From contig NZ_JACJSJ010000037.1 in the NCBI RefSeq assembly GCF_014698115.1, positions 1 to 64,000 of the forward strand: 64,000 nucleotides of DNA, in the 5' to 3' direction. Numbering within the stretch: position 1 is the stretch's first letter; every line of letters begins with the position of its first letter. The notes under the pieces were generated by a model. That model was not told where the DNA came from and did no database searches. It saw only the letters and a program-made list of their open reading frames with translations. The position numbers and the translations under genes were made by a program. Positions 1 through 64,000 of this stretch are shown piece by piece. The DNA is from Nostoc sp. FACHB-973 (GTDB lineage Bacteria; Cyanobacteriota; Cyanobacteriia; Cyanobacteriales; Nostocaceae).

Positions 1-62
1 CCTAGCCATTCATTTCACCTTCAGGGTTGATATAGCGTTTCCTGACCTAATAAGGTACACCT

Positions 63-91
63 GTAGGGGCACGGCACTGCCGTGCCCCTAC
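63..91. repeat. 29-bp palindromic repeat (GTAGGGGCACGGCA arms)
   Basis: Perfect inverted repeat: arm GTAGGGGCACGGCA, one central base, arm TGCCGTGCCCCTAC. The same architecture recurs at 6300-6328, 12661-12689 (one mismatch) and, with other inner bases, at 14105-14133. It is a dispersed intergenic repeat that could fold as a hairpin in RNA. Apart from this repeat, I see no gene in 1-212. Confidence 0.8.
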
Positions 92-212
92 GCCTAGCGC
101 AATTTGTCAAGCTCACTTTTAGATCAGTTAGGTGGTGAGCCGAAACTCAACTAGATTACACAATCTAAAACAGCGAAATTACTAATATACCCAACCATTA
201 TGGAAAACATCT

Positions 213-698
213 ATGAAGCGTTTAATCTCAGCTACTTTTGCTACGGTTGCTCTGGTGGTTTCGTTATCAACTCAGGCGATCGCTCAGAGCAAATCTTCTC
301 CAGTTCCAGCCTTGTTGGATCGCTTAGGCATGACATATAAAGAACAAGATGGTTATTTTGTAGTATTGGCTGGAGTTGATGGTGGGCGGATTCAAACTGG
401 ATTCATTCTGCCGGAAATTGCCAATATTGGTGGTGTTGAATACATTTATGTTGCCTCTGTGTCCCAAATTTCCAAGACTCCTCCCAATGCAGAAAATACA
501 AAGAAATTGCAGCAAAGCAGTTTTAATGACTCTTTGAGCGGGTGGAAAACAATCTTTACAAATGAGATGTATCTAACTACTTACGGCAGCGTAGTACCTC
601 TCAAAGCAGATTCAGATTCGGCACGTAAAGACATTATCAAAATTCTTAATATTGCTGACACCGCAGAAAAAGACTTCACTGGCAAAGACGAATTTTGA
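213..698 (+). CDS. secreted hypothetical protein (161 aa)
   Basis: The first 24-25 residues form a clear signal peptide: Lys-Arg, a hydrophobic stretch (TFATVALVVSLSTQ) and an AIAQ cleavage site. The mature part of about 135 residues has no motif I can assign. It begins with a segment about a short domain (LLDRLGMTYKEQDGYFVV) that recalls YbjN-like or other small cyanobacterial secreted proteins, but this is only an impression. The protein is probably periplasmic or exported. The gene stands alone; the next gene on this strand starts 168 bp later, beyond a MITE-like repeat. Function unknown. The ATG start fits the signal peptide exactly. Confidence 0.75.
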   Translation: MKRLISATFATVALVVSLSTQAIAQSKSSPVPALLDRLGMTYKEQDGYFVVLAGVDGGRIQTGFILPEIANIGGVEYIYVASVSQISKTPPNAENTKKLQQSSFNDSLSGWKTIFTNEMYLTTYGSVVPLKADSDSARKDIIKILNIADTAEKDFTGKDEF

Positions 699-765
699 AG
701 AAGACGCCAGCGCCAGCTTCACTAGGGCGTGTTTTCAAACTACTTGTTTAGCCTCCTAACTTTTT

Positions 766-837
766 AGATCCCCCTAAATCCATGCCACTTGCTCATAGGG
801 AGTCAGCGCGTTGGGCGCTCCTTAAAAAGGGGGACTT
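766..837. mobile_element. short MITE-like repeat (AGATCCCCCTAAA / TTAAAAAGGGGGACTT ends)
   Basis: Imperfect terminal inverted repeats, AGATCCCCCTAAA on the left and TTAAAAAGGGGGACTT on the right, flank an inner palindrome (AGCGCG TTGG GCGCT). No coding capacity. Elements with such ends are common between genes in filamentous cyanobacteria. It sits 29 bp before the next start codon, so it may form part of that gene's 5' leader. Confidence 0.5.
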
Positions 838-866
838 TATTTACAACTTATAGAGTGAGTTAAATT

Positions 867-1748
867 ATGTGGACTAAATTAGCCCAAAGAATTATTCTCT
901 TCTGCTTGACTTTATTACTGAGTCTGGGGCTTTCTATCAATTATGTCACAGCCCAATCAGTACCTTTTTATTGGGAATTTATTAATGTTGATATCGCCGT
1001 CCAAAATAACGGTGATATGTTAGTTTCAGAAACTCAAAAATATACATTCACCGGAGATTACAAAAATCAACGTTATCGCTATATTCCCATTGACAAACTA
1101 GACGAAATCACCGATGTTTCTGTATCTGAAAATGCTAAAGAATTACCCAGCGAAACTGGATTTGAAAATAATCAGTTCTGGATTCGCTGGACACACCAAC
1201 TCAAAGCACCTGAAAGCCATACCTTTGTTTTGAAATATCGTGTTGTTGGCGGATTGCATGTAGATACCAATACTAATGATGCTCAAGTATACTGGAAAGC
1301 TATCTTTGCCGATCGCCAAGCTGCCATCAAACAGGCAAAAGTGCAAGTTAAACTTCCTCAACAAGTCACTGATGGTATCAACAATTTCGAGAGTTTTGGT
1401 GCTTCTGCAAATGTTCGCAAAATCGATGCTAAAACCATTGAGTTTGTTGCTCAAGGAGCTATTGAACCACAGCAAGAGTTAGAAATTCAGGTGAAATTTA
1501 ATCGCGCAGGTACTGACATCACAGCTCCTCAATGGCAAAGTTCAAACTCGGTTAGTACGTCTGACTCTACATCATCAGAATCTCCATTTTGGGGTTCCTG
1601 GATTTTTTGGGCATTTTTTATTTTCATCTGGATATTCGGTGCAAGTGGAAGTGGCGGTAGCAGTAGCGGTGGTGGCGGTGGTGGCGGTGGTGGTGGCGGT
1701 GGCGGTGGTGGTGGTGGTGGCGGTGGCGGCGGTGGTGGCGGTGGTTAA
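867..1748 (+). CDS. DUF2207-domain protein with poly-glycine tail, copy 1
   Basis: Residues 1-30 are a signal peptide (hydrophobic core, TAQ site). Residues 31-225 match the DUF2207 family of predicted membrane-anchored extracytoplasmic proteins: the start YWEFINVDIAVQNNGDMLVSE, then repeated beta-strand-like segments and WTHQLKAPESHTFVLKYRV. A transmembrane helix follows at about 240-258 (WIFWAFFIFIWIFG), then a tail of about 25 almost pure glycines encoded by GGT/GGC repeats. Full-length DUF2207 proteins usually have a longer C-terminal part, so this is a short version. The neighbour at 2119-3021 is a close paralogue, indicating tandem duplication. Function unknown; location probably cell envelope. 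Confidence 0.85.
   Translation: MWTKLAQRIILFCLTLLLSLGLSINYVTAQSVPFYWEFINVDIAVQNNGDMLVSETQKYTFTGDYKNQRYRYIPIDKLDEITDVSVSENAKELPSETGFENNQFWIRWTHQLKAPESHTFVLKYRVVGGLHVDTNTNDAQVYWKAIFADRQAAIKQAKVQVKLPQQVTDGINNFESFGASANVRKIDAKTIEFVAQGAIEPQQELEIQVKFNRAGTDITAPQWQSSNSVSTSDSTSSESPFWGSWIFWAFFIFIWIFGASGSGGSSSGGGGGGGGGGGGGGGGGGGGGGGGGG
1663..1745 (+). repeat. GGT/GGC trinucleotide repeat encoding poly-Gly
   Basis: A run of glycine codons at the 3' end of the first DUF2207 gene, mostly GGT and GGC. It is a candidate for length variation by slippage; any change that is a multiple of three only alters the length of the glycine tail. Confidence 0.85.
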
Positions 1749-1799
1749 AATAATTCGTAATTAATAATGACACTTGCGGAGTCGCTAACGTAATTGAAT

Positions 1800-1948
1800 T
1801 CTAGGAATCAGCTTTGATTTTTGAAAAAATCTTAGTTATGTAGGGTGTGTTACAGCTTGCGTAACGCACTAACCGAAGGGTTTTGGTGCTTTACTCTCGG
1901 CGATAAAATACCCTACGTATATTTCAAAAATCAAATATGAATCCTAGA
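1800..1948. mobile_element. MITE-like element, TCTAGGAATC...GATTCCTAGA type ends
   Basis: The left end (TCTAGGAATCA then TTTGATTTTTGAA) is the inverted repeat of the right end (TTTCAAAAATCAAA then GAATCCTAGA), with inner copies TATGTAGGGT and ACCCTACGTA. The interior has no gene. Related termini occur at 14198-14320, 44611-44737 and, as a single end, at 7438-7482. The rest of the space between the two DUF2207 genes (1749-2118) shows nothing else. Confidence 0.7.
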
Positions 1949-2118
1949 GTTAGAGATTTAGATCGCAACAGAGAAAAACTAACAATTTGACAATTAGCCG
2001 CGAGTATTTTGCTAATAATTACGAATTAATTAAATAAATTTCGCTACTCTATTGGCATTTAAAAAATGCTGTACCGATTTGATAATCACTATTTACTATT
2101 TATAGAGTTAATTAAATT

Positions 2119-3021
2119 ATGTGGACTAAATTAACCCAAAGGATTATTCTATTTTGCTTGACTTTCTTACTCACTCTGGGACTTTGTATCAATCATATCA
2201 CAGCCCAGGAATTACCTTTTTATTGGGAGTTTATTAATGTTGATATTGCCGTACAGAATAGCGGTGATATGTTAGTTTCAGAAACTCAAAAGTATACATT
2301 CACTGGAGATTATAAAAATCAACGTTACCGCTATATTTCTCTTGAAAAAGTAGACAAAATTACTGATATTTCTGTCTCCGATAATGGTCAAATACTGCCC
2401 AGTGAAACAGGGATTCAAAACAACCAACTTTGGATTCGTTGGACACACCAACTCAAAGCACCCGAAAGCCATACTTTTGTTTTGAAATATCGCGTTATTG
2501 GTGGGTTACATGTAGATGAAAATGATGCTCAAGTATACTGGAAGGCTATATTTTCTGACCATCAAGCCCCTATCAAAAAGGCAAAAGTCCAAGTGAAAAT
2601 CCCTGAGCAAGTCACTAATGGTATCAACAATTTCCAGAGTTTTGGAGTTGCTGCAAAGGTTCGCAAAATCGATGCTAAAACGATTGAGTTTGTTGCTCAA
2701 AGGACTATTGAACCACAGCAAGAGTTAGAAGTTCAGGTGAAATTTAATCGGTTAGGTACTGACATCACCACTCCTCAATGGCAAAGTTCAGATTGGTGGA
2801 GTCTCTTGATTTTTTTGGGAATTCTTCTGTTCATACTATTCATGATATTCCGCAGAAGTGGTGGCAGTACTTCCAGAGGTAGCGGTTCCAGGCGCACTAG
2901 TTACACGAACAGTAGTTATATTGGTGGTGGCGGTGACGGAGGCGGTGGTGGTGATGGAGGTGGCGGAGGCTGTGGTGGTGGTGACGGAGGGGGTGGTGGT
3001 GGTGATGGAGGTGGCGGTTAA
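2119..3021 (+). CDS. DUF2207-domain protein with Gly/Asp-rich tail, copy 2
   Basis: Paralogue of the gene at 867-1748, nearly identical over the first 225 residues: signal peptide 1-30 ending TAQ, DUF2207 domain about 31-220. A transmembrane helix lies at about 228-246 (LLIFLGILLFILFMIF), followed by a basic Ser/Arg/Thr stretch and a tail of glycine blocks broken by single aspartates (GGGGDGGGGGDGG). The tail differs most between the copies, so it evolves quickly. The gene converges on the STAND ATPase gene with only 13 bp between stop codons, so the two may share termination signals. Role unknown; likely membrane-anchored in the envelope. Confidence 0.85.
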   Translation: MWTKLTQRIILFCLTFLLTLGLCINHITAQELPFYWEFINVDIAVQNSGDMLVSETQKYTFTGDYKNQRYRYISLEKVDKITDISVSDNGQILPSETGIQNNQLWIRWTHQLKAPESHTFVLKYRVIGGLHVDENDAQVYWKAIFSDHQAPIKKAKVQVKIPEQVTNGINNFQSFGVAAKVRKIDAKTIEFVAQRTIEPQQELEVQVKFNRLGTDITTPQWQSSDWWSLLIFLGILLFILFMIFRRSGGSTSRGSGSRRTSYTNSSYIGGGGDGGGGGDGGGGGCGGGDGGGGGGDGGGG

Positions 3022-3034
3022 ATGGCTTTGGCTG

Positions 3035-4258
3035 CTACTCTTGGGATTTAAACAAACGCTGTACGCATTTGAGAATAACTGGTTGTAAAAAAAAGCGTTG
3101 CTTATTATCATCTTTCGTGGTTTCTACTAATGCCCTGCGCTTTAAGGATAAAAGCCCAGCCAAAATATCTCCATTTGAAGGATGATTTTCAAAGTGTAAT
3201 AGTATCTCTTCACGAGTTAATCCCTGGGGTTGTGTAGCCAAACACTTGATGAGAGTTTGTTCCAGCATCGAAATCTCCCTCAACCATTGCGCCACCAGTG
3301 GCTCAAATTCACCAGCAACTAGGGTTCCAGAGGCTAAAAACTCTCCCACATCGCCAGCAAATAATTCCTGAATAAAATTTGCCGCCATGTTCAAAAATAA
3401 GGGATTGCCACCATACTGATTTACCAGGGTAATCCACTGCTGGGCATCAAATATGAGCCGATGATGCTGCAAAAGCTCGATCGCACCTTCCATCAAACCA
3501 CCAAGTGGGAAAATAACTGCACCATTCCCACTCAGGGTATTTAATTCCTCTGGTTGTTCTCGACTGGTCAAAATTACGCAACTCGAATGATTCGTTTGCA
3601 CTACAGAACGCAGAAAACCAGCGTAGGATTCGTATTCTAAACGATATTGCCCCGCACGTTGGCGTAGCCCGCCGTTGGCATCGCCACCCAAAATCCGATC
3701 CCAACCATCAAAAACTAACAGAGTTTTTGGTAGTAGAAGTGGAAGCAAATCTATTGTTGGTGGAGTCACATGAAAATCAAACCACAGAGTTTGCTGAAAA
3801 CTGTATTTAGAAGCTTCAGCAAGTTTTGCTGCTAAAGCTGTTTTACCGATACCCCCCATCCCTGTAATTACAATCAGGCGCGTTCTTTGCTCAACTGCTT
3901 GGGTGAGTCTCGCTAGTTCGTAACGCCGCCCAAAGAACAAAGGAATATTTGGGATTTGGGTTGTACCAGATGCAGAGGAATTGACGGGGCGATCGAGTAA
4001 GTCTTGCCAATTCAAACCCAAAACCTGACAAAATGCTTTAAGTACTGAGGCATCAATGGCATCACCTTTAAGGAAACGTTTCCATGTCGATAAAGATACA
4101 CCTGCTGCAAAAACTTCTGCATTTTCCCAGTCACGCCCAGGTTCGATAATTTGACTTGCTTCTTCTAACCAGCGTGGATTATCAATTGTCCAAGCTTTTT
4201 CTTGACGAGCTTGTTTAACAATTTGTAGTCCATTCAGCGAGAGTTTGAGGCTAGGCAT
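3035..4258 (-). CDS. STAND (NB-ARC-like) ATPase with N-terminal HTH-like domain
   Basis: A 407-residue protein. Residues 45-90 resemble the helix-turn-helix-like domain found at the start of many cyanobacterial STAND proteins (SLSTWKRFLKGDAIDASVLKAFCQVLGL). The P-loop GMGGIGKT lies at 133-140 and a Walker B-like LLVFDGWD at 180-187, followed by SCVILTSREQP, typical of NB-ARC/NACHT ATPases. Most relatives carry WD40 or TPR sensor repeats after the ATPase; here the protein ends about 70 residues after the winged-helix-like part, so the sensor region is absent. Residues 190-205 (GGDANGGLRQRAGQ) are encoded by a dispersed palindromic repeat. STAND proteins act as signalling or defence switches; the target here is unknown. 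Confidence 0.8.
   Translation of the reverse strand: MPSLKLSLNGLQIVKQARQEKAWTIDNPRWLEEASQIIEPGRDWENAEVFAAGVSLSTWKRFLKGDAIDASVLKAFCQVLGLNWQDLLDRPVNSSASGTTQIPNIPLFFGRRYELARLTQAVEQRTRLIVITGMGGIGKTALAAKLAEASKYSFQQTLWFDFHVTPPTIDLLPLLLPKTLLVFDGWDRILGGDANGGLRQRAGQYRLEYESYAGFLRSVVQTNHSSCVILTSREQPEELNTLSGNGAVIFPLGGLMEGAIELLQHHRLIFDAQQWITLVNQYGGNPLFLNMAANFIQELFAGDVGEFLASGTLVAGEFEPLVAQWLREISMLEQTLIKCLATQPQGLTREEILLHFENHPSNGDILAGLLSLKRRALVETTKDDNKQRFFLQPVILKCVQRLFKSQE
3658..3685. repeat. palindromic repeat inside the STAND gene
   Basis: A GC-rich imperfect palindrome (TTGGCGTAGCCC / GCCGTTGGCATCGCC) of the type spread through Nostoc-group genomes. It lies in frame within the coding sequence and encodes about ten extra residues after the Walker B region. 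Similar elements lie in two other genes of this window (38948-38981 and 41751-41781). Confidence 0.65.
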
Positions 4259-4453
4259 TTAGATAATAGATAAGCAATTGAAAATTCAAAATCCTTGATT
4301 ACACTGCATCCTGACTTCCGACTCCATGCAAATTAAATCTGGAACAGATTATCAAATCTCACCTACAAGGTACACTATATACTCATAACATCGGAACGAA
4401 TTTATGAATATTTGCCTCTTGACTAATGACCCCTAACTCTTGACCATTCACTA

Positions 4454-5752
4454 ATGACTCAAGTAGATATTCTGATACTATCAAATGGTCCAGGTGAGGT
4501 AACAACCTGGGTGCGTCCAGTGGTAAAGGCATTGCGGCAAAAATTCGGCAATGACCGAAATCAACTGAGGATAAGTGTAGTCCTGTCGCCTTGCCCAAAT
4601 GCTACTGGTAAAGAAGCTGCGATCGCTCTTTCTTACCCAGAAGTAGACAGAGTTCAATCACCAGAGCATTTTTGGCAATTTTTGCTCTGGGGGAAAACAT
4701 TGGAAAATTGGGACTGGAGAAGTTGCGGTGTAGTGGTTTTCCTCGGTGGCGATCAAATTTTCCCTGTAGTCATCGGTAAAAAACTAGGATATCGCACAGT
4801 TGTTTATGCCGAATGGGAAGCCCGGTGGCATAACTGGATTGATCGCTTTGGAGTTATGAAACCTCAAGTTGCTGCTGGCGTTTCCCAAAAATATGCCCAC
4901 AAATTCACTGTTGTGGGAGATTTGATGTTAGAAGCTAATACTAATTTGTCATCAGTCAAGAGCCATCCCTTATTAACAAATGACACAGGACAAATAACTG
5001 ACTTAATTGGTATCTTACCGGGTTCAAAAGCCGCAAAATTAACCCAAGGGATACCTTTAATGTTAGCGATCGCCGAACACATCCACGCCAAAAAACCCCA
5101 AACCAAATTTGTGATTCCTGTGGCTCCAACGGTGGATTTACAAACCTTAGCTAGTTTTGGTGATTCCCAAAAAAACCCTTTTGTGGAAACTTTTGGTCTT
5201 AGCAATGTTTCCTTAATTATTCCAGAGGACGGTAAAAGCAAGGCATCACTCAAAACGCAGAGGGGTCTAACTGTAGAATTATGCCAAGAAAACCCTGCCT
5301 ATGACTTATTATCACAGTGCTGCATCTGCCTAACTACAGTGGGGGCAAACACCGCTGAACTCGGTGCTTTAGGAGTGCCGATGATTGTTGTGCTACCTAC
5401 CCAACAATTGGATGCGATGCGTTCTTGGGATGGTTTGCCGGGGTTATTAGCTAATTTGCCAGGGGTGGGTTCTACCTTTGCCAAGGTGATTAACTGGGTG
5501 TTCCTCAGTCGCAAAGGTTTATTAGCATGGCCGAATATCTGGGCACAGGAGGAAATCGTGCCGGAACTTGTAGGCAAACTCCAGCCGCCAGAAGTTGGAG
5601 AAATGGTATTAGATTTTTTGGCTCATCCAGAAAAATTGGAGGATATCCGAGCCAAGCTACGTCGAGTTCGTGGCGAAAGCGGAGCAGCCCAAAAGATAGC
5701 ACAGATTGTTTGTGAGGAAATTGGGAAAGTCGGGGGAGATGTCAAAAATTAA
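4454..5752 (+). CDS. lipid-A-disaccharide synthase-related protein (LpxB-like)
   Basis: A 432-residue protein with the fold signature of the LpxB-type glycosyltransferases: N-terminal ILSNGPGEVTTWVRPV, the phrase FLGGDQIFPVVIGKKLGY, VVGDLMLEAN, then a C-terminal half with GILPGSKAAKL and TVGANTAELGALGVPMIVVLPT, the nucleotide-sugar binding region. Cyanobacteria have this protein besides or in place of true LpxB, and its substrate is not established. The ATG at 4454 begins MTQVDILILSNGPGE, which matches the expected start. It converges with the small membrane protein at 5765-6178, leaving 12 bp between stops. Confidence 0.85.
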   Translation: MTQVDILILSNGPGEVTTWVRPVVKALRQKFGNDRNQLRISVVLSPCPNATGKEAAIALSYPEVDRVQSPEHFWQFLLWGKTLENWDWRSCGVVVFLGGDQIFPVVIGKKLGYRTVVYAEWEARWHNWIDRFGVMKPQVAAGVSQKYAHKFTVVGDLMLEANTNLSSVKSHPLLTNDTGQITDLIGILPGSKAAKLTQGIPLMLAIAEHIHAKKPQTKFVIPVAPTVDLQTLASFGDSQKNPFVETFGLSNVSLIIPEDGKSKASLKTQRGLTVELCQENPAYDLLSQCCICLTTVGANTAELGALGVPMIVVLPTQQLDAMRSWDGLPGLLANLPGVGSTFAKVINWVFLSRKGLLAWPNIWAQEEIVPELVGKLQPPEVGEMVLDFLAHPEKLEDIRAKLRRVRGESGAAQKIAQIVCEEIGKVGGDVKN

Positions 5753-5764
5753 TTTGATTTTTTC

Positions 5765-6178
5765 TCAATCCGACGATCCGTCATTGCGTCGTCCGAGTTC
5801 AAAAATGCCACAACTAATACAAGCAAGTATACCTAAGCTGATTCCCCAGCTAGGCCCTAAACTGATTTCTACACCCCAATTAAATAAAGCGCCAACTACC
5901 AAAAAAGGCACAATACTAAACAGTGAGGCATAAAAAGCGTTTTGGGATTCTCTAGCTTTACGAGTCTTTTCAAATTCTGACTGGCTGGTATAAAGCGATC
6001 GCTCGGCAAAGTTAAACCAGCGGTTGAGTTGCTCGATTATCCATTCACTGGCTTTGGAAAAACCTAGATATAACGCCAATGACCACAAACTCGCTCCAGC
6101 GATCGCGATCGTGTCTAATTCAAAGCGGAAAGGCAAAATTTCAGTCAGCATGTCTTGGGGGAGTCCTGCAAGGGTCAA
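5765..6178 (-). CDS. hypothetical membrane protein (137 aa)
   Basis: Three hydrophobic stretches are visible: about residues 24-41 (TIAIAGASLWSLALYLGF), 84-103 (LFSIVPFLVVGALFNWGV) and 107-127 (GPSWGISLGILACISCGIF). Between the first two lies a charged, probably cytoplasmic or helical segment (about 42-80). The C-terminus is polar (ELGRRNDGSSD). I do not recognise a family; small membrane proteins of this kind are common in cyanobacteria. The overlapping plus-strand frame at 5706-5933 is most likely its shadow. Confidence 0.65.
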   Translation of the reverse strand: MTLAGLPQDMLTEILPFRFELDTIAIAGASLWSLALYLGFSKASEWIIEQLNRWFNFAERSLYTSQSEFEKTRKARESQNAFYASLFSIVPFLVVGALFNWGVEISLGPSWGISLGILACISCGIFELGRRNDGSSD

Positions 6179-6260
6179 CTTTAGCTTTTAGTAGATGCTA
6201 AACAAACCTCTTGTGCAATTTTAAGCATAAACGTTAACAAGATTTCAACACTGTAAAGAA

Positions 6261-6328
6261 GTTCCCATTCAGATGCGGTACAACATCATATCGCAAGGTG
6301 TAGGGGCACGGCAATGCCGTGCCCCTAC
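6261..6328. repeat. extended copy of the 29-bp palindrome repeat
   Basis: The palindrome at 6300-6328 is preceded by GTTCCCATTCAGATGCGG and a further TACAACAT block. The same extended unit occurs in reverse orientation after modA (12661-12725). The remaining intergenic space 6330-6641 is very AT-rich and probably holds the promoter of the M23 peptidase gene; I see no other gene in it. Confidence 0.7.
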
Positions 6329-6641
6329 GGGTCTACCTAATATGAGATATAATTTATACTTGATTTTTTAGGTTATTAGAAATTTATATTATTATCTAAT
6401 TTTTAATTTTTTTATTTAAACAAATAATTCAAATTTGAAAAGCAAAAATCTGGTAGTATGTATTGAGATTACTTTAATTTAGTAAATCTTAAACTAAAAT
6501 AATACATTAGATAATAAAAAAATATAACTAATCTGCTATCTTTAGTAGTGAAAAATTTTCATTTTTGATCGTGATTTTAAATCCTTTAGTCAGAAAATTA
6601 GTAAAAAATAAATAATCTTGTTAAATTTGGGAATCAAAAAA

Positions 6642-7343
6642 ATGACGAAGAGGCAACAAAGAGTAGTACTTTCTGGAGCCACACTGTTGATATTAGGATT
6701 GGGTTTGGTAAGTTTAATTACTCTATTGCCTAAGCCAGAAATAGTTAGAGCTAGAGAAGTTCAGCCAAAGAAAGTAGCGAGAGCTAATGGTTGGCTAGCA
6801 GCTTCTTTCCCCGTAGAAAACTTTCAAGCTTACACATCTGGTTTTGGTTACCGTCCCTCGGCTACTGGCGGTTCTAATTGGGAATTTCATGGCGGCTTAG
6901 ACATGGCTGCTCCCCAAGGTAGTTACATTCGTAATTGGTGGGTAGGTACAGTAATTAAAGTTGGCGATGGCAACGCTTGCGGTTCCCATATAGTAATTAA
7001 ATCAGGAGAATGGGAACACACTTATTGCCACATGGAAGGAAACGTAGAAACTGCATCTGGTCGTCGTTATTTGATTGACCGCGCAGGTGGAATTCAAATC
7101 TGGGAAGGTCAGCAAATACCGACTGGAGCCAGAATTGGTAGGGTGGGAATGACTGGACGCACCACTGGGCCACATCTCCACTGGGGACTAAAATATAGCA
7201 ATAATTATGTAGACCCGGCACTTGTTTTGCAAGCAATGTTTTCCCAGCAAAAAGTTTCTAGTAGAGCGACTTCAAGAGTACGTTCTCAACAATCAAAAGT
7301 TGTAATTCAAGATTCAAAAGTTATTCGGGATTCTGGTTATTAG
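6642..7343 (+). CDS. M23 family metallopeptidase, membrane-anchored or secreted
   Basis: A 233-residue protein with an uncleaved or signal-type hydrophobic segment at 8-30 (VVLSGATLLILGLGLVSLIT). The M23 (LytM/lysostaphin) zinc motifs are present: HGGLD with H83 and D87, and GPHLHWG with H178 and H180. These enzymes cut peptidoglycan cross-links or act as scaffolds; with all ligands present this one is probably active in the periplasm. The reading frame is open from a TTG at 6618, but the ATG at 6642 puts the charged MTKRQQR directly before the hydrophobic segment and is preferred. The C-terminal 35 residues are Ser/Arg/Gln-rich and probably disordered. Confidence 0.85.
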   Translation: MTKRQQRVVLSGATLLILGLGLVSLITLLPKPEIVRAREVQPKKVARANGWLAASFPVENFQAYTSGFGYRPSATGGSNWEFHGGLDMAAPQGSYIRNWWVGTVIKVGDGNACGSHIVIKSGEWEHTYCHMEGNVETASGRRYLIDRAGGIQIWEGQQIPTGARIGRVGMTGRTTGPHLHWGLKYSNNYVDPALVLQAMFSQQKVSSRATSRVRSQQSKVVIQDSKVIRDSGY

Positions 7344-7437
7344 TCAATACAGTTCTGTTAAAGCTTAATCCTCTTAGCGTTTCGCGTAACGCACCATTCT
7401 TAAGGATTTAGTCCGTTACGCTGTCGCTAACGCACCC

Positions 7438-7482
7438 TACAAATATTTAATTTTGTTCAAAAATCAAACCGGATTCCTATAG
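7438..7482. repeat. single end of the TAGGAATC MITE family
   Basis: Sequence CACCCTAC, then TTGTTCAAAAATCAAA and GGATTCCTATAG, corresponds to the right end of the elements at 1800-1948 and 14198-14320. No clear left partner is present, only GCGTAACGCACC/CTGTCGCTAACGCACC repeats at 7380-7436, so this is likely a decayed copy. The rest of 7344-7679 holds no gene that I can support. Confidence 0.5.
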
Positions 7483-7679
7483 ATTGTTTTTGTTGGGTAG
7501 GGTGGCAAATTTTTCAAATAAATCGGATTAGCGTAGGCGTAGCCCAACCCAGGCATGGCCAATATGAGTTACCATTTTTGCTCAAACCATAGAGTAGGGA
7601 ACATTGCTGTACCCCCACCCCATAGTTCAATTAACTGAAAATAGCTGTATATTACCGTCTAGGCAGATAGCCGAGTGAA

Positions 7680-8216
7680 TTACTCGTTTTCATTCAGGCG
7701 TTGTACGCTCCAAAACTGCTCTGCAAAGGCGACGGCGGGGTGAATTGGAGCTTTGGGTTTGCTTTTGAGTACCATAGAGGCTTCATGAAGTAAGCGATCG
7801 CTCTTGGTTGAGTTACACCTCTCGCAAGCAGTGACAACGTTATCCCAGCTGTGCTGTCCACCTTTGGAACGAGGAATCACATGGTCAAGGGTTAAACGCT
7901 TACCGCTACCACAGTATTGGCAAGTGTGATTGTCTCGCTTGAGTACTTCACGACGATTCACCGGAGGTACTTTCCAGTGTCGTTCTGGATTACCCGTTGT
8001 TAAACGAATGTGTTCCGGAACTTGTAGTACAACACTGGGTGAACGGACTTCCCACTGCTTTGTACTGCCAAAATCCAATGATTCTGCTTGACCTGTAACT
8101 AACAGTACTATTGCTCGTTTGATGTTGATGCGTGCCAATGGTAGGTAGTTCTTGGAGAAGACTACCACCGAATTTTGTAGTATGTGTGGTTGCTGAGTTT
8201 GCTGCTGGACTTGCAT
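7680..8216 (-). CDS. HNH endonuclease (McrA-type)
   Basis: A 178-residue protein. The C-terminal half has a complete HNH nuclease: CQYCGSGKRLTLDHVIPRSK, then WDNVVTACERCNSTK, giving two CxxC zinc pairs and the catalytic DH. The N-terminal 80 residues (FSKNYLPLARINIKRAIVLLVTGQAE) are typical of the stand-alone HNH proteins widespread in cyanobacteria, whose cellular role is not known. The start codon at 8216 is preceded by GAGGAG about 10 nt upstream, a good ribosome binding site. No restriction or intron partner is beside it. Confidence 0.9.
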   Translation of the reverse strand: MQVQQQTQQPHILQNSVVVFSKNYLPLARINIKRAIVLLVTGQAESLDFGSTKQWEVRSPSVVLQVPEHIRLTTGNPERHWKVPPVNRREVLKRDNHTCQYCGSGKRLTLDHVIPRSKGGQHSWDNVVTACERCNSTKSDRLLHEASMVLKSKPKAPIHPAVAFAEQFWSVQRLNENE

Positions 8217-8241
8217 GTGTAAAAACTCCTCAAAAAAATAA

Positions 8242-8270
8242 CCCCCACTTCTGGTTATCAGCAGCGGGGG
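8242..8270. promoter_or_regulatory. hairpin upstream of the HNH gene
   Basis: CCCCC and GGGGG arms enclose a loop of about 19 nt, in the region that would be the 5' leader of the HNH mRNA (minus strand). No U-tract follows, so a terminator role is doubtful. Significance unclear. Confidence 0.3.
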
Positions 8271-8571
8271 TCAGGTCGTTGGTACTTTTTCCCTAGTTAT
8301 GGGTGCTATGAGACAGTTGCACCTCCCGCTGTGAAGAATAATTCCATCTGGATTGAGCCAAAGAGCGATCGCTCTCAAAATGCTTTCACTTGCAGATTGA
8401 GCCACTAATAAGCGATACGTCCTCTCAAAGGCACACGCGCCCAGTATTCTGCCTGAACCCTTCCTGGGTTGACAATGCATCACGCTATCTATGGTTGAAG
8501 AGAATTTGCCGATCATCGAAACCTTGTAGTATTTGTAGTTGGAACTAATTTTATAATACAGGTTGTAGTAT

Positions 8572-8721
8572 TTATTTGTCTAGTGGGAATATTTCTGGGG
8601 GATGAGGGCAGATAATAATTTGCCGAATATCTAAAGCTTGAACAGCATATTCTTCAATTATGACACTTTGTCCGGCATTAGTTACCCCAAATGAATCTTT
8701 TGTAAAGATTTCATCTCGACT
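8572..8721 (-). pseudogene. possible gene remnant (49-codon open frame without start codon)
   Basis: On the minus strand an open frame of 49 codons reads RDEIFTKDSFGVTNAGQSVI then IEEYAVQALDIRQIIICPHP, ending at TAA (8572-8574). It looks like real protein sequence, but it begins directly after a stop codon and has no plausible start. A decayed gene end is the simplest reading. It lies in the roughly 700-bp space between the HNH gene and ligA. Family not recognised. Confidence 0.35.
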
Positions 8722-8845
8722 TTATGCAATTCATTAGGACTGTGTTAACTGTACCGATGAATGGGACTATTGGTATTAAATTTAGTAACCTAGTAAAAGT
8801 AGATGTTTTTTGTTTCAAGCCAGAGCCACTCGACTATCAGTCTAA

Positions 8846-10981
<2,136 letters not shown>

Positions 10982-10986
10982 TAATT

Positions 10987-11040
10987 ACGTTTTGTAATGG
11001 GGATTTAACCCCGACACAAAACGTTCTGCCGTAGAGGCAG
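10987..11040. terminator. nested hairpins between ligA and a convergent gene
   Basis: Outer arms ACGTTTTGT (10987-10995) and ACAAAACGT (11016-11024) enclose GGGGATTTAACCCC; a second small stem CTGCC/GGCAG follows (11026-11040). It lies between convergent genes, so it may end transcription from both sides. No long U-tract is present, so the call is tentative. Confidence 0.45.
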
Positions 11041-11064
11041 GGGAATTAAACCCCCAAACTTTGT

Positions 11065-11526
11065 TCAAGTAGAAATCCGCTTTTCAACTATTAACATTAA
11101 GCTTTTCAATTTCCCATCTTCTGTAAAACTTTGGACATTGCGACATTTATTATCGTTATTTATAAGATTAATCATTTCTGTTGCGAATAATTGCCCCGTC
11201 GCTTTATCCCAGACATTAAAAATGATAATTCTATCCCCATGTTCGCGTGCAATAGTCGTGAAATTTTTCCATGCGGGAACATCTACTGCTTCTATTTCTA
11301 TTTCATCATTACTAATTACCTTACCAACAAAACTGTTAGTGACAATTCTACCGTCGGCATAATGGTAAGTATTGGTTTGTAACCATTGATTGTCAACTAT
11401 TTTTTGTGTGATTTCTGCTTCAAAACGTTCTATTTCTTGAGCATTAGCATCCATTCTTATCCAATAGCCTGACCAAGTGCCAATATGTTTGGGGAAAACC
11501 TGAAATTCAGTCAATTGTTTTGGCAT
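11065..11526 (-). CDS. DUF3598-like protein (153 aa)
   Basis: A soluble protein without signal peptide. The pattern HIGTWSGYWIRMDANAQEIE followed by alternating beta-strand-like segments and a closing KSLMLIVEKR fits the lipocalin-like DUF3598 family found in cyanobacteria. This assignment is by sequence impression, not by search. The family's role is unknown, though its fold is compared with that of the phycobilin lyase-like lipocalins. The gene is alone and converges with ligA. ATG at 11526 (MPKQLTEF) is the only good start. Confidence 0.6.
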   Translation of the reverse strand: MPKQLTEFQVFPKHIGTWSGYWIRMDANAQEIERFEAEITQKIVDNQWLQTNTYHYADGRIVTNSFVGKVISNDEIEIEAVDVPAWKNFTTIAREHGDRIIIFNVWDKATGQLFATEMINLINNDNKCRNVQSFTEDGKLKSLMLIVEKRIST

Positions 11527-11827
11527 ATTGCTAATACAAACAAAGTTTGTCTACATAGCTTGTTTTCATTAATTGCGATTGAAGGCGATCTGTTGAAAAA
11601 GATTATATATCTTGTGCGAAGTTAAGTAAAACACATGCCTCAAACCCTTGTGCTGTAAGGCATCGACACACCTCAACGAAAAATATAGCGTTTCGGCGAT
11701 TCCGCGAGGTGTGTAGATCAACATCTGATATAAAAATTTTACCGATATAGTTGGGTAAATATTGGTATTTTTGGTAGGATTCTACCTAGCATCAATTTTA
11801 TCAAAAAACCTCTCAAGCACCTTTTCC

Positions 11828-12622
11828 ATGAAAAGAAGACAAATTCTTGGCTTCCTGGGTATAGCAGTTGCTGGCTTATTGCTAGCAATTGGGTTACCGT
11901 TAGTTACTCCTTCTCCCGTAATCGCCCAGTCTAACAACATACTTGTGTCAGCCGCCGCTAGCTTAAAAGATGCGCTGGAAGAAATTAAGCCTCTGTACCA
12001 ACAAAGTAAATCAGATGTGAATGTTACTTATAATTTTGGCGCTTCTGGTGCTTTGCAGCAACAGATTGAACAAGGTGCGCCGGCAGATATTTTTATTTCG
12101 GCTGGTAAAAAACAAGTAGATGCCTTAGAAACTAAAGGACTTCTCTTGCCAGGTACCCGCACTAATCTAGCAAATAACCGTCTGGTTTTGATAGTAGCTC
12201 AGGATGTTGAGGGTATCACTAGCTTCTATAATTTAACAGATGCCAAGATTAAGAAAATTGCGATCGGTGAACCCAGAAGCGTACCGGCAGGGCAATACGG
12301 TGAGCAAGTCTTAAAACAATTGCAACTTTACGATCCCCTTAAACCCAAATTAGTCTTTGCTAACAATGTGCGTCAAGTCTTAGCAGCAGTAGAAACCGGT
12401 AATGCCGAAGCCGGTCTAGTTTATGCCACTGATGCCAAAATCTCCAACAAGGTAAAAGTTGTAGTCGCTGCTGATGAGAAGTTTCACTCACCGATAGTCT
12501 ATCCGATGGCAGTACTCAAAAGTAGTAAAAATCCTTCTGCGTCCAAAGAATTTGTCCAGTTTTTATCTAGCACTCAAGCTAAAGATATACTCAAAAAATA
12601 TGGATTTATTGTGTCTAAATAA
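11828..12622 (+). CDS. modA: molybdate ABC transporter substrate-binding protein
   Basis: A 264-residue periplasmic binding protein. The signal peptide covers about residues 1-35 (MKRRQILGFLGIAVAG to a VIAQ cleavage site). The mature protein starts ILVSAAASLKDALEEIKPLY and contains YNFGASGALQQQIEQGAPAD, the ModA oxyanion-site region, and GNAEAGLVYATDAKI near the C-terminus. An in-frame TTG at 11762 would add 22 residues before the signal peptide, so the ATG at 11828 is chosen. No modB or modC gene follows; the 12623-13128 stretch holds only a repeat and a small peptide gene. The permease must be encoded elsewhere. Confidence 0.9.
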   Translation: MKRRQILGFLGIAVAGLLLAIGLPLVTPSPVIAQSNNILVSAAASLKDALEEIKPLYQQSKSDVNVTYNFGASGALQQQIEQGAPADIFISAGKKQVDALETKGLLLPGTRTNLANNRLVLIVAQDVEGITSFYNLTDAKIKKIAIGEPRSVPAGQYGEQVLKQLQLYDPLKPKLVFANNVRQVLAAVETGNAEAGLVYATDAKISNKVKVVVAADEKFHSPIVYPMAVLKSSKNPSASKEFVQFLSSTQAKDILKKYGFIVSK

Positions 12623-12660
12623 CTAGCAGCTTGTTCGATAAACTCCAGTGAAGTACACCC

Positions 12661-12725
12661 GTAGGGGCACGGCATTGCCGTGCCCTTACCCTCGCAATAT
12701 AATGTTGTACCGCATCTGAATGGGA
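12661..12725. repeat. extended palindromic repeat after modA
   Basis: The 29-bp palindrome (12661-12689) is followed by CCTCGCAATATAATGTTGTA and CCGCATCTGAATGGGAAC, which is the reverse complement of the unit at 6261-6328. The two copies are inverted relative to each other and 6.4 kb apart. Confidence 0.75.
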
Positions 12726-12854
12726 ACCGCTAATATAAGCGTTAGTAACAAAAAATCATTCATTACAATAATGTCTATTTAAAAAGTATGTAAATACTAA
12801 AATGTATAACTTTTGGTTGATGAGATTGCTAGCTAATCAAAGGAAAATTCTCGT

Positions 12855-12869
12855 AGATTTTAAAAATCT
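12855..12869. promoter_or_regulatory. palindrome before the peptide start codon
   Basis: AGATTTT, one A, AAAATCT, ending 11 nt before the ATG of the small peptide gene. It could be a protein site or a hairpin that hides the translation start; no clear Shine-Dalgarno sequence is seen. Confidence 0.35.
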
Positions 12870-12880
12870 CCCGAAAAAAT

Positions 12881-13042
12881 ATGTCTAGAATCACAATCAC
12901 TAACTTGCAACCTGACAATCAAGTTAAAGAACAGAAACTATCTGAGGCGGATCTGAAGGCAATCGTTGGAGGAATTGAAGTGAAGCTTCTAGGTAATAAT
13001 TTTGTTGAGTTGATATTCAAAGGTTTTATATTAACGATTTAA
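12881..13042 (+). CDS. double-glycine leader peptide (bacteriocin/RiPP-like precursor, 53 aa)
   Basis: A 53-codon gene, too short for usual gene finders. The N-terminal half, MSRITITNLQPDNQ then KLSEADLKAIVGG, has the features of a double-glycine secretion leader: the MSxIxIxxLxP opening seen in many cyanobacterial bacteriocin-like precursors, conserved hydrophobic positions (L20, L25, I28) and Gly-Gly at 30-31. The predicted core is 22 residues, IEVKLLGNNFVELIFKG then FILTI: hydrophobic, with two lysines and no cysteine. Such leaders are normally cut by the peptidase domain of a PCAT-type ABC exporter. No exporter or maturase gene lies nearby, so this is an orphan precursor. A perfect AGATTTT/AAAATCT palindrome lies 11 nt before the start codon. 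Function inferred only from the leader. Confidence 0.65.
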   Translation: MSRITITNLQPDNQVKEQKLSEADLKAIVGGIEVKLLGNNFVELIFKGFILTI

Positions 13043-13128
13043 TTTTAGCAGCACATTCAAAAGACAAAAACTCTACAATAATTAAGCGTAACCCAGTGTA
13101 TTTGTTGGGTTACGCTTTTCTGTTGTAT

Positions 13129-13686
13129 TTAAGAAGCTGCCGATTGTAACTTTTCTAGTCGTGCTAATACTTCTGAACTGTGAATAGTTGGGTTGACTTT
13201 GACAAAAGTTTCGCGCAAGATGCCTTGAGGATCGATGATAAAACTGTGGCGCATAGATAAGAAACTCAGCCACGAACCGTAAGCTTTACTCACTGAACCA
13301 TCAGAATCAGCCAACAGAGGGAATTTTAGTCCCTCTGAATCACAAAATTTAGCGTGGGAATCAATATCATCAGCACTGACACCGAGAATTTCGGTGTTTT
13401 TTTCCAGATACTTGGGTAAGTCTTCCTGAAAACGACGAGCTTCTATAGTACAACCAGAGGTGAAGTCTTTGGGATAAAAGTATAAAACTACCCACTTACC
13501 ACGAAAGTCAGAGAGGGAAATTTTGCCATCACCTGTGTTAGTTGGCAAAGTAAACTCTGGTGCAGGTTGATTAATTGCAGGAAGTTTACCACCAAGAGCG
13601 TCGGCAGTAGGGGTAAAATTCAGCCAGCTAATAATAGAAATACAGCTGGCGAATAATATGCTTAAAAAAGTGCGGCGGGAAATCAT
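13129..13686 (-). CDS. peroxiredoxin of the PrxQ/BCP type, Tat-exported
   Basis: A 185-residue thiol peroxidase. The N-terminus MISRRTFLSILFASC contains a twin-arginine motif (SRRTFL) and a hydrophobic stretch to about residue 30 (TADA), indicating export by the Tat pathway to periplasm or thylakoid lumen. The thioredoxin-like domain has the peroxidatic cysteine C79 in DFTSGCT. PrxQ proteins normally have a resolving cysteine five residues later; here the sequence is GCTIEAR, so that position is arginine. The other candidate is in KFCDSEG. A TTG at 13716 would add ten residues, but the ATG at 13686 fits the Tat signal. It follows sipA by 57 bp on the same strand and may be co-transcribed. Confidence 0.88.
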   Translation of the reverse strand: MISRRTFLSILFASCISIISWLNFTPTADALGGKLPAINQPAPEFTLPTNTGDGKISLSDFRGKWVVLYFYPKDFTSGCTIEARRFQEDLPKYLEKNTEILGVSADDIDSHAKFCDSEGLKFPLLADSDGSVSKAYGSWLSFLSMRHSFIIDPQGILRETFVKVNPTIHSSEVLARLEKLQSAAS

Positions 13687-13743
13687 GGTGCAAACCAGAA
13701 TGACAACTTTACACAAGTTTACAATTCCTGGTTGCTACTGATC

Positions 13744-13986
13744 TCACTCTGAGTCAGATTGGGGAGGAATATCTGTGCTTTCGATGTATTGGCTATCTAG
13801 GAGAAAGGCTCCTTTAGAGAAGCGAATACCCCAATATCCACCAGGTCTACGGTCAAGAACTATACCTTCTTCGCCAATCCGAATCACATCGGGGGGGCGC
13901 AGCATGGGCATAGGTTCAGCGGTTTTAACGTAGGGTGGTAATGCTACGACACGGACTTTACTACCAATAGGGAATTCTTTAGACAT
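13744..13986 (-). CDS. sipA: SipA family regulator (NblS-interacting, DUF3148)
   Basis: An 80-residue protein matching the small SipA family throughout: FPIGSKVRVVALPPYVKTAE, IGEEGIVLDRRPGGYWGIRF and FLLDSQYIE. Known members bind the membrane histidine kinase NblS (Hik33) and stimulate its activity in light and stress signalling. It has an SH3-like beta-barrel pattern and no signal peptide. It is the upstream gene of a possible two-gene unit with the peroxiredoxin, linking a photosynthesis-stress regulator to a peroxide-removing enzyme. NblS itself is not in this window. Confidence 0.8.
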   Translation of the reverse strand: MSKEFPIGSKVRVVALPPYVKTAEPMPMLRPPDVIRIGEEGIVLDRRPGGYWGIRFSKGAFLLDSQYIESTDIPPQSDSE

Positions 13987-14104
13987 CTTGAAAAAGCTAG
14001 CTTCAAAATAGGGAGTGGGGAGTGGGGAGTGGGGAAGAAACCTTTTTTATGTTTGGTTGGGGGATTTTCCCGTGATTGACTAGCTTAAAAATAGGTAGTG
14101 GAGA

Positions 14105-14133
14105 GTAGGGGTTTAGCAATGCTAAACCCCTAC
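14105..14133. repeat. 29-bp palindrome (GTAGGGGTTTAGCA arms)
   Basis: Arms GTAGGGGTTTAGCA and TGCTAAACCCCTAC around one base, the same design as the repeat at 63-91 with a different inner part. It belongs to the repeat-filled stretch 13987-14536, where I see no gene. Confidence 0.75.
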
Positions 14134-14197
14134 AGGGTCTTGGGGGTCAAGAGACTTCTTATTATATGAACTTCTGGCTTGAAAGTCTATGCATTGG

Positions 14198-14320
14198 ATA
14201 TAGGACTCATATTTGATTTCTGAAAAAAATCCGTACACTTACAAAGTACTTTTTCCTACTCCCTACTCCCCACTCCCCGCATACGCAGATAATTTCAAAA
14301 ATCAAAACGGATTCCTATAT
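14198..14320. mobile_element. MITE-like element, ATATAGGA...TCCTATAT ends
   Basis: Left end ATATAGGACTCATATTTGAT, right end AATCAAAACGGA then TTCCTATAT. The interior contains a pyrimidine-rich tract (CCCTACTCCCCACTCCCC). Same family as 1800-1948 and 44611-44737; non-coding. Confidence 0.65.
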
Positions 14321-14340
14321 GGGGTATGAAAATAGGGAAA

Positions 14341-14371
14341 GGGAAAGGAGATGAACTTTTTCTCCTTTCCC
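14341..14371. repeat. hairpin GGGAAAGGAGA/TCTCCTTTCCC
   Basis: Perfect 11-bp arms around a 9-nt loop, followed by CTTCTGCAAGAAGTCT, which resembles the right end of the element at 34539-34670. Probably a further decayed repeat between sipA and the Spy-like gene. Confidence 0.55.
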
Positions 14372-14536
14372 GTCTTCTGCAAGAAGTCTGTATAACTGTT
14401 TAATTCTTGGCTATGGAAAAAAGTGCCTGGACATCAGTCAAGGGTAAGTGCCACAGTATTTCCGGATTACTAGCTTGGGATGAGATGGGCGATATTGCCC
14501 ATCCCAAATTATTAACTCTTTTTTTAAGATTAAAAA

Positions 14537-15040
14537 TTATTGAGGATTGCGTTGTTGACGACGCTGTTTCATGTTCTGTTGGAATTGTTCTAGTTTTTGC
14601 CGTTGTTCAGGGGTTAAAACTGCTTGAATCTGTTGTTTCTCTGATTCGCGGATTTGTCGCATTTGGGTTTTTTGTGCTTCAGTCAGATTTAAGTCAGCAA
14701 AATTCTTCCATCCACCTCGACGCTGACCTGGTTGGCGTTGACCTTCTTGACCTGCTTGACGCTGAGCCTGACGCGCTTTCTTAGCTGCTTCTAACTTTGC
14801 TTTTTGTTCTGGGGTGAAAACTGCTTCATATTTGGCGCGGCTATCACGGCGAATTGTCTGAATTTGGCTTTTTTGTGCATCGCTTAGTCCCAACTCTGCC
14901 CAAGGACCCTTTGGTTTTTGTGGAGTTTGTGCAAGTAGCAGGGGTGAAGGAGAGGCTGTTTGAGCTACCACAGCAAAGGAAGTTGCAGTTAAACTTAAAG
15001 CGATCGCTCCAGCAATTAATGATAATGTTTTGAGTTTCAT
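14537..15040 (-). CDS. Spy/CpxP-like periplasmic protein
   Basis: A 167-residue exported protein. The signal peptide spans about residues 1-26 (MKLKTLSLIAGAIALSLTAT to VVAQ). The mature part has two copies of an LTxxQ-type unit: LGLSDAQKSQI with FTPEQKAKLE (50-84), and LNLTEAQKTQMRQI with LTPEQRQKLE (118-151), separated by a Gln/Arg/Gly-rich linker. This is the helical Spy/CpxP pattern; known members are periplasmic chaperones or adaptor proteins that quieten a stress-sensing kinase. The frame opens further upstream at 15082, but the ATG at 15040 begins the signal peptide. It is divergent from a histidine kinase/response regulator pair, which suggests the pair controls this gene. Confidence 0.82.
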   Translation of the reverse strand: MKLKTLSLIAGAIALSLTATSFAVVAQTASPSPLLLAQTPQKPKGPWAELGLSDAQKSQIQTIRRDSRAKYEAVFTPEQKAKLEAAKKARQAQRQAGQEGQRQPGQRRGGWKNFADLNLTEAQKTQMRQIRESEKQQIQAVLTPEQRQKLEQFQQNMKQRRQQRNPQ

Positions 15041-15112
15041 GACTGATCTCGTGGTTCTTGCCTGTTTGGATGCCACCATCATAAGAATTTTTCTTCAATT
15101 GTCACATGAGGA

Positions 15113-15170
15113 GAAAGTCACGGTTATGCCCATGACTTTAGTCATGATTGAATTATGACTAATGTGACTG
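15113..15170. promoter_or_regulatory. TGACT half-site cluster between the Spy-like gene and the two-component genes
   Basis: The intergenic region has AGTCA at 15116-15120, the palindrome CATGACT TT AGTCATG at 15131-15146, TGACT at 15156-15160 and TGACT at 15165-15169. NarL-family response regulators often bind short inverted or direct half-sites, so this is a candidate operator for the adjacent regulator. Inference from pattern and position. Confidence 0.5.
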
Positions 15171-15238
15171 ACAATAATAAAAGTTAGAAGTTAAGAGTTA
15201 GTAATTAATAATTGAGAGTTAGCAATTAGGTGTTTATT

Positions 15239-16507
15239 ATGATAAATCCTCTAATTCAAATTAAAAAACATCCTTTTCCATCTCTGCTTTATTTAGAATG
15301 GATATTACTGGCAATCACTGCTTTAATAGCAGTTATACCACCTCCTGTACGGCGATTTCGCCCTAAACGAACAGATGTATCAATTTGTAGTACATTTCCA
15401 GATTTATCAATTTGTAATTTATTGCCAGAGTTATCAATTTATAGTCTGATTATTTTTGCATTAATGGGCTTATGGTTGCCTAAAAATAATCTAAAAAGTA
15501 AGTTGATATACACATTTATTCAAATTTTATTGATTTTATTGATCGGGCTTTTTGGTGAAAGATTTGCTCGTCTTTTTCCGTTTCTTTACATAATTTTAGT
15601 GACTCGCAGTTGTCTAATTTTTAATTTACCTGGGCGTTTATTCATTACAAGTCTGTCATTTACTTTATTTCTGCTGACTACACAGTTAAAATATCAGTTA
15701 TTCAGTTTTCAATCTTCACCACAAGCTCAAGAACGTTTTCGATTTTTCAGCTTAAACTGGTCATTGGTCTTTGGTCTGAGTTTAGTTTTTGTGTTGTTGA
15801 TGATGAATGCGGTATTATCTGAACGCCACAGTCGGGAAAAACTAGCTATTGCTAATGAAAAACTTCGTCAATACGCCATGCGGATTGAAAATCAAGCTAC
15901 CTTGGAAGAACGAAACCGCATTGCACGTGAAATCCATGATTCATTAGGACACTCTCTAACTGCTTTAAATCTACAATTAGAAACTGCTTTAAAATTGTGG
16001 CCATCTAATCCAATTAAGGCTGAGACATTTCTGGCAACGGCAAAGGAATTAGGTTCAAAAGCGCTCAAAGATGTCCGTCAATCTGTTTCAACTATGCGTT
16101 CCAACCCATTACAAGAGCAATCTTTAGAACGTGCGTTCGCTGGTCTTGCAGAAGATTTTCATCGCTCAAATGGTATTCTACCAATTTATCAAATTAATGT
16201 TGAATATTCTTTACCGCCTGAAATCAACACTGCTATTTATCGGATTACTCAAGAATCTTTGACAAATATTTCTAAATATGCATCTGCAACGGAGGTGAAA
16301 ATAGAACTTACTACCATCAGAAGCAATTTACGATTGATAATTCAGGATAATGGTAGAGGTTTTGATATCAGGCAAAATACTACTGGTTTTGGACTTCATA
16401 GTATGCGCGATCGCACTTTAGCACTTGGGGGTGAATTTAATATTAATAGCACTCCTGGTTCTGGTTGCAAAATTATAGTTAATATTCCTTTAACGAGGTT
16501 GACATGA
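15239..16507 (+). CDS. NarL-type sensor histidine kinase (HisKA_3)
   Basis: About 422 residues. The first half is a membrane domain with five or six hydrophobic segments (about 18-35, 68-82, 88-107, 113-130, 136-152, 176-192). A linker follows, then the HisKA_3 dimerisation and phosphoacceptor domain [18 protein letters not shown] with the conserved histidine (about residue 233-236 depending on start), and an HATPase_c domain with [18 protein letters not shown] and [14 protein letters not shown] at 15230 lies in frame nine bases before the ATG at 15239; either could be used. It overlaps the response regulator by four bases (ATGA), so the two are translationally coupled. It probably senses an envelope condition. 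Confidence 0.88.
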
Positions 16508-17169
16508 CCATTAAAGTATTGCTGGTAGATGACCAAAGTTTAATTCGTCAAGGATTAAGAGCATTATTAGAACTAGAACCAGATTTAGAAATAGTAGGAG
16601 AAGGAGAAAATGGTCAAGAGGCGATTAATTTGATTGCTGAACTTCAGCCAGATGTTGTATTATTAGATATCAGAATGCCAATTATGGATGGAGTTGCAGC
16701 TACACGGGAAATCCAAAAGCATTTTCCCAAAACGAAGATTTTAGTACTGACAACTTTTGATGATAATGAATATGTCTCGGCAGCTCTGCAAAATGGAGCA
16801 ATGGGTTATTTATTGAAAGATACACCCTCAGAAGAATTAGCTGTTGCTATTCGCGCTGTTTATAAAGGATACACTCAATTAGGGCCAGGAATAGTCAAAA
16901 AATTGTTGACTCAATTTTCTCATCCTACACCAACTCAGTCACCGCCTATACCATCTAGTTTAATTGAACTCACTCCCAGAGAAAAGGAGGTTTTGCGGTT
17001 AATTGCTATAGGCGCGAGTAACCGAGAAATTGCTCAGGAACTTTATATTTCTGAGGGGACAGTAAAAAATCACGTTACGAATATTTTAAACAGGTTAAAT
17101 TTACGCGATCGCACTCAAGCCGCGATTTGGGCAAATACCTATTTATCCTATTTGAATGAGCTAAGTTAG
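16504..17169 (+). CDS. NarL/FixJ-family response regulator
   Basis: A 221-residue regulator. The receiver domain (about 3-120) has the acidic pocket DD9-10, the phosphorylated aspartate D55 in VVLLDIRMP, the conserved T/S in LTTF and K107 in YLLKD. A linker of prolines and threonines follows, then a LuxR-type helix-turn-helix at about 152-215 ([30 protein letters not shown]). It is the cognate partner of the kinase in front of it, with a four-base ATGA overlap. The likely targets are its own operon and the divergent Spy-like gene. Confidence 0.92.
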
Positions 17170-17283
17170 ATAATTTATAATTCTTCGCCCACCTACTTAT
17201 ACAACCGAAAAATCAAAAAAAAGCAGGCGATCGCTAGAAATTGCGAACCTACCATTTTGATTAAAATTATAAATTCCAAAGAC

Positions 17284-17340
17284 GCGATAAATCGGCGTCT
17301 CTACAATAATCATTCCTTTGTAGAGACGGCGATTTATCGC
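17284..17340. repeat. inverted repeat GCGATAAATCGGCGTCTC...
   Basis: Two 23-bp arms (17284-17306 and 17318-17340) with one mismatch around an 11-nt loop. They start and end with GCGATAAATCG/CGATTTATCGC and meet at CTACAA/TTGTAG. It is a dispersed cyanobacterial repeat type and a possible bidirectional terminator between the convergent response regulator and deaminase genes. Beside it, at 17349-17367, lies CCTTAACCGAACAGTATTG, which recurs at 27538 and, inverted, at 40049. Confidence 0.75.
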
Positions 17341-17399
17341 ATCTGGTGCCTTAACCGAACAGTATTGGGGCTACTCCTAAAAATAAGTTTTTTGATGGC

Positions 17400-17843
17400 T
17401 TATTTAAATAATTCCAAACATTCGTTTTTTAAAACGCCTTTGCTGACTTTAATTTTTATCAGGGACTGAGCAATCACTTGTTCACAAGATATATTAATTT
17501 GTGATTGATTAACCGAAATTAAATCTTCAATTGAAGCACCATATACAATTTCTGATAAACCACTCCAAACACAAGCAGATGCACACATCGGACAAGGTTC
17601 GCCAGTTGTATATATGCTATAACCTTCTAAAGAGGGGTTTTTAAGTTTAGCTGTTAAACGACGAATGACGTTGATTTCCGCATGGGCTGATGGATCGTTG
17701 TCTGTTTTGACAGTATTATGAGCTACGGCAACGACTTCGTTATCTTTAACAATTACTGCACCGTAAGGCGCATCGCCTTTTTTGGCTTCTGCCAATGCTA
17801 AACGCATAAAATATTCTGAGTTCATATAAGCTGGAGATAACAT
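17400..17843 (-). CDS. nucleoside deaminase (cytidine/deoxycytidylate deaminase family)
   Basis: A 147-residue zinc hydrolase. Zinc and catalytic motifs are complete: H54-A-E56 in SAHAEINVI and PCPMC with C84 and C87. The rest (PYGAVIVKDNEVVAVAHNTV, WSGLSEIVYGASIEDL) resembles guanine deaminase and TadA-like enzymes. The length and the ending favour a free-base deaminase such as guanine deaminase over the tRNA enzyme TadA, but the substrate is not certain. A second in-frame ATG at 17825 (MNSEYFMRLAL) may be the real start, which would give 141 residues. Confidence 0.8.
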   Translation of the reverse strand: MLSPAYMNSEYFMRLALAEAKKGDAPYGAVIVKDNEVVAVAHNTVKTDNDPSAHAEINVIRRLTAKLKNPSLEGYSIYTTGEPCPMCASACVWSGLSEIVYGASIEDLISVNQSQINISCEQVIAQSLIKIKVSKGVLKNECLELFK

Positions 17844-17913
17844 CAGGATAAGGTTTAATAATATCGTATTTCTAATGCTATAACTAGGAATTAAGATTAG
17901 TTAATGGTCGAAT

Positions 17914-18705
17914 ATGCTACTGAGTAGAGAAACAACAGAATTTTACTTAAAAGACTTGGAAACACCTTTAGGTCAAGCCATTAATTTAACACTTGCCGCT
18001 TTGGTGCTAGTTTCATCAGGAATTTTTGTGGCAGAAACTTATAATATTCCTGATTATGTCCGCTTTCAGTTGAACGTAGCCGATACTGCGATCGCCATCA
18101 TTTTCCTCGTAGAATATTCACTCCGTCTATGGAGTGCGGAAAATAAAATTAAGTATATTTTTAGCTTTTATTCGATTATTGACTTAATGGCAATTTTACC
18201 ATTGTTTTTAGGAATAGTGGATATCAGCTATATCCGCCTACTGCGATGGTTTCGGATTTTACGATTAATCAGATTTATAGATCGAAAATTTTTATTCGCC
18301 AGTATCAGCACTGAAGATGGCATGATTTTCGCGCGAATATTATTTACATTATTTGCAATTGTTTTTGTTTACTCTGGCTTAATTTATCAAGTCGAACATC
18401 CGGTTAATCCTGAAAAATATGCTACATTTTTGGATGCATTTTATTTCTCTGTTGTCACAATGACAACTGTAGGATTTGGCGATGTGATTCCTATTTCTGA
18501 ATTAGGACGCTTGCTAACAGTACTAATGATTTTTACAGGAATTGCGCTGATTCCTTGGCAAGTAGGGGATTTGATTAAGCAAGTGGTGAAAACAGCTAAT
18601 CAGGTAGAAACAGTGTGTTCAAATTGTGGTTTGGCTTTTCACGATGTCGATGCTGTGTTTTGTAAAAGCTGTGGAAGTAAGTTACCTAGCCGAAAGGTTA
18701 ATTGA
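17914..18705 (+). CDS. voltage-gated-type potassium channel with C-terminal zinc ribbon
   Basis: A 263-residue six-helix channel. S1-S3 lie at about 20-100; S4 carries five arginines at three-residue spacing (R108, 111, 114, 117, 120, in YIRLLRWFRILRLIRF); S5 is at about 138-160; the pore has the K+ filter TTVGFGD at 184-190; S6 is at about 198-222. The last 30 residues hold CSNC (235, 238) and CKSC (250, 253), a zinc ribbon. Six-helix Kv-like channels occur in cyanobacteria; the metal-binding tail is an unusual cytoplasmic addition that might tie gating to metal or redox state. The gene is divergent from the deaminase. Confidence 0.88.
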   Translation: MLLSRETTEFYLKDLETPLGQAINLTLAALVLVSSGIFVAETYNIPDYVRFQLNVADTAIAIIFLVEYSLRLWSAENKIKYIFSFYSIIDLMAILPLFLGIVDISYIRLLRWFRILRLIRFIDRKFLFASISTEDGMIFARILFTLFAIVFVYSGLIYQVEHPVNPEKYATFLDAFYFSVVTMTTVGFGDVIPISELGRLLTVLMIFTGIALIPWQVGDLIKQVVKTANQVETVCSNCGLAFHDVDAVFCKSCGSKLPSRKVN

Positions 18706-19001
18706 GAGATGCTCTACCTTGAATATTACTAAATAGCTAGATTTAGAATCCCCAATTTTTTAAGAAGTCGAAAATTTGGGTAAAACCTTTTGTTGAAGTA
18801 ACTGCCATTACACCCTAGAATAATTTAGTTTTTACTTTCTAAATAACTTCTTAACTTCGATTTAACTTATATAAATTTAAAGCAAAAACTTTAGATGATA
18901 ATATGCCCAAAAGCCTGCACTGAATGTTTCAATACAAATGCGTGTAGTTCACGGTAAAATAATCTTTCTCTGGCAAGCACTCAAGAAAGACAATATAACC
19001 A

Positions 19002-19847
19002 ATGTCTAACCTCAACCTGATTTCAGAATATAAAAGCTTTGGTGGTAAAGTCGGCTTTTACAGTCATTCCTCCTCAAGCTGTAACGGTGAAATGCGCTTT
19101 TCCATCTATCAACCACCACAAGCAACTCAAAAATCTGTGCCAATTCTCTATTTTCTCTCTGGTTTGACTTGCACAGAAGAGAATTTTATGGTGAAGGCGG
19201 GAGGAGTGCAGCGCTTTGCCGCTGAGTATGGTTTGATACTGGTTGTACCAGACACCAGCCCGCGGAATACTGGTATTCCAGGTGAAGATGATGACTGGGA
19301 TTTTGGCACTGGTGCAGGGTTTTATGTTGATGCTACAGAGGAACCGTGGTGTCAATACTACCAAATGTATAGTTATGTTGTCTACGAATTACCTGCTTTA
19401 ATTACTGCAAACTTCCCAGGTAAAGCTGATAAACAAGGTATTTTTGGTCATTCAATGGGGGGACATGGGGCGTTAGTCTGTGGAATGAGAAATCCAGAAC
19501 TCTACAAATCAGTATCAGCTTTTGCACCTATCACTGCACCTATGCGTTCTCCTTGGGGTCAAAAGATTTTCAATGCTTATCTTGGCAGCAATCAAGAAAG
19601 TTGGCGGGCTTATGATGCTAGTGAATTAGTTAAAAAAGTAGGATATCACAGTTCGATTCTCATTGACCAAGGCACGGCTGATAAATTTTTAGCTGAGGAA
19701 TTATTTCCAGAAGTGTTTGAACAAGCTTGTGCAGATGTTAAGCAGCCGCTACAGTTACGTTACCAAGAAGGCTATGACCACGGTTATTATTTCATCTCTA
19801 GTTTTATTGAAGATCATATTCGCCACCATGCGATCGCTTTATTATAG
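19002..19847 (+). CDS. fghA: S-formylglutathione hydrolase
   Basis: A 281-residue esterase D family alpha/beta hydrolase, the standard length. The oxyanion segment FLSGLTCTEENFMVKAG, the nucleophile elbow GHSMGGHGAL with S151, the acid in LIDQGTADKFL and the histidine in YDHGYYFI are all present. It hydrolyses S-formylglutathione to formate and glutathione in formaldehyde detoxification. The partner enzyme, glutathione-dependent formaldehyde dehydrogenase, is encoded at 27696-28805 on the other strand, so the pathway is not an operon here. About 300 bp upstream (18706-19001) hold no gene. Confidence 0.93.
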   Translation: MSNLNLISEYKSFGGKVGFYSHSSSSCNGEMRFSIYQPPQATQKSVPILYFLSGLTCTEENFMVKAGGVQRFAAEYGLILVVPDTSPRNTGIPGEDDDWDFGTGAGFYVDATEEPWCQYYQMYSYVVYELPALITANFPGKADKQGIFGHSMGGHGALVCGMRNPELYKSVSAFAPITAPMRSPWGQKIFNAYLGSNQESWRAYDASELVKKVGYHSSILIDQGTADKFLAEELFPEVFEQACADVKQPLQLRYQEGYDHGYYFISSFIEDHIRHHAIALL

Positions 19848-20029
19848 AAATTTGCAAGTATGTGATAATTTCGATGTGTCAACTAGTTCCAATTTGGTCG
19901 ATCGCTTTGATACCCATCCACTCTATTAATTTAGGAACAAAGAATGCGATCGCAATTTATCTGTAAAGCAGTTAGGATCGGATAGTCGAGCCTATAATTA
20001 AATTAGAATTGTTCGGGAGACTCCAAAGC

Positions 20030-20260
20030 ATGAGTGAAACTGCCCAAAAACTTAAACTCGAACTTTCTCAGCTTTCTGCAAAAGAACGTGCTGAAATTGC
20101 CTACTTTTTAATTCATTCTCTAGATGATGGTATAGATGATAATCTAGAAACTGCTTGGGATACGGAATTAACCCAACGGTTGGAGGATATTAATCGCAAC
20201 ACAGCTATTGGGGAACCATCATCTCAAGTTTTTTCTGAGTTACGAGAAAAGTATTCGTGA
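20030..20260 (+). CDS. antitoxin of a ParE/RelE-type module (addiction module protein)
   Basis: A 76-residue protein beginning MSETAQKLKLELSQLSAKER, then AEIAYFLIHSLDDG, the usual opening of the small addiction-module antitoxins paired with RelE/ParE toxins. The ATG at 20030 is chosen over an in-frame TTG at 20009 because it matches this family start. Its stop codon overlaps the toxin's GTG start (GTGA), giving coupled translation. It should neutralise the toxin and repress the pair's promoter. Confidence 0.8.
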   Translation: MSETAQKLKLELSQLSAKERAEIAYFLIHSLDDGIDDNLETAWDTELTQRLEDINRNTAIGEPSSQVFSELREKYS

Positions 20261-20562
20261 AGTTTATTATTATCCACACCGAAGCTAGAAAGGAGCTTGA
20301 TGCTGCAATAGCTTACTATGAAGCTCAAAAAGTAGGTTTGGGGCTAGATTTACTGTCTCAAGTGGAAAAAGTTATTCTTAAAATTCAGCAAAACCCCAAT
20401 TTAGGAACCCCACACAAGATTGAAGGAATACGTCGTTATGCTATTCAACGTTTTCCCTATCTGATTTTTTATACTGAGCTTGAAGAAGTTATTTGGGTTA
20501 TTGCCATCGCCCATAGTAAACGCAAACCGAATTACTGGAAACAAAGAAATATTGAAATTTAA
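20257..20562 (+). CDS. RelE/ParE-family toxin
   Basis: A 101-residue protein with the RelE/ParE fold signature: TEARKELDAAIAYYEAQKVG, the middle KIQQNPNLG, the basic IRRYAIQRFPYLIFY strand and the ending VIAIAHSKRKPNYW. Starts with GTG at 20257, overlapping the antitoxin stop by four bases. The ParE group targets DNA gyrase, the RelE group cuts mRNA on ribosomes; the YYEAQ and AHSKRKPNYW segments favour ParE. Confidence 0.85.
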   Translation: MKFIIIHTEARKELDAAIAYYEAQKVGLGLDLLSQVEKVILKIQQNPNLGTPHKIEGIRRYAIQRFPYLIFYTELEEVIWVIAIAHSKRKPNYWKQRNIEI

Positions 20563-21001
20563 TAAACAAAATATTCTGCTTTTAGTAATACCTTGTGGTG
20601 TTTGGGCTAGTTCGATTTTGCCATTTTTATCAAAAAGAATTCAGGAGTCAGGAGTCAGAATTCAGAATGAATATAACTGTTATCAAGACATATCAATAAT
20701 TTTAGTTACTAATTGTTAGCATTTAAACAAATATTAACAATAGCATAAAAAAATTAAAATAATGTCAACGAATTTGATATAAAAAAACTATCAAAACTCT
20801 CCAAAAGTATGGATAATTTTGAGAAGACGAAAACAATAAAAACCATTTACTTGGATAAGGTTTGATGTCGATAAACTGCTCTAACTTCAGGGGAGGATTC
20901 ATAAATGAAAACTCCGGTGTCATAAACCTGAAGAGGAAGTGATTGGGAGCAGATGATGAGTGAAATACAGAAAAAGTTAAGCGCGAGGAGATGGATTTAG
21001 T
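20563..21001. other. intergenic region before glgP
   Basis: AT-rich leader of the glycogen phosphorylase gene. It holds a short direct repeat (CAGGAGTCAGGAGTCAG, about 20641-20657) and, near its end, a GAGGAG ribosome binding site 13 bases before the start codon. Only tiny frames (fewer than 20 codons) are present; I see no supported gene. Confidence 0.5.
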
Positions 21002-23215
21002 ATGGTTAACAGCAGTGCAATCACCCCAGCACGACGCTTGAGTGAAAAGTTACCTTTACCGCTCAAACGTTTAGCAGATTTGGCTTATAACTATTGGTGG
21101 AGTTGGAGTGGCGATCGCGTTTCTTTATTCCAAACCATCGATCCCCAAGAATGGGAACGCTGCGGGCATAACCCAGTGGCGATTTTAGAGTCGGCAAGCT
21201 ACGAGCGTCTTACCCAATTAGCAGAAGATCCATTCTACCTCAAGCAGATATCCGCCCTCGCGCGTGAATTTGACCAATATATTAAACAGCAAGATACTTG
21301 GGTCAGTCGAGTTGCACCGCAAGTATCCAAAGAACGCCCCATTGCCTATTTTTGCGCGGAATTTGGCATTCACGAATCCCTACCCGTTTACTCTGGTGGC
21401 TTGGGGATTCTGGCTGGGGATCACCTGAAATCATCATCGGATTTAGGTGTACCGATGGTTGGTGTGGGCTTGCTGTATCGCCAAGGTTATTTTCGGCAAC
21501 GCTTGAACCGCCACGGTTGGCAAGAAGATTATTATATTGACAACCCCTTCCAGCAGATGCCCCTAGAGTTAATTAAAAATGACCAAGGGGAAGCGGTGAC
21601 TATCCAGCTACAAGTCCGCCAGCGGTTGGTAAAAGTGCAAATTTGGCGAGTGCTAGTCGGGCGAGTGACATTATATTTATTAGATAGCGATCGCAACGAT
21701 AACGATCCCATTGACCGCTGGCTAACAGGACACCTATATGGCGGGAACTTAGAAACCCGCATCGCCCAAGAAGTTGTCTTGGGTATTGGTGGTGTCCGGG
21801 CTTTGGACGCCTTGGGAATTCAACCTTCTGTCTATCACCTCAACGAAGGACACGCTGCATTTTGCACCTTGGAAATTGCCCGCTTAGAAATTGAACGGAC
21901 AGGCAAATCCTTCTACGACATCGAAGCCAAGGTGCGGAACAGCTGTGTATTTACTACCCATACCCCCGTTCCCGCTGGTCATGATGTCTTCTCACCCGAT
22001 TTAATTGACTCCTTCTTTGCCAGCTATTGGCCGCAATTGCGACTTTCCCGCGAGCAATTTTTGGCATTGGGTGCAAGGCGACTGGGCGACCCTTGGGAAC
22101 CCTTTGGGATGACCGTTTTGGCGCTGCGGATGTGTCGGGCTTGTAATGGCGTCAGTGAATTGCATGGTCAAGTTTCCCGTAAGATGTGGACAGTTCTTTA
22201 TCCGCAGCGATCGGAAGACACAGTACCAATTGGTTACATTACCAATGGCGTTCATGCACCCACTTGGACTGCACCCCTATTGGCTGACTTATATAACGAG
22301 TATCTGGGAGAAGACTGGAAAACTCGTGCTGTCGATCCTAAGATGTGGGCTAAAGTTGACGAAATTCCCGATGAGGAACTGTGGTCACGACATCTTATTC
22401 TCAAAGAACGACTGATTGCTTTCACCCGTTATAAGGTAAAGAAATCACGGGAATTGCGTGGTGAAAATCAGCAACTCATTCAAGCAACCGAAAGCTTACT
22501 CGATCCCAATGTATTAACCATTGGATTTGCCAGACGCTTCAGCCCTTACAAACGTGGGGATCTGATTTTGCGCGATGCCCAACGGGCATTAAAGATTTTT
22601 GGTAATGCTCAACGTCCAGTACAAATTATCTTTGCAGGAAAAGCCCACCCAGCAGATGAGGAAGGCAAGCGGATTATCCAGCGATTAATGGAATGGTGTC
22701 ACAATTCCGGCATTATTAACCGAGTCGCCTTTATTGAAGATTACGACATTTACACTGGACAAAAATTGGTGCAAGGTGTGGATGTTTGGTTGAATAATCC
22801 CCGTCGTCCCTTGGAAGCTTCTGGTACAAGCGGGCAAAAAGTCTGCTTCAACGGTGGTCTTAATTGCAGCGTTCTGGATGGCTGGTGGTGCGAAGGTTAC
22901 CAAGCCGACAAGGATGGCAAAGGAATTAACGGTTGGGCAATTGGTGAAGATGCTCATACTAGCGACCAAGAATTGCAAGATCGGATTGATTCGCGATCGC
23001 TTTATCAGTTGTTAGAAGAAGAAATCGTTCCTTTATACTATGACCAAGACGCTCAAGGTATTCCCCACCGCTGGGTGCAGATGATGAAAACGTCGATTAA
23101 GACAAATGCGCCGTTATTCAACACCGACAGAATGATTGCTGACTACGTTTCACAAGTGTATGTCCCAGAAATTTCTAAAACTGTGGAACCGATTTTAGCG
23201 AAAGTTTTGCTTTAA
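21002..23215 (+). CDS. glgP: alpha-glucan (glycogen) phosphorylase
   Basis: A 737-residue GT35 enzyme. The N-terminal segment PLPLKRLADLAYNYWWSW and the substrate region YFCAEFGIHESLPVYSGGLG, then GDHLKSSSDLG, mark the shorter phosphorylase subgroup (about 700-850 residues). The catalytic end contains FARRFSPYKRGDL and EASGTSGQK, with the pyridoxal-phosphate lysine K613. It releases glucose-1-phosphate from glycogen. The regulatory N-terminal extension of the animal enzyme is absent. It is followed by a CTGCCTCCC repeat tract. It could supply sugar phosphates to the phosphoketolase encoded 8.5 kb downstream. Confidence 0.93.
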   Translation: MVNSSAITPARRLSEKLPLPLKRLADLAYNYWWSWSGDRVSLFQTIDPQEWERCGHNPVAILESASYERLTQLAEDPFYLKQISALAREFDQYIKQQDTWVSRVAPQVSKERPIAYFCAEFGIHESLPVYSGGLGILAGDHLKSSSDLGVPMVGVGLLYRQGYFRQRLNRHGWQEDYYIDNPFQQMPLELIKNDQGEAVTIQLQVRQRLVKVQIWRVLVGRVTLYLLDSDRNDNDPIDRWLTGHLYGGNLETRIAQEVVLGIGGVRALDALGIQPSVYHLNEGHAAFCTLEIARLEIERTGKSFYDIEAKVRNSCVFTTHTPVPAGHDVFSPDLIDSFFASYWPQLRLSREQFLALGARRLGDPWEPFGMTVLALRMCRACNGVSELHGQVSRKMWTVLYPQRSEDTVPIGYITNGVHAPTWTAPLLADLYNEYLGEDWKTRAVDPKMWAKVDEIPDEELWSRHLILKERLIAFTRYKVKKSRELRGENQQLIQATESLLDPNVLTIGFARRFSPYKRGDLILRDAQRALKIFGNAQRPVQIIFAGKAHPADEEGKRIIQRLMEWCHNSGIINRVAFIEDYDIYTGQKLVQGVDVWLNNPRRPLEASGTSGQKVCFNGGLNCSVLDGWWCEGYQADKDGKGINGWAIGEDAHTSDQELQDRIDSRSLYQLLEEEIVPLYYDQDAQGIPHRWVQMMKTSIKTNAPLFNTDRMIADYVSQVYVPEISKTVEPILAKVLL

Positions 23216-23265
23216 AGGGCATGGGGCATTGGGCATTGGGCATGGGGCATTGATTATTTCTCCCC

Positions 23266-23301
23266 CTGCCTCCCCTGCCTCCCCTGCCTCCCCTGCCTCC
23301 C
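23266..23301 (+). repeat. tandem repeat of CTGCCTCCC
   Basis: Four near-perfect nine-base units followed by related CATCTCCCC units, between glgP and the convergent stress-protein gene. Preceded by GGGCATTGGGCATGGGGCATT. Low-complexity intergenic DNA typical of the group; no function proposed. Confidence 0.7.
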
Positions 23302-23357
23302 CATCTCCCCATCTCCCCTTCGGCAATGGGCGCGGCGGAACATGGCAGCACCCACTT

Positions 23358-24299
23358 TTAAGAACGAATCAACATCGGGTCATAAATTTGGCACTCTTGA
23401 ACGCCATACTTGCCCAAAATCAAGCTAGCGGGGTCAAGTTCATTATCTGTGCCACTAACGATAAGTATGTAATTACCTTGCTCAATTTGCTCGTTGTAAA
23501 AACGTGCCCACTCATCTGGTATTCCTAGCCTTACAGCGTCAAAACGGTCATTTATACTAACACCTATTGATCCAACCAATTGAGGAAACTCTTGGCAAAT
23601 TAAAGAAATTTGAGTTACTGGAAAACCCGCGACAAGCATATCGTTAATTGCCGCTTCAGCATTATCTATGTGATTAAAGTAATTAATAGCATACTTGGTC
23701 AAAATTCCACTTTTATTAGGAATGGCACTAGCAGAAGTATTCGTGGTCAAATAATTTGTACTTCCATACTCACTGTTAAGATGCTCGTAAATGCCGAACT
23801 CTTCAATACCCCAACGCTGTAAAATTGCTTCTACTTTAGCAATTTCTAAAGATGTACAATCGACAATTATTAAATATTGTCCATCCTCTACTCGCTCGTT
23901 ATATGCTCTAGCTTGCTCCTCCGACATTCCCCAACCAACTAATGCACCAGCAAAAGTCCCAGTAGCAGCACCAATACTTGCTCCTACAAGGGTTGTAACC
24001 AAAGCAGTTGCCGCTGCCCCAGCCAGCATTATTGGCCCGACTCCAGGGATTGCTAAAGTCCCAAGACCTACCAATAAACCAGTCAAACCACCAACAGCAC
24101 CCCCTGAAAGTCCTCCTACTGTTGCACCTTCGTCAGCTTTATCACCATTAGTAATCTCATGATTGGGGTCTGCATTCTGTACAACTACAGATACTTTCTC
24201 CATCGCCAAACCAGAATCTTTCAATTCATGTAGTGCCTGTTCTACATCTCGACGATGAGTAAATACACCTATAACGCGTTGATTTTGACTTAAAATCAT
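23358..24299 (-). CDS. general stress protein with two YflT-like domains and a glycine zipper
   Basis: A 313-residue protein. Residues 8-55 (VIGVFTHRRDVEQALHELKD, SGLAMEKVSVVVQ) and 205-250 (YFNHIDNAEAAINDMLVAG) are two copies of the heat-stress YflT-like domain. Each is followed by a segment ending in a motif of the type WARFYNEQIEQGNYILIV. Between them lies a glycine/alanine-rich hydrophobic region (about 60-120, GGLSGGAVGGLTGLLVG), a glycine zipper that could insert in a membrane. The ATG at 24299 is preceded by AAGGAG at good distance, so the longer start at 24338 is rejected. Related proteins are stress-induced; the molecular role is unknown. Confidence 0.75.
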   Translation of the reverse strand: MILSQNQRVIGVFTHRRDVEQALHELKDSGLAMEKVSVVVQNADPNHEITNGDKADEGATVGGLSGGAVGGLTGLLVGLGTLAIPGVGPIMLAGAAATALVTTLVGASIGAATGTFAGALVGWGMSEEQARAYNERVEDGQYLIIVDCTSLEIAKVEAILQRWGIEEFGIYEHLNSEYGSTNYLTTNTSASAIPNKSGILTKYAINYFNHIDNAEAAINDMLVAGFPVTQISLICQEFPQLVGSIGVSINDRFDAVRLGIPDEWARFYNEQIEQGNYILIVSGTDNELDPASLILGKYGVQECQIYDPMLIRS

Positions 24300-24592
24300 T
24301 ATTACTCCTTGGTAGCAGGGAAAATTAGTCACCTGCAAATCTAATATTTCAGCACTTGTAATCTTAAATACAAATTTGTTTAACTGAAATTCATCTTAAG
24401 TAGTAAAATATATTTGCAAATGCCGCGATCGCAACCTCCCTAAGACTTAATTAACTCCTCATTCACGCAAACAATCTCCCACTGAGGAAATCAGTAGTCA
24501 CGAGCCTTTTTCACAGGTAGGTTTTTGATCCTGGCATCGCCTCTATGACGTTCTGGAAGCGATAAAATCAAAAATAAATTCATGCTGTATTT

Positions 24593-25369
24593 ATGGCAAC
24601 CCAACTCAGCCAAGGCAAATCTGCAACTGAACTGGTAATCTCTTGGGAAGCCTTGCCCAAAGATTTTCAACTAGAGGATGAACCAGTGGAGAATACCGGT
24701 CAGCCGCTTTTGGCTGGTGCTTTGCGTGAAAGCCTAGAAATCAGTCGATTCATTCAACCCCAGATGTTGATAGCTTCAAACTTTGGTCTTTGTGCAACAA
24801 TCAACGGGCAATTTATTGCCAAAGCACCAGACTGGGTTTATGTACCATCGGTGAATGAAGTTGTAGGCAATCGTAAAAGTTATACACCGAATTTAGAAGG
24901 AGATATTCCGGCGATCGCCATCGAATTTCTATCCGATACTGAGGGTGGAGAATATTCGGTTAAGCGAAGTTATCCACCAGGAAAATGGTTTTTCTACGAG
25001 CAAATTTTACAGATTCCCATCTACGTAATTTTTGACCCAGATGGCGGTTTATTAGAATATTATCAACTGGAAAATCAACGTTATGAGTTAAAGCAACCCG
25101 ACGAAAATGGTCGTCATTGGGTTGATGTAATGGGCTTATTTTTAGGAACTTGGCAAGGCACAAAAGAAGCGCGAACCGGTTATTGGTTGCGCTGGTGGGA
25201 TCAAGCTGGTAATTTGTTACCGTGGGCTGTAGAACAGATTGAACAGGAACGCCAACGCACCGAACAAGAACGCCAACGCGCCGAACAAGAACGCCAGCAA
25301 AAAGAACGACTGATTGCTTATTTGCAATCTCAGGGTATTGACCCGAATAATTTGCCCAAATTCGAGTAG
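24593..25369 (+). CDS. Uma2 family protein (putative restriction endonuclease fold)
   Basis: A 258-residue member of the Uma2 (DUF820) family, which has a PD-(D/E)xK nuclease-like fold and is greatly expanded in cyanobacteria. Visible landmarks: KAPDWVYVPSVNE, AIAIEFLSDTEGGEYSVKRS, PIYVIFDPDGGLLEYYQL. The C-terminal 45 residues are a charged helix with near-repeats of EQERQRTEQERQRAEQERQQ, probably a coiled coil. It ends just before a perfect 28-bp palindrome. The role of these proteins is not established; mobility or DNA processing has been suggested for the family. Confidence 0.85.
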   Translation: MATQLSQGKSATELVISWEALPKDFQLEDEPVENTGQPLLAGALRESLEISRFIQPQMLIASNFGLCATINGQFIAKAPDWVYVPSVNEVVGNRKSYTPNLEGDIPAIAIEFLSDTEGGEYSVKRSYPPGKWFFYEQILQIPIYVIFDPDGGLLEYYQLENQRYELKQPDENGRHWVDVMGLFLGTWQGTKEARTGYWLRWWDQAGNLLPWAVEQIEQERQRTEQERQRAEQERQQKERLIAYLQSQGIDPNNLPKFE

Positions 25370-25377
25370 ATACAAAT

Positions 25378-25405
25378 GTAGGGGCGTACAGCTGTACGCC
25401 CCTAC
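25378..25405. terminator. perfect 28-bp palindrome after the Uma2 gene
   Basis: Arms GTAGGGGCGTACAG and CTGTACGCCCCTAC meet without a spacer. It lies 9 bp after the Uma2 stop and between convergent genes. It matches the outer bases of the 29-bp palindromes in this window (GTAGGGG/CCCCTAC), so it is a repeat that may also act as a terminator; no T-run follows. Confidence 0.6.
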
Positions 25406-25454
25406 AACCGATTGATGTGTTGCAAAGATTTAGCAAAACAAACCAGTTTAAAAA

Positions 25455-27116
25455 TTAAGCGCTCACAATATAAGATGAGTCGATCGCTGCTACACGACTA
25501 GCATCTACCAAAGCTTGATATACCATCACAGCTACCTCAGCACGTGTGGCATCGCGGGTAGGATTGAGTTGTTTGAGATTAGGGTAATTAACGATAATCT
25601 CTTTTTTAATAGCCTTGATGACTTCATCCTTAGCATAATCAGGAATCTTTGCTTGGTCATCAAAAGTTTTAGTGGTTGTTGTGGTATCACCAGATAATCC
25701 CAATCCATTCACTAGAGAGACAATCACTTGCACCCGCTGGATATTTTTGTTGGGGCCGAAGGTATTATCGGGAAAACCAGAGAGAAATAAACCTTGATAT
25801 GCTTGCTGAATTACCTTAGATGCCCAAAAGTCTGCTGGTACATCTTTAAATTTGGTAACGGCGCGGTTTGGGGATGGGTTGAAAGCTTTTACTATTAATG
25901 CTGCATATTGCGCCCGTGTCATCGTAGCATCAGGTTTAAATGTGCGATCGGGGAAACCATTAATTATCCCCAATTTGACTAATTCCCGAATAAATGCGCC
26001 TGCCCAATGATTAGTAATATCGGTTAATTCGATAGTCGGCGTGGGAGTTGGAGTTGGCGTGGGTGTTGGAGTGGGTGTTGGCGTGGGTGTTGGAGTGGGT
26101 GTGGGTGTTGGAGTTGGAGTGGGTGTTGGAGTTGGAGTGGGTGTTGGTGTTGGCGTGGGTGTTGGTGTTGGAGTGGGTGTTGGTGTTGGAGTGGGTGTTG
26201 GTGTTGGCGTGGGTGTTGGTGTTGGCGTGGGTGTTGGTGTTGGAACCGAGGTATCTGCAAACTCCACTTTTCCCGTGACTTTAGTCGCATCTATTGTATT
26301 TCCCACAGAAACCAGCTTGTTGGAACTGGCATTTTGCAAATCAAATTTACCGTTATTGCGTAGAGTATTGCCCCCTGGATTATTGGTACTGCCGATATCC
26401 GGTAGGGCGCTTGCAATTATAGTTAGACCATCATCAGTATTATTTTCACTGAGATTATTACGTAATACGGGACGGGAACTACCAGAAACGACTATCCCAG
26501 AACGATTTTCAGAAATTTTGTTATCTCGAAGTATGGGTGATGCGGTATCACTAATGGCAATACCAAAACCTGTTTTGAAGAAAGTATTACCTTGAATTTG
26601 ACCTTGGGAATTTTTAGCGATCGCAATTCCATTGGCTGCATTCTCACTGAACACATTACCTAGAATAACTGGGTTAGCATCGCCTGTAGCAAATACTCCT
26701 TCCCGCTTGCATTGAGTGAAGGTGCTGTTTGCAACAGTAGGCGCAGTTGATTCAATCCAGACACCGCTACCACGGCTAGCCAGATTTGTTACAGTCACTC
26801 CCCGAAGTTCGGCTTTATCCAACAGCACAAAAGTCACATTTTGACCAGCAAAAGTACGGCTTAAGTAATTACCACTTCCTTCAATCAAAATGCCATTACC
26901 TTTGTTGGTTTCATTACCCACCACCGTCACCCCAGATGGAATCGTTAGCGGAAACACTTCACCGCTAGCAGCATTGTAATTACCATTTGCCAGTTGAATC
27001 TTAGTATCAACTGTAGCTACCTTCAGAGCTTGCGTAATACTTTTGAACGGCGCTTGTTGACTACCAGCATTGGTATCGTTGCCTGTTACTGGATTTACAT
27101 AAAAAGTTTGAGCCAT
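25455..27116 (-). CDS. DUF1565/right-handed beta-helix protein with Thr-Pro linker and SLH domains
   Basis: A 553-residue surface-type protein. Residues 1-285: DUF1565 start ([31 protein letters not shown]) and parallel beta-helix repeats ([20 protein letters not shown] and following rungs). Residues about 288-362 are an unbroken Thr-Pro dipeptide repeat. Residues 364-553 hold three S-layer homology domains ([40 protein letters not shown], then a third with [16 protein letters not shown]). SLH domains attach proteins to the cell wall. No N-terminal signal peptide is visible from this start, so the export route is unclear. The Thr-Pro linker is encoded by a GT-rich minisatellite. Confidence 0.88.
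26041..26240. repeat. hexanucleotide minisatellite coding for (Thr-Pro)n
   Basis: On the plus strand a run of GTGGGT/GTTGGA/GTTGGC units, about 33 copies of a six-base period, all in the SLH gene. Each six bases give one Thr-Pro pair. Expected to vary in length between strains. Confidence 0.9.
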
Positions 27117-27444
27117 ATTTATACTTCCAAAAAATACATAGCTATCCTAGCGCTAACCATGAAAAAGGGTAGCGGTTGATGCATTAAGTAGCTAAAAGTA
27201 CTTTTCAGGCGAAAGTAATAAAATTATGCAAATGTTTTGAATTACTTCAAGATTTATACCGTTTCACTTTACAGCTATTTTCAGGTAGATAGACCACGTG
27301 GTAGGGGCACAGCAATGCTCATTGGTGTCAACTTAAGAAGATAAAGCCCAAATTTGTTGGGTGTAAGCGTCAATCTCAGGGGTGACGGTTACGCCTTTGA
27401 ACAAGCCCCCACTATATCGCAATACGCTTGGGTTAAGCAGAAAA

Positions 27445-27519
27445 GTAGGTTGGGTTGAGCGTAAGCGTTACCCAACAAAGTCTTAAGAATGTTGGGTTTC
27501 GTTCCTCAACCCAACCTAC
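27445..27519. repeat. inverted repeat GTAGGTTGGGTTGAG...CTCAACCCAACCTAC
   Basis: Perfect 15-bp terminal arms 45 bp apart, with inner AACCCAACA-type sequences (TTACCCAACAAAG, ATGTTGGGTTTC). A frequent cyanobacterial intergenic repeat. The 27117-27695 stretch holds this and two further hairpins, but no gene. Confidence 0.75.
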
Positions 27520-27558
27520 GCCAGTTTTAATTTTTAGCCTTAACTGAACTGTATTGCA

Positions 27559-27580
27559 CTATATCGGTACTCCGATATAG
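27559..27580. repeat. hairpin CTATATCGG TACT CCGATATAG
   Basis: Perfect 9-bp stem with a four-base loop. It is preceded at 27538-27556 by CCTTAACTGAACTGTATTG, a variant of the sequence at 17349. Intergenic. Confidence 0.55.
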
Positions 27581-27602
27581 TGGTGGGTGGTTGACAATTC
27601 AT

Positions 27603-27647
27603 AGTTATGTTTCAGATAGAAATTTAACTCCTATCTGAAACATAACT
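27603..27647 (-). terminator. 17-bp stem hairpin after the formaldehyde dehydrogenase gene
   Basis: Arms AGTTATGTTTCAGATAG (27603-27619) and CTATCTGAAACATAACT (27631-27647) are perfectly complementary around an 11-nt loop. It lies 49 bp beyond the stop codon of the minus-strand dehydrogenase gene, a fitting place for its terminator, though no strong U-run follows. Confidence 0.5.
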
Positions 27648-27695
27648 GTCTACATCAGCACCAGATACAAACCCTTTGAAATTACGAATTATGAC

Positions 27696-28947
<1,252 letters not shown>

Positions 28948-29092
28948 TCGAATATTACTTTGATAAAATATCATTCTCTAGCTAGATTGGTTAAAGGCGG
29001 CGACAGTTGTTTTGACAACGATGTAAACTTGATGTCAGCAGCAAACCCCAAGTAATTTGTCCACCCTCAATTAATAAATTTTGTCACAGCTT

Positions 29093-30376
29093 ATGAACCC
29101 TGCCCTAACACAAATTGGGACTCAAATGTCCAACCTGACTGGCGTCAGAGCGATCATGAAGGATATTATCGAAACGTTACGATCTGGTGCAGGGCAGCAG
29201 TTTATTAATTTGAGTGCTGGTAACCCGCTGATTTTACCGGAGGTAGAACAGTTATGGCGGGATTGCACTGCACAGCTTTTAGCTAGTCCAGAATATGGTG
29301 AGGTAGTTTGTCGCTACGGGTCAAGCCAGGGCTATGCACCATTAATTGAAGCGATCGCCAATGACTTTAATAAACGCTACGGGTTAAAATTGGGCGATCG
29401 CAATATCTTTATCACCCCCGGTAGTCAAACCCTGTATTTCTACGCCGCTAATATATTCGGTGGCTACACCACCAGCGGCCAGTTAAAACAAATCGTTTTG
29501 CCTCTAAGTCCTGACTACACCGGTTACGGGGGCATCTGCTTGGAACCAAAAGCCTTAGTCGCCTACAAACCAACTCTCGATATCGATGCAGCCGGCCACC
29601 GATTTAAATATCGCCCAGACTTCAGCCAAGTGACGATTACCGAAAACACTGGTTGTGTCATCTTTTCTCGCCCCTGTAACCCCACTGGAAACGTCCTCAC
29701 TGACGACGAAGTGAAAAAGATTGCTGCCCTAGCCTCGCCCTACAATCTACCCGTCCTAATTGACTCGGCTTATGCGCCTCCCTTCCCGTCATTGAACTTT
29801 ACCGAAATGACCCCAGTGTTTGGCGATAATATTCTCCACTGCATGAGTTTATCCAAAGCAGGATTACCAGGAGAAAGGATTGGTATTGCGATCGGGGATG
29901 AAAAGTGGATTGAGGTGCTAGAGTGTTTCCAAGCAAACGCGAGTCTTCATTCTTCGCGTTATGGTCAAGCGATCGCTGCCCTAGCAATTAATTCTGGTGC
30001 CTTAGTAGAAATTTCTGAGACTGTTATTCGTCCCTTCTACCAAAATAAGTTTACCGTTTTAGAAACCAGCTTAGAACAAGCAATGCCCAAGAATTTACCT
30101 TGGTTTCTCCATCGCGGTGAAGGAGCAATTTTTGCTTGGTTGTGGTTAGAAAATTTACCCATCACTGACTGGGAATTTTACCAAGAACTTAAGCAAGTAG
30201 GTGTAATTATTGTACCTGGAAGTACCTTCTTCCCCGGTTTAAACGAAGAGTGGGCACACAAGCACCAATGCTTCCGTATCAGCCTCACCGGCAGCGATGA
30301 AGAAATTGTCACTGCTATGCAACGTTTAGCCAAAGTAGCCCAAGAAGCCTATCAACGTACCGCTGTCAGTGCGTGA
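29093..30376 (+). CDS. avtA: valine-pyruvate aminotransferase
   Basis: A 427-residue fold-type I aminotransferase. The N-terminal phrase IGTQMSNLTGVRAIMKDIIE and NLSAGNPLILPEVEQLWRD, the cofactor-binding FSRPCNPTGNVLTDDEV, and the pyridoxal-phosphate lysine in MSLSKAGLPGERIG match AvtA. It interconverts valine and alanine with their keto acids. A TTG at 29081 is open in frame, but the ATG at 29093 is the natural start. The next plus-strand gene, rimM, starts 148 bp later beyond a GAGTGAGGAGTGAGGAG repeat. Confidence 0.9.
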   Translation: MNPALTQIGTQMSNLTGVRAIMKDIIETLRSGAGQQFINLSAGNPLILPEVEQLWRDCTAQLLASPEYGEVVCRYGSSQGYAPLIEAIANDFNKRYGLKLGDRNIFITPGSQTLYFYAANIFGGYTTSGQLKQIVLPLSPDYTGYGGICLEPKALVAYKPTLDIDAAGHRFKYRPDFSQVTITENTGCVIFSRPCNPTGNVLTDDEVKKIAALASPYNLPVLIDSAYAPPFPSLNFTEMTPVFGDNILHCMSLSKAGLPGERIGIAIGDEKWIEVLECFQANASLHSSRYGQAIAALAINSGALVEISETVIRPFYQNKFTVLETSLEQAMPKNLPWFLHRGEGAIFAWLWLENLPITDWEFYQELKQVGVIIVPGSTFFPGLNEEWAHKHQCFRISLTGSDEEIVTAMQRLAKVAQEAYQRTAVSA

Positions 30377-30523
30377 GGAGTACTGTTAGCGGTAGCGGGG
30401 CGTTTAGCCCGTGCTGAGTGATAAGTGCTGAGTGAGGAGTGAGGAGTGAGGAGTTAAGAGTTATTATTCTCCCCCTACTCCTGTGCCCCCCTGCATCTTC
30501 CAATGCCCTATGCCCAATGACAA

Positions 30524-31180
30524 ATGACTAATCCAAAATCCAAAATCCAAAATCCAAAATCCGATGATTGGCTAGAAATTGGTAAGATTGTTGCACCTCA
30601 AGGATTGGCTGGGGAATTACGAGTTTATCCTGACTCGGACTTCCCTGAACGATTTGAAGTGCCAGGAAAACGTTGGTTGTTGCGTCCTGGTGAGACAGAA
30701 CCCCAACCAATCGAATTATTAGCAGGACGTTACATCAGTAATAAAAACTTGTATGTCATCAAATTAGCTGGAGTGGAAAATTGCAATCAGGCAGAGGCAT
30801 TGCGGGGTTGTAAGTTAATGGTGCCGGCAAGCGATCGCCCCCAATTGGGCGAAAATGAATATCATGTCCTCGATTTGATTGGTTTGGAAGTCTTCATGCA
30901 AGCATCTGGCGAACTCGTAGGGACGGTAGTAGACATCATCCCCGCCGGCAATGATTTGTTAGAAATAAAATTGCACCCATCTTTTAGTACTCACAAAGAA
31001 CAAACGACAAATGACACAGACGCGCCAGCGGCTTCCCGCAGGGTAGGACAAACGACAAATGACAAAAAGCAAAAGACTGTTTTGATTCCCTTTGTAGAAG
31101 CGATCGCCCCAGTGGTAGACTTACAATCTGGTCGCATTGAAATTACACCGCCACCTGGATTATTAGAAATTAATAATTAG
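30524..31180 (+). CDS. rimM: ribosome maturation factor RimM
   Basis: A 218-residue protein, longer than the usual 165-180. The RimM domain runs [20 protein letters not shown] to about residue 95, followed by the PRC-barrel ([28 protein letters not shown], then [20 protein letters not shown]). It assists 30S subunit maturation at the 16S head. Two oddities: residues 1-13 are encoded by CCAAAAT repeats just upstream of the conserved start, and residues about 156-185 are an in-frame insertion in a PRC-barrel loop, built from two 17-bp direct repeats and a palindromic unit. No other start codon lies before the conserved domain. Confidence 0.93.
31000..31064 (+). repeat. 17-bp direct repeats flanking a palindromic unit inside rimM
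   Basis: ACAAACGACAAATGACA occurs at 31000-31016 and 31048-31064, 48 bp apart, so in frame. Between them lies GCGCCAGCGGCTTCCCGC. In the protein this appears as QTTND twice, 16 residues apart. The repeat is usually an intergenic one, so it looks like an insertion into the gene. Confidence 0.75.
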
Positions 31181-31202
31181 TTAAAATTTTGGAGGCTGGA
31201 AA

Positions 31203-31490
31203 GTGACTCAAGCTTTACCCAAAATCGTAACTTTTGAGGAATTTCTCAAGTGGAAACCAGAGAATGAACGCTATGAATTGCACAACGGAATAATTATTAA
31301 AATGCCTCAACCTGTAGGAGACCATGAAGAGGTAACAGGATTTTTAGCCTTTGAACTGACTAGAGAATGTATCCGTTTAAATCTCCCTTACTTCATACCC
31401 AAAACAGCACTAGTCAATCCATCTGAAAATGAATCAGGTTATTTGCCAGATTTAATGTTATTGAATCGCTCTAATTTGATAAAAGCCTGA
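31203..31490 (+). pseudogene. truncated Uma2 family gene
   Basis: A 95-residue frame starting with GTG after a good ribosome binding site (GGAGG). The sequence TFEEFLKWKPENERYELHNG, GDHEEVTGFLAFELTRECIR and SGYLPDLMLLNRS matches the first half of Uma2 proteins. The family normally has about 185-200 residues; the frame stops directly after the conserved PDLML strand and the following 190 bp contain no recognisable second half. It lacks the nuclease-like core and is probably a remnant. It follows rimM by 22 bp. Confidence 0.7.
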
Positions 31491-31683
31491 AACGACCTAT
31501 TTTAGAAATTCACACCATGATTAATTTGTACAGTGCGTAAATCCTAATTGTTTGTCCAAAGCCAAGGATTTGGCCACAAAGGCTGGAAAAATTTTTCATG
31601 GGTTAGATGGCCATCATCTGGAAAATAAGTATAATTACATACTGAGCGAATCCGTCAAAATCCTTTTGTAATGGAGTGTCGAA

Positions 31684-34065
31684 ATGACATTAGCAACGAC
31701 TCCACAAACAAAGCCTTTAACAGATGAAGAATTAGGCAAGATCAATGCCTACTGGCGTGCAGCTAATTATCTTTCCGTTGGGCAAATATATCTACTCGAC
31801 AATCCGCTACTGAGAGAACCGCTAAAATTAGAACACGTCAAGCCCAGGCTTTTGGGTCACTGGGGAACAACACCAGGGCTGAACTTTATCTATGTTCACC
31901 TCAATCGGGTCATTAAAAAATATGACCTCAACACGATCTACATTGCCGGGCCTGGTCATGGAGGTCCAGGACTGGTAGCCAACACCTATCTAGAAGGTAC
32001 TTACAGCAAGTACTACCACAACATCTCCCAAGATGCTGAGGGAATGAAGAAACTCTTCAAACAATTCTCTTTCCCTGGTGGTATTCCCAGCCACGTTGCA
32101 CCGGAAACACCTGGTTCCATCCACGAAGGCGGGGAACTAGGTTATGCCCTCGTCCATGCTTACGGTGCTGCCTTCGATAACCCAGACTTGATCGTTGCTG
32201 CTGTTGTGGGTGACGGTGAAGCCGAAACAGGTGCTTTAGCGGCTAGCTGGCATTCCAACAAGTTTCTCAACCCCGTGTCTGATGGTGCGGTACTGCCAAT
32301 TCTGCACCTGAATGGGTATAAAATTGCCAATCCAACAGTATTAGCACGTATTAGCCATGAAGAATTGGAGAGTTTATTTGTAGGCTACGGCTACAAGCCA
32401 TACTTTGTAGAAGGTGACGATCCCGCAGTTGTCCACCAGCAAATGGCGGCGACTCTAGATACAGCGATCGCCGAAATTCAAAGTATCCAAAGAGAAGCCC
32501 GCGTACATGGTTTCACGGAACGTCCCCAGTGGCCGATGATTATCATGCGAACTCCCAAAGGTTGGACGGGGCCGAAGGAAGTGGATGGCAAAAAAACCGA
32601 AGGTTATTGGCGATCGCACCAAGTTCCCTTAAGCAACATCGCCAAACAGCCAGAACACCTGAAACTCCTAGAAGATTGGATGAAGAGTTACAAACCAGAA
32701 GAACTCTTCGACAGCAACGGTAAGCTAATTGAGGAATTAGCAGAACTAGCTCCCAAAGGGCATCGACGCATGGGTGACAATCCCCACGCCAACGGCGGTA
32801 TTTTGCTGCATGACCTGAAGATGCCGGACTTTCGAGACTATGCTGTAGATGTTTCTCAACCGGGGAAGGCGATCGCTGAAGCTACCAAAGTTAGTGGTAG
32901 ATTCCTCCGGGATATCATGGAATTTAACCAAGAAAGTCGCAATTTCCGCGTCTTCGGTCCCGATGAAACAGCATCCAATCGTCTGGATGCTGTGCTGGAA
33001 GTTACAGACCGGACTTGGGAAGCCGAGATTCTCCCCGAAGATGACCATCTTTCACCAGATGGTCGGGTGATGGAAATTCTCAGCGAAACTTGTTGTCAAG
33101 GATGGTTAGAAGGCTACCTCCTCACAGGTCGCCACGGCTTTTTCTCCTGTTATGAGGCCTTCATCCACATCATTGACTCCATGTTCAACCAGCACGCCAA
33201 ATGGTTGAAAACTACCATAGATATTCCCTGGCGCAGACCAATTGCTTCCCTCAATTACTTACTTTCCTCTCACGTTTGGCGACAAGACCACAACGGCTTC
33301 TCCCACCAAGACCCCGGTTTTATTGACCATGTGGTTAATAAGAAAGCAGAGATTGTTCGCGTGTATTTGCCCCCCGATGCCAACACTCTGCTATCAGTAA
33401 CAGACCATTGCTTGAGAAGCCGCAACTATGTCAACGTCATCGTTGCAGGGAAGCAACCGGCGTTGCAATACCTCAACATGGATGCAGCCGTCAAACACTG
33501 CACCAAAGGCATCGGCATTTGGGAATGGGCAAGCAACGACCAAGGCGGCGAACCAGATGTAGTACTGGGTTGTGCTGGCGATATTCCTACCTTAGAAACC
33601 TTGGCGGCGGTAGATATCTTGCGCCAGCACTTCCCTGACTTAAAGGTGCGGGTAGTGAACGTAGTCGATTTGATGACACTACAGCCAAAAACCGAACATC
33701 CCCACGGTTTGAGTGAAAAAGACTTTGATACAATTTTCACCACCGACAAACCGATCATCTTTGCGTTTCATGGCTATCCCTGGCTAATTCACCGCTTAAC
33801 CTACCGCCACACTAATCATAAAAACTTGCATGTGCGTGGCTACAAGGAAGAGGGAACCACCACCACCCCCTTTGATATGGTTGTTCTCAACGATCTCGAT
33901 CGCTTCCATCTAGTAATTGATGTCATCAATCGCGTGGAGAAACTAGGATCTAAGGCAGCTTATGTCAAACAGCAGATGCAAGATAAACTGATCGAACATA
34001 AGCACTACATTGAGAAGTACGGCGACGATATGCCGGAAATTCGTGATTGGAAGTGGCCATATTAA
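31684..34065 (+). CDS. xfp: phosphoketolase
   Basis: A 793-residue thiamine-diphosphate enzyme of the usual length. Characteristic segments: [39 protein letters not shown], the ThDP-binding [20 protein letters not shown], and the C-terminal [18 protein letters not shown]. It splits xylulose-5-phosphate or fructose-6-phosphate with phosphate into acetyl phosphate and a sugar phosphate. In cyanobacteria it acts in dark or heterotrophic carbon flow and during acetate/acetyl-CoA formation. GGAGTG ahead of the ATG is the likely ribosome binding site. The gene ends with a strong intrinsic terminator. Confidence 0.95.
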
Positions 34066-34094
34066 GTGATACGTTAGGCGATCGCTAACGACAA

Positions 34095-34126
34095 AAAACC
34101 CTAGAGACTTTTTTCTCTAGGGTTTT
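34095..34126 (+). terminator. intrinsic terminator after the phosphoketolase gene
   Basis: Arms AAAACCCTAGAGA (34095-34107) and TCTCTAGGGTTTT (34114-34126), perfectly complementary, with a six-base CTTTTT loop, 30 bp after the stop codon. The arm's own T-run supplies the tail. The A-run in front makes it potentially bidirectional. Confidence 0.85.
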
Positions 34127-34173
34127 GCTAGCAAAATGGACGAATAGAATGCTGAAAATTATAGCGTGAAAAT

Positions 34174-34536
34174 TTACTCCTGTCTTAAAGGTGGTGAATT
34201 TAAGAAACCACTACTAACGAAATATGACAAGTATTTATCTAGGAGTTTAACACCCATTGGTGGACAAACAATTGCAGAATCTGCCAATCCATTGAGGGTA
34301 TTAGGAAGACCCAAGTATGGCTGTTCTAAGTCTCCCGGAATCGCAATCACATGAGAGCTAAAATTTGGGTGATGAAGGGAATATTTTTTTAGGTTTTGTT
34401 GAATCTTTTTTAACCCTTCATGCTCGTTTGTGGAACACACCAGGCAGTATATTTTTGCTTGAGTTTGATGTAGTAGTTCATCAAGTAAAAAAGCCCTCAA
34501 AAAGCCTGTAGCTCCTGTGAGAAAAACATGACGCAA
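34174..34536 (-). pseudogene. fragment of a thioester-reductase (NAD-binding_4) domain
   Basis: The frame reads RHVFLTGATGFLRAFLLDEL, LHQTQAKIYCLVCSTN and FSSHVIAIPGDLEQPYLGLP, the start of the reductase domains that release products from NRPS/PKS lines or act in fatty acyl reduction. The Rossmann motif is GATGFL. After about residue 88 (GLADS) the sequence stops matching the family and soon ends. The front lacks a normal start (only TTG at 34536) and adjoins a MITE-like element. The fragment is therefore broken at both ends; the rest of the enzyme is missing. Confidence 0.75.
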
Positions 34537-34538
34537 TT

Positions 34539-34670
34539 CATTAGACCTCTTGCGAAAGTGCTTTTTGCACTCTCGTGGGAAAAGCGACTCATGTTAAACA
34601 GGAAGGGGAAAATACAAAACCTTTACCTTTTCCCCCTTCTTCTTTTCCCGACTTCTGCAAGAAATCTAAT
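34539..34670. mobile_element. MITE-like element, ATTAGACCTCTTGC ends
   Basis: Left end ATTAGACCTCTTGCGAAAGT and right end GACTTCTGCAAGAAATCTAA are imperfect inverted repeats; a second inner pair AAGTGC/GCACTC occurs. About 130 bp, non-coding. The right end contains the stop codon of the adjacent histidine-kinase gene, and the left end abuts the reductase fragment. A single related end lies at about 14372-14390. Confidence 0.6.
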
Positions 34671-37482
34671 AGATAGGGAGAACAATCTCAAATTCAGTTC
34701 CCTCAGTGGGTTGAGAACGCACAGTTAAAGTGCCGCGATGTTGTTGGATAATAGAGTAGCTAACAAATAACCCCAAACCTTGACCACGACCAACGGGCTT
34801 TGTGGTGAAAAATGGTTCAAAAATCCGCTCATGCAGACTTACAGGAATCGTACTATCTGTATTAGCGATCGCAATTCGTAACCATTCACGATCTATCACT
34901 CCAGTACGAATCCGAATTTCTGGGTATTTGCTGCTTTGAAGATTATCTCGAATCGCATCAATGGCATTGTTAATAATATTCAGGAAGACTTGATTTAACT
35001 GACTAGGATAGCAAGTAACTAAAGGTAGATCGCCATATTCCTTAATGACACGCACTTCGGGTTTATTTTCAGAAGCTTGTAAGCGATGTTGCAAAATTAA
35101 CAGCGTGCTTTCAATCCCACTGTGTAAATCTACAGCTTTGATTTCGGCTTCATCCAAGCGAACAAAGTTACGTAAACTTTGGACAATTTTGCTGATGCGA
35201 TCGCTACCCACTTTCATAGATTCTAAGGTTTGATTGGCATCTTCAAATAGAAAATCGAGGTCAATTTCTTCCCGCTTATCTTGAATAGCTCGACTAGGTT
35301 GGGGATATTCCTGCTCATAAAGCATCAGCAAACTCATCATGTCTGCAACATAATTTTCCGTATGGATGAGATTACCCTTGATAAAATTCACTGGATTGTT
35401 AATTTCGTGAGCAATACCAGCTACCAATTGACCGAGGGATGACATTTTCTCGCTATGAATTAATTGTCCTTGAGTTTGCTGCAATTTTTTCAAGGTTTGC
35501 TCTAAATCTTGGGCTTTTTGGTTGAGAGCTTGGGTTTTGTGTTCTACCTCTGCTTCTAGGGTGCAAGAATAGTTTTCGGTTTGTTGATACAGACGGGCAT
35601 TTTCCACAGAGATGGCGGCTTGACTAGTTAGGAGTTGGAGAATCTCAATGCGATCGCTAGTAAAAGCGCCTAAAGTTAAGTTGTTCTCTAGATACAAAAT
35701 ACCGCTGAGTTTTCCTTGGCGACTAATGGGAGTACATAAAACAGATTTGGGCTGGTGAGTGATGATGTAGCGATCGTTGGCAAATTGCACTGAATCACTC
35801 AAGTCTTCAAACACAGCCGTCTCTTGAGTTCTTGCTACTGCATAAATCAAACTTTGGGGAATTTCTGGATATTGCTCCAGGGGAATTTCTAAGGTTTTTA
35901 CCAGTTGTTGATCGGCTTGAGCTACAACTAACCATTGTTCCTCTTGGCAAAGAACTAAATGACCGATTTGGGCGCCAGCATTGGCGATCGCAATCTGCAT
36001 CAAAGTTGCCAACAGTTTCTCTAATTCAATTTCTTGAGAGATGGCTTGTGCAGCTTTCATCACCGCTTGCAAATCTAAGTATAAATTTTGGTTGCTAGAG
36101 CTTTTAGTTACACCTCTCATCAAAGTTAAGGGGATGGTTGCCGTAGATGTGATGGCAAGATTAGGCGGTTGGAGAATGGCTGTTAGTAGTTGCGGATATT
36201 GTTGTTCTAAATGGGCAATTTTCGCCTTTGCACCCCAATGGGCGTAGCAGTAGTAGGCTTGTTGCATATAGTCTGCGGCCAGCTTCTCTTTGCCCCAAGC
36301 TAGGTAGAATTTGGCGGCTAGCTCATTGCTGAGTGCTTCTTCTTGGATATAGCCGTTTTCTTTTGCCCCCTGAATGGCTTTTTCATAGTAGGTTATTGCG
36401 TCTAAATGACCCAAAATTTTTGCCCGTTCTGCTTCGACTAAATCGTATTTGTGTTGATGATTGGCGGGAGCGTGGAACGCCCACTGACTCATCAATTTCT
36501 GGTTTTCTGCAACTTTTTCTAGTGCCGATTGTTGCTCTGCTTCATTGCCATTTGAACACTTAGCCAAAAGAGCAAGGGAGTAGTAGAAATTATGTTCCGC
36601 AAACTGCAAGAAGCCAACCATGTTTCTTTGGTATTTTTCGGCTTCTTCAGCATGGATGAGTACCTGCTGATAGTCCTGAAAGATGAGTAGAAGAATCGTC
36701 TTTGCCAGATGGAGCAAGAACAGGAGAGTTCCGTTTTGAGTTTCAATTAAAATCGGCAGCATTTTTCGCTCGTCGAAACTCTCCCCAACAAGTATTAGGG
36801 GATCTTCTGCTGCTCCCATCAAATTCAACACGAGCTGACGACAAATCTGTCCGAAGTAAATTTGATACTCTTGTTTGAATTTCAACAACATATCGATGTA
36901 TTTTTGCTGTTGCTGATTCACCCGTTCCAGTGTTTCGCCGACGAAGAAAAGATAGTTGCAGTAGGAGGCGGCATTGTAACAGGCATATTCTATATCACCC
37001 ATTTCTAATCCAACCTGAATAGCTTCACGTAGAGAAGCGATCGTTTTGCGAGCGGGTTCTTGCCAGTGCCGCACAAACACATCAAAAATGTTAATCACTT
37101 TTGCATGTAATTTCCTGTCATTGAATAGCTCCAGCAATTTTAATCCTAATTGTCCAAACCGATAGCCTCTTTCAATTCCGGTTGGGCTACCACATAAAAC
37201 CAGACCATAAAAGGTGTAGCCAAATGCCGAAAATGCCGAATTGCCAAATTGAATCGATAGGTTTACTAGTGTGTAAGCAATCAGTGGTAACATATCTGGT
37301 TTAGCGTTCAAGCTGGGAGTGACCATTGCGATCGCAATTCGCATCGCTGCCAACTTCTGCGGATCGAGCATCTCTGGCAGGTTCATTAAATCCTCGATCG
37401 CTAACTCCTGTGGGGGTTCTTTAAACAGGGGTTCACCCAAAAACTCCAGCACTTGCAGACAGATGTCGATCGCTGCCAGCAT
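34666..37482 (-). CDS. C-terminal part of a serine/threonine kinase-histidine kinase hybrid (GAF, HisKA, HATPase), split by frameshift
   Basis: A 938-residue frame. Residues 1-440 are helical repeats of the predicted regulatory region of the HstK-type proteins; 475-640 is a GAF domain (LLATLMQIAIANAGAQIGHL, VLCTPISRQGKLSGILYLEN); a coiled coil follows (645-690); then the phosphoacceptor MSSLGQLVAGIAHEINNPVN and an HATPase domain (LNQVFLNIINNAIDAI, GRGQGLGLFVSYSIIQQH). The first ATG lies inside the overlap with the upstream kinase frame (37401-37482). In-frame sequence before it reads NEQNQ, the expected continuation, showing that both frames once formed one protein. The stop codon lies within a MITE end. 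It may now be made separately or not at all. Confidence 0.8.
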   Translation of the reverse strand: MLAAIDICLQVLEFLGEPLFKEPPQELAIEDLMNLPEMLDPQKLAAMRIAIAMVTPSLNAKPDMLPLIAYTLVNLSIQFGNSAFSAFGYTFYGLVLCGSPTGIERGYRFGQLGLKLLELFNDRKLHAKVINIFDVFVRHWQEPARKTIASLREAIQVGLEMGDIEYACYNAASYCNYLFFVGETLERVNQQQQKYIDMLLKFKQEYQIYFGQICRQLVLNLMGAAEDPLILVGESFDERKMLPILIETQNGTLLFLLHLAKTILLLIFQDYQQVLIHAEEAEKYQRNMVGFLQFAEHNFYYSLALLAKCSNGNEAEQQSALEKVAENQKLMSQWAFHAPANHQHKYDLVEAERAKILGHLDAITYYEKAIQGAKENGYIQEEALSNELAAKFYLAWGKEKLAADYMQQAYYCYAHWGAKAKIAHLEQQYPQLLTAILQPPNLAITSTATIPLTLMRGVTKSSSNQNLYLDLQAVMKAAQAISQEIELEKLLATLMQIAIANAGAQIGHLVLCQEEQWLVVAQADQQLVKTLEIPLEQYPEIPQSLIYAVARTQETAVFEDLSDSVQFANDRYIITHQPKSVLCTPISRQGKLSGILYLENNLTLGAFTSDRIEILQLLTSQAAISVENARLYQQTENYSCTLEAEVEHKTQALNQKAQDLEQTLKKLQQTQGQLIHSEKMSSLGQLVAGIAHEINNPVNFIKGNLIHTENYVADMMSLLMLYEQEYPQPSRAIQDKREEIDLDFLFEDANQTLESMKVGSDRISKIVQSLRNFVRLDEAEIKAVDLHSGIESTLLILQHRLQASENKPEVRVIKEYGDLPLVTCYPSQLNQVFLNIINNAIDAIRDNLQSSKYPEIRIRTGVIDREWLRIAIANTDSTIPVSLHERIFEPFFTTKPVGRGQGLGLFVSYSIIQQHRGTLTVRSQPTEGTEFEIVLPIY

Positions 37483-39878
37483 TTGATTTTGTTCATTTGA
37501 GCCAGTTCATGGCGTTGATCTCGATCCAATTCTTGCAGCTTGGAGATTTCGTCACCATTTTGTGCATTCAACAATCCGGAAGAAGTTTTGTGAGCCGTCA
37601 ATCTCAGACCGTAATTCAATTGATTGACAATTTCAAAAATTTTCCCTTCTCGCTCTGCTTCAGGCGTATTTGCCCACAGTTGTTGCCCAATTTTGAAGTG
37701 GGTAGACTGTTTTCGATCTTCTGGAATCAGACTGTAGGCAGCTTGTTGGACGCGATCGTGCAAGAATTTATAAGAAACGACAATCTCACCGCCGCGATCG
37801 ATGTTGTCTGAGTCATTTGATTGGAAGAACTTGTAGGCTTCACTAATGGGGAGAATCAACCCTTCTTGTAACGCCGTCCATAGATTGGTCGCCATATCAA
37901 CAAGTGATGTTTCAGAAACCCTTGCCAAGGTATTCAAATCAAATTGGTTGCCAATACAAGCTGCCAGTTTCAAAACCTCCTGTGTGTCCATTGGAAGTTT
38001 CTGTAACTGCAATGCCATGAACTCTACCACTCCATCGGTCAAGGCCAACTGCCGCACCGAAGCCAAGTCACATTGCCAGTAACCCAGTTCTGGCTGGAAC
38101 TGAATCCAACCCTCCTCGTGCAGTGCTTTGAGAAACTGCGTTGTAAAAAAGGGATTCCCTTGGGTTTTCTGATATACCAATTGCGTCAGGGGTTGAGTCA
38201 GTTCCTTGGGACAACTTAAGGTGTCTGCCACCAACTGATTTACCGTTATTTCCACCAAGGGTTCCAGGGTAATCGTATTGACGGTAGCTTGGGCTTGCTG
38301 AATCTGCTCCAGCGTCAGTATCAAGGGATGAGTCGGAAAAACTTCATTATCTCGATAAGCACCCAGAATGAATAAATATCCAGAATTGGCTTCACAGATC
38401 AATAATTGCAGCAAGTTCAGAGAAGCCGAATCTGCCCATTGCAAGTCATCTAGAAACATTACCAGCGGATGCTCAGGGGTGGTGAAAACCTGGATAAATT
38501 TTTGAAAGAGCAAATTGAAACGATTTTGAACAGCACTACCAGATAGTTCTGGGAGTGGCGGTTGTTGACCGATAATTCGCTCTAGTTCAGGAATCACATC
38601 AACGATCGCTTGTCCGTTTTCACCCACGGCCGCCAAAATTTTCGCTTTCCACGCCGCCAATTGGACATTACTCTCACTCAGCAATTGTCCCATCAAATCA
38701 CGAAAGGCTTGCATCAAGGCACTGAAGGGAATATTCCGCCCGAACTGATCGTACTTGCCTTTGATAAAGTAACCGCGTTGTCTGACAATCGGTTTATGGA
38801 CTTCATTGATCGCCGCAGTTTTACCAATCCCGGAAAATCCTGCTACTAGCATCATTTCTGAACTGCCATTAGCGACGCGCTCAAAAGCTTTGAGCAAGGT
38901 GGCAACTTCTGTTTCTCGCCCATAGAGTTTTTCGGGGATAATAAAGCGATGTCTACGACGGGCTACGCCTACGCACACATCCCGTTGTCCCAGGACAAAG
39001 GTTTCTATTCTACCTGTTGCTTTCCATTGATTGAGACAGCATTCTAAGTCATGCTTCAAACCCAAGGCGCTCTGATACCGATCTTCGGCATTTTTCGCCA
39101 TCAACTTCAATACTATCTCTGAAGCGATCGCAGGAATTTCAGGATTAATGCTGTGTGGGGTGAGTGGGAGCTTGGCTAAATGACAGTGTACTAACTCCAT
39201 TGGGTCATGGGACTCAAACGGTAATTGTCCGGTTAAAAGTTCGTACAATGTCACTCCTAAAGCATAGAAATCACTGCGGTAATCAATACCACGATTCATT
39301 CGTCCGGTTTGCTCTGGGGAAAGATAGGCAAGGGTTCCTTCCAAAACATTGGGATTTTTAATTTCCTGGGTTTCGCGGGGGAGGAGGGAGGCAATGCTGA
39401 AGTCAATCAGCTTGACTTGTTGCGATTCTGGATGAATCAGAATGTTGGCGGGTTTAATATCTTTGTGGATGACTTGATGCTGGCAGATATCATGGAGAAT
39501 ATCGGCAATTTGTCGGGCAATTTCTAAGATTTCCTGTAACGACAGGGAATAATTTTGAGTATAATCCCGTAGAGAAATACCGCCAAAGTCTTCCATTACT
39601 AAGGCATAGCTGTTACCGTAGGCTTCTAGGCTGTAGGGGTGGGCGATGCCAGGAATGTTGAGATTTTTGGTAATTGTATACTGGTTACGAAACTGTAATA
39701 ATTCGCTAAAGGTGGGGTAGTCTTGCCGTAATAGTTTAATCACCACTGGACGCTGACTTGACTCCTGTACTGCTCGATAAACTATTGTCTGAGAACCTGC
39801 ATAGAGTTGCTCAACAATGGCATAACCAGGGATATACGGCAATAGATTCGAATCGGGGATTGCTGCCAGTGTCGTCAT
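37401..39878 (-). CDS. N-terminal part of a serine/threonine kinase-histidine kinase hybrid (PknB-type kinase, AAA ATPase)
   Basis: An 825-residue frame. Residues 14-280: eukaryotic-type kinase with IHKDIKPANILIHPES and the metal motif as DFS instead of DFG (KLIDFSIAS), normal for this hybrid group. Residues about 310-600: AAA/STAND ATPase with Walker A VAGFSGIGKTA and Walker B VMFLDDLQWAD. Helical region to about 790. In relatives the chain continues through roughly 100 more helical residues, then GAF and histidine kinase. Here the text ELAQMNKIK runs into non-homologous residues and a stop, while the second half continues in another frame. A palindromic repeat adds residues near 305 (VCVGVARRRH). 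Confidence 0.85.
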   Translation of the reverse strand: MTTLAAIPDSNLLPYIPGYAIVEQLYAGSQTIVYRAVQESSQRPVVIKLLRQDYPTFSELLQFRNQYTITKNLNIPGIAHPYSLEAYGNSYALVMEDFGGISLRDYTQNYSLSLQEILEIARQIADILHDICQHQVIHKDIKPANILIHPESQQVKLIDFSIASLLPRETQEIKNPNVLEGTLAYLSPEQTGRMNRGIDYRSDFYALGVTLYELLTGQLPFESHDPMELVHCHLAKLPLTPHSINPEIPAIASEIVLKLMAKNAEDRYQSALGLKHDLECCLNQWKATGRIETFVLGQRDVCVGVARRRHRFIIPEKLYGRETEVATLLKAFERVANGSSEMMLVAGFSGIGKTAAINEVHKPIVRQRGYFIKGKYDQFGRNIPFSALMQAFRDLMGQLLSESNVQLAAWKAKILAAVGENGQAIVDVIPELERIIGQQPPLPELSGSAVQNRFNLLFQKFIQVFTTPEHPLVMFLDDLQWADSASLNLLQLLICEANSGYLFILGAYRDNEVFPTHPLILTLEQIQQAQATVNTITLEPLVEITVNQLVADTLSCPKELTQPLTQLVYQKTQGNPFFTTQFLKALHEEGWIQFQPELGYWQCDLASVRQLALTDGVVEFMALQLQKLPMDTQEVLKLAACIGNQFDLNTLARVSETSLVDMATNLWTALQEGLILPISEAYKFFQSNDSDNIDRGGEIVVSYKFLHDRVQQAAYSLIPEDRKQSTHFKIGQQLWANTPEAEREGKIFEIVNQLNYGLRLTAHKTSSGLLNAQNGDEISKLQELDRDQRHELAQMNKIKCWQRSTSVCKCWSFWVNPCLKNPHRS
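38948..38981. repeat. palindromic repeat inside the kinase gene
   Basis: GATGTCTACGACGGGCTACG, then CCTACGCACACATC: arms GATGT.TACG and CGTA..ACATC. It encodes the extra VCVGVARRRH between GQRD and RFIIPEKLYGRE, where the family normally has only one or two residues. Same repeat class as 3658-3685 and 41751-41781. Confidence 0.65.
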
Positions 39879-40048
39879 AGCGTCAAGTTAAATCTTTAGA
39901 AGAAGTTCATAATTTTAATATTTCCCAAGAATTTTGTAGAATAAACATCCTGTACCTTGTATACATAATTAATTAGCCAGAAATAGGCAAAAATGCTACG
40001 AAATAACTGAATTCAAAGTCGTAAAAACAACACAAAAAGGGGAGCCGG

Positions 40049-40067
40049 CAATACTGCTCGGTTAAGG
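40049..40067 (-). repeat. CCTTAACCGAGCAGTATTG dispersed motif
   Basis: Reverse complement of CAATACTGCTCGGTTAAGG. The same 19-mer with one or few changes occurs at 17349-17367 and 27538-27556. It is probably the edge of a decayed mobile element. The stretch 39879-40239 holds nothing else I can name. Confidence 0.5.
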
Positions 40068-40239
40068 GAAAATAGGTGGTGGAATCAAGAATAATTTGTT
40101 CGCGTGTATTATGACTTTGTTGGCGAATTCTTTGAAGTCAAATTTAGATGGCTAGTGCTGCCAAGCGAGAAATAAGTAGGTCGGCGTAAATAATTATTGT
40201 TGGGGTAACGCAGGGGGAGAAAGAGTTTGAGCCTTATTT

Positions 40240-40396
40240 AACGTGAGTTCGACAGATGCCAAAGAACCCCGCTTTCATTCCTCTCCCTGTTTCGGGGAGA
40301 GACTTAGAAACCCTAATTTTTCGTGCCCAATTCAGGATCTTATTGCCCCTCTCCGTCTCGGAGAGGGGTTGGGGAGAGGTTCATCGAACTCACGTT
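40240..40396. mobile_element. 157-bp MITE-like element with 13-bp terminal inverted repeats
   Basis: AACGTGAGTTCGA at 40240-40252 and TCGAACTCACGTT at 40384-40396 are perfect inverted repeats. The interior has CTCTCCCTGTTTCGGGGAGAG and CCCCTCTCCGTCTCGGAGAG hairpins. A plus-strand frame across it (40243-40779) has no protein-like features, so the element is non-coding. Confidence 0.7.
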
Positions 40397-40533
40397 TATT
40401 TACTTTTCTTTACACAGTTTGGTTTTATTGCACCGACTTACTTACTCTTGCCAAAGTTATTAGCTTGCGTCCACCACTGCCAAACCCTAACCAAATTCAT
40501 GGCAGCAGCCGTGATTATATCAGCCTAGTTTTT

Positions 40534-42624
40534 TCATTTCCTTGTAATCAATCCCCTACATTGTTCCACCAAGCGAATAAATTCATCTCGATAGCCCTCC
40601 CGATCTTCCCCCTTCGCTTGAGTCGCCAATTTGATCGCCAAATCATAATTAGCATTCCCCTTATATTCAGAGTCACGCAGCACCATCCCAAAAGTAGCTA
40701 CCGCAGCAGCAAATCTCAGGTTTGTGGAGAGTATCTGGTCGGTTCTCAAATCCTCATCTTGGATAGTTTGGGTAATTAGTTGACTGGTGTTGTTCTGGGG
40801 CAATTTATAGCGCAGTTTTAAGAGCATCAACTCATTGCCGGCAGCATCTGGGGGAGTCACACTAGAATGCTGATACCGCAAGGGGTCTACCGAAGGTAGT
40901 TTCACATCACTTTTCGTGCCAGTGGGAATTATTTCATAAAGCGCTGTCACAGAATGACCAGCCCCAATATCGCCTGCATCTTTCTTGTCGTCATTGAAAT
41001 CCTGGTTTTGCAACAGACGGTTTTCGTAGCCAATTAAGCGATATGCCTGAACTTTCGCCGGATTAAATTCCACCTGAATTTTCACATCCTTGGCGATGGT
41101 AAACAGAGTTCCCCTGAGATCGTTAACTAAAACCTTTTTGGCTTCCAATAGGGTATCGATGTAAGCGTAGTTACCGTTACCCTTATCAGCCAGTTGTTCC
41201 ATTTTTGAGTCCTTATAGTTGCCGGTGCCAAATCCCAACACCGTCAGGAAAATTCCCTGATCTCGCTTCTGTTCAATTAATCGCGTCAGGTCGGCATCAC
41301 TGGAAATCCCTATATTAAAATCTCCGTCAGTAGCTAAAATTACTCTATTATTACCAGACTTGAGGAAGTTTTGTTTGGCTATCTTGTAGGCCAGTTCAAT
41401 GCCCTGACCGCCAGCAGTAGAGCCTCCAGCCTCCAAGCGGTCAATGGCCGCCAGAATTGTTGATTTTTGACTACCAGGAGTAGCAGGTAATACCAATCCA
41501 GCATTTCCAGCGTAAACTACCAAACTTACCCGGTCTTCAGAACGCAGTTTATTCACCAGCAATTTCAGGGACTGTTGTACCAAGGGTAATTTGTTGGGGT
41601 CATTCATAGAACCGGAGACATCAATCAGAAATACTAGGTTGCTAGGTGGTAAGGTTTCGCTCTCTAAACGTTTACCTTGCAAACCCACATGTACCAGCTT
41701 GTGTTGAGGATTCCAGGGAGCAGCAGCAACTTCAGTGGTGACGGAAAAGGGGCGTTGGCTTTGCCCGCCGTAGGCATCGCCTTTTGGTTGGGGATAATTG
41801 TAGGTAAAATAGTTGATCAGTTCTTCAATTCGGACTGCATCCTTGGGTGGTAATTCCCCTTGAGTAATAAACCGTCGCACGTTGCTATAGGATGCTGTAT
41901 CTACATCAATGGAAAAGGTGGAAAGTGGGTCATTACTGACGCGATGAAAGGGATTATCATCAATCCGGTTGTAGTTCTCTGTATTGAATCTGCTATCTGT
42001 TTGTGGCTCCGGGGCAACCCTTCCAATACTGCCACGAACTTGGAATTTAGGACTATTCCCACGGTTAACAACTTGATCCTGCACAGATGAGCCAGAGCCA
42101 ATACTAGGGAGTGGAGGCATCAGTGTGGGTAAGGGTTGAGTCTTTCGGGTAGACTCGGCTTGAGTACGTTCTCTGGGAGTCTGAGCCGGAGTGATGGGAC
42201 TAGGAGCTTCCAATTCATCTATCGGACTTCTTAGGTTTGCTAACTCCGGCGCGAATTCGGACTGTAACCGTTGCAGGGTTTTCATATCCCCTTGGGTAAC
42301 TATCTTGGGGTCAGTTGTTACTAGCTCATTACTTCGATTCAGACAAGCATTCAACACTGTAGCAAACTCAGTCCGGGTTACAGGAAGAGCGCCAAAGTTT
42401 TGAACAGAGACGACACAACTATATTTTTGTACCAACGCCTGGAGTGCTTGGTAGTCAGGGTGGTTGGGTAGAATTAAGGTTGTTGGGATATTAGGAGTCT
42501 GATTGGCTGGAACCGCAACCGTAGCAGACTGACGTAAAATCGCAATTCCTACTGACGGTATCAATAATAATAGTGTTACAATACTGGCTCGCTGCCACAT
42601 TTTGGACGGAATCGGGTAAGACAT
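40534..42624 (-). CDS. von Willebrand factor A domain protein (YfbK-type) with SLH-like N-terminus
   Basis: A 696-residue protein. Residues 13-40 are a hydrophobic signal or anchor (ASIVTLLLLIPSVGIAILR). Residues 52-100 resemble the single SLH-like domain of cyanobacterial envelope proteins (HPDYQALQALVQKYSCVVSV, RTEFATVLNACLNR). A Pro-rich linker follows. Residues about 220-320 are the VWF-A N-terminal domain (DPLSTFSIDVDTASYSNVRR), then the VWA domain with MIDAS DVSGSMND starting at D335 and ATDGDFNIG, then the C-terminal DUF3520-type domain. The set predicts a metal-dependent adhesion protein on the cell surface. A palindromic repeat encodes GDAYGGQSQ near residue 284. Confidence 0.88.
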   Translation of the reverse strand: MSYPIPSKMWQRASIVTLLLLIPSVGIAILRQSATVAVPANQTPNIPTTLILPNHPDYQALQALVQKYSCVVSVQNFGALPVTRTEFATVLNACLNRSNELVTTDPKIVTQGDMKTLQRLQSEFAPELANLRSPIDELEAPSPITPAQTPRERTQAESTRKTQPLPTLMPPLPSIGSGSSVQDQVVNRGNSPKFQVRGSIGRVAPEPQTDSRFNTENYNRIDDNPFHRVSNDPLSTFSIDVDTASYSNVRRFITQGELPPKDAVRIEELINYFTYNYPQPKGDAYGGQSQRPFSVTTEVAAAPWNPQHKLVHVGLQGKRLESETLPPSNLVFLIDVSGSMNDPNKLPLVQQSLKLLVNKLRSEDRVSLVVYAGNAGLVLPATPGSQKSTILAAIDRLEAGGSTAGGQGIELAYKIAKQNFLKSGNNRVILATDGDFNIGISSDADLTRLIEQKRDQGIFLTVLGFGTGNYKDSKMEQLADKGNGNYAYIDTLLEAKKVLVNDLRGTLFTIAKDVKIQVEFNPAKVQAYRLIGYENRLLQNQDFNDDKKDAGDIGAGHSVTALYEIIPTGTKSDVKLPSVDPLRYQHSSVTPPDAAGNELMLLKLRYKLPQNNTSQLITQTIQDEDLRTDQILSTNLRFAAAVATFGMVLRDSEYKGNANYDLAIKLATQAKGEDREGYRDEFIRLVEQCRGLITRK
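41751..41781. repeat. palindromic repeat inside the VWA gene
   Basis: GGCGTTGGCTTTGCCC and GCCGTAGGCATCGCC arms. In frame, it encodes DAYGGQSQR between PQPKG and PFSV. Same class as 3658-3685, where the arms read GGCGTAGCCC and GCCGTTGGCATCGCC. Confidence 0.65.
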
Positions 42625-43182
42625 GGCTAAATCCTCACACTAAATTTGGTATCGGTTCAAAACCTCGTGGGATATGTAGAAGCCCTGTCTCTTGAGACTG
42701 GCTTACTAACATTTCAAGCTTCCATTTACCTAGAATAGTCCTAAGCAGCTTGGGATCTTATAACTGTTTCAGTTTTGGTAACTGTAGCGGATACAACACT
42801 AACCATTCCTATCTAACGCTCTTCTATAACTCTGGAGAGAGAATAATCCCAGCGATTAGAAATCGCGGCTACACAAACTCTCGTGCGCCTGTGCGGACTA
42901 ACGCAAAAATAGGGTTTCAAATTTAATCTGACGAGAGTAATAAAAGAGCGCTAATATCAAATCCGCTTAAATGCACGCAGTAAAACCACCGTCTGTTTGC
43001 GTCCTTTACGGTAGCCTGCGGCAAGCCGCTTTGCATCTACGTTAAAAAAATTGACTTTAACAAAGAGTTTTAGCCTTAACACCAAGCGTATTGAATTATG
43101 ACCAAGCAACTCTTAGGCAGTTGCCTATCTGCTATTATCAATTCTGTTCAAGTCAGACAGAAATTATTCTAGGAGATAAACA
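42625..43182. other. intergenic region before the PfkB kinase gene
   Basis: No gene found. It contains repeat remnants: GCGATTAGAAATCGCGGCTA (about 42853) and a palindromic stretch GTAGCCTGCGGCAAGCCGCT (about 43012). The 3' end carries AGGAGATAAACA directly before the ATG at 43183, a good ribosome binding site. Promoters for the two divergent genes are expected here but not pinned down. Confidence 0.5.
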
Positions 43183-44172
43183 ATGGGCAAGAAATATGAT
43201 GTTTATGGTGTAGGTAATGCCTTAGTAGATATAGAATACGAAGTATCTCTAGAGTTACTACAAGAACTAAAGATTGATAAAGGTGTAATGACACTCCTAG
43301 ATGAAGATAGTCAAAATCATATTTTGGAAAATCTCAAAAATCTTCATTGCCATAAAAGTTGTGGAGGTTCAGCAGCAAACACAATAGTGGCAATTAGTCA
43401 ACTAGGAGGAAAAGTTTTTTATTCCTGTAAAGTGGCTAATGATGAATTTGGAGACTTTTACATAGAAGATTTACTCAAATGTCAGGTAGATACCAACTTA
43501 AAAAATGGCGATCGCCAATCAGGAATTACAGGTAAATGTTTGGTGTTAGTAACTCCCGATGCAGATCGCACCATGAATACATTTTTGGGAATTACTGGAG
43601 AATTTTCTACACAAGAATTAGTATCAGAAGCGATCGCTGATTCAGAATATGTATATATCGAAGGATATTTAGTGACTTCTCCCACAGGAAAAGAAGCAGC
43701 TATAAAGGCTAGAGAAATAGCTGAAAAAGCGGGAGTAAAAACCACCATGTCCCTATCTGATTACAACATGGTAAAATTTTTTAAAGATGGTTTATTAGAC
43801 ATCATTGGACCTGGTTTAGACTTGATTTTTGCTAATGAAAGTGAAGCATTAGGACTAGCAGATACACAAGATTTTCAAGTAGCTGTAGACAAACTAAAAA
43901 TCCTGAGTAAGAAATTTGCTATTACTCGCGGTGCCAGGGGTTCAGTAGTATTTGACGGTCAGAAATTAATCGAAATCGCTGCACCTCAAGTAAAAGCTGT
44001 AGATACAGTGGGAGCAGGAGATATGTATGCAGGAGCTTTCCTCTATGGAATTACCCAAGGTATGAGCTATGAAGAAGCCGGAAAATTAGCATCGGCCGCA
44101 GCTTCTAAGATTGTTACATCCTATGGGCCAAGATTAAAAACTGAGGAATTAAAGGCATTAGTTACTGCTTAG
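43183..44172 (+). CDS. PfkB-family sugar/nucleoside kinase (adenosine kinase-like)
   Basis: A 329-residue ribokinase-fold enzyme. It has the N-terminal VYGVGNALVDIEYEV, the substrate-binding GGSAANTIVAISQLGGK, and the C-terminal catalytic VDTVGAGDMYAGAFLYGI with the GAGD anion hole and catalytic aspartate. This arrangement, the length and the ANESEALGL segment are those of the bacterial adenosine-kinase-like group. Whether adenosine or another sugar is the substrate cannot be told from sequence alone. AGGAG precedes the ATG by 7 bases. A long-stem hairpin lies 137 bp after the stop. Confidence 0.85.
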   Translation: MGKKYDVYGVGNALVDIEYEVSLELLQELKIDKGVMTLLDEDSQNHILENLKNLHCHKSCGGSAANTIVAISQLGGKVFYSCKVANDEFGDFYIEDLLKCQVDTNLKNGDRQSGITGKCLVLVTPDADRTMNTFLGITGEFSTQELVSEAIADSEYVYIEGYLVTSPTGKEAAIKAREIAEKAGVKTTMSLSDYNMVKFFKDGLLDIIGPGLDLIFANESEALGLADTQDFQVAVDKLKILSKKFAITRGARGSVVFDGQKLIEIAAPQVKAVDTVGAGDMYAGAFLYGITQGMSYEEAGKLASAAASKIVTSYGPRLKTEELKALVTA

Positions 44173-44308
44173 AGGTGTTTGAAAATTTTACCTTCACTTA
44201 TAACAAACCTCTAGGACGAGTTATAGGTGAGGAAGTATTGACATAGCGATCGCTTTGCTACTCATTTGACTCAAACAGCATCCCATCTACACACGCAATA
44301 CCCCATAA

Positions 44309-44385
44309 AAATAAATCCCCAGCCTTTGTGGAAGACCCGTGTTCGTAGTCGGTTATTCGTTTGTAATTTGGCTGGGGATTTATTT
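44309..44385 (+). terminator. 16-bp stem hairpin after the PfkB kinase gene
   Basis: AAATAAATCCCCAGCC (44309-44324) and GGCTGGGGATTTATTT (44370-44385) form a perfect 16-bp stem with a 45-nt loop. The terminal T-rich arm gives it terminator character. The loop is long for a simple terminator and could belong to a small RNA. Confidence 0.55.
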
Positions 44386-44607
44386 ATTCGTAAGTGCCAA
44401 AGCAGGATCGTCCTCCCAGCACTCCAGTAAAAACTCAAATCCTGGATTCTCTCTAAATAACTCTGTCATTTTCAGTTTCTGACCTCTGTTCGCTTTGTCT
44501 GCTCCAAACTCTTAAACCCCAAGTGACTCGAAACCCTGTGCCTGTAATAGAGCAATTCCTTGACTTGCCTCATAGCCAACAATTGGTAAACTCCCAAATA
44601 AGTTCAT
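44380..44607 (-). pseudogene. possible gene remnant: two adjoining short frames
   Basis: On the minus strand, 44512-44607 encodes MNLFGSLPIVGYEASQGIAL then LQAQGFESLGV (31 residues), and 44380-44469 encodes MTELFRENPGFEFLLECWED then DPALALTNK (29 residues). Both look protein-like in composition. They are in the same strand and close together, but I recognise no family, and they may be leftovers of one gene or of a small toxin-antitoxin pair. Confidence 0.3.
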
Positions 44608-44610
44608 AAC

Positions 44611-44737
44611 TATAGGACTCATATTTGATTTTTGAACAAAACTCAGTACACCTTTATTCCTCCTTCCCAGTCCCCAGTCCCCAATCCCCAGTCCCTTACC
44701 TCTACGAGTCATTCAGAAATCAAATCGGATTGCTATA
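44611..44737. mobile_element. MITE-like element, TATAGGA...TGCTATA ends
   Basis: Left TATAGGACTCATATTTGATT and right AATCAAATCGGATTGCTATA (one mismatch), with a pyrimidine-rich centre (CAGTCCCCAGTCCCC). It has almost the same termini and central composition as 14198-14320. Non-coding; it sits just before the end of the hybrid kinase gene. Confidence 0.65.
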
Positions 44738-44766
44738 CTTTATGAGGTGTTATGATGTAGGCGAGA

Positions 44767-47409
44767 TTATGAGGCTGCTGTAGCTAAAACTTCTGAGATT
44801 GCTTGAAATAATCTCTCTGTTTCTACAGGCTTAACTAAGTGTATTTGAAATCCGGCAGCTAATGCTTGTTTTTGGTTAATTTCTCCAGCATAAGCTGTGA
44901 GTGCGATCGCTGGGATTTTCCCTCCTTTTTCTAACGGCATAGCTCGAATTAATCGCATCAACATATAACCATCTATTCCTGGCATACCAATATCACTCAA
45001 TAGTAAATCTACTTGAGTTTTGGCTAAGATTTCTAAAGCTTCACCTGCTGATGCAACTGCTGTCACTTTTGCTCCTGATTGTGCCAATATGTAGGTGAGA
45101 AATTCACCTGTATCTACATCATCATCTACCACTAATATATGCAACCCTGGCAAACTTAAAGCATTATTGGATTGTCGGATTTTTGGTGTTATTTGACCCC
45201 TATCAGGCATGAATGGTAATCTGACTGTAAATGTTGCCCCCATGCCTTCTCCTGCACTCTCTACTTTCACAGTACCACCATGTAATTCTGTCAGATGCTT
45301 AACAATAGCTAGCCCTAAACCTAGCCCTCCAAATTGTCTTGTGGTTGTGCCATCTGCTTGACGGAAATAATCAAATACATAGGGGAGAAATTCTGGGCTA
45401 ATGCCTTTACCATTATCTTGAACTTGAAGTTGGGCATAGCTATTAACTTGTTCTAATATGATTTTTATCTTTCCGGCTGAGGGAGTGAATTTAACGGCAT
45501 TAGAAAGCAGGTTCCAGATAATTTGCTGTAACCGACCTGCATCACCTGCAACCATGCCGATGTTATGGTTTAGTACAGTTTCCAGACTAATGTTTTTAGC
45601 TTCAATTGCTAGTCTTACAGTTTCCTTGGCTTCTTCAATAGTGTTAGCTAAATTCACAGGCTGGATATTTAAAGTCATTTTCCCCTGTTGGATGCGGGAG
45701 ACATCTAATAAGTCCTCAATTAGTTGAATTTGTAATTTAGCATTGCGCTCAATAGTTTCTATCCCCCGTATTTTTGTAGCTTCTTCCAAATTATTCTTTT
45801 TCAGCAGGGTTGCCCAACCCAAAATCGGGTTCAGAGGAGTACGCAATTCATGGGAAAGAACTGCTAAAAATTCATCTTTTAAACGATTGGCTTTTTCTGC
45901 TTCACTTCTAGCAATCTGCTCACGCATGAGCAGATATTCACGTTCTTGTTCTACCTGTTTGCGTTCAGTGATATCTCTAAAAAATATCCCCAGTCCATCT
46001 TCAGCAGGGTAAGCGTGAATTTCCAACCACATATCCCACGGTGCGTATAATGCCTGAAAATGAACCGGGATATTTTCACAGAGCGATCGCTGATATTCTC
46101 GCTCAAACTCTGTACCTCTAGCCCCAGTCCACTGTTCCCAGTAGTTTTTACCAATCAAGTCTGCTGATGCTAAATTATGAATTTTTGCTGCTTGGCGATT
46201 AGCGTAGGTAATCTCCCAATCTCGATTCACGGCAATAAAAGCATCAGTCATGCTTGACAAAATATTACTCAAACTGTTGTGGAGGGCTTGTTCGCGCTTG
46301 AGTAATTCATCTTTTTCTTGGTGGGATTTTTCTAAGGAAGTATTGGTTTGCGCCAGTGATTCATTGAGTTGGATGAGTTGTTCTGATAATTCAGCACGGG
46401 CTTGATATTCCCCCAGTCTGACTCTTTCTACAGCCAACTCTACTTGAATTTTTGACCTTTCTGTAATAGCAATGCCCACTAATAAACTAACAATACACTG
46501 TACCAATAAACTCAACTTGTGAACGTGCAGCACTTGTGCCTCTACGGGAAACGTGGGCAAGGACATAGCGTTGGGGTACGCAACTAGATAAGAGAACAAC
46601 GTCACCAGTACACAAAAACTGGCGGTTAACATCCCACAGGTGACACCAAAGCGAGTAGCAGCCCAAATTACAGGCACAAAACTCAAAAAAGATAATTGCT
46701 GAAATCTAAAGCCATTCTCATGAGTTTCGGCAACAGTGAGGGTTGCTATTGCTACACAGATCAGTATTATAGTGCTGAATTCTAGTATAAAGCGACGGGA
46801 AGGTGGAAAATTAGGCGAAACAAATGAAGAGTTTAATGGTTCAGTACTTAATAACCAGCCCTGAGATTGGAGATAAGGGGTGATAACTAATAAGGCAGTA
46901 GGTGCAATAGCCATGACTCCCATTGCATTGCCTAACCACCAATGGGGAATATTAGTACCTAAGCTGCTAATGGGCATTTTACCTATTGCGGCAAAAGTTA
47001 AGTTACCAATGATCGCCAAAGTAGCACTGGCAATCAGAGGTACACTGACAATAAAAAGGGCAGCATCTTTGAGGGTATTTAGTGTTCGAGAACCTCTCCA
47101 AAAACGACGGTAAAGCAACCAAGCAACTAGAGGTTCTATCATATCCGCCAAAGCACTTAATCGCTCCCAACCATGAAACCCCCAAGCGGGGGACATCAAA
47201 AAAGATGCTAGTCCGGTGAGAATAATGCCAAAAGGGCCAAACCAGAAAGTTAAGGCGATCGCTACCCCTGATGGGGGGAACCACAGCGAGACTCCAGGCT
47301 GAATGCGGTAAATCAATGCCATCCCATGAGCGATGATCAGGGCAAGTAAGCCCAAAAGTGAAATCATCAGCCATCGACGCATCGTGGCAATTTTCCTGGA
47401 GTCTATCAT
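44767..47409 (-). CDS. hybrid sensor histidine kinase (MASE1, PAS, HisKA, HATPase, receiver)
   Basis: An 880-residue membrane sensor. Residues 12-330: MASE1 membrane domain, with about eight to ten hydrophobic segments and the typical VSLWFPPSGVAIALTFWFGP. A coiled coil follows (335-390). PAS domain about 390-500 (ILSSMTDAFIAVNRDWEITY). HisKA with FLAVLSHELRTPLNPILGWA, HATPase with DNGKGISPEF and FGGLGLGLAIVKHL. C-terminal receiver domain with VVDDDVDTGEF and the phosphorylated aspartate in LLLSDIGMPGIDG. Ligand unknown. No response regulator is adjacent, so output goes through a separate protein or phosphotransfer. Confidence 0.92.
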   Translation of the reverse strand: MIDSRKIATMRRWLMISLLGLLALIIAHGMALIYRIQPGVSLWFPPSGVAIALTFWFGPFGIILTGLASFLMSPAWGFHGWERLSALADMIEPLVAWLLYRRFWRGSRTLNTLKDAALFIVSVPLIASATLAIIGNLTFAAIGKMPISSLGTNIPHWWLGNAMGVMAIAPTALLVITPYLQSQGWLLSTEPLNSSFVSPNFPPSRRFILEFSTIILICVAIATLTVAETHENGFRFQQLSFLSFVPVIWAATRFGVTCGMLTASFCVLVTLFSYLVAYPNAMSLPTFPVEAQVLHVHKLSLLVQCIVSLLVGIAITERSKIQVELAVERVRLGEYQARAELSEQLIQLNESLAQTNTSLEKSHQEKDELLKREQALHNSLSNILSSMTDAFIAVNRDWEITYANRQAAKIHNLASADLIGKNYWEQWTGARGTEFEREYQRSLCENIPVHFQALYAPWDMWLEIHAYPAEDGLGIFFRDITERKQVEQEREYLLMREQIARSEAEKANRLKDEFLAVLSHELRTPLNPILGWATLLKKNNLEEATKIRGIETIERNAKLQIQLIEDLLDVSRIQQGKMTLNIQPVNLANTIEEAKETVRLAIEAKNISLETVLNHNIGMVAGDAGRLQQIIWNLLSNAVKFTPSAGKIKIILEQVNSYAQLQVQDNGKGISPEFLPYVFDYFRQADGTTTRQFGGLGLGLAIVKHLTELHGGTVKVESAGEGMGATFTVRLPFMPDRGQITPKIRQSNNALSLPGLHILVVDDDVDTGEFLTYILAQSGAKVTAVASAGEALEILAKTQVDLLLSDIGMPGIDGYMLMRLIRAMPLEKGGKIPAIALTAYAGEINQKQALAAGFQIHLVKPVETERLFQAISEVLATAAS

Positions 47410-49128
47410 GCGTTGCTCCCATCAAGGTGTGCTGTGTGCTTGATCTGACGCAGTTACAAATTTGCCAATGATCTCAATCTGTAATTGGCTGGGAAGTAAT
47501 TTTTCCCTCTTCTAGAGTTGCATATATGCATATATAATTTCTTCGACTATACGCCTTATGTGAGTTAGGGTAGCGAAAAAGAAGGGGAAACCACAAGATA
47601 AAGGTAACAATACCAAAGCTTGAGGTCTCTCAATGAATATGGTAGACGGTTCAACCCTGTTGACAACAATTTTTGTGCTAGTAAGCTGTCGCGCCTACAA
47701 GTTGCATTATCTTTAGGTAAAACCTGCAAACCTCTCCTCTGCTCCTCTGCCCCTCTGCCCCTCTGCTGCCTCAAAGTGCAAATTAAAAGCACAACAGCTT
47801 AGATGACTGGTATCAGGAAAAAGACTATCGTTTTTGCCGCTAAAATTACCAGTCATACTCTGCGTCTTTTTCTGCCTCAGCGTTTTGGTATTGATGTCCT
47901 TACTTTTAAACAGCATCCTGTGGCTTAATTCACATCAGGTGTCTTTATGTATCCTCAACTAATTTTCTCATGATTTGAAGAATACTTCACACAGTCGATT
48001 GCTGTTACTAATTTCAGCCGTCCCTTCTGGGTACACCACTGCTTTGTAGTACAGAAATACTATAAAATAGCGATCGCACTGTGCCAACTGCCTAAGTCCT
48101 GAATCAGTGGCTAAGATGCTTGCTGGGCAAAGCTTTCAGCCTTGCTGTACAATAATTTTCCTGTTTTGGTACGGTGATGCCAAGTCCGCTTAATCAACAG
48201 AATCTCAGATTGGAAATGACACCATTTAAACAGTTTTTTGCAGTTTATTAAATTGCTAATTTTTATCCAAGAGGATTAGCACAATTACATTTCTACCAGG
48301 CCAGTCCTAGTTTTTACAACATAACTGAATTTTTTCGTCTCCTGAAAATAGTTGATTTTTAGTTAAGCGAAGATTAAGTCTATATTAATTTAGGTTACAA
48401 AAAATTCAAAGTTATGATTTGGCAAGGGAAAGATGGTAATTAGATATGGAAATTGCCAGAAAAAGAAAATTTTATAAAATTTTCAATGCTGTAGTTTTTT
48501 AAAATATCTATCTATGGTATGTTGAATTTGAAAAGTAATTACCGCAATTGAGCAGTTATTTCGACAAACTAGCCAATCTTAGCCGATAGTGGGATTTTGA
48601 ACATTATTGGAAGTTAAAGGTGTAGCTAGATTTCCATAGGTAACTGCAACGCAATGATAATTGCTTGATTGTGCATTGGTGAGAATTTTATTGTTACTGA
48701 TGCAATTTTTTAATGAACATAGCTTTTAGTTAAGCGATAATACGGCTGATTTCAGTGTTGATATTCCCTATTACCTATCCTCTCTCTGCCTTTTCCTAAT
48801 TCTGTTTTAACAGAAGAAGGAAGTGGCAAAATTATTCTGTGCAAAAGTTTTAAACTTCTCTGGTCTGAAGATCCAAAAATCTAAGCAGAGGGAAATTTTG
48901 ACTGCAATTTTTTCAGCACAGAGGTTTGAAAAACAAAGAGTTTGAGCGTCAGCTTCCAGGACTGAGGCTCTTCAAACTAGTGGTTAGGAGTTACATTCAA
49001 TCACAATTTCCTCTAAGAGCAAGATGTGTCTCAAATTGAAATTAATTTCAATTTGAGCTAATTCCGTGTGACTGATATTCATGATGCTAATGCTGCAATA
49101 TTTTGCACTTTAAATAACTGAAACTAAT
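47410..49128. other. 1.7-kb region without genes before the giant adhesin
   Basis: I find no convincing coding frame here. It has a pyrimidine-rich repeat (CTCCTCTGCCCCTCTGCCCC, about 47731-47770), two copies of TTTTAGTTAAGCGA (48357-48370 and 48724-48737), and the 28-bp palindrome at 49030-49057. The length suggests a long 5' leader or several regulatory sites for the adhesin gene. Confidence 0.5.
49030..49057. promoter_or_regulatory. perfect 28-bp palindrome upstream of the adhesin gene
   Basis: Arms CTCAAATTGAAATT and AATTTCAATTTGAG without a spacer, ending 71 bp before the ATG at 49129. AT-rich and unlike the GC-rich repeat palindromes of this window, so it is a candidate operator or an mRNA hairpin controlling the adhesin. 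Confidence 0.5.
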
Positions 49129-52100
49129 ATGACTATTCCAGACGAAAGTAACTCCATCCCTTCAGTAAACGGAAATCTAGGAAATCTATCTGATGGTCTG
49201 AATCCTCAGGCTGATTTTCAAGGATTAAACCAAATTGTTGCTCCTATTAATTCTCAAGAACACCAACTTTTACCTTTACTTCCTCCTTTTACAGATATTC
49301 CCATTGTCAAACTAGATCCAGATGCGGGAAAAGGATTATTTCCAGTATCTTTCAGTGATGGAAACTTAGATAAAAACTCAAATATTGAAGTTACAAATAC
49401 AAATATTGATTCACTAACGGGTCAAATTGCTGGTAGTTCGGTAGTTGGAACCAATCTTCAAGAATTAGTTTTTATAGATTCTTCCAGTGTTGAGGATTAT
49501 CAAACTTTAATCGCCGGGGTAGACCCGAATGCAGAAGTTATCTTCCTGGATGGAACACAGGATGGAGTGCATCAAATCAGCGAAGCCTTAGCACAACATC
49601 AAGGAATATCTGCCGTTCATATTGTTTCTCATGGTAGTTCTGGGACTTTACAACTTGGTTCTTCCTTTTTGAGCTTGGACACACTTGATGATTACACAAG
49701 TGATTTAACAGCATGGGCGAATGCGCTGACTCCAGATGCAGACTTGGTTCTCTATGGGTGTGATGTCGCAGCAGGTAATGAAGGCTCGGCTTTTATAGAG
49801 CAATTGAGTAGTTTGACAACAGCTGATGTTGCAGCTTCTACAGACTTAACAGGAAATGCTGCTCTCGGTGGTGACTGGGATTTGGAAGCGACAACTGGGA
49901 ATATTGAAGCCTCAGGAGTCTTTTCAAATCAGGCGATCGCATCTTATAAAACAATCCTAGCGTCGCTCTCAGGCAATATTAGTGGAGTTAACACCTTTTT
50001 TGAAGATGTCACCATCACAGGTAATGTCACCCTGACTAATGATGTAGTGCTAGATCTCGGTTCGGAATTAAATACTAAGCTGACGCTGGATGAGAACTTC
50101 AAGATTTCAGGAGATAGTACGGGTTCCCGCGACAATTTGACTATCACAGCTAATGAAGTCAGTATCAAAGGTTTTATTGGTGGTGGCGGTTTCCAAAATC
50201 TGACGATCAATGCAAGCAAGATCAGTATTTTGGATAACGCCTTTATCACAACACGGGTAATTGCTGACGAGTCCAACCGCAACAATTTTGAAACTGCTGA
50301 ATCAACAGACAATTCCGGTGCGATTACACTGAATGCGCCGGTGATTGAAATTAAGAAAGAATCCACAACACCAGATATTAAACCCAAACTGCTGGCTCAT
50401 GTCTTAGACACTGACACCGAAACAGCCGGTGTTGTCAAACTAAACGCCGAAAACACATCACTGCGATTGACTGTCCTTGCTTGGGGTGGCTCGGATCGAA
50501 AGTCCAGTATTAATGTAGACAATGCTACTCTTAAAGGCTCTGAGGTTTCACTACTAGCAACATCTAAAGACGATAATCCCTTTGCCCAGGCTCCTGCTTG
50601 GGTGCAGAAAGCGATTATTGCACCCTTCGTAGAAGCACCGTTGTATCAGTTGCAAAATTTACTGCTTCCGGTTTCGATCCAGGTGGCAAATTCTACTGCT
50701 GGGGTGACGGTTAATAATAGTGCGATCGCCGGAAGTAGCAAAGTTACCATTGGTTCAACTGCGATCGCAGATGGTAGCGTCCAGGCGATTACCACAATCA
50801 ATACTATCAATCCTCTCAGCCGCATTGCCATTGCTTATGGTCGGGCAGTGGGCGATGCTCAAACTATGATTAAGGGCAACACCACCATTACATCCGGTGG
50901 TGATGTCAGCATTACCTCCAAAGGCCAAACCAATGCTAAAGTTAGCGCCACGGTTTTCGGCAACGTCAATGAGTTCTTTGATACCCCGGCAAATTTAGAA
51001 GAAGGAGGAGGTTCGCTGGCGTTTGCCAATACAGTCACAACCTCAAAAGCAACTTTAGATAGTGGTTCTTCGATTACAGCAGGTGGCAACGTCACTGTTG
51101 ACGCCAATGGCAAAGTTGCTAGTGAAGCCAAGGCCGTTACTGCCATTTTCATTAATGGCACCGCCAGTCTCGGATTTGGTGTCAACTGGGATAATACAAC
51201 TATTGAAAGTACCGTTAATGGTAATATCACCGCTGCTGGTTCCACAGTCGGCAAGACAATCGATCTGTCCCAAGTAGATGCTTCCAAAGACACAATCAAG
51301 AGTACAAAGCATGGATTAACGACTGGCGATCAAATCGTCTACAGCAGCGGTGGTGGCACCAAAATTGCTGGTCTGAATGACGGAGATACCTACACCGTCT
51401 TGGTTGTCGATGAAGATACTTTCAAATTGACCAAAGGGTTAGCTCTTGATATCGACAACACAGGACTGAATAGTGGTGTCTTGCATAGTTTTAGCCCCCA
51501 AGATGGCATAGAATTTGACCCCTCCACAGCCATTAATACCGACAATGAAACCATCACCTTCGCTAACAATCATGGCTTGACTACTGGTCAGCAGGTGACT
51601 TATTTTACCGATGGTGATAGCGATGAAGCTGGTTACTTAACAAACCAAGGTGAGTATTACGCGATCGTTGTTGACGATAAAACCATCAAGCTAGCATCAA
51701 CCCTTGACAGGGCAGCCGAGGGATTAGCAGACATTACATTTGAGCCAGGAGCGCTAGGAACTCAAGCCCGGAAATTTGACCCGGCTGCGGCAATTGATAC
51801 TGGTGCTGACAAGTTCACTCTGAATAATCACGGACTGAGGACGGGTCAAGAGGTTATTTACTTCAAAGATCCCACAGGCACAAAGATTGATTCCCTGACC
51901 GATCGCGGTCGTTATTACGCCATTTATGTAGATGCCAACACCTTCAAGCTAGCTTCTACAGAACAAAAGGCAATTCAAGGCGATGCAGACATTGTTTTTG
52001 AGAGCGGTGCTTTGGGTACGGGTAGCAATCACTCCCTCAACCCAGTTTCCGATGCCGTGAAGTTTAATCCAACTACAGCCATCGACCCTGCTACAGACAA

Positions 52101-55100
52101 GGTTACCGTTGTCAATCACGGCTTTAAGACTGGTCAGGAGATAACCTACACCAGCGACCCCGCAGGAACTGCGATCGCTTCCCTAACCAGCGGTACTAAG
52201 TACTACGTCATTGTGGTAGATAGCAACACATTCCAGTTAGCCACTACTGCCGAGAAAGCAAACCAAAATCAGCCAGACATCGACTTCGTGAGTGGGGCTT
52301 TAGGAACAGGTGCTAATCATCTGTTTACCCCAACCTCAGCACATTTGTTCAACTTCCTGAAGTTAGATCGAGAACAAAAAACCTTTAATGCTTCCGCAAC
52401 AAGCGTTGTCAACCTTGCCAATAGTGAAATTACCATTGCCAACCACGGTTTTGCTACAGGTGAGGTAGTGAATTATCTGGCGGGTTCGGGAGGTACGGCG
52501 ATCGGTGGTCTGACCAGCGGCCGGGGCTACTTTGCAATTGTGTTGGATAACAACAGAATTCAGTTAGCCAATACATTTGGTGATGCTCAGAAGGGCAATA
52601 AGGTGACATTTACTAGTTTAGGAACTGGTACTGCCCACTCCTTTACTTACGCCGAAAGTCCGATTCAATTTGACCCCACAGATAACGCAATTGTTAATAG
52701 CGATAAGAACACCTTTAAGATTGCCAATCACGGTTTCCAAACCGGAGATTCAATCTTCTATCAAGTTGACCCCACATTCTCCACAATAGAAAATCTGCCC
52801 GTTAGCCTATCCTTTGAACCGGGAGCCAACAAGGATGTCGATTTTGCTAACGATACCATTACCGTCGCTAACCACGGTTTGGTCACAGGAGATAAAGTAA
52901 CCTACCAAATTGGCTTTTTGGGCGAGAAAGCGAAAGCCATTAATGGGTTGCAAGTAAATCAAGACTACTGGGTAATCAAAGTTGATGCCAACACAGTTAA
53001 GTTAGCGACATCCCAGGCAAATGCTTTAAGTAATACCGCTATCAACATAGAGACACCCACTCTGCAAACAGGAGAAGAACTAGGCACGATACACAACCTG
53101 GCTGTATTGCGCCCAGTTAAGGCTTATGACACAGCTATTGATGGTTTAGAAGACAGCACTTATTACCATGTGGTTGTCATCGACAAAGATACAATTCAGC
53201 TGACAGAATCCTTACCAGAAGCCATTAATGCCACACCGATTGAGATTGACGCAAGTTCGGCAACAGGTACAGCACATACCTACAAGCGTCCCAATGAAAC
53301 TCAGGGGATCTCGGTAATCGCCAATTTAGAAGAAGCCAGCGACAAAGCCTTTTCTAAAGGAGCGCTTGGTTCCAATCCCAAGATTCGGGATTTCCTGGCA
53401 AATCCAGTGGCATTAGGCTCAATTGCCCCCGAAATCTTTCAGCCAGCTGCAACCAAGGATTTGCTCAAGGGTAAAGATTTTAATGACAAGCAAGGCACGG
53501 AGATTAAAACCCGCTTCCAAGGACTGGGGCCAACGGGAACAAATACTTTATCTGTGGGTGTGGGATTTGGCTTAAATATCTTTAAACATGAAGTCACAGC
53601 CAAGGTGGGTGGCACGGCGGTGCTGAGTTCGGGAACAAATGTGACTGTTGCTGCCTCGGCAAAACAAAAGTTTCAGACCTTTGCTGATTCCTCAACTGGG
53701 AAAGACGAGGCAGGAGTAGGGATCGCAGTTTCCGTGGGACTAGGATTCTATACTAATACTGTCCGGGCGATCGTTGATGATGGAGCGACCATTGATGCTG
53801 CTGGGAAACTGGAAGTGACATCTAAAGTCATTTATCCATTTTTGTTTGACTACCAAAAAGATTTTAATTTCAAAGACGATCCGATAAATGCAACTGGCAA
53901 TTTGGGCGTGCTGCTTGTGGATGTTCTCTTCAGTGGTAACTTAGGCATTCCCAATCGGATGTTCAATACCTTTATAACCACCAAGAACAAAGGTAAGAAA
54001 CTCACCGAAGCAGACAAAATCAAAGATCCCAAAGCTATACCAGGGACAATTCCAGGGGGTGATTTTGGACTTGCCTTCTCTGGTTCATTCTCTCTATACA
54101 ACAACACCTCGGAAGCCATCATTGGCAAGGGTGCGAAGATTAACCAGACTGTTGCAAAACGAACTCAATTCCAGTCTGTGCTTGTGGATGCCAAAACCGA
54201 TATGACGCTGGTAAATGGTGCTGGCATCCTGAATTTAGATTTAGCTGTTGATCCACTTGAAAAGAGTCGGATCTTTTCTAAGAAGAAGGGAGATCCAACA
54301 GAGGCATTTAATATTTTTGGCAACCGCTCTAAAAATGGCGTGGGTGTTTCCTTGCTGGTGGAAATTATGAATAACACCACAACCGCCAGAATTGAAGATG
54401 GGGCATTCATCCACACAGGGGCATTAGGCGATACGGGCATTGTTGAGGACAATAAGAAGAAAGCCCTGTTGGTCAGAGCCAAAGAAGATATTTTCTCCTT
54501 TGACCTAGTTCAATCTGGTGGTGATGCTGAAGGATTTGGGTTTAGTGGTAGTGCTGTGGGATTGGGACAAACCAGTAAGACTATTGCCCAAATTGAAAGC
54601 GGGGCTACCATTACAGGTGGGGCGATTGGGATTAAAGCTGAAAGTAATAATACCCGAGTTAATGTTGTTGGCTCGGTGCAAGCAACCGAAAGTATCGGAG
54701 TCGGTTTAACTGTTGGTGTTAACTCCATTGGTCGCACTACCAAAGCAATTCTCGGCAAAGACCAGGATGATACTACTCAAGTACTAAGCAGTGGATTAAT
54801 TAATGTCACTGGCGACATTGATATCAAAGCCAAGAATACCGGCAATCTCTGGGTATTCTCTTTGGCTGGTTCCAGCAGCGCCGATAATCCTGTAGAAGCC
54901 AATGCTGAAGATTACGGCGTTAATGTTTCTGGAAATGTGGCTGTGAATGTCGTAGATGACACCGCTCAGGCTTACATCAATGACACTGGCACAATCAAAG
55001 CATCAGACAATGTTTCCTTGAGTGCGATAAATGACACTTATATCGGTGCATTCTCTGGTGGCTATGCGATCGGCACTGGCAGCCAAAAGTCACCAAATGT

Positions 55101-58100
55101 CGGTTTGTTTGGCTCTTTCAGCTATAACCAAGTTAAACAAAATACCCTAGCTTTTATTTCCGGTGCAAGCGTAGAAGCAGACGATATCACACTCAAAACC
55201 GATGAAGATTCCCAGATTATCGCTGGTTCAGTCGGTTTAGCTGGTTCCAAAACCACAAACCCAGATGGCAGCCTATCGGTGAATGTTGCAGGTTCCGTGT
55301 CGCTAAACTTCATTGAAAACACCACTGAAGCTTATTTGAAGAATGCCACAGTGAATGCCAGAGGTGACTTGAAACTGATAGCAGATGATACCTCTGAGAT
55401 TTACGCCATTGGTGGAGCTTTTGGGTTTGGTATTGCCACCTTAGGCGGAGGAAACACAACTGCTGTCACATTTGGCTTCTCGGCGGCGAGGAACGACATT
55501 ACAAATACAGTCAGGTCTTACATTGACAATTCAAAAGTTAATCAAAGCGTCTCTGCTTCTGGTGGCGTTGAACTGAGTGCGATCGCCCAATCAAAGATTT
55601 TTGCCCTGACTATTGGCGGTAGCTTAGCTGGTACTGCTGGCGCAACCAGTAGCATCAGTGTGGCAGGAGCCGGAGCCGGTTCGGGGAATACAGTGCTTAA
55701 TACTGTTGCTGCGTTCATCGAAAACGGCAGTGTTGTTGCTAACAAGAACAGTACCAAATCCCTGAAACTGTTTGCTCAAGACAATTCCGAGATTGAAGCC
55801 GATGCAGGTGGTTTTGGATTCGCCTTCGCCTTTGGCGGTCAAACTGGCGGGGCTGGTTCTGTGGGAGTGTCGGCATCCATCAACAAGATTGGCAAGCGCG
55901 ATCGAGCCAATACAGTCAAAGCATACATCGATAACTCTACAGTTTCCTCCTTGAGCGGTGTTGAGTTAACAGCGACATCAACAGCAAATATCAGGGCGCT
56001 ATCAATGGGAGGCTCTGTATCGGGCGCTGGTAGCGCTACAGGTTTAGCGGGTGCCTTTGCAGGTGCGGGTGCTGGCTCTGGGAATACCATTGTCTCCGAA
56101 ATTGAGGCGGCAATCAAAAATGGTGCAACTGTTAATGCCAGTGGAAATGTCAAACTCTCGGCAACTGACAAATCTACAATTAAGGCAGATGCCGGAGGCG
56201 TGGCCATTGGGGTGGCTCTCGGTTCAACCACTGGTGCTGCCCTGACCTTTGGAGCTGCGATCGCCGAAAATGACATCGATAATACAGTCAAGGCGACCAT
56301 TAATCGCTCTAACGTTACAGCTTCGGGTAGTGTAGAAGTCACTGCCAAGTCTACTGCCAAGATTAATGCTTTAACCATCGCAGGCACTATCTCCGGCGCC
56401 AGCGGTCAAACAGCTCTAGCGGCATCCGGGGCTGGGGCTGGCTCAGATAACACCATTAACAACACCATCGAAGCCTCCATCATTAATGATGCCAATGTCA
56501 ACGCCACAGGAGACATTAACGTTACAGCAATTGATAACGCCGCCATCAAGGCAGATGCGGGTGGTGTGGCGATCGCCGCTGCCTTAGGTAAAGATACAAG
56601 TGGTGCTGTATCGGTTGGAGCATCCTTCGCTGCCAATAAAATTGGACAATCCACAGATTACATTACCTTTGACGGTTCCAGTACTGTGGCGGTGGATGTG
56701 ACCAATGACAAGATTAACTTTGCAAATCACAATTTGACTACCGGGCAACGGGTGAAGTACTCCCGTGGCGCTGGGACTGCGATCGGTGGATTGACCGAGG
56801 GGCAGGACTATTATGCGATCGTGGTAGATGATAACAACATCAAGCTAGCGACGAGCGAGGCAAATGCTAACAATGGAGTGGCTATCAACCTGACTGGTGT
56901 GGGGACTGGCAGCAGTCATAGTTTGACCTTTGCGGAAAATCCCCATCGAGTTAGTGCGGTAATTGATGATGCCAAAGCCACCTCCACAAGTGGTGATGTG
57001 AACGTAACAGCGAGATCCTCGGCCGATGAGGCAGTTGATTTTAATGCCTCCAGTGCAGATGTTGTCAATGTTACAAATAACACGATTGCTATACAAGACC
57101 ACGGCTTCACTACAGGGCAAAAAGTCAAATATGCCAATGGTGGCTCTGCAATTGGTGGCTTAACTGGACAACAAGAGTATTACATAATCGTAGTCAACAT
57201 TAATACAATCAAGTTAGCCTCTACAGCAGCCGATGCTCAGAATGGCATCGCCATTGATTTGACTTCCCTTGGTTCGGGTTCATCTCACTCCTTCAGCTTT
57301 ACTCAAAACGCCAGCATTCAAGCCCTGACCATTGGCGGTGCGCTGTCTGCATCCGCTGGTCAGCAAGGGTTAGCCGCCTCTGGGGCTGGAGCTGGTTCAG
57401 ATAACGCTGTGAACAAAACCATTGAAGCAGTGATTCGCAACGGGGCAGATGTCGAAGCCAATGGAGTTGTTAATTTAACCGCCACAGACACCACCAACAT
57501 CACAGCAGATGCGGGTGGTGTAGCCGTAGCCGTGAGTATCGGCAAAGACTTTAGTGGAGCGTTGAGTGTTGGTGCATCCCAGTCTACTAACACGATTTCT
57601 AACACCGTTAAAGCATCCATTGACAATGCCAAAGTAGAGTCCACTGCTGATGCAATTAATCTCACAGCCAACTCCACAGCGAAAATTGATGCCCTGACAA
57701 TTGCTGGGGCAATTTCTGTGGCGGCTGGTCAAACAGCGTTGAGTGGTTCTGGTGCAGGAACTTCCTCAACTAACACTATTGACAACACAATTGAGGCATC
57801 GATTCAGAATAATGCCGATGTGGATGCTAGTGGTGCGGTTTCATTAACAGCCACTGATAATTCCACTATTGTCGCTGATGCTGGTGGGGTGGCAGTGGCT
57901 CTGGCATTCGGCAAGAGTGTTTCTGTGGGAGCCGCCTTGGCAACCAACACCACGAACAACACCACTAAAGCAACTATTGATAGTTCTCCAGTGGTTGCTA
58001 ATAGCGTGGCGTTGAGTGCGAATTCTACAGCAAATATTGACGCCTTTACTCTGGGTGCAGCTTTATCAGTTGCAACTGGAAGTGGCGGTGGAATTACGGG

Positions 58101-61100
58101 TTCTGGTGCTGGTTCTAGTTCCAATAACACCATTACCAACACCATCGAAGCATCGATTAACAATACCAATAACGTCACGGCAAATACTGGCAGCGTGACG
58201 CTATCGGCAACTGACAATTCTACTATTAATGCCGATGCAGGTGGAGTAGCAGTAGCCGTTGCTGGTGGTGCCAGTGGTGGTACTGCTATTTCTGTGGGTG
58301 CAGCGATCGCTATTAATACCATCGACAACACCATCAAAGCAACCATTGACAAATCGACAGTTAATGCATCCACTGGTGTAGCTCTAACAGCAACATCCAC
58401 CGCAGATATTGATGCCTTGGCTGTAGCTGGCAGTTTATCAGCCGCAGTTGGTACGGGTAGTGGTACTGGTGGTTTAAGTGGTTCTGGTGCTGGTTCCGAG
58501 ACGACCAACAAAATTAGCAACAGCATTGAAGCATCGATTCAGGATACAGCCAATGTGACTGTGACAAATCCCGGTAACGTAACGCTAACTGCAACTGATG
58601 ACTCCACAATTGTCGCCGATGCTGGTGGTGTGGCGATCGCCCTTTCCGCCGGTCCTTCTGCTGGTATTTCCCTTGCCGTTGGTGCTTCGTTAGCTAATAA
58701 CACCATCGATAATACTGTCGAGGCATACGTAGATAATTCGACTGTTACCACCCCTGGTAATGTGGAACTGAGTGCCACCTCCACCGCCGATGTAGATGTC
58801 CTCGCTTTGGCTGGGGCTGGATCTGTGGGTCTCGGTGGTTCTGCTGGCGGTGCATTGGCGGGTGCTGGAGTTGGTTCTTATAACAAAATTGATAATGCGA
58901 TCGCCGCATCAATTCGCAACAGCAGTAATGTCACCACCACTAATAACGGTACGGTGAAGTTAACTGCAACTGATACCTCCATTATCAATGCCAATGCTGG
59001 CGGTGGTAGCGTGGCCATCTCATCAGGTAGTAGTGGCGCAGCATCGCTGGCTGTTGGGGCATCAATTGCCGAAAATACCATTAATAACGGCGTTAACGCT
59101 TACATTAACAACTCAACTGTGACATCTGCGGGCAAGGTTGAACTAGCAGCCACGTCTAATCAAACGATTACAGCATCGTCTGTTGCTGTTGCAGTGGCTA
59201 TTTCAGTGCCGACTTCAGTTACTTTGAGTTTTGCCGGAGCCGGTTCAGGAGCTAGCGCCAAGAACAAAACAACTAACCAGGTTGCTTCCTACATCACAGG
59301 TGGTAGTCAAATTAACGCTAATGGAGCCGTTAACCTTTCAGCATTGGATTCTTCTACAATCAAGTCTGATGTTGGTTCTGGGGCGTTATCCTTTGCTGTG
59401 GCTGGGGCTTCAGTTGGTGTTTCCTTAAGTGAAAATACCATTGGTAACAAGGTTAAAGCATACATTGATGGCGCGAATGTAACCTCGACAACGGGCGGTA
59501 TTACAACCATCGCTAACTCAACTGGAAATATCACAGCCTTTTCCATAGCCACCTCAGTCGCACTAGCCATAGGTGGTGCTGGTGCTGGTGCTAATTCGAC
59601 ATCGAAGGCGCAAGGCACAACGGAGGCATACATCGGCAAAGCAGCTGATGGCACTTCCACGGGTAACACTACCATTACTGCCGCCAATGGCACGATTCAG
59701 GTACAAGCCAACTCGAAGGTAACTGCCGATGCCGATACGCGTGTGGGTGTAGGCGGATTGGTTGCTGTGGGTGGTATGAAGGCAAATTCCGAAGATACCC
59801 AAGCAACCTTGGCTTATATTGGCAATGACGCGACCATTAAACAGGCAGGAGCGATCGCCATCAACGCTGAAAGCACAGATGTTGTCACTGCTGATATGCT
59901 GGCAGGTGCAGGTAGCGTCTTGGCAAATGTCAACGTCATCGATGCCACAGTTAAAGTCAATCCCCAAGTTAGTGCATATATTGGTAACAACGTCAAGACA
60001 GAAAACAAAGTCTCTGGCAATGTCACAGTAGAAGCCAAGTCAGTCCGGGCAGAAGGAGACGCCACCGCTCGCAGTTACGGCGGTAGCATTGGCGCTAACG
60101 TGAGTGCGGCTACGGTGAATACCACCATTTCACCGGAAGTCACCAGTTACATCGGCACAGGTTCGACCATTGAGGCTCAGGGCAACATTGGCGTGAAAGC
60201 CGAGGCGGCATCCGACGGAAATGGTACACCGCCAACGGATCTGTTCACACCATCGACGGCGGTTGACTTGACCCAAGACACAATTGACTTTGGTTATGAA
60301 TTGCCTGATGGTACTGTCGTCACTTATGATGCACCAGATGTGGCGATCGGCGGATTGCAGGAATTCATCACGGGGCTGGGAAATCAACAACAGCGACGGG
60401 AATACAACGTTTTGGCAACGACCGCCGTCACCGTTAAGCAACTGGTATTTACCGACGCTGGCGATGCAGATACCATCAGCCGCAGCGATGGTAAACAGTG
60501 GTCAACAGACGGCTTCCGCGTTGGACAACGCATCGTCATCTCAGGGTTGACGAAGAATGAAGGCACATATACCATTGCTGCGATTAACGGCACAACGCTG
60601 ACATTGAGTAGTGGGGATCAACTAGAAACGGAAACGGCAAGCAATATAGCCGTTAAGCCCCTCTCCATCCGTTTGGGATCGTCCTTTAACGCAGCCAAGA
60701 TTAATGCACAAAAAGATACCATCACCTTCGACGGCCCGCATAACTTCCAAACTGGAGATGTAGTTCGGTATCGCAGTGGCAGTAATGCCGATGTTGGTGG
60801 CTTGAATGAAACCCAACTTTACTATGTCCGCAAAATTGATGACACCACCATTAAGTTAGCAAGCACTTTAGCCCAGGCAACGGCGGCACCTTTATCCTTC
60901 AGCCCAGCAACGAACGTCAGCGGTAGTACGTTGACCATCACAAATAACGATCCAAATAACAACTTCACCAACGGACAGGTTGTTACCTACCGCGCTCCTT
61001 CAGCCAAGCAATTCAGTAGCAGCTTAGTGGATGTGTCTGTTGTCGAAAACAACGGCGATCGCCAACTAGGGATAGACAGTAACAATAACATTCAAAATGT

Positions 61101-64000
61101 ACCGGAAGGAAACAACATCTTCCTAGAAAATCACGGTTTTACCACGGGTGAAGCCGTCATCTATCGCAAGCAGGGCAACGGTGCTGTTATCGGCAATCTC
61201 GTTGATGGCGGTACTTACTATGTAATTGTGAAAAACGCCGACGAAATCCAGTTAGCAGCAAGCAAGGCCGAAGCAACAGGCAGCGATAGTGGAACGCCTA
61301 ATGATACCAGCGATGACATTGCGGTAAAAGCGATCGACTTAATACCCGCGAAGACTGCCGCCGCAGACCAAAACGTTATCCACACCTTGATTCGAGCCAC
61401 CGACAAGCCGATTACTGGTCTGCAAGATGGTGTGAGTTATTACGTCGTCAACGCCAACCAAAGCGCTGGCACCTTCCAACTGGCGGCAACTGCCAACGGC
61501 ACTGCCATCACTCTGGATGCTGCTGGTATCACAGGAACTCACTTCATCGGCACAGAAGGCGTTGATTTGTCTGGTGCCGCAACAGGAAACCATACACTGC
61601 ACATCGATCTCAGTTCCCAGCCTGCTGGACAGCATCAGCTCTTGGGCGCTGGTGGTACACCCTTCAGCCAGCTTTTACCGACATCCGGCGATGGCAAGTC
61701 CTCAACAACGGTGGTGAGTGCTGGTGGTTCTTTGGTTGGGGATGTGGCAGTTCCTAGATCTGTCGCGGAATCAAAACCAACAGTTAAAGCTTACATTGCT
61801 GCCACAAAGATAGACGCTGGTGGAGATGTGGCAATTCTTTCCTCTTCTGCTGGAGATATCTCCACCTTGGCAGACAACCGGGCAGGTGGTGCCATCCAAA
61901 TAGGTGTTGTGCGGGCGAAGGTGACACGAGGAGCAACTACAACCGCCTTTGTTGGCCAGGAAAGTGGTGATGCTACGAATGTGGCAATTACAGCAGGTGG
62001 TAACTTTGAACTCTCGGCCACCTCCGACAATATAGTGAGTGTTAGCGCCACTGCCGAAGGCGGCGGTGCCATCTCAGCGGCGGTTGCTGATACCTCAACC
62101 CAGGTTGACTATAAGACTCAGGCAAAGGTGGGACAAAATGCCAACATTACCGCTGGCAACTTGGTAAATATTCACACAGACGCCGCAACTACCGCCTCAA
62201 GCAACTCTAAAGCCCTAGCGGTTGCTATTGGTGCTGGTGCTGATGCCGATAAAGAAGATGATAGCAATTTCCCTGGTGGTGTAAGAGTTGGTAAATCCAC
62301 AGGGGCAATTTCCGAGGTGGAAATTGGTCAAGGAGCGATTGTCACTGGCGAGGCGGTTGACATCGATGCCAAAGTGTCCCGGATGAAAGCCACCGCCACT
62401 GCTGAGACTTTAGCCGTTAGCCCAATTCTTTTGGGAGTTGCCACAGCCTTCTCAGATGCAGAGATTGATATTGATTCTGATGCCAATGTGGCGATTAAGA
62501 GCAATGCCCAGATTGCAGGCAACCAGGGCGTTGACATTCGAGCTAGTCATGGCGACCAAGGCGACTCTAATTTCGATAACACCGATAATTTTGAAATCAA
62601 GCGCAAAGCTGGACGCTTGGCAGTGGCACTGATACCACCGCAAGAAGCGCGGGCGCTGGGCACAGATAATATCTCTAGTACAGTCAACGCCGAAGCAGGG
62701 GCAAAAATCTCTGCGGGAGCCAGAGGCAGCGATAGTCAGTTAGAGGACAAGAACAAAGACGATTTGGCACTGTTCGTAGAAACCTTTAACGCACCTTTGG
62801 AAAGGTCGGTTGGTTCCGTTGACACATCAGACCGCTACTTTGACAAGAATCAATCCAGCGAAGTCCAAACCCGTCAGGTAACTTGGAATTCTGACGTTGA
62901 GATTCTTGGTGTTCCCAATCCGGTGTTAGAGGTTGATGCCAGTGGTAACATTACCAAGGCAGTGAATGTGTCGGTGAATAGCGGTCAAACCACAGGGGCG
63001 ATAACTGGTAATATTTCTGTCGATAATATCCAAAACAGGGGAACTGCTGAGGTATTGTTTGAGGCGTTGAATGGCACGATTCAAGGAACTCAAGGCACTT
63101 TTGATTTCCTGGATACATTTAAGTCAGTCAAAATCACCAATAAATCCTCCAAGCAGCTAACCGTCAATAACATTGATGTAGTCAACCGTACTGGTCAACC
63201 AAAGGTAGGACTCACTGCCACAGATGTAACCCTCAACTTTAATATTCAGCGCAGTGTTGCACCAACTTTGGTGGATATCCAAAACTTGAGCGCATCTAAT
63301 ATTACGCTCAATGGTTTGATTGAGAACCCCATCGGCAAAACAAGCATTCTCAATCAGGGCGGTAATATTTTAGCTGGTACTTCGCAAACCGTTCGCACCA
63401 ATATTTTCAAAGTTGATGCCACAGATAAGAGTATCGGCGCGATCGCCGCAGATGGTACCGTTAACAATCGAGTGAATGTGGAACTGGTGCAGAGTCCCAA
63501 TCGCGCTTCGCAGATTTTTGTCAATGCCAAGGACGATATTTCACTCAGCTTAAAAGGTCGTCTGCGGGATGCGGCTGTCTCAGACTTCACAATTAATATA
63601 GATCCGCTGGTTGCTGGCGGTGACATCGACCTGTCGCTGCAAGACAGCGTTAAAGAAACCACGGTTGCCAAAGTCGGCGGTATCACCGTTGATGCCACTA
63701 ACGAACCAGCCAGCCAACACCCCGATCCTTATTACAACTTCTTCAGACCGGATGCAGGCGCACGTAAAGACCAAGATGTTGGTGTTTTTGCTACCATCCC
63801 AAGTGCGATCGCCAGCACCTATCGCTTTGCTACCAGAGATGCCAATGGCAATCCCACAAACGATCCTTCAATCACGGCTGGCGGTAACATTGTAGTTAAG
63901 AAAGCCGCAGATGCAAATACCCGAATTAATATCGTTGGCATCACCGAACTGTTAGGTACTGGACGCGTTGATTTTGAGACAAATGGCTCCATTAATATTA
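49129..64000 (+). CDS. giant repeat adhesin with N-terminal DUF4347 domain (incomplete, runs past window end)
   Basis: One frame stays open from the ATG at 49129 to the last base, at least 4957 residues. There is no signal peptide. Residues 1-110 are low-complexity. Residues about 113-285 form a DUF4347 domain with VHIVSHGSSG (H168) and LVLYGCDVAAG (C211), which resembles the His-Cys pair of caspase-like peptidases. Residues 285-700 hold beta-rich sequence. Then at least 11 copies of an HGLxTGxxVxY unit occur (51300-53290, near 56700 and 57100, 60700-61300). Between about 54500 and 59700 lies a series of roughly 122-residue Gly/Ala/Ser/Thr/Asn-rich repeats. Such proteins are exported filamentous adhesins, often by type I or two-partner secretion; the C-terminus that would tell is not in this window. 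No Shine-Dalgarno sequence is clear. Confidence 0.88.
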   Translation, partial: MTIPDESNSIPSVNGNLGNLSDGLNPQADFQGLNQIVAPINSQEHQLLPLLPPFTDIPIVKLDPDAGKGLFPVSFSDGNLDKNSNIEVTNTNIDSLTGQIAGSSVVGTNLQELVFIDSSSVEDYQTLIAGVDPNAEVIFLDGTQDGVHQISEALAQHQGISAVHIVSHGSSGTLQLGSSFLSLDTLDDYTSDLTAWANALTPDADLVLYGCDVAAGNEGSAFIEQLSSLTTADVAASTDLTGNAALGGDWDLEATTGNIEASGVFSNQAIASYKTILASLSGNISGVNTFFEDVTITGNVTLTNDVVLDLGSELNTKLTLDENFKISGDSTGSRDNLTITANEVSIKGFIGGGGFQNLTINASKISILDNAFITTRVIADESNRNNFETAESTDNSGAITLNAPVIEIKKESTTPDIKPKLLAHVLDTDTETAGVVKLNAENTSLRLTVLAWGGSDRKSSINVDNATLKGSEVSLLATSKDDNPFAQAPAWVQKAIIAPFVEAPLYQLQNLLLPVSIQVANSTAGVTVNNSAIAGSSKVTIGSTAIADGSVQAITTINTINPLSRIAIAYGRAVGDAQTMIKGNTTITSGGDVSITSKGQTNAKVSATVFGNVNEFFDTPANLEEGGGSLAFANTVTTSKATLDSGSSITAGGNVTVDANGKVASEAKAVTAIFINGTASLGFGVNWDNTTIESTVNGNITAAGSTVGKTIDLSQVDASKDTIKSTKHGLTTGDQIVYSSGGGTKIAGLNDGDTYTVLVVDEDTFKLTKGLALDIDNTGLNSGVLHSFSPQDGIEFDPSTAINTDNETITFANNHGLTTGQQVTYFTDGDSDEAGYLTNQGEYYAIVVDDKTIKLASTLDRAAEGLADITFEPGALGTQARKFDPAAAIDTGADKFTLNNHGLRTGQEVIYFKDPTGTKIDSLTDRGRYYAIYVDANTFKLASTEQKAIQGDADIVFESGALGTGSNHSLNPVSDAVKFNPTTAIDPATDKVTVVNHGFKTGQEITYTSDPAGTAIASLTSGTKYYVIVVDSNTFQLATTAEKANQNQPDIDFVSGALGTGANHLFTPTSAHLFNFLKLDREQKTFNASATSVVNLANSEITIANHGFATGEVVNYLAGSGGTAIGGLTSGRGYFAIVLDNNRIQLANTFGDAQKGNKVTFTSLGTGTAHSFTYAESPIQFDPTDNAIVNSDKNTFKIANHGFQTGDSIFYQVDPTFSTIENLPVSLSFEPGANKDVDFANDTITVANHGLVTGDKVTYQIGFLGEKAKAINGLQVNQDYWVIKVDANTVKLATSQANALSNTAINIETPTLQTGEELGTIHNLAVLRPVKAYDTAIDGLEDSTYYHVVVIDKDTIQLTESLPEAINATPIEIDASSATGTAHTYKRPNETQGISVIANLEEASDKAFSKGALGSNPKIRDFLANPVALGSIAPEIFQPAATKDLLKGKDFNDKQGTEIKTRFQGLGPTGTNTLSVGVGFGLNIFKHEVTAKVGGTAVLSSGTNVTVAASAKQKFQTFADSSTGKDEAGVGIAVSVGLGFYTNTVRAIVDDGATIDAAGKLEVTSKVIYPFLFDYQKDFNFKDDPINATGNLGVLLVDVLFSGNLGIPNRMFNTFITTKNKGKKLTEADKIKDPKAIPGTIPGGDFGLAFSGSFSLYNNTSEAIIGKGAKINQTVAKRTQFQSVLVDAKTDMTLVNGAGILNLDLAVDPLEKSRIFSKKKGDPTEAFNIFGNRSKNGVGVSLLVEIMNNTTTARIEDGAFIHTGALGDTGIVEDNKKKALLVRAKEDIFSFDLVQSGGDAEGFGFSGSAVGLGQTSKTIAQIESGATITGGAIGIKAESNNTRVNVVGSVQATESIGVGLTVGVNSIGRTTKAILGKDQDDTTQVLSSGLINVTGDIDIKAKNTGNLWVFSLAGSSSADNPVEANAEDYGVNVSGNVAVNVVDDTAQAYINDTGTIKASDNVSLSAINDTYIGAFSGGYAIGTGSQKSPNVGLFGSFSYNQVKQNTLAFISGASVEADDITLKTDEDSQIIAGSVGLAGSKTTNPDGSLSVNVAGSVSLNFIENTTEAYLKNATVNARGDLKLIADDTSEIYAIGGAFGFGIATLGGGNTTAVTFGFSAARNDITNTVRSYIDNSKVNQSVSASGGVELSAIAQSKIFALTIGGSLAGTAGATSSISVAGAGAGSGNTVLNTVAAFIENGSVVANKNSTKSLKLFAQDNSEIEADAGGFGFAFAFGGQTGGAGSVGVSASINKIGKRDRANTVKAYIDNSTVSSLSGVELTATSTANIRALSMGGSVSGAGSATGLAGAFAGAGAGSGNTIVSEIEAAIKNGATVNASGNVKLSATDKSTIKADAGGVAIGVALGSTTGAALTFGAAIAENDIDNTVKATINRSNVTASGSVEVTAKSTAKINALTIAGTISGASGQTALAASGAGAGSDNTINNTIEASIINDANVNATGDINVTAIDNAAIKADAGGVAIAAALGKDTSGAVSVGASFAANKIGQSTDYITFDGSSTVAVDVTNDKINFANHNLTTGQRVKYSRGAGTAIGGLTEGQDYYAIVVDDNNIKLATSEANANNGVAINLTGVGTGSSHSLTFAENPHRVSAVIDDAKATSTSGDVNVTARSSADEAVDFNASSADVVNVTNNTIAIQDHGFTTGQKVKYANGGSAIGGLTGQQEYYIIVVNINTIKLASTAADAQNGIAIDLTSLGSGSSHSFSFTQNASIQALTIGGALSASAGQQGLAASGAGAGSDNAVNKTIEAVIRNGADVEANGVVNLTATDTTNITADAGGVAVAVSIGKDFSGALSVGASQSTNTISNTVKASIDNAKVESTADAINLTANSTAKIDALTIAGAISVAAGQTALSGSGAGTSSTNTIDNTIEASIQNNADVDASGAVSLTATDNSTIVADAGGVAVALAFGKSVSVGAALATNTTNNTTKATIDSSPVVANSVALSANSTANIDAFTLGAALSVATGSGGGITGSGAGSSSNNTITNTIEASINNTNNVTANTGSVTLSATDNSTINADAGGVAVAVAGGASGGTAISVGAAIAINTIDNTIKATIDKSTVNASTGVALTATSTADIDALAVAGSLSAAVGTGSGTGGLSGSGAGSETTNKISNSIEASIQDTANVTVTNPGNVTLTATDDSTIVADAGGVAIALSAGPSAGISLAVGASLANNTIDNTVEAYVDNSTVTTPGNVELSATSTADVDVLALAGAGSVGLGGSAGGALAGAGVGSYNKIDNAIAASIRNSSNVTTTNNGTVKLTATDTSIINANAGGGSVAISSGSSGAASLAVGASIAENTINNGVNAYINNSTVTSAGKVELAATSNQTITASSVAVAVAISVPTSVTLSFAGAGSGASAKNKTTNQVASYITGGSQINANGAVNLSALDSSTIKSDVGSGALSFAVAGASVGVSLSENTIGNKVKAYIDGANVTSTTGGITTIANSTGNITAFSIATSVALAIGGAGAGANSTSKAQGTTEAYIGKAADGTSTGNTTITAANGTIQVQANSKVTADADTRVGVGGLVAVGGMKANSEDTQATLAYIGNDATIKQAGAIAINAESTDVVTADMLAGAGSVLANVNVIDATVKVNPQVSAYIGNNVKTENKVSGNVTVEAKSVRAEGDATARSYGGSIGANVSAATVNTTISPEVTSYIGTGSTIEAQGNIGVKAEAASDGNGTPPTDLFTPSTAVDLTQDTIDFGYELPDGTVVTYDAPDVAIGGLQEFITGLGNQQQRREYNVLATTAVTVKQLVFTDAGDADTISRSDGKQWSTDGFRVGQRIVISGLTKNEGTYTIAAINGTTLTLSSGDQLETETASNIAVKPLSIRLGSSFNAAKINAQKDTITFDGPHNFQTGDVVRYRSGSNADVGGLNETQLYYVRKIDDTTIKLASTLAQATAAPLSFSPATNVSGSTLTITNNDPNNNFTNGQVVTYRAPSAKQFSSSLVDVSVVENNGDRQLGIDSNNNIQNVPEGNNIFLENHGFTTGEAVIYRKQGNGAVIGNLVDGGTYYVIVKNADEIQLAASKAEATGSDSGTPNDTSDDIAVKAIDLIPAKTAAADQNVIHTLIRATDKPITGLQDGVSYYVVNANQSAGTFQLAATANGTAITLDAAGITGTHFIGTEGVDLSGAATGNHTLHIDLSSQPAGQHQLLGAGGTPFSQLLPTSGDGKSSTTVVSAGGSLVGDVAVPRSVAESKPTVKAYIAATKIDAGGDVAILSSSAGDISTLADNRAGGAIQIGVVRAKVTRGATTTAFVGQESGDATNVAITAGGNFELSATSDNIVSVSATAEGGGAISAAVADTSTQVDYKTQAKVGQNANITAGNLVNIHTDAATTASSNSKALAVAIGAGADADKEDDSNFPGGVRVGKSTGAISEVEIGQGAIVTGEAVDIDAKVSRMKATATAETLAVSPILLGVATAFSDAEIDIDSDANVAIKSNAQIAGNQGVDIRASHGDQGDSNFDNTDNFEIKRKAGRLAVALIPPQEARALGTDNISSTVNAEAGAKISAGARGSDSQLEDKNKDDLALFVETFNAPLERSVGSVDTSDRYFDKNQSSEVQTRQVTWNSDVEILGVPNPVLEVDASGNITKAVNVSVNSGQTTGAITGNISVDNIQNRGTAEVLFEALNGTIQGTQGTFDFLDTFKSVKITNKSSKQLTVNNIDVVNRTGQPKVGLTATDVTLNFNIQRSVAPTLVDIQNLSASNITLNGLIENPIGKTSILNQGGNILAGTSQTVRTNIFKVDATDKSIGAIAADGTVNNRVNVELVQSPNRASQIFVNAKDDISLSLKGRLRDAAVSDFTINIDPLVAGGDIDLSLQDSVKETTVAKVGGITVDATNEPASQHPDPYYNFFRPDAGARKDQDVGVFATIPSAIASTYRFATRDANGNPTNDPSITAGGNIVVKKAADANTRINIVGITELLGTGRVDFETNGSINI
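51300..53290 (+). repeat. HGLxTGxxVxY repeat block in the adhesin
   Basis: Tandem units of about 80-100 residues, each reading roughly NHGL.TGQ.V.Y, then IxGLTxGxxYYxIVVD, xxTxKLAxxxxxA. Seven clear copies start near 51310, 51568, 51829, 52111, 52441, 52729 and 52867. Further copies lie at 56719, 57100, 60730 and 61129. Confidence 0.85.
55440..59100 (+). repeat. about 122-residue repeats in the adhesin
   Basis: The phrase SGAGAGS(D/G)NT recurs near 55670, 56065, 56430, 57382, 57750, 58102, 58480 and 58861, giving spacings of about 354-405 bp where no other unit interrupts. Each unit continues with TIEASI..., LSATDxSTIxADAGGVA, and SVGASxAxNTIDNTVKAxID. Units differ mainly by substitutions, so duplication is old. 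Confidence 0.8.

Follow-up and report, generated by a model that had tools for sequence, protein, structure and literature searches.

The analysed window is the whole 64,000-nucleotide stretch and belongs to a 9.5 Mb draft genome (G000). An open reading frame of 53 codons, from ATG to TAA, is found in the ORF list of the window exactly where the earlier note had placed it, with a modA-like binding protein gene on the one side and a convergent peroxiredoxin gene on the other, as named by Pfam (table 1). Its product of 53 amino acids consists of the leader MSRITITNLQPDNQVKEQKLSEADLKAIVGG and the core IEVKLLGNNFVELIFKGFILTI, with the boundary at the GG of residues 30-31. The core contains no cysteine, has 22 residues, a GRAVY of 1.2 and a net charge of 0, in agreement with the double-glycine leader and hydrophobic core first described. 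Downstream of the stop codon, conservation by eye extends over no more than about a dozen bases. Between modA and the peptide cassette, at 12655-12735, there is a repeat-like element (GTAGGGGCACGGCATTGCCGTGCCC...GTTGTACCGCATCTGAATGGGAACCGCTA), and an element resembling it is also located in the modA-peroxiredoxin interval of a locus without the peptide (L127).

Table 1. Features of the peptide locus and its surroundings (positions in the window)
Feature	Position	Strand	Basis
modA-like solute-binding protein (flanking context, outside the system)	11762..12622	+	PF13531
Conserved box TAATGTCTATTTAAAAA, marking where conservation starts on the left; may be a site for a regulator or of the -35 region	12769..12785	+	Alignment
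Conserved TATAACTTTTGGTTGATGAG (TATAAC resembling a -10 box)	12805..12824	+	Motif search, 59 genomes
5-bp hairpin of the presumed 5' UTR (GATTG-CTAGC-TAATC)	12824..12838	+	Weak covariation
Precursor peptide gene, 53 aa (ATG...TAA)	12881..13042	+	Homologue searches, frame, omega
Double-glycine leader (residues 1-31), with C39 cleavage predicted to follow Gly31	12881..12973	+	Ends of partial matches
Cysteine-free core, residues 32-53 (22 residues)	12974..13039	+	Omega 0.41; AlphaFold2 models
Stem-loop resembling a terminator, after the peptide gene and before the convergent gene of the peroxiredoxin	13084..13117	+	Sequence scan
Peroxiredoxin (flanking context, outside the system)	13129..13716	-	PF00578

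A homologue search, proposed in the earlier note, revealed relatives with a conserved leader. In the protein database, a single-sequence search gave 2 matches versus 33 homologous protein clusters with a profile search, and due to this increase the idea that protein databases lack most of the orthologues was rejected. At the genome level, 17 of 99 genomes (the own genome included) were matched by a single-sequence search, all of the same genus. The profile search of 217 Nostocaceae genomes located 26 full-length copies in 25 genomes, that is, 18 of the 53 genomes of the genus and seven genomes from four other genera. Nostoc and Desmonostoc are the genera of the 13 named loci that have a relative, and for one member (P0023) the source names the organism Nostoc punctiforme. 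The gene was only partly overlooked, because several relatives carry a hypothetical-protein annotation, and one is labelled "Bacteriocin" by its source.

The 33 clusters align without gaps across the 53 residues and show 12 invariant columns (M1, I4, I6, L9, Q10, G30, G31, L37, F46, G48, F49, and L51). Both G30 and G31 are present in all 33 clusters and in all 24 distinct translations. Homologues with identity as low as 42% retain the frame of 53 amino acids, and the core has 22 residues in every compared copy. N-terminal extensions of some database entries were taken for other choices of the start codon.

Selection was examined in 25 copies, which after removal of one duplicate gave 24 distinct coding sequences. 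None of them has an internal stop, and the other two forward frames contain stops in all 24 sequences each. The omega of the whole gene is 0.56 (95% interval 0.39-0.83) and that of the core is 0.41 (0.22-0.71), with a bootstrap P(>=1) of 0.002 for both, whereas the leader with 0.71 (0.43-1.21) is not significantly below 1 (P 0.09). Within the leader, residues 1-11 show an omega of 0.31 and residues 12-31, including the cleavage region, of 1.13. In a smaller set of 16 sequences, omega is 0.60 for the whole gene, with 0.62 in the leader and 0.57 in the core. The contrast between core and leader depends therefore on the wider set, since the smaller one barely separates the two, and the intervals overlap. 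To judge from the homologues, the unbroken frame and an omega below 1, this is a real conserved gene of an uncharacterized family, as had been claimed for the ORF between modA and the peroxiredoxin.

Besides the full-length copies, the profile detected 44 partial matches in the 217 genomes, of which 38 remained after the exclusion of six with internal stops. Their E-values are per genome and reach up to 0.01, with a couple of chance matches expected over all genomes; one match in an open frame of 432 residues is probably such a case. The majority (34 of 38) end at residues 31-39, that is, at the GG or just past it, 22 of them at residues 31-34, and none extends beyond residue 45. The leader-only sequences have the form M..I.I..LQ....ELS..EL..I.GG, followed by differing cores. 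Since the leader matches other precursors up to the GG while the cores differ, it is considered a genuine leader, which gives the double-glycine assignment an independent support. The leader type is present at many Nostocales loci, which supports the earlier note in this respect too.

The window peptide reaches 13.6 bits in TIGR01847 (bacteriocin_sig), below the cut-off of 15.7, with residues 19-31 aligned, and is the only one of 18 members matched at E <= 1; the cut-off was passed by four of the six leader-only relatives tested. No Pfam family is listed for the peptide at E <= 10, a search in which the HMMER filters drop most weak matches, and neither the NHLP nor the Nif11 leader domain has a Pfam match. 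The CTB family (NF038167) is absent from the NCBIfam matches of the window peptide and of the 18 members. NCBIfam matches of some members to Epx, ATP synthase delta, GRASP_targ_2, and others were dismissed as noise, being weak, mutually inconsistent and with printed scores below the cut-off.

Other leaders of this type in the same genome had been suggested as a further check, and a second gene was indeed matched by the family profile (C191:33816-33935, E 0.0015). It has no C39 exporter within 20 kb. With the leader-only profile this gene and the window gene are the top two matches of the genome, a rank given by construction because both are rows of the profile; third place goes to a much weaker match (E 7e-4). 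GG-box matches beside the exporters of contigs C187 and C253 are weaker and cover only the last 17-26 of the 29 profile positions. The orphan precursor at L054:9763-10020 (G000:C191), the second one with this class of leader in the genome, reads VNNMKITELQSDKQMDELSNEELQQIVGG up to the boundary and continues with LPEIPLLRQ; a further GG peptide (L196) adjoins the orphan precursor of C191.

Exporters are found elsewhere in the genome. Nine C39 matches above the Pfam cut-off were located in it by the search that the earlier note had recommended. A tblastn comparison of the 64 kb window (E 0.001) with nine own-genome exporter sequences and with two own-genome C39 domains detected no C39 exporter, and Pfam recognized no RiPP modification enzyme among ten neighboring proteins of the gene, so that both absences first reported were confirmed within this scope. 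In the full family, none of the 22 neighborhoods (8.8-20 kb, some cut by contig ends) contains a C39 exporter.

In the leader-only group, 10 of 25 neighborhoods, in ten different genomes, hold a long-type exporter and 15 hold none. These 25 neighborhoods (7 + 18) include some cut by contig ends and several from one genome (four of G521, two each of G011 and G003), and by chance about 2% of such windows would contain a C39 exporter (nine in 9.5 Mb), the loci of the same genome not being independent. The difference between 10 of 25 and 0 of 22 is the reason for regarding the gene as an orphan precursor. All ten exporters are closest to the own-genome exporters of contigs C90 or C230, which have the cNMP_binding-C39-ABC architecture and are adjoined by HlyD and rotamase genes in both cases. 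In the classification given by Wang et al. (2011; PMC3140520), this architecture is the "long type", which belongs to groups I, II and VI. Of the ten exporters, seven have a complete C39 domain and one (L159, G506) lacks most of it; in the other two (L056 and L060) the stretch ends within the domain.

Conservation upstream of the gene starts at TAATGTCT. The box begins (<=2 mismatches) 112-116 nt 5' of the ATG and an exact TGATGA is located 63-67 nt 5' of it, each in 23 of the 24 copies, L172 being without both. The block accompanies the gene, with its spacing unchanged, at the different sites. With up to one mismatch, TATAACTTTTGGTTGATGAG is present at all 12 peptide loci among the 59 genomes searched, and its only two other matches (G006 and G026) fall within another ORF, on its first codons. 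TATAAC is missing from the diverged copies L167 and L170-L172, and a sigma-70 scan left it unmarked. We read the block as a putative promoter plus 5' UTR.

The palindrome which had been reported over the mRNA leader corresponds in fact to two weak elements. The one, AGATTTTAAAAATCT at 12855-12869, is kept by eye only in near relatives. The other is the hairpin that follows TGATGA, in which 91% of the cells are paired and three of the five pairs have changed on both sides; this covariation is mild and its support weak, as 8-27 of 500 shuffles reach the observed values, depending on the measure. RNAalifold found no compensatory pair in the 5' region, and the hand-placed hairpin did better. The succession TGATGAG-hairpin-CGAAAA recalls the core of a hammerhead ribozyme. 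This reading was dropped because the base 5' of TGATGA varies (T, C, A, and G) and no Rfam family reaches its gathering score in the seven loci scanned, mir-202, snoR64, and others remaining far below.

Nineteen of the 53 genus genomes contain an exact TAATGTCTNTTTNAAAA, and in 17 of them it is placed at the peptide gene. Elsewhere it lies at the start of another ORF (G001) and at a remnant (G004), and one genome with the peptide (G016) has a variant. The motif read backwards gave 35 scattered matches in a control, so it is not rare in itself. A shared regulon was rejected, as no further target was found in the 53 genus genomes.

The gene was found in at least six different neighborhoods, plasmids included. 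Besides the modA-peroxiredoxin site (named by Pfam), it is located between a nadR-like gene and a gene for a 448-aa protein (the second site), between an SDR gene and an RNA 3'-phosphate cyclase-like gene in four genomes of one genus, at a cupin-like gene and near a transposase-like fragment, all these names being read from the sequence. Two further copies, with one flank in common, are on plasmids of 307 and 304 kb of Nostoc sp. MS1. The latter plasmid, pNSMS102, is typed as conjugative, and its copy of the peptide is annotated as a hypothetical protein. No neighbor is common to all sites as a candidate immunity gene, the flanking genes varying by site.

Peroxiredoxin loci, matched in 53 of 59 genomes and examined in 30 examples, comprise seven with the peptide, 14 modA-peroxiredoxin sites without it, and nine without modA nearby. 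In one of the 14 (G009), the site is empty and the peptide is found at the second site instead. The remnant of G004 (L192, G004:C112) keeps the upstream box TAATGTCTGTTTAAAAA in a sequence resembling the second site. There, the box is directly joined to the sequence of a gene which elsewhere is placed kilobases downstream. This is consistent with a deletion of the peptide gene and is thus an indication that loss by deletion also occurs.

On balance, we consider it probable that the gene encodes a C39-exported peptide whose function, as a signal or a surface factor, is conserved, and less probable that it encodes a fast-evolving bacteriocin. The leader, the class of exporter and the precedent of EbfG1-4 described below all speak for export of this kind. 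If expressed, the precursor would be cut after Gly30-Gly31 by a C39 ABC exporter from another part of the genome, the most likely candidate being the long type with a cyclic-nucleotide-binding domain. The product would be a hydrophobic peptide of 22 residues and about 2.5 kDa, probably unmodified and perhaps beta-stranded. As a hint only, three short beta strands appear in the core in both of two AlphaFold2 runs (18 and 27 sequences), which are of low confidence (mean pLDDT 58.5 and 53.3). The tighter constraint on the core than on the leader makes a constant partner of the exported peptide probable, as would be expected for an intercellular or a surface/biofilm factor and less for a diversifying antimicrobial. 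Counted against export as a signal are the neighborhoods without an exporter (22 of 22 in the full family and 15 of 25 in the leader-only group), the TIGR01847 score, the omega of residues 12-31, the P value of the leader, the nearly equal core and leader values of the smaller set, the patchy presence, the low confidence of the structure models and the exporter without most of its C39 domain (L159). The gene seems to move as a solitary cassette of about 290 bp with upstream control block, leader, and core. A speculative extension, which we hold to be rather unlikely, is a self-contained mobile signalling cassette, in which one promoter/UTR and an exported 22-mer with a conserved core would move among chromosomal sites and plasmids (one of these typed as conjugative) of Nostocaceae and borrow the resident long-type C39 exporter. 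If so, its carriers would share an extracellular signal or surface factor without secretion machinery of its own.

The main alternative to the signal or surface factor is a precursor of a bacteriocin or microcin, exported by a C39 transporter encoded elsewhere and inhibiting related cyanobacteria. We regard this as possible, at a distinctly lower probability. Double-glycine leaders are typical of bacteriocins, the core is hydrophobic, and one relative bears the "Bacteriocin" label. The patchy presence (18 of 53 genus genomes), the plasmid copies and the changes of locus would also suit a weapon. However, its core is conserved under purifying selection, unlike the precursor cores of cyanobacterial bacteriocins, for which Wang et al. 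(2011; PMC3140520) describe very little conservation, and the variable flanks offer no shared immunity gene. Because of the constrained core, a signal or surface role is modestly favored. The earlier proposal of a secreted signal or bacteriocin served by a distant exporter stands in respect to the gene, the leader and the exporters elsewhere, but a typical diversifying bacteriocin is disfavored by the conserved core.

Three other explanations have a very low probability. The peptide could be the substrate of the heterocyst exporter HetC, possibly encoded away from hetC. HetC of Nostoc PCC 7120 belongs to the C39 exporters and carries a cyclic-nucleotide-binding domain; the text on it describes its substrate as unknown and perhaps encoded elsewhere in the genome (PMC10986499); its cNMP-C39-ABC architecture could accept a GG leader and the leader class accompanies exporters of the same architecture. 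Nevertheless, the searches did not detect the gene in 35 of the 53 genomes of the genus and, with such a patchy presence, it is a poor candidate for an essential heterocyst factor. Equally improbable is a peptide similar to type I toxins, small, hydrophobic and acting on the membrane without being exported, the leader of which would be RNA-regulated. The hydrophobic core, the possible 5' structure and the plasmid copies would be in favor of it, but up to the GG the leader can be aligned with those of other precursors, whose 25 neighborhoods include the ten with exporters. It is also hardly credible that the ORF is incidental and the conserved element acts as DNA or RNA, for instance as a promoter, a small RNA, or a regulatory leader. 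The strong conservation of the upstream block and the weakly covarying hairpin would fit such an element; the omega, the absence of stops, the frame kept in distant homologues, the leader homologous to other precursors and the Rfam result for the seven loci scanned contradict it.

Searches of the open-licence literature returned no description of this family, and the main text of an exoproteome paper including Nostoc punctiforme (PMC11424642) contains neither "double-glycine" nor "bacteriocin". The precursors of groups I and II, as presented by Wang et al. (2011; PMC3140520), are similar in their short length, their GG leader, and the frequent proximity of leader relatives to long-type exporters. 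In the clusters described there, exporter and HlyD genes adjoin the precursor, whereas here the gene is solitary; the cores of groups I-VII are diverse, and here the core is constrained. The present peptide has in addition its own constant upstream block, and by Pfam it belongs neither to NHLP nor to Nif11. Solitary precursors as such are not new, since putative DUF37-type double-glycine precursors of Subsection V cyanobacteria have been noted as unclustered with other bacteriocin genes (PMC4558948); these are, however, another protein family, as the present peptide has no Pfam match.

A non-antibiotic role is described for Synechococcus elongatus, where the C39 cysteine of PteB is needed for the efficient secretion of EbfG1-4, GG-motif proteins serving biofilm formation (PMC4997328). 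They are set beside the present peptide by description, as small GG-motif proteins with a C39 exporter, but the EbfG genes form one four-gene transcript (PMC4997328) and here a single orphan gene is found. There are many double-glycine exporters in cyanobacteria and few substrates with a known role, EbfG being one. Genome mining which looks only beside exporters overlooks solitary precursors, and the family provides a short, conserved and testable candidate substrate.

Several arrays of related precursors were observed in addition. Two identical tandem precursors of 52 aa (L093:4-159 and 288-443, G000:C90) have leaders of the form MSNIAISNLRP...LGG and the core ARVIILFTALCFEW; they are located at a contig end, about 3 kb from a long-type C39 exporter. 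In G521 (L150:5088-9890), about 3 kb from a long-type exporter, there are six precursors in tandem that resemble one another both in the leader (MAKITISQLQT...KGG) and in the core. Finally, paired precursor families with leaders MATIKISELQPESQFEKLSDADL..NGG and MANIKIAELQSSLLEEVS..DLEAVHGG are placed side by side in L151, L152, L153, L154 and L155, and an exporter is present in three of these five neighborhoods.
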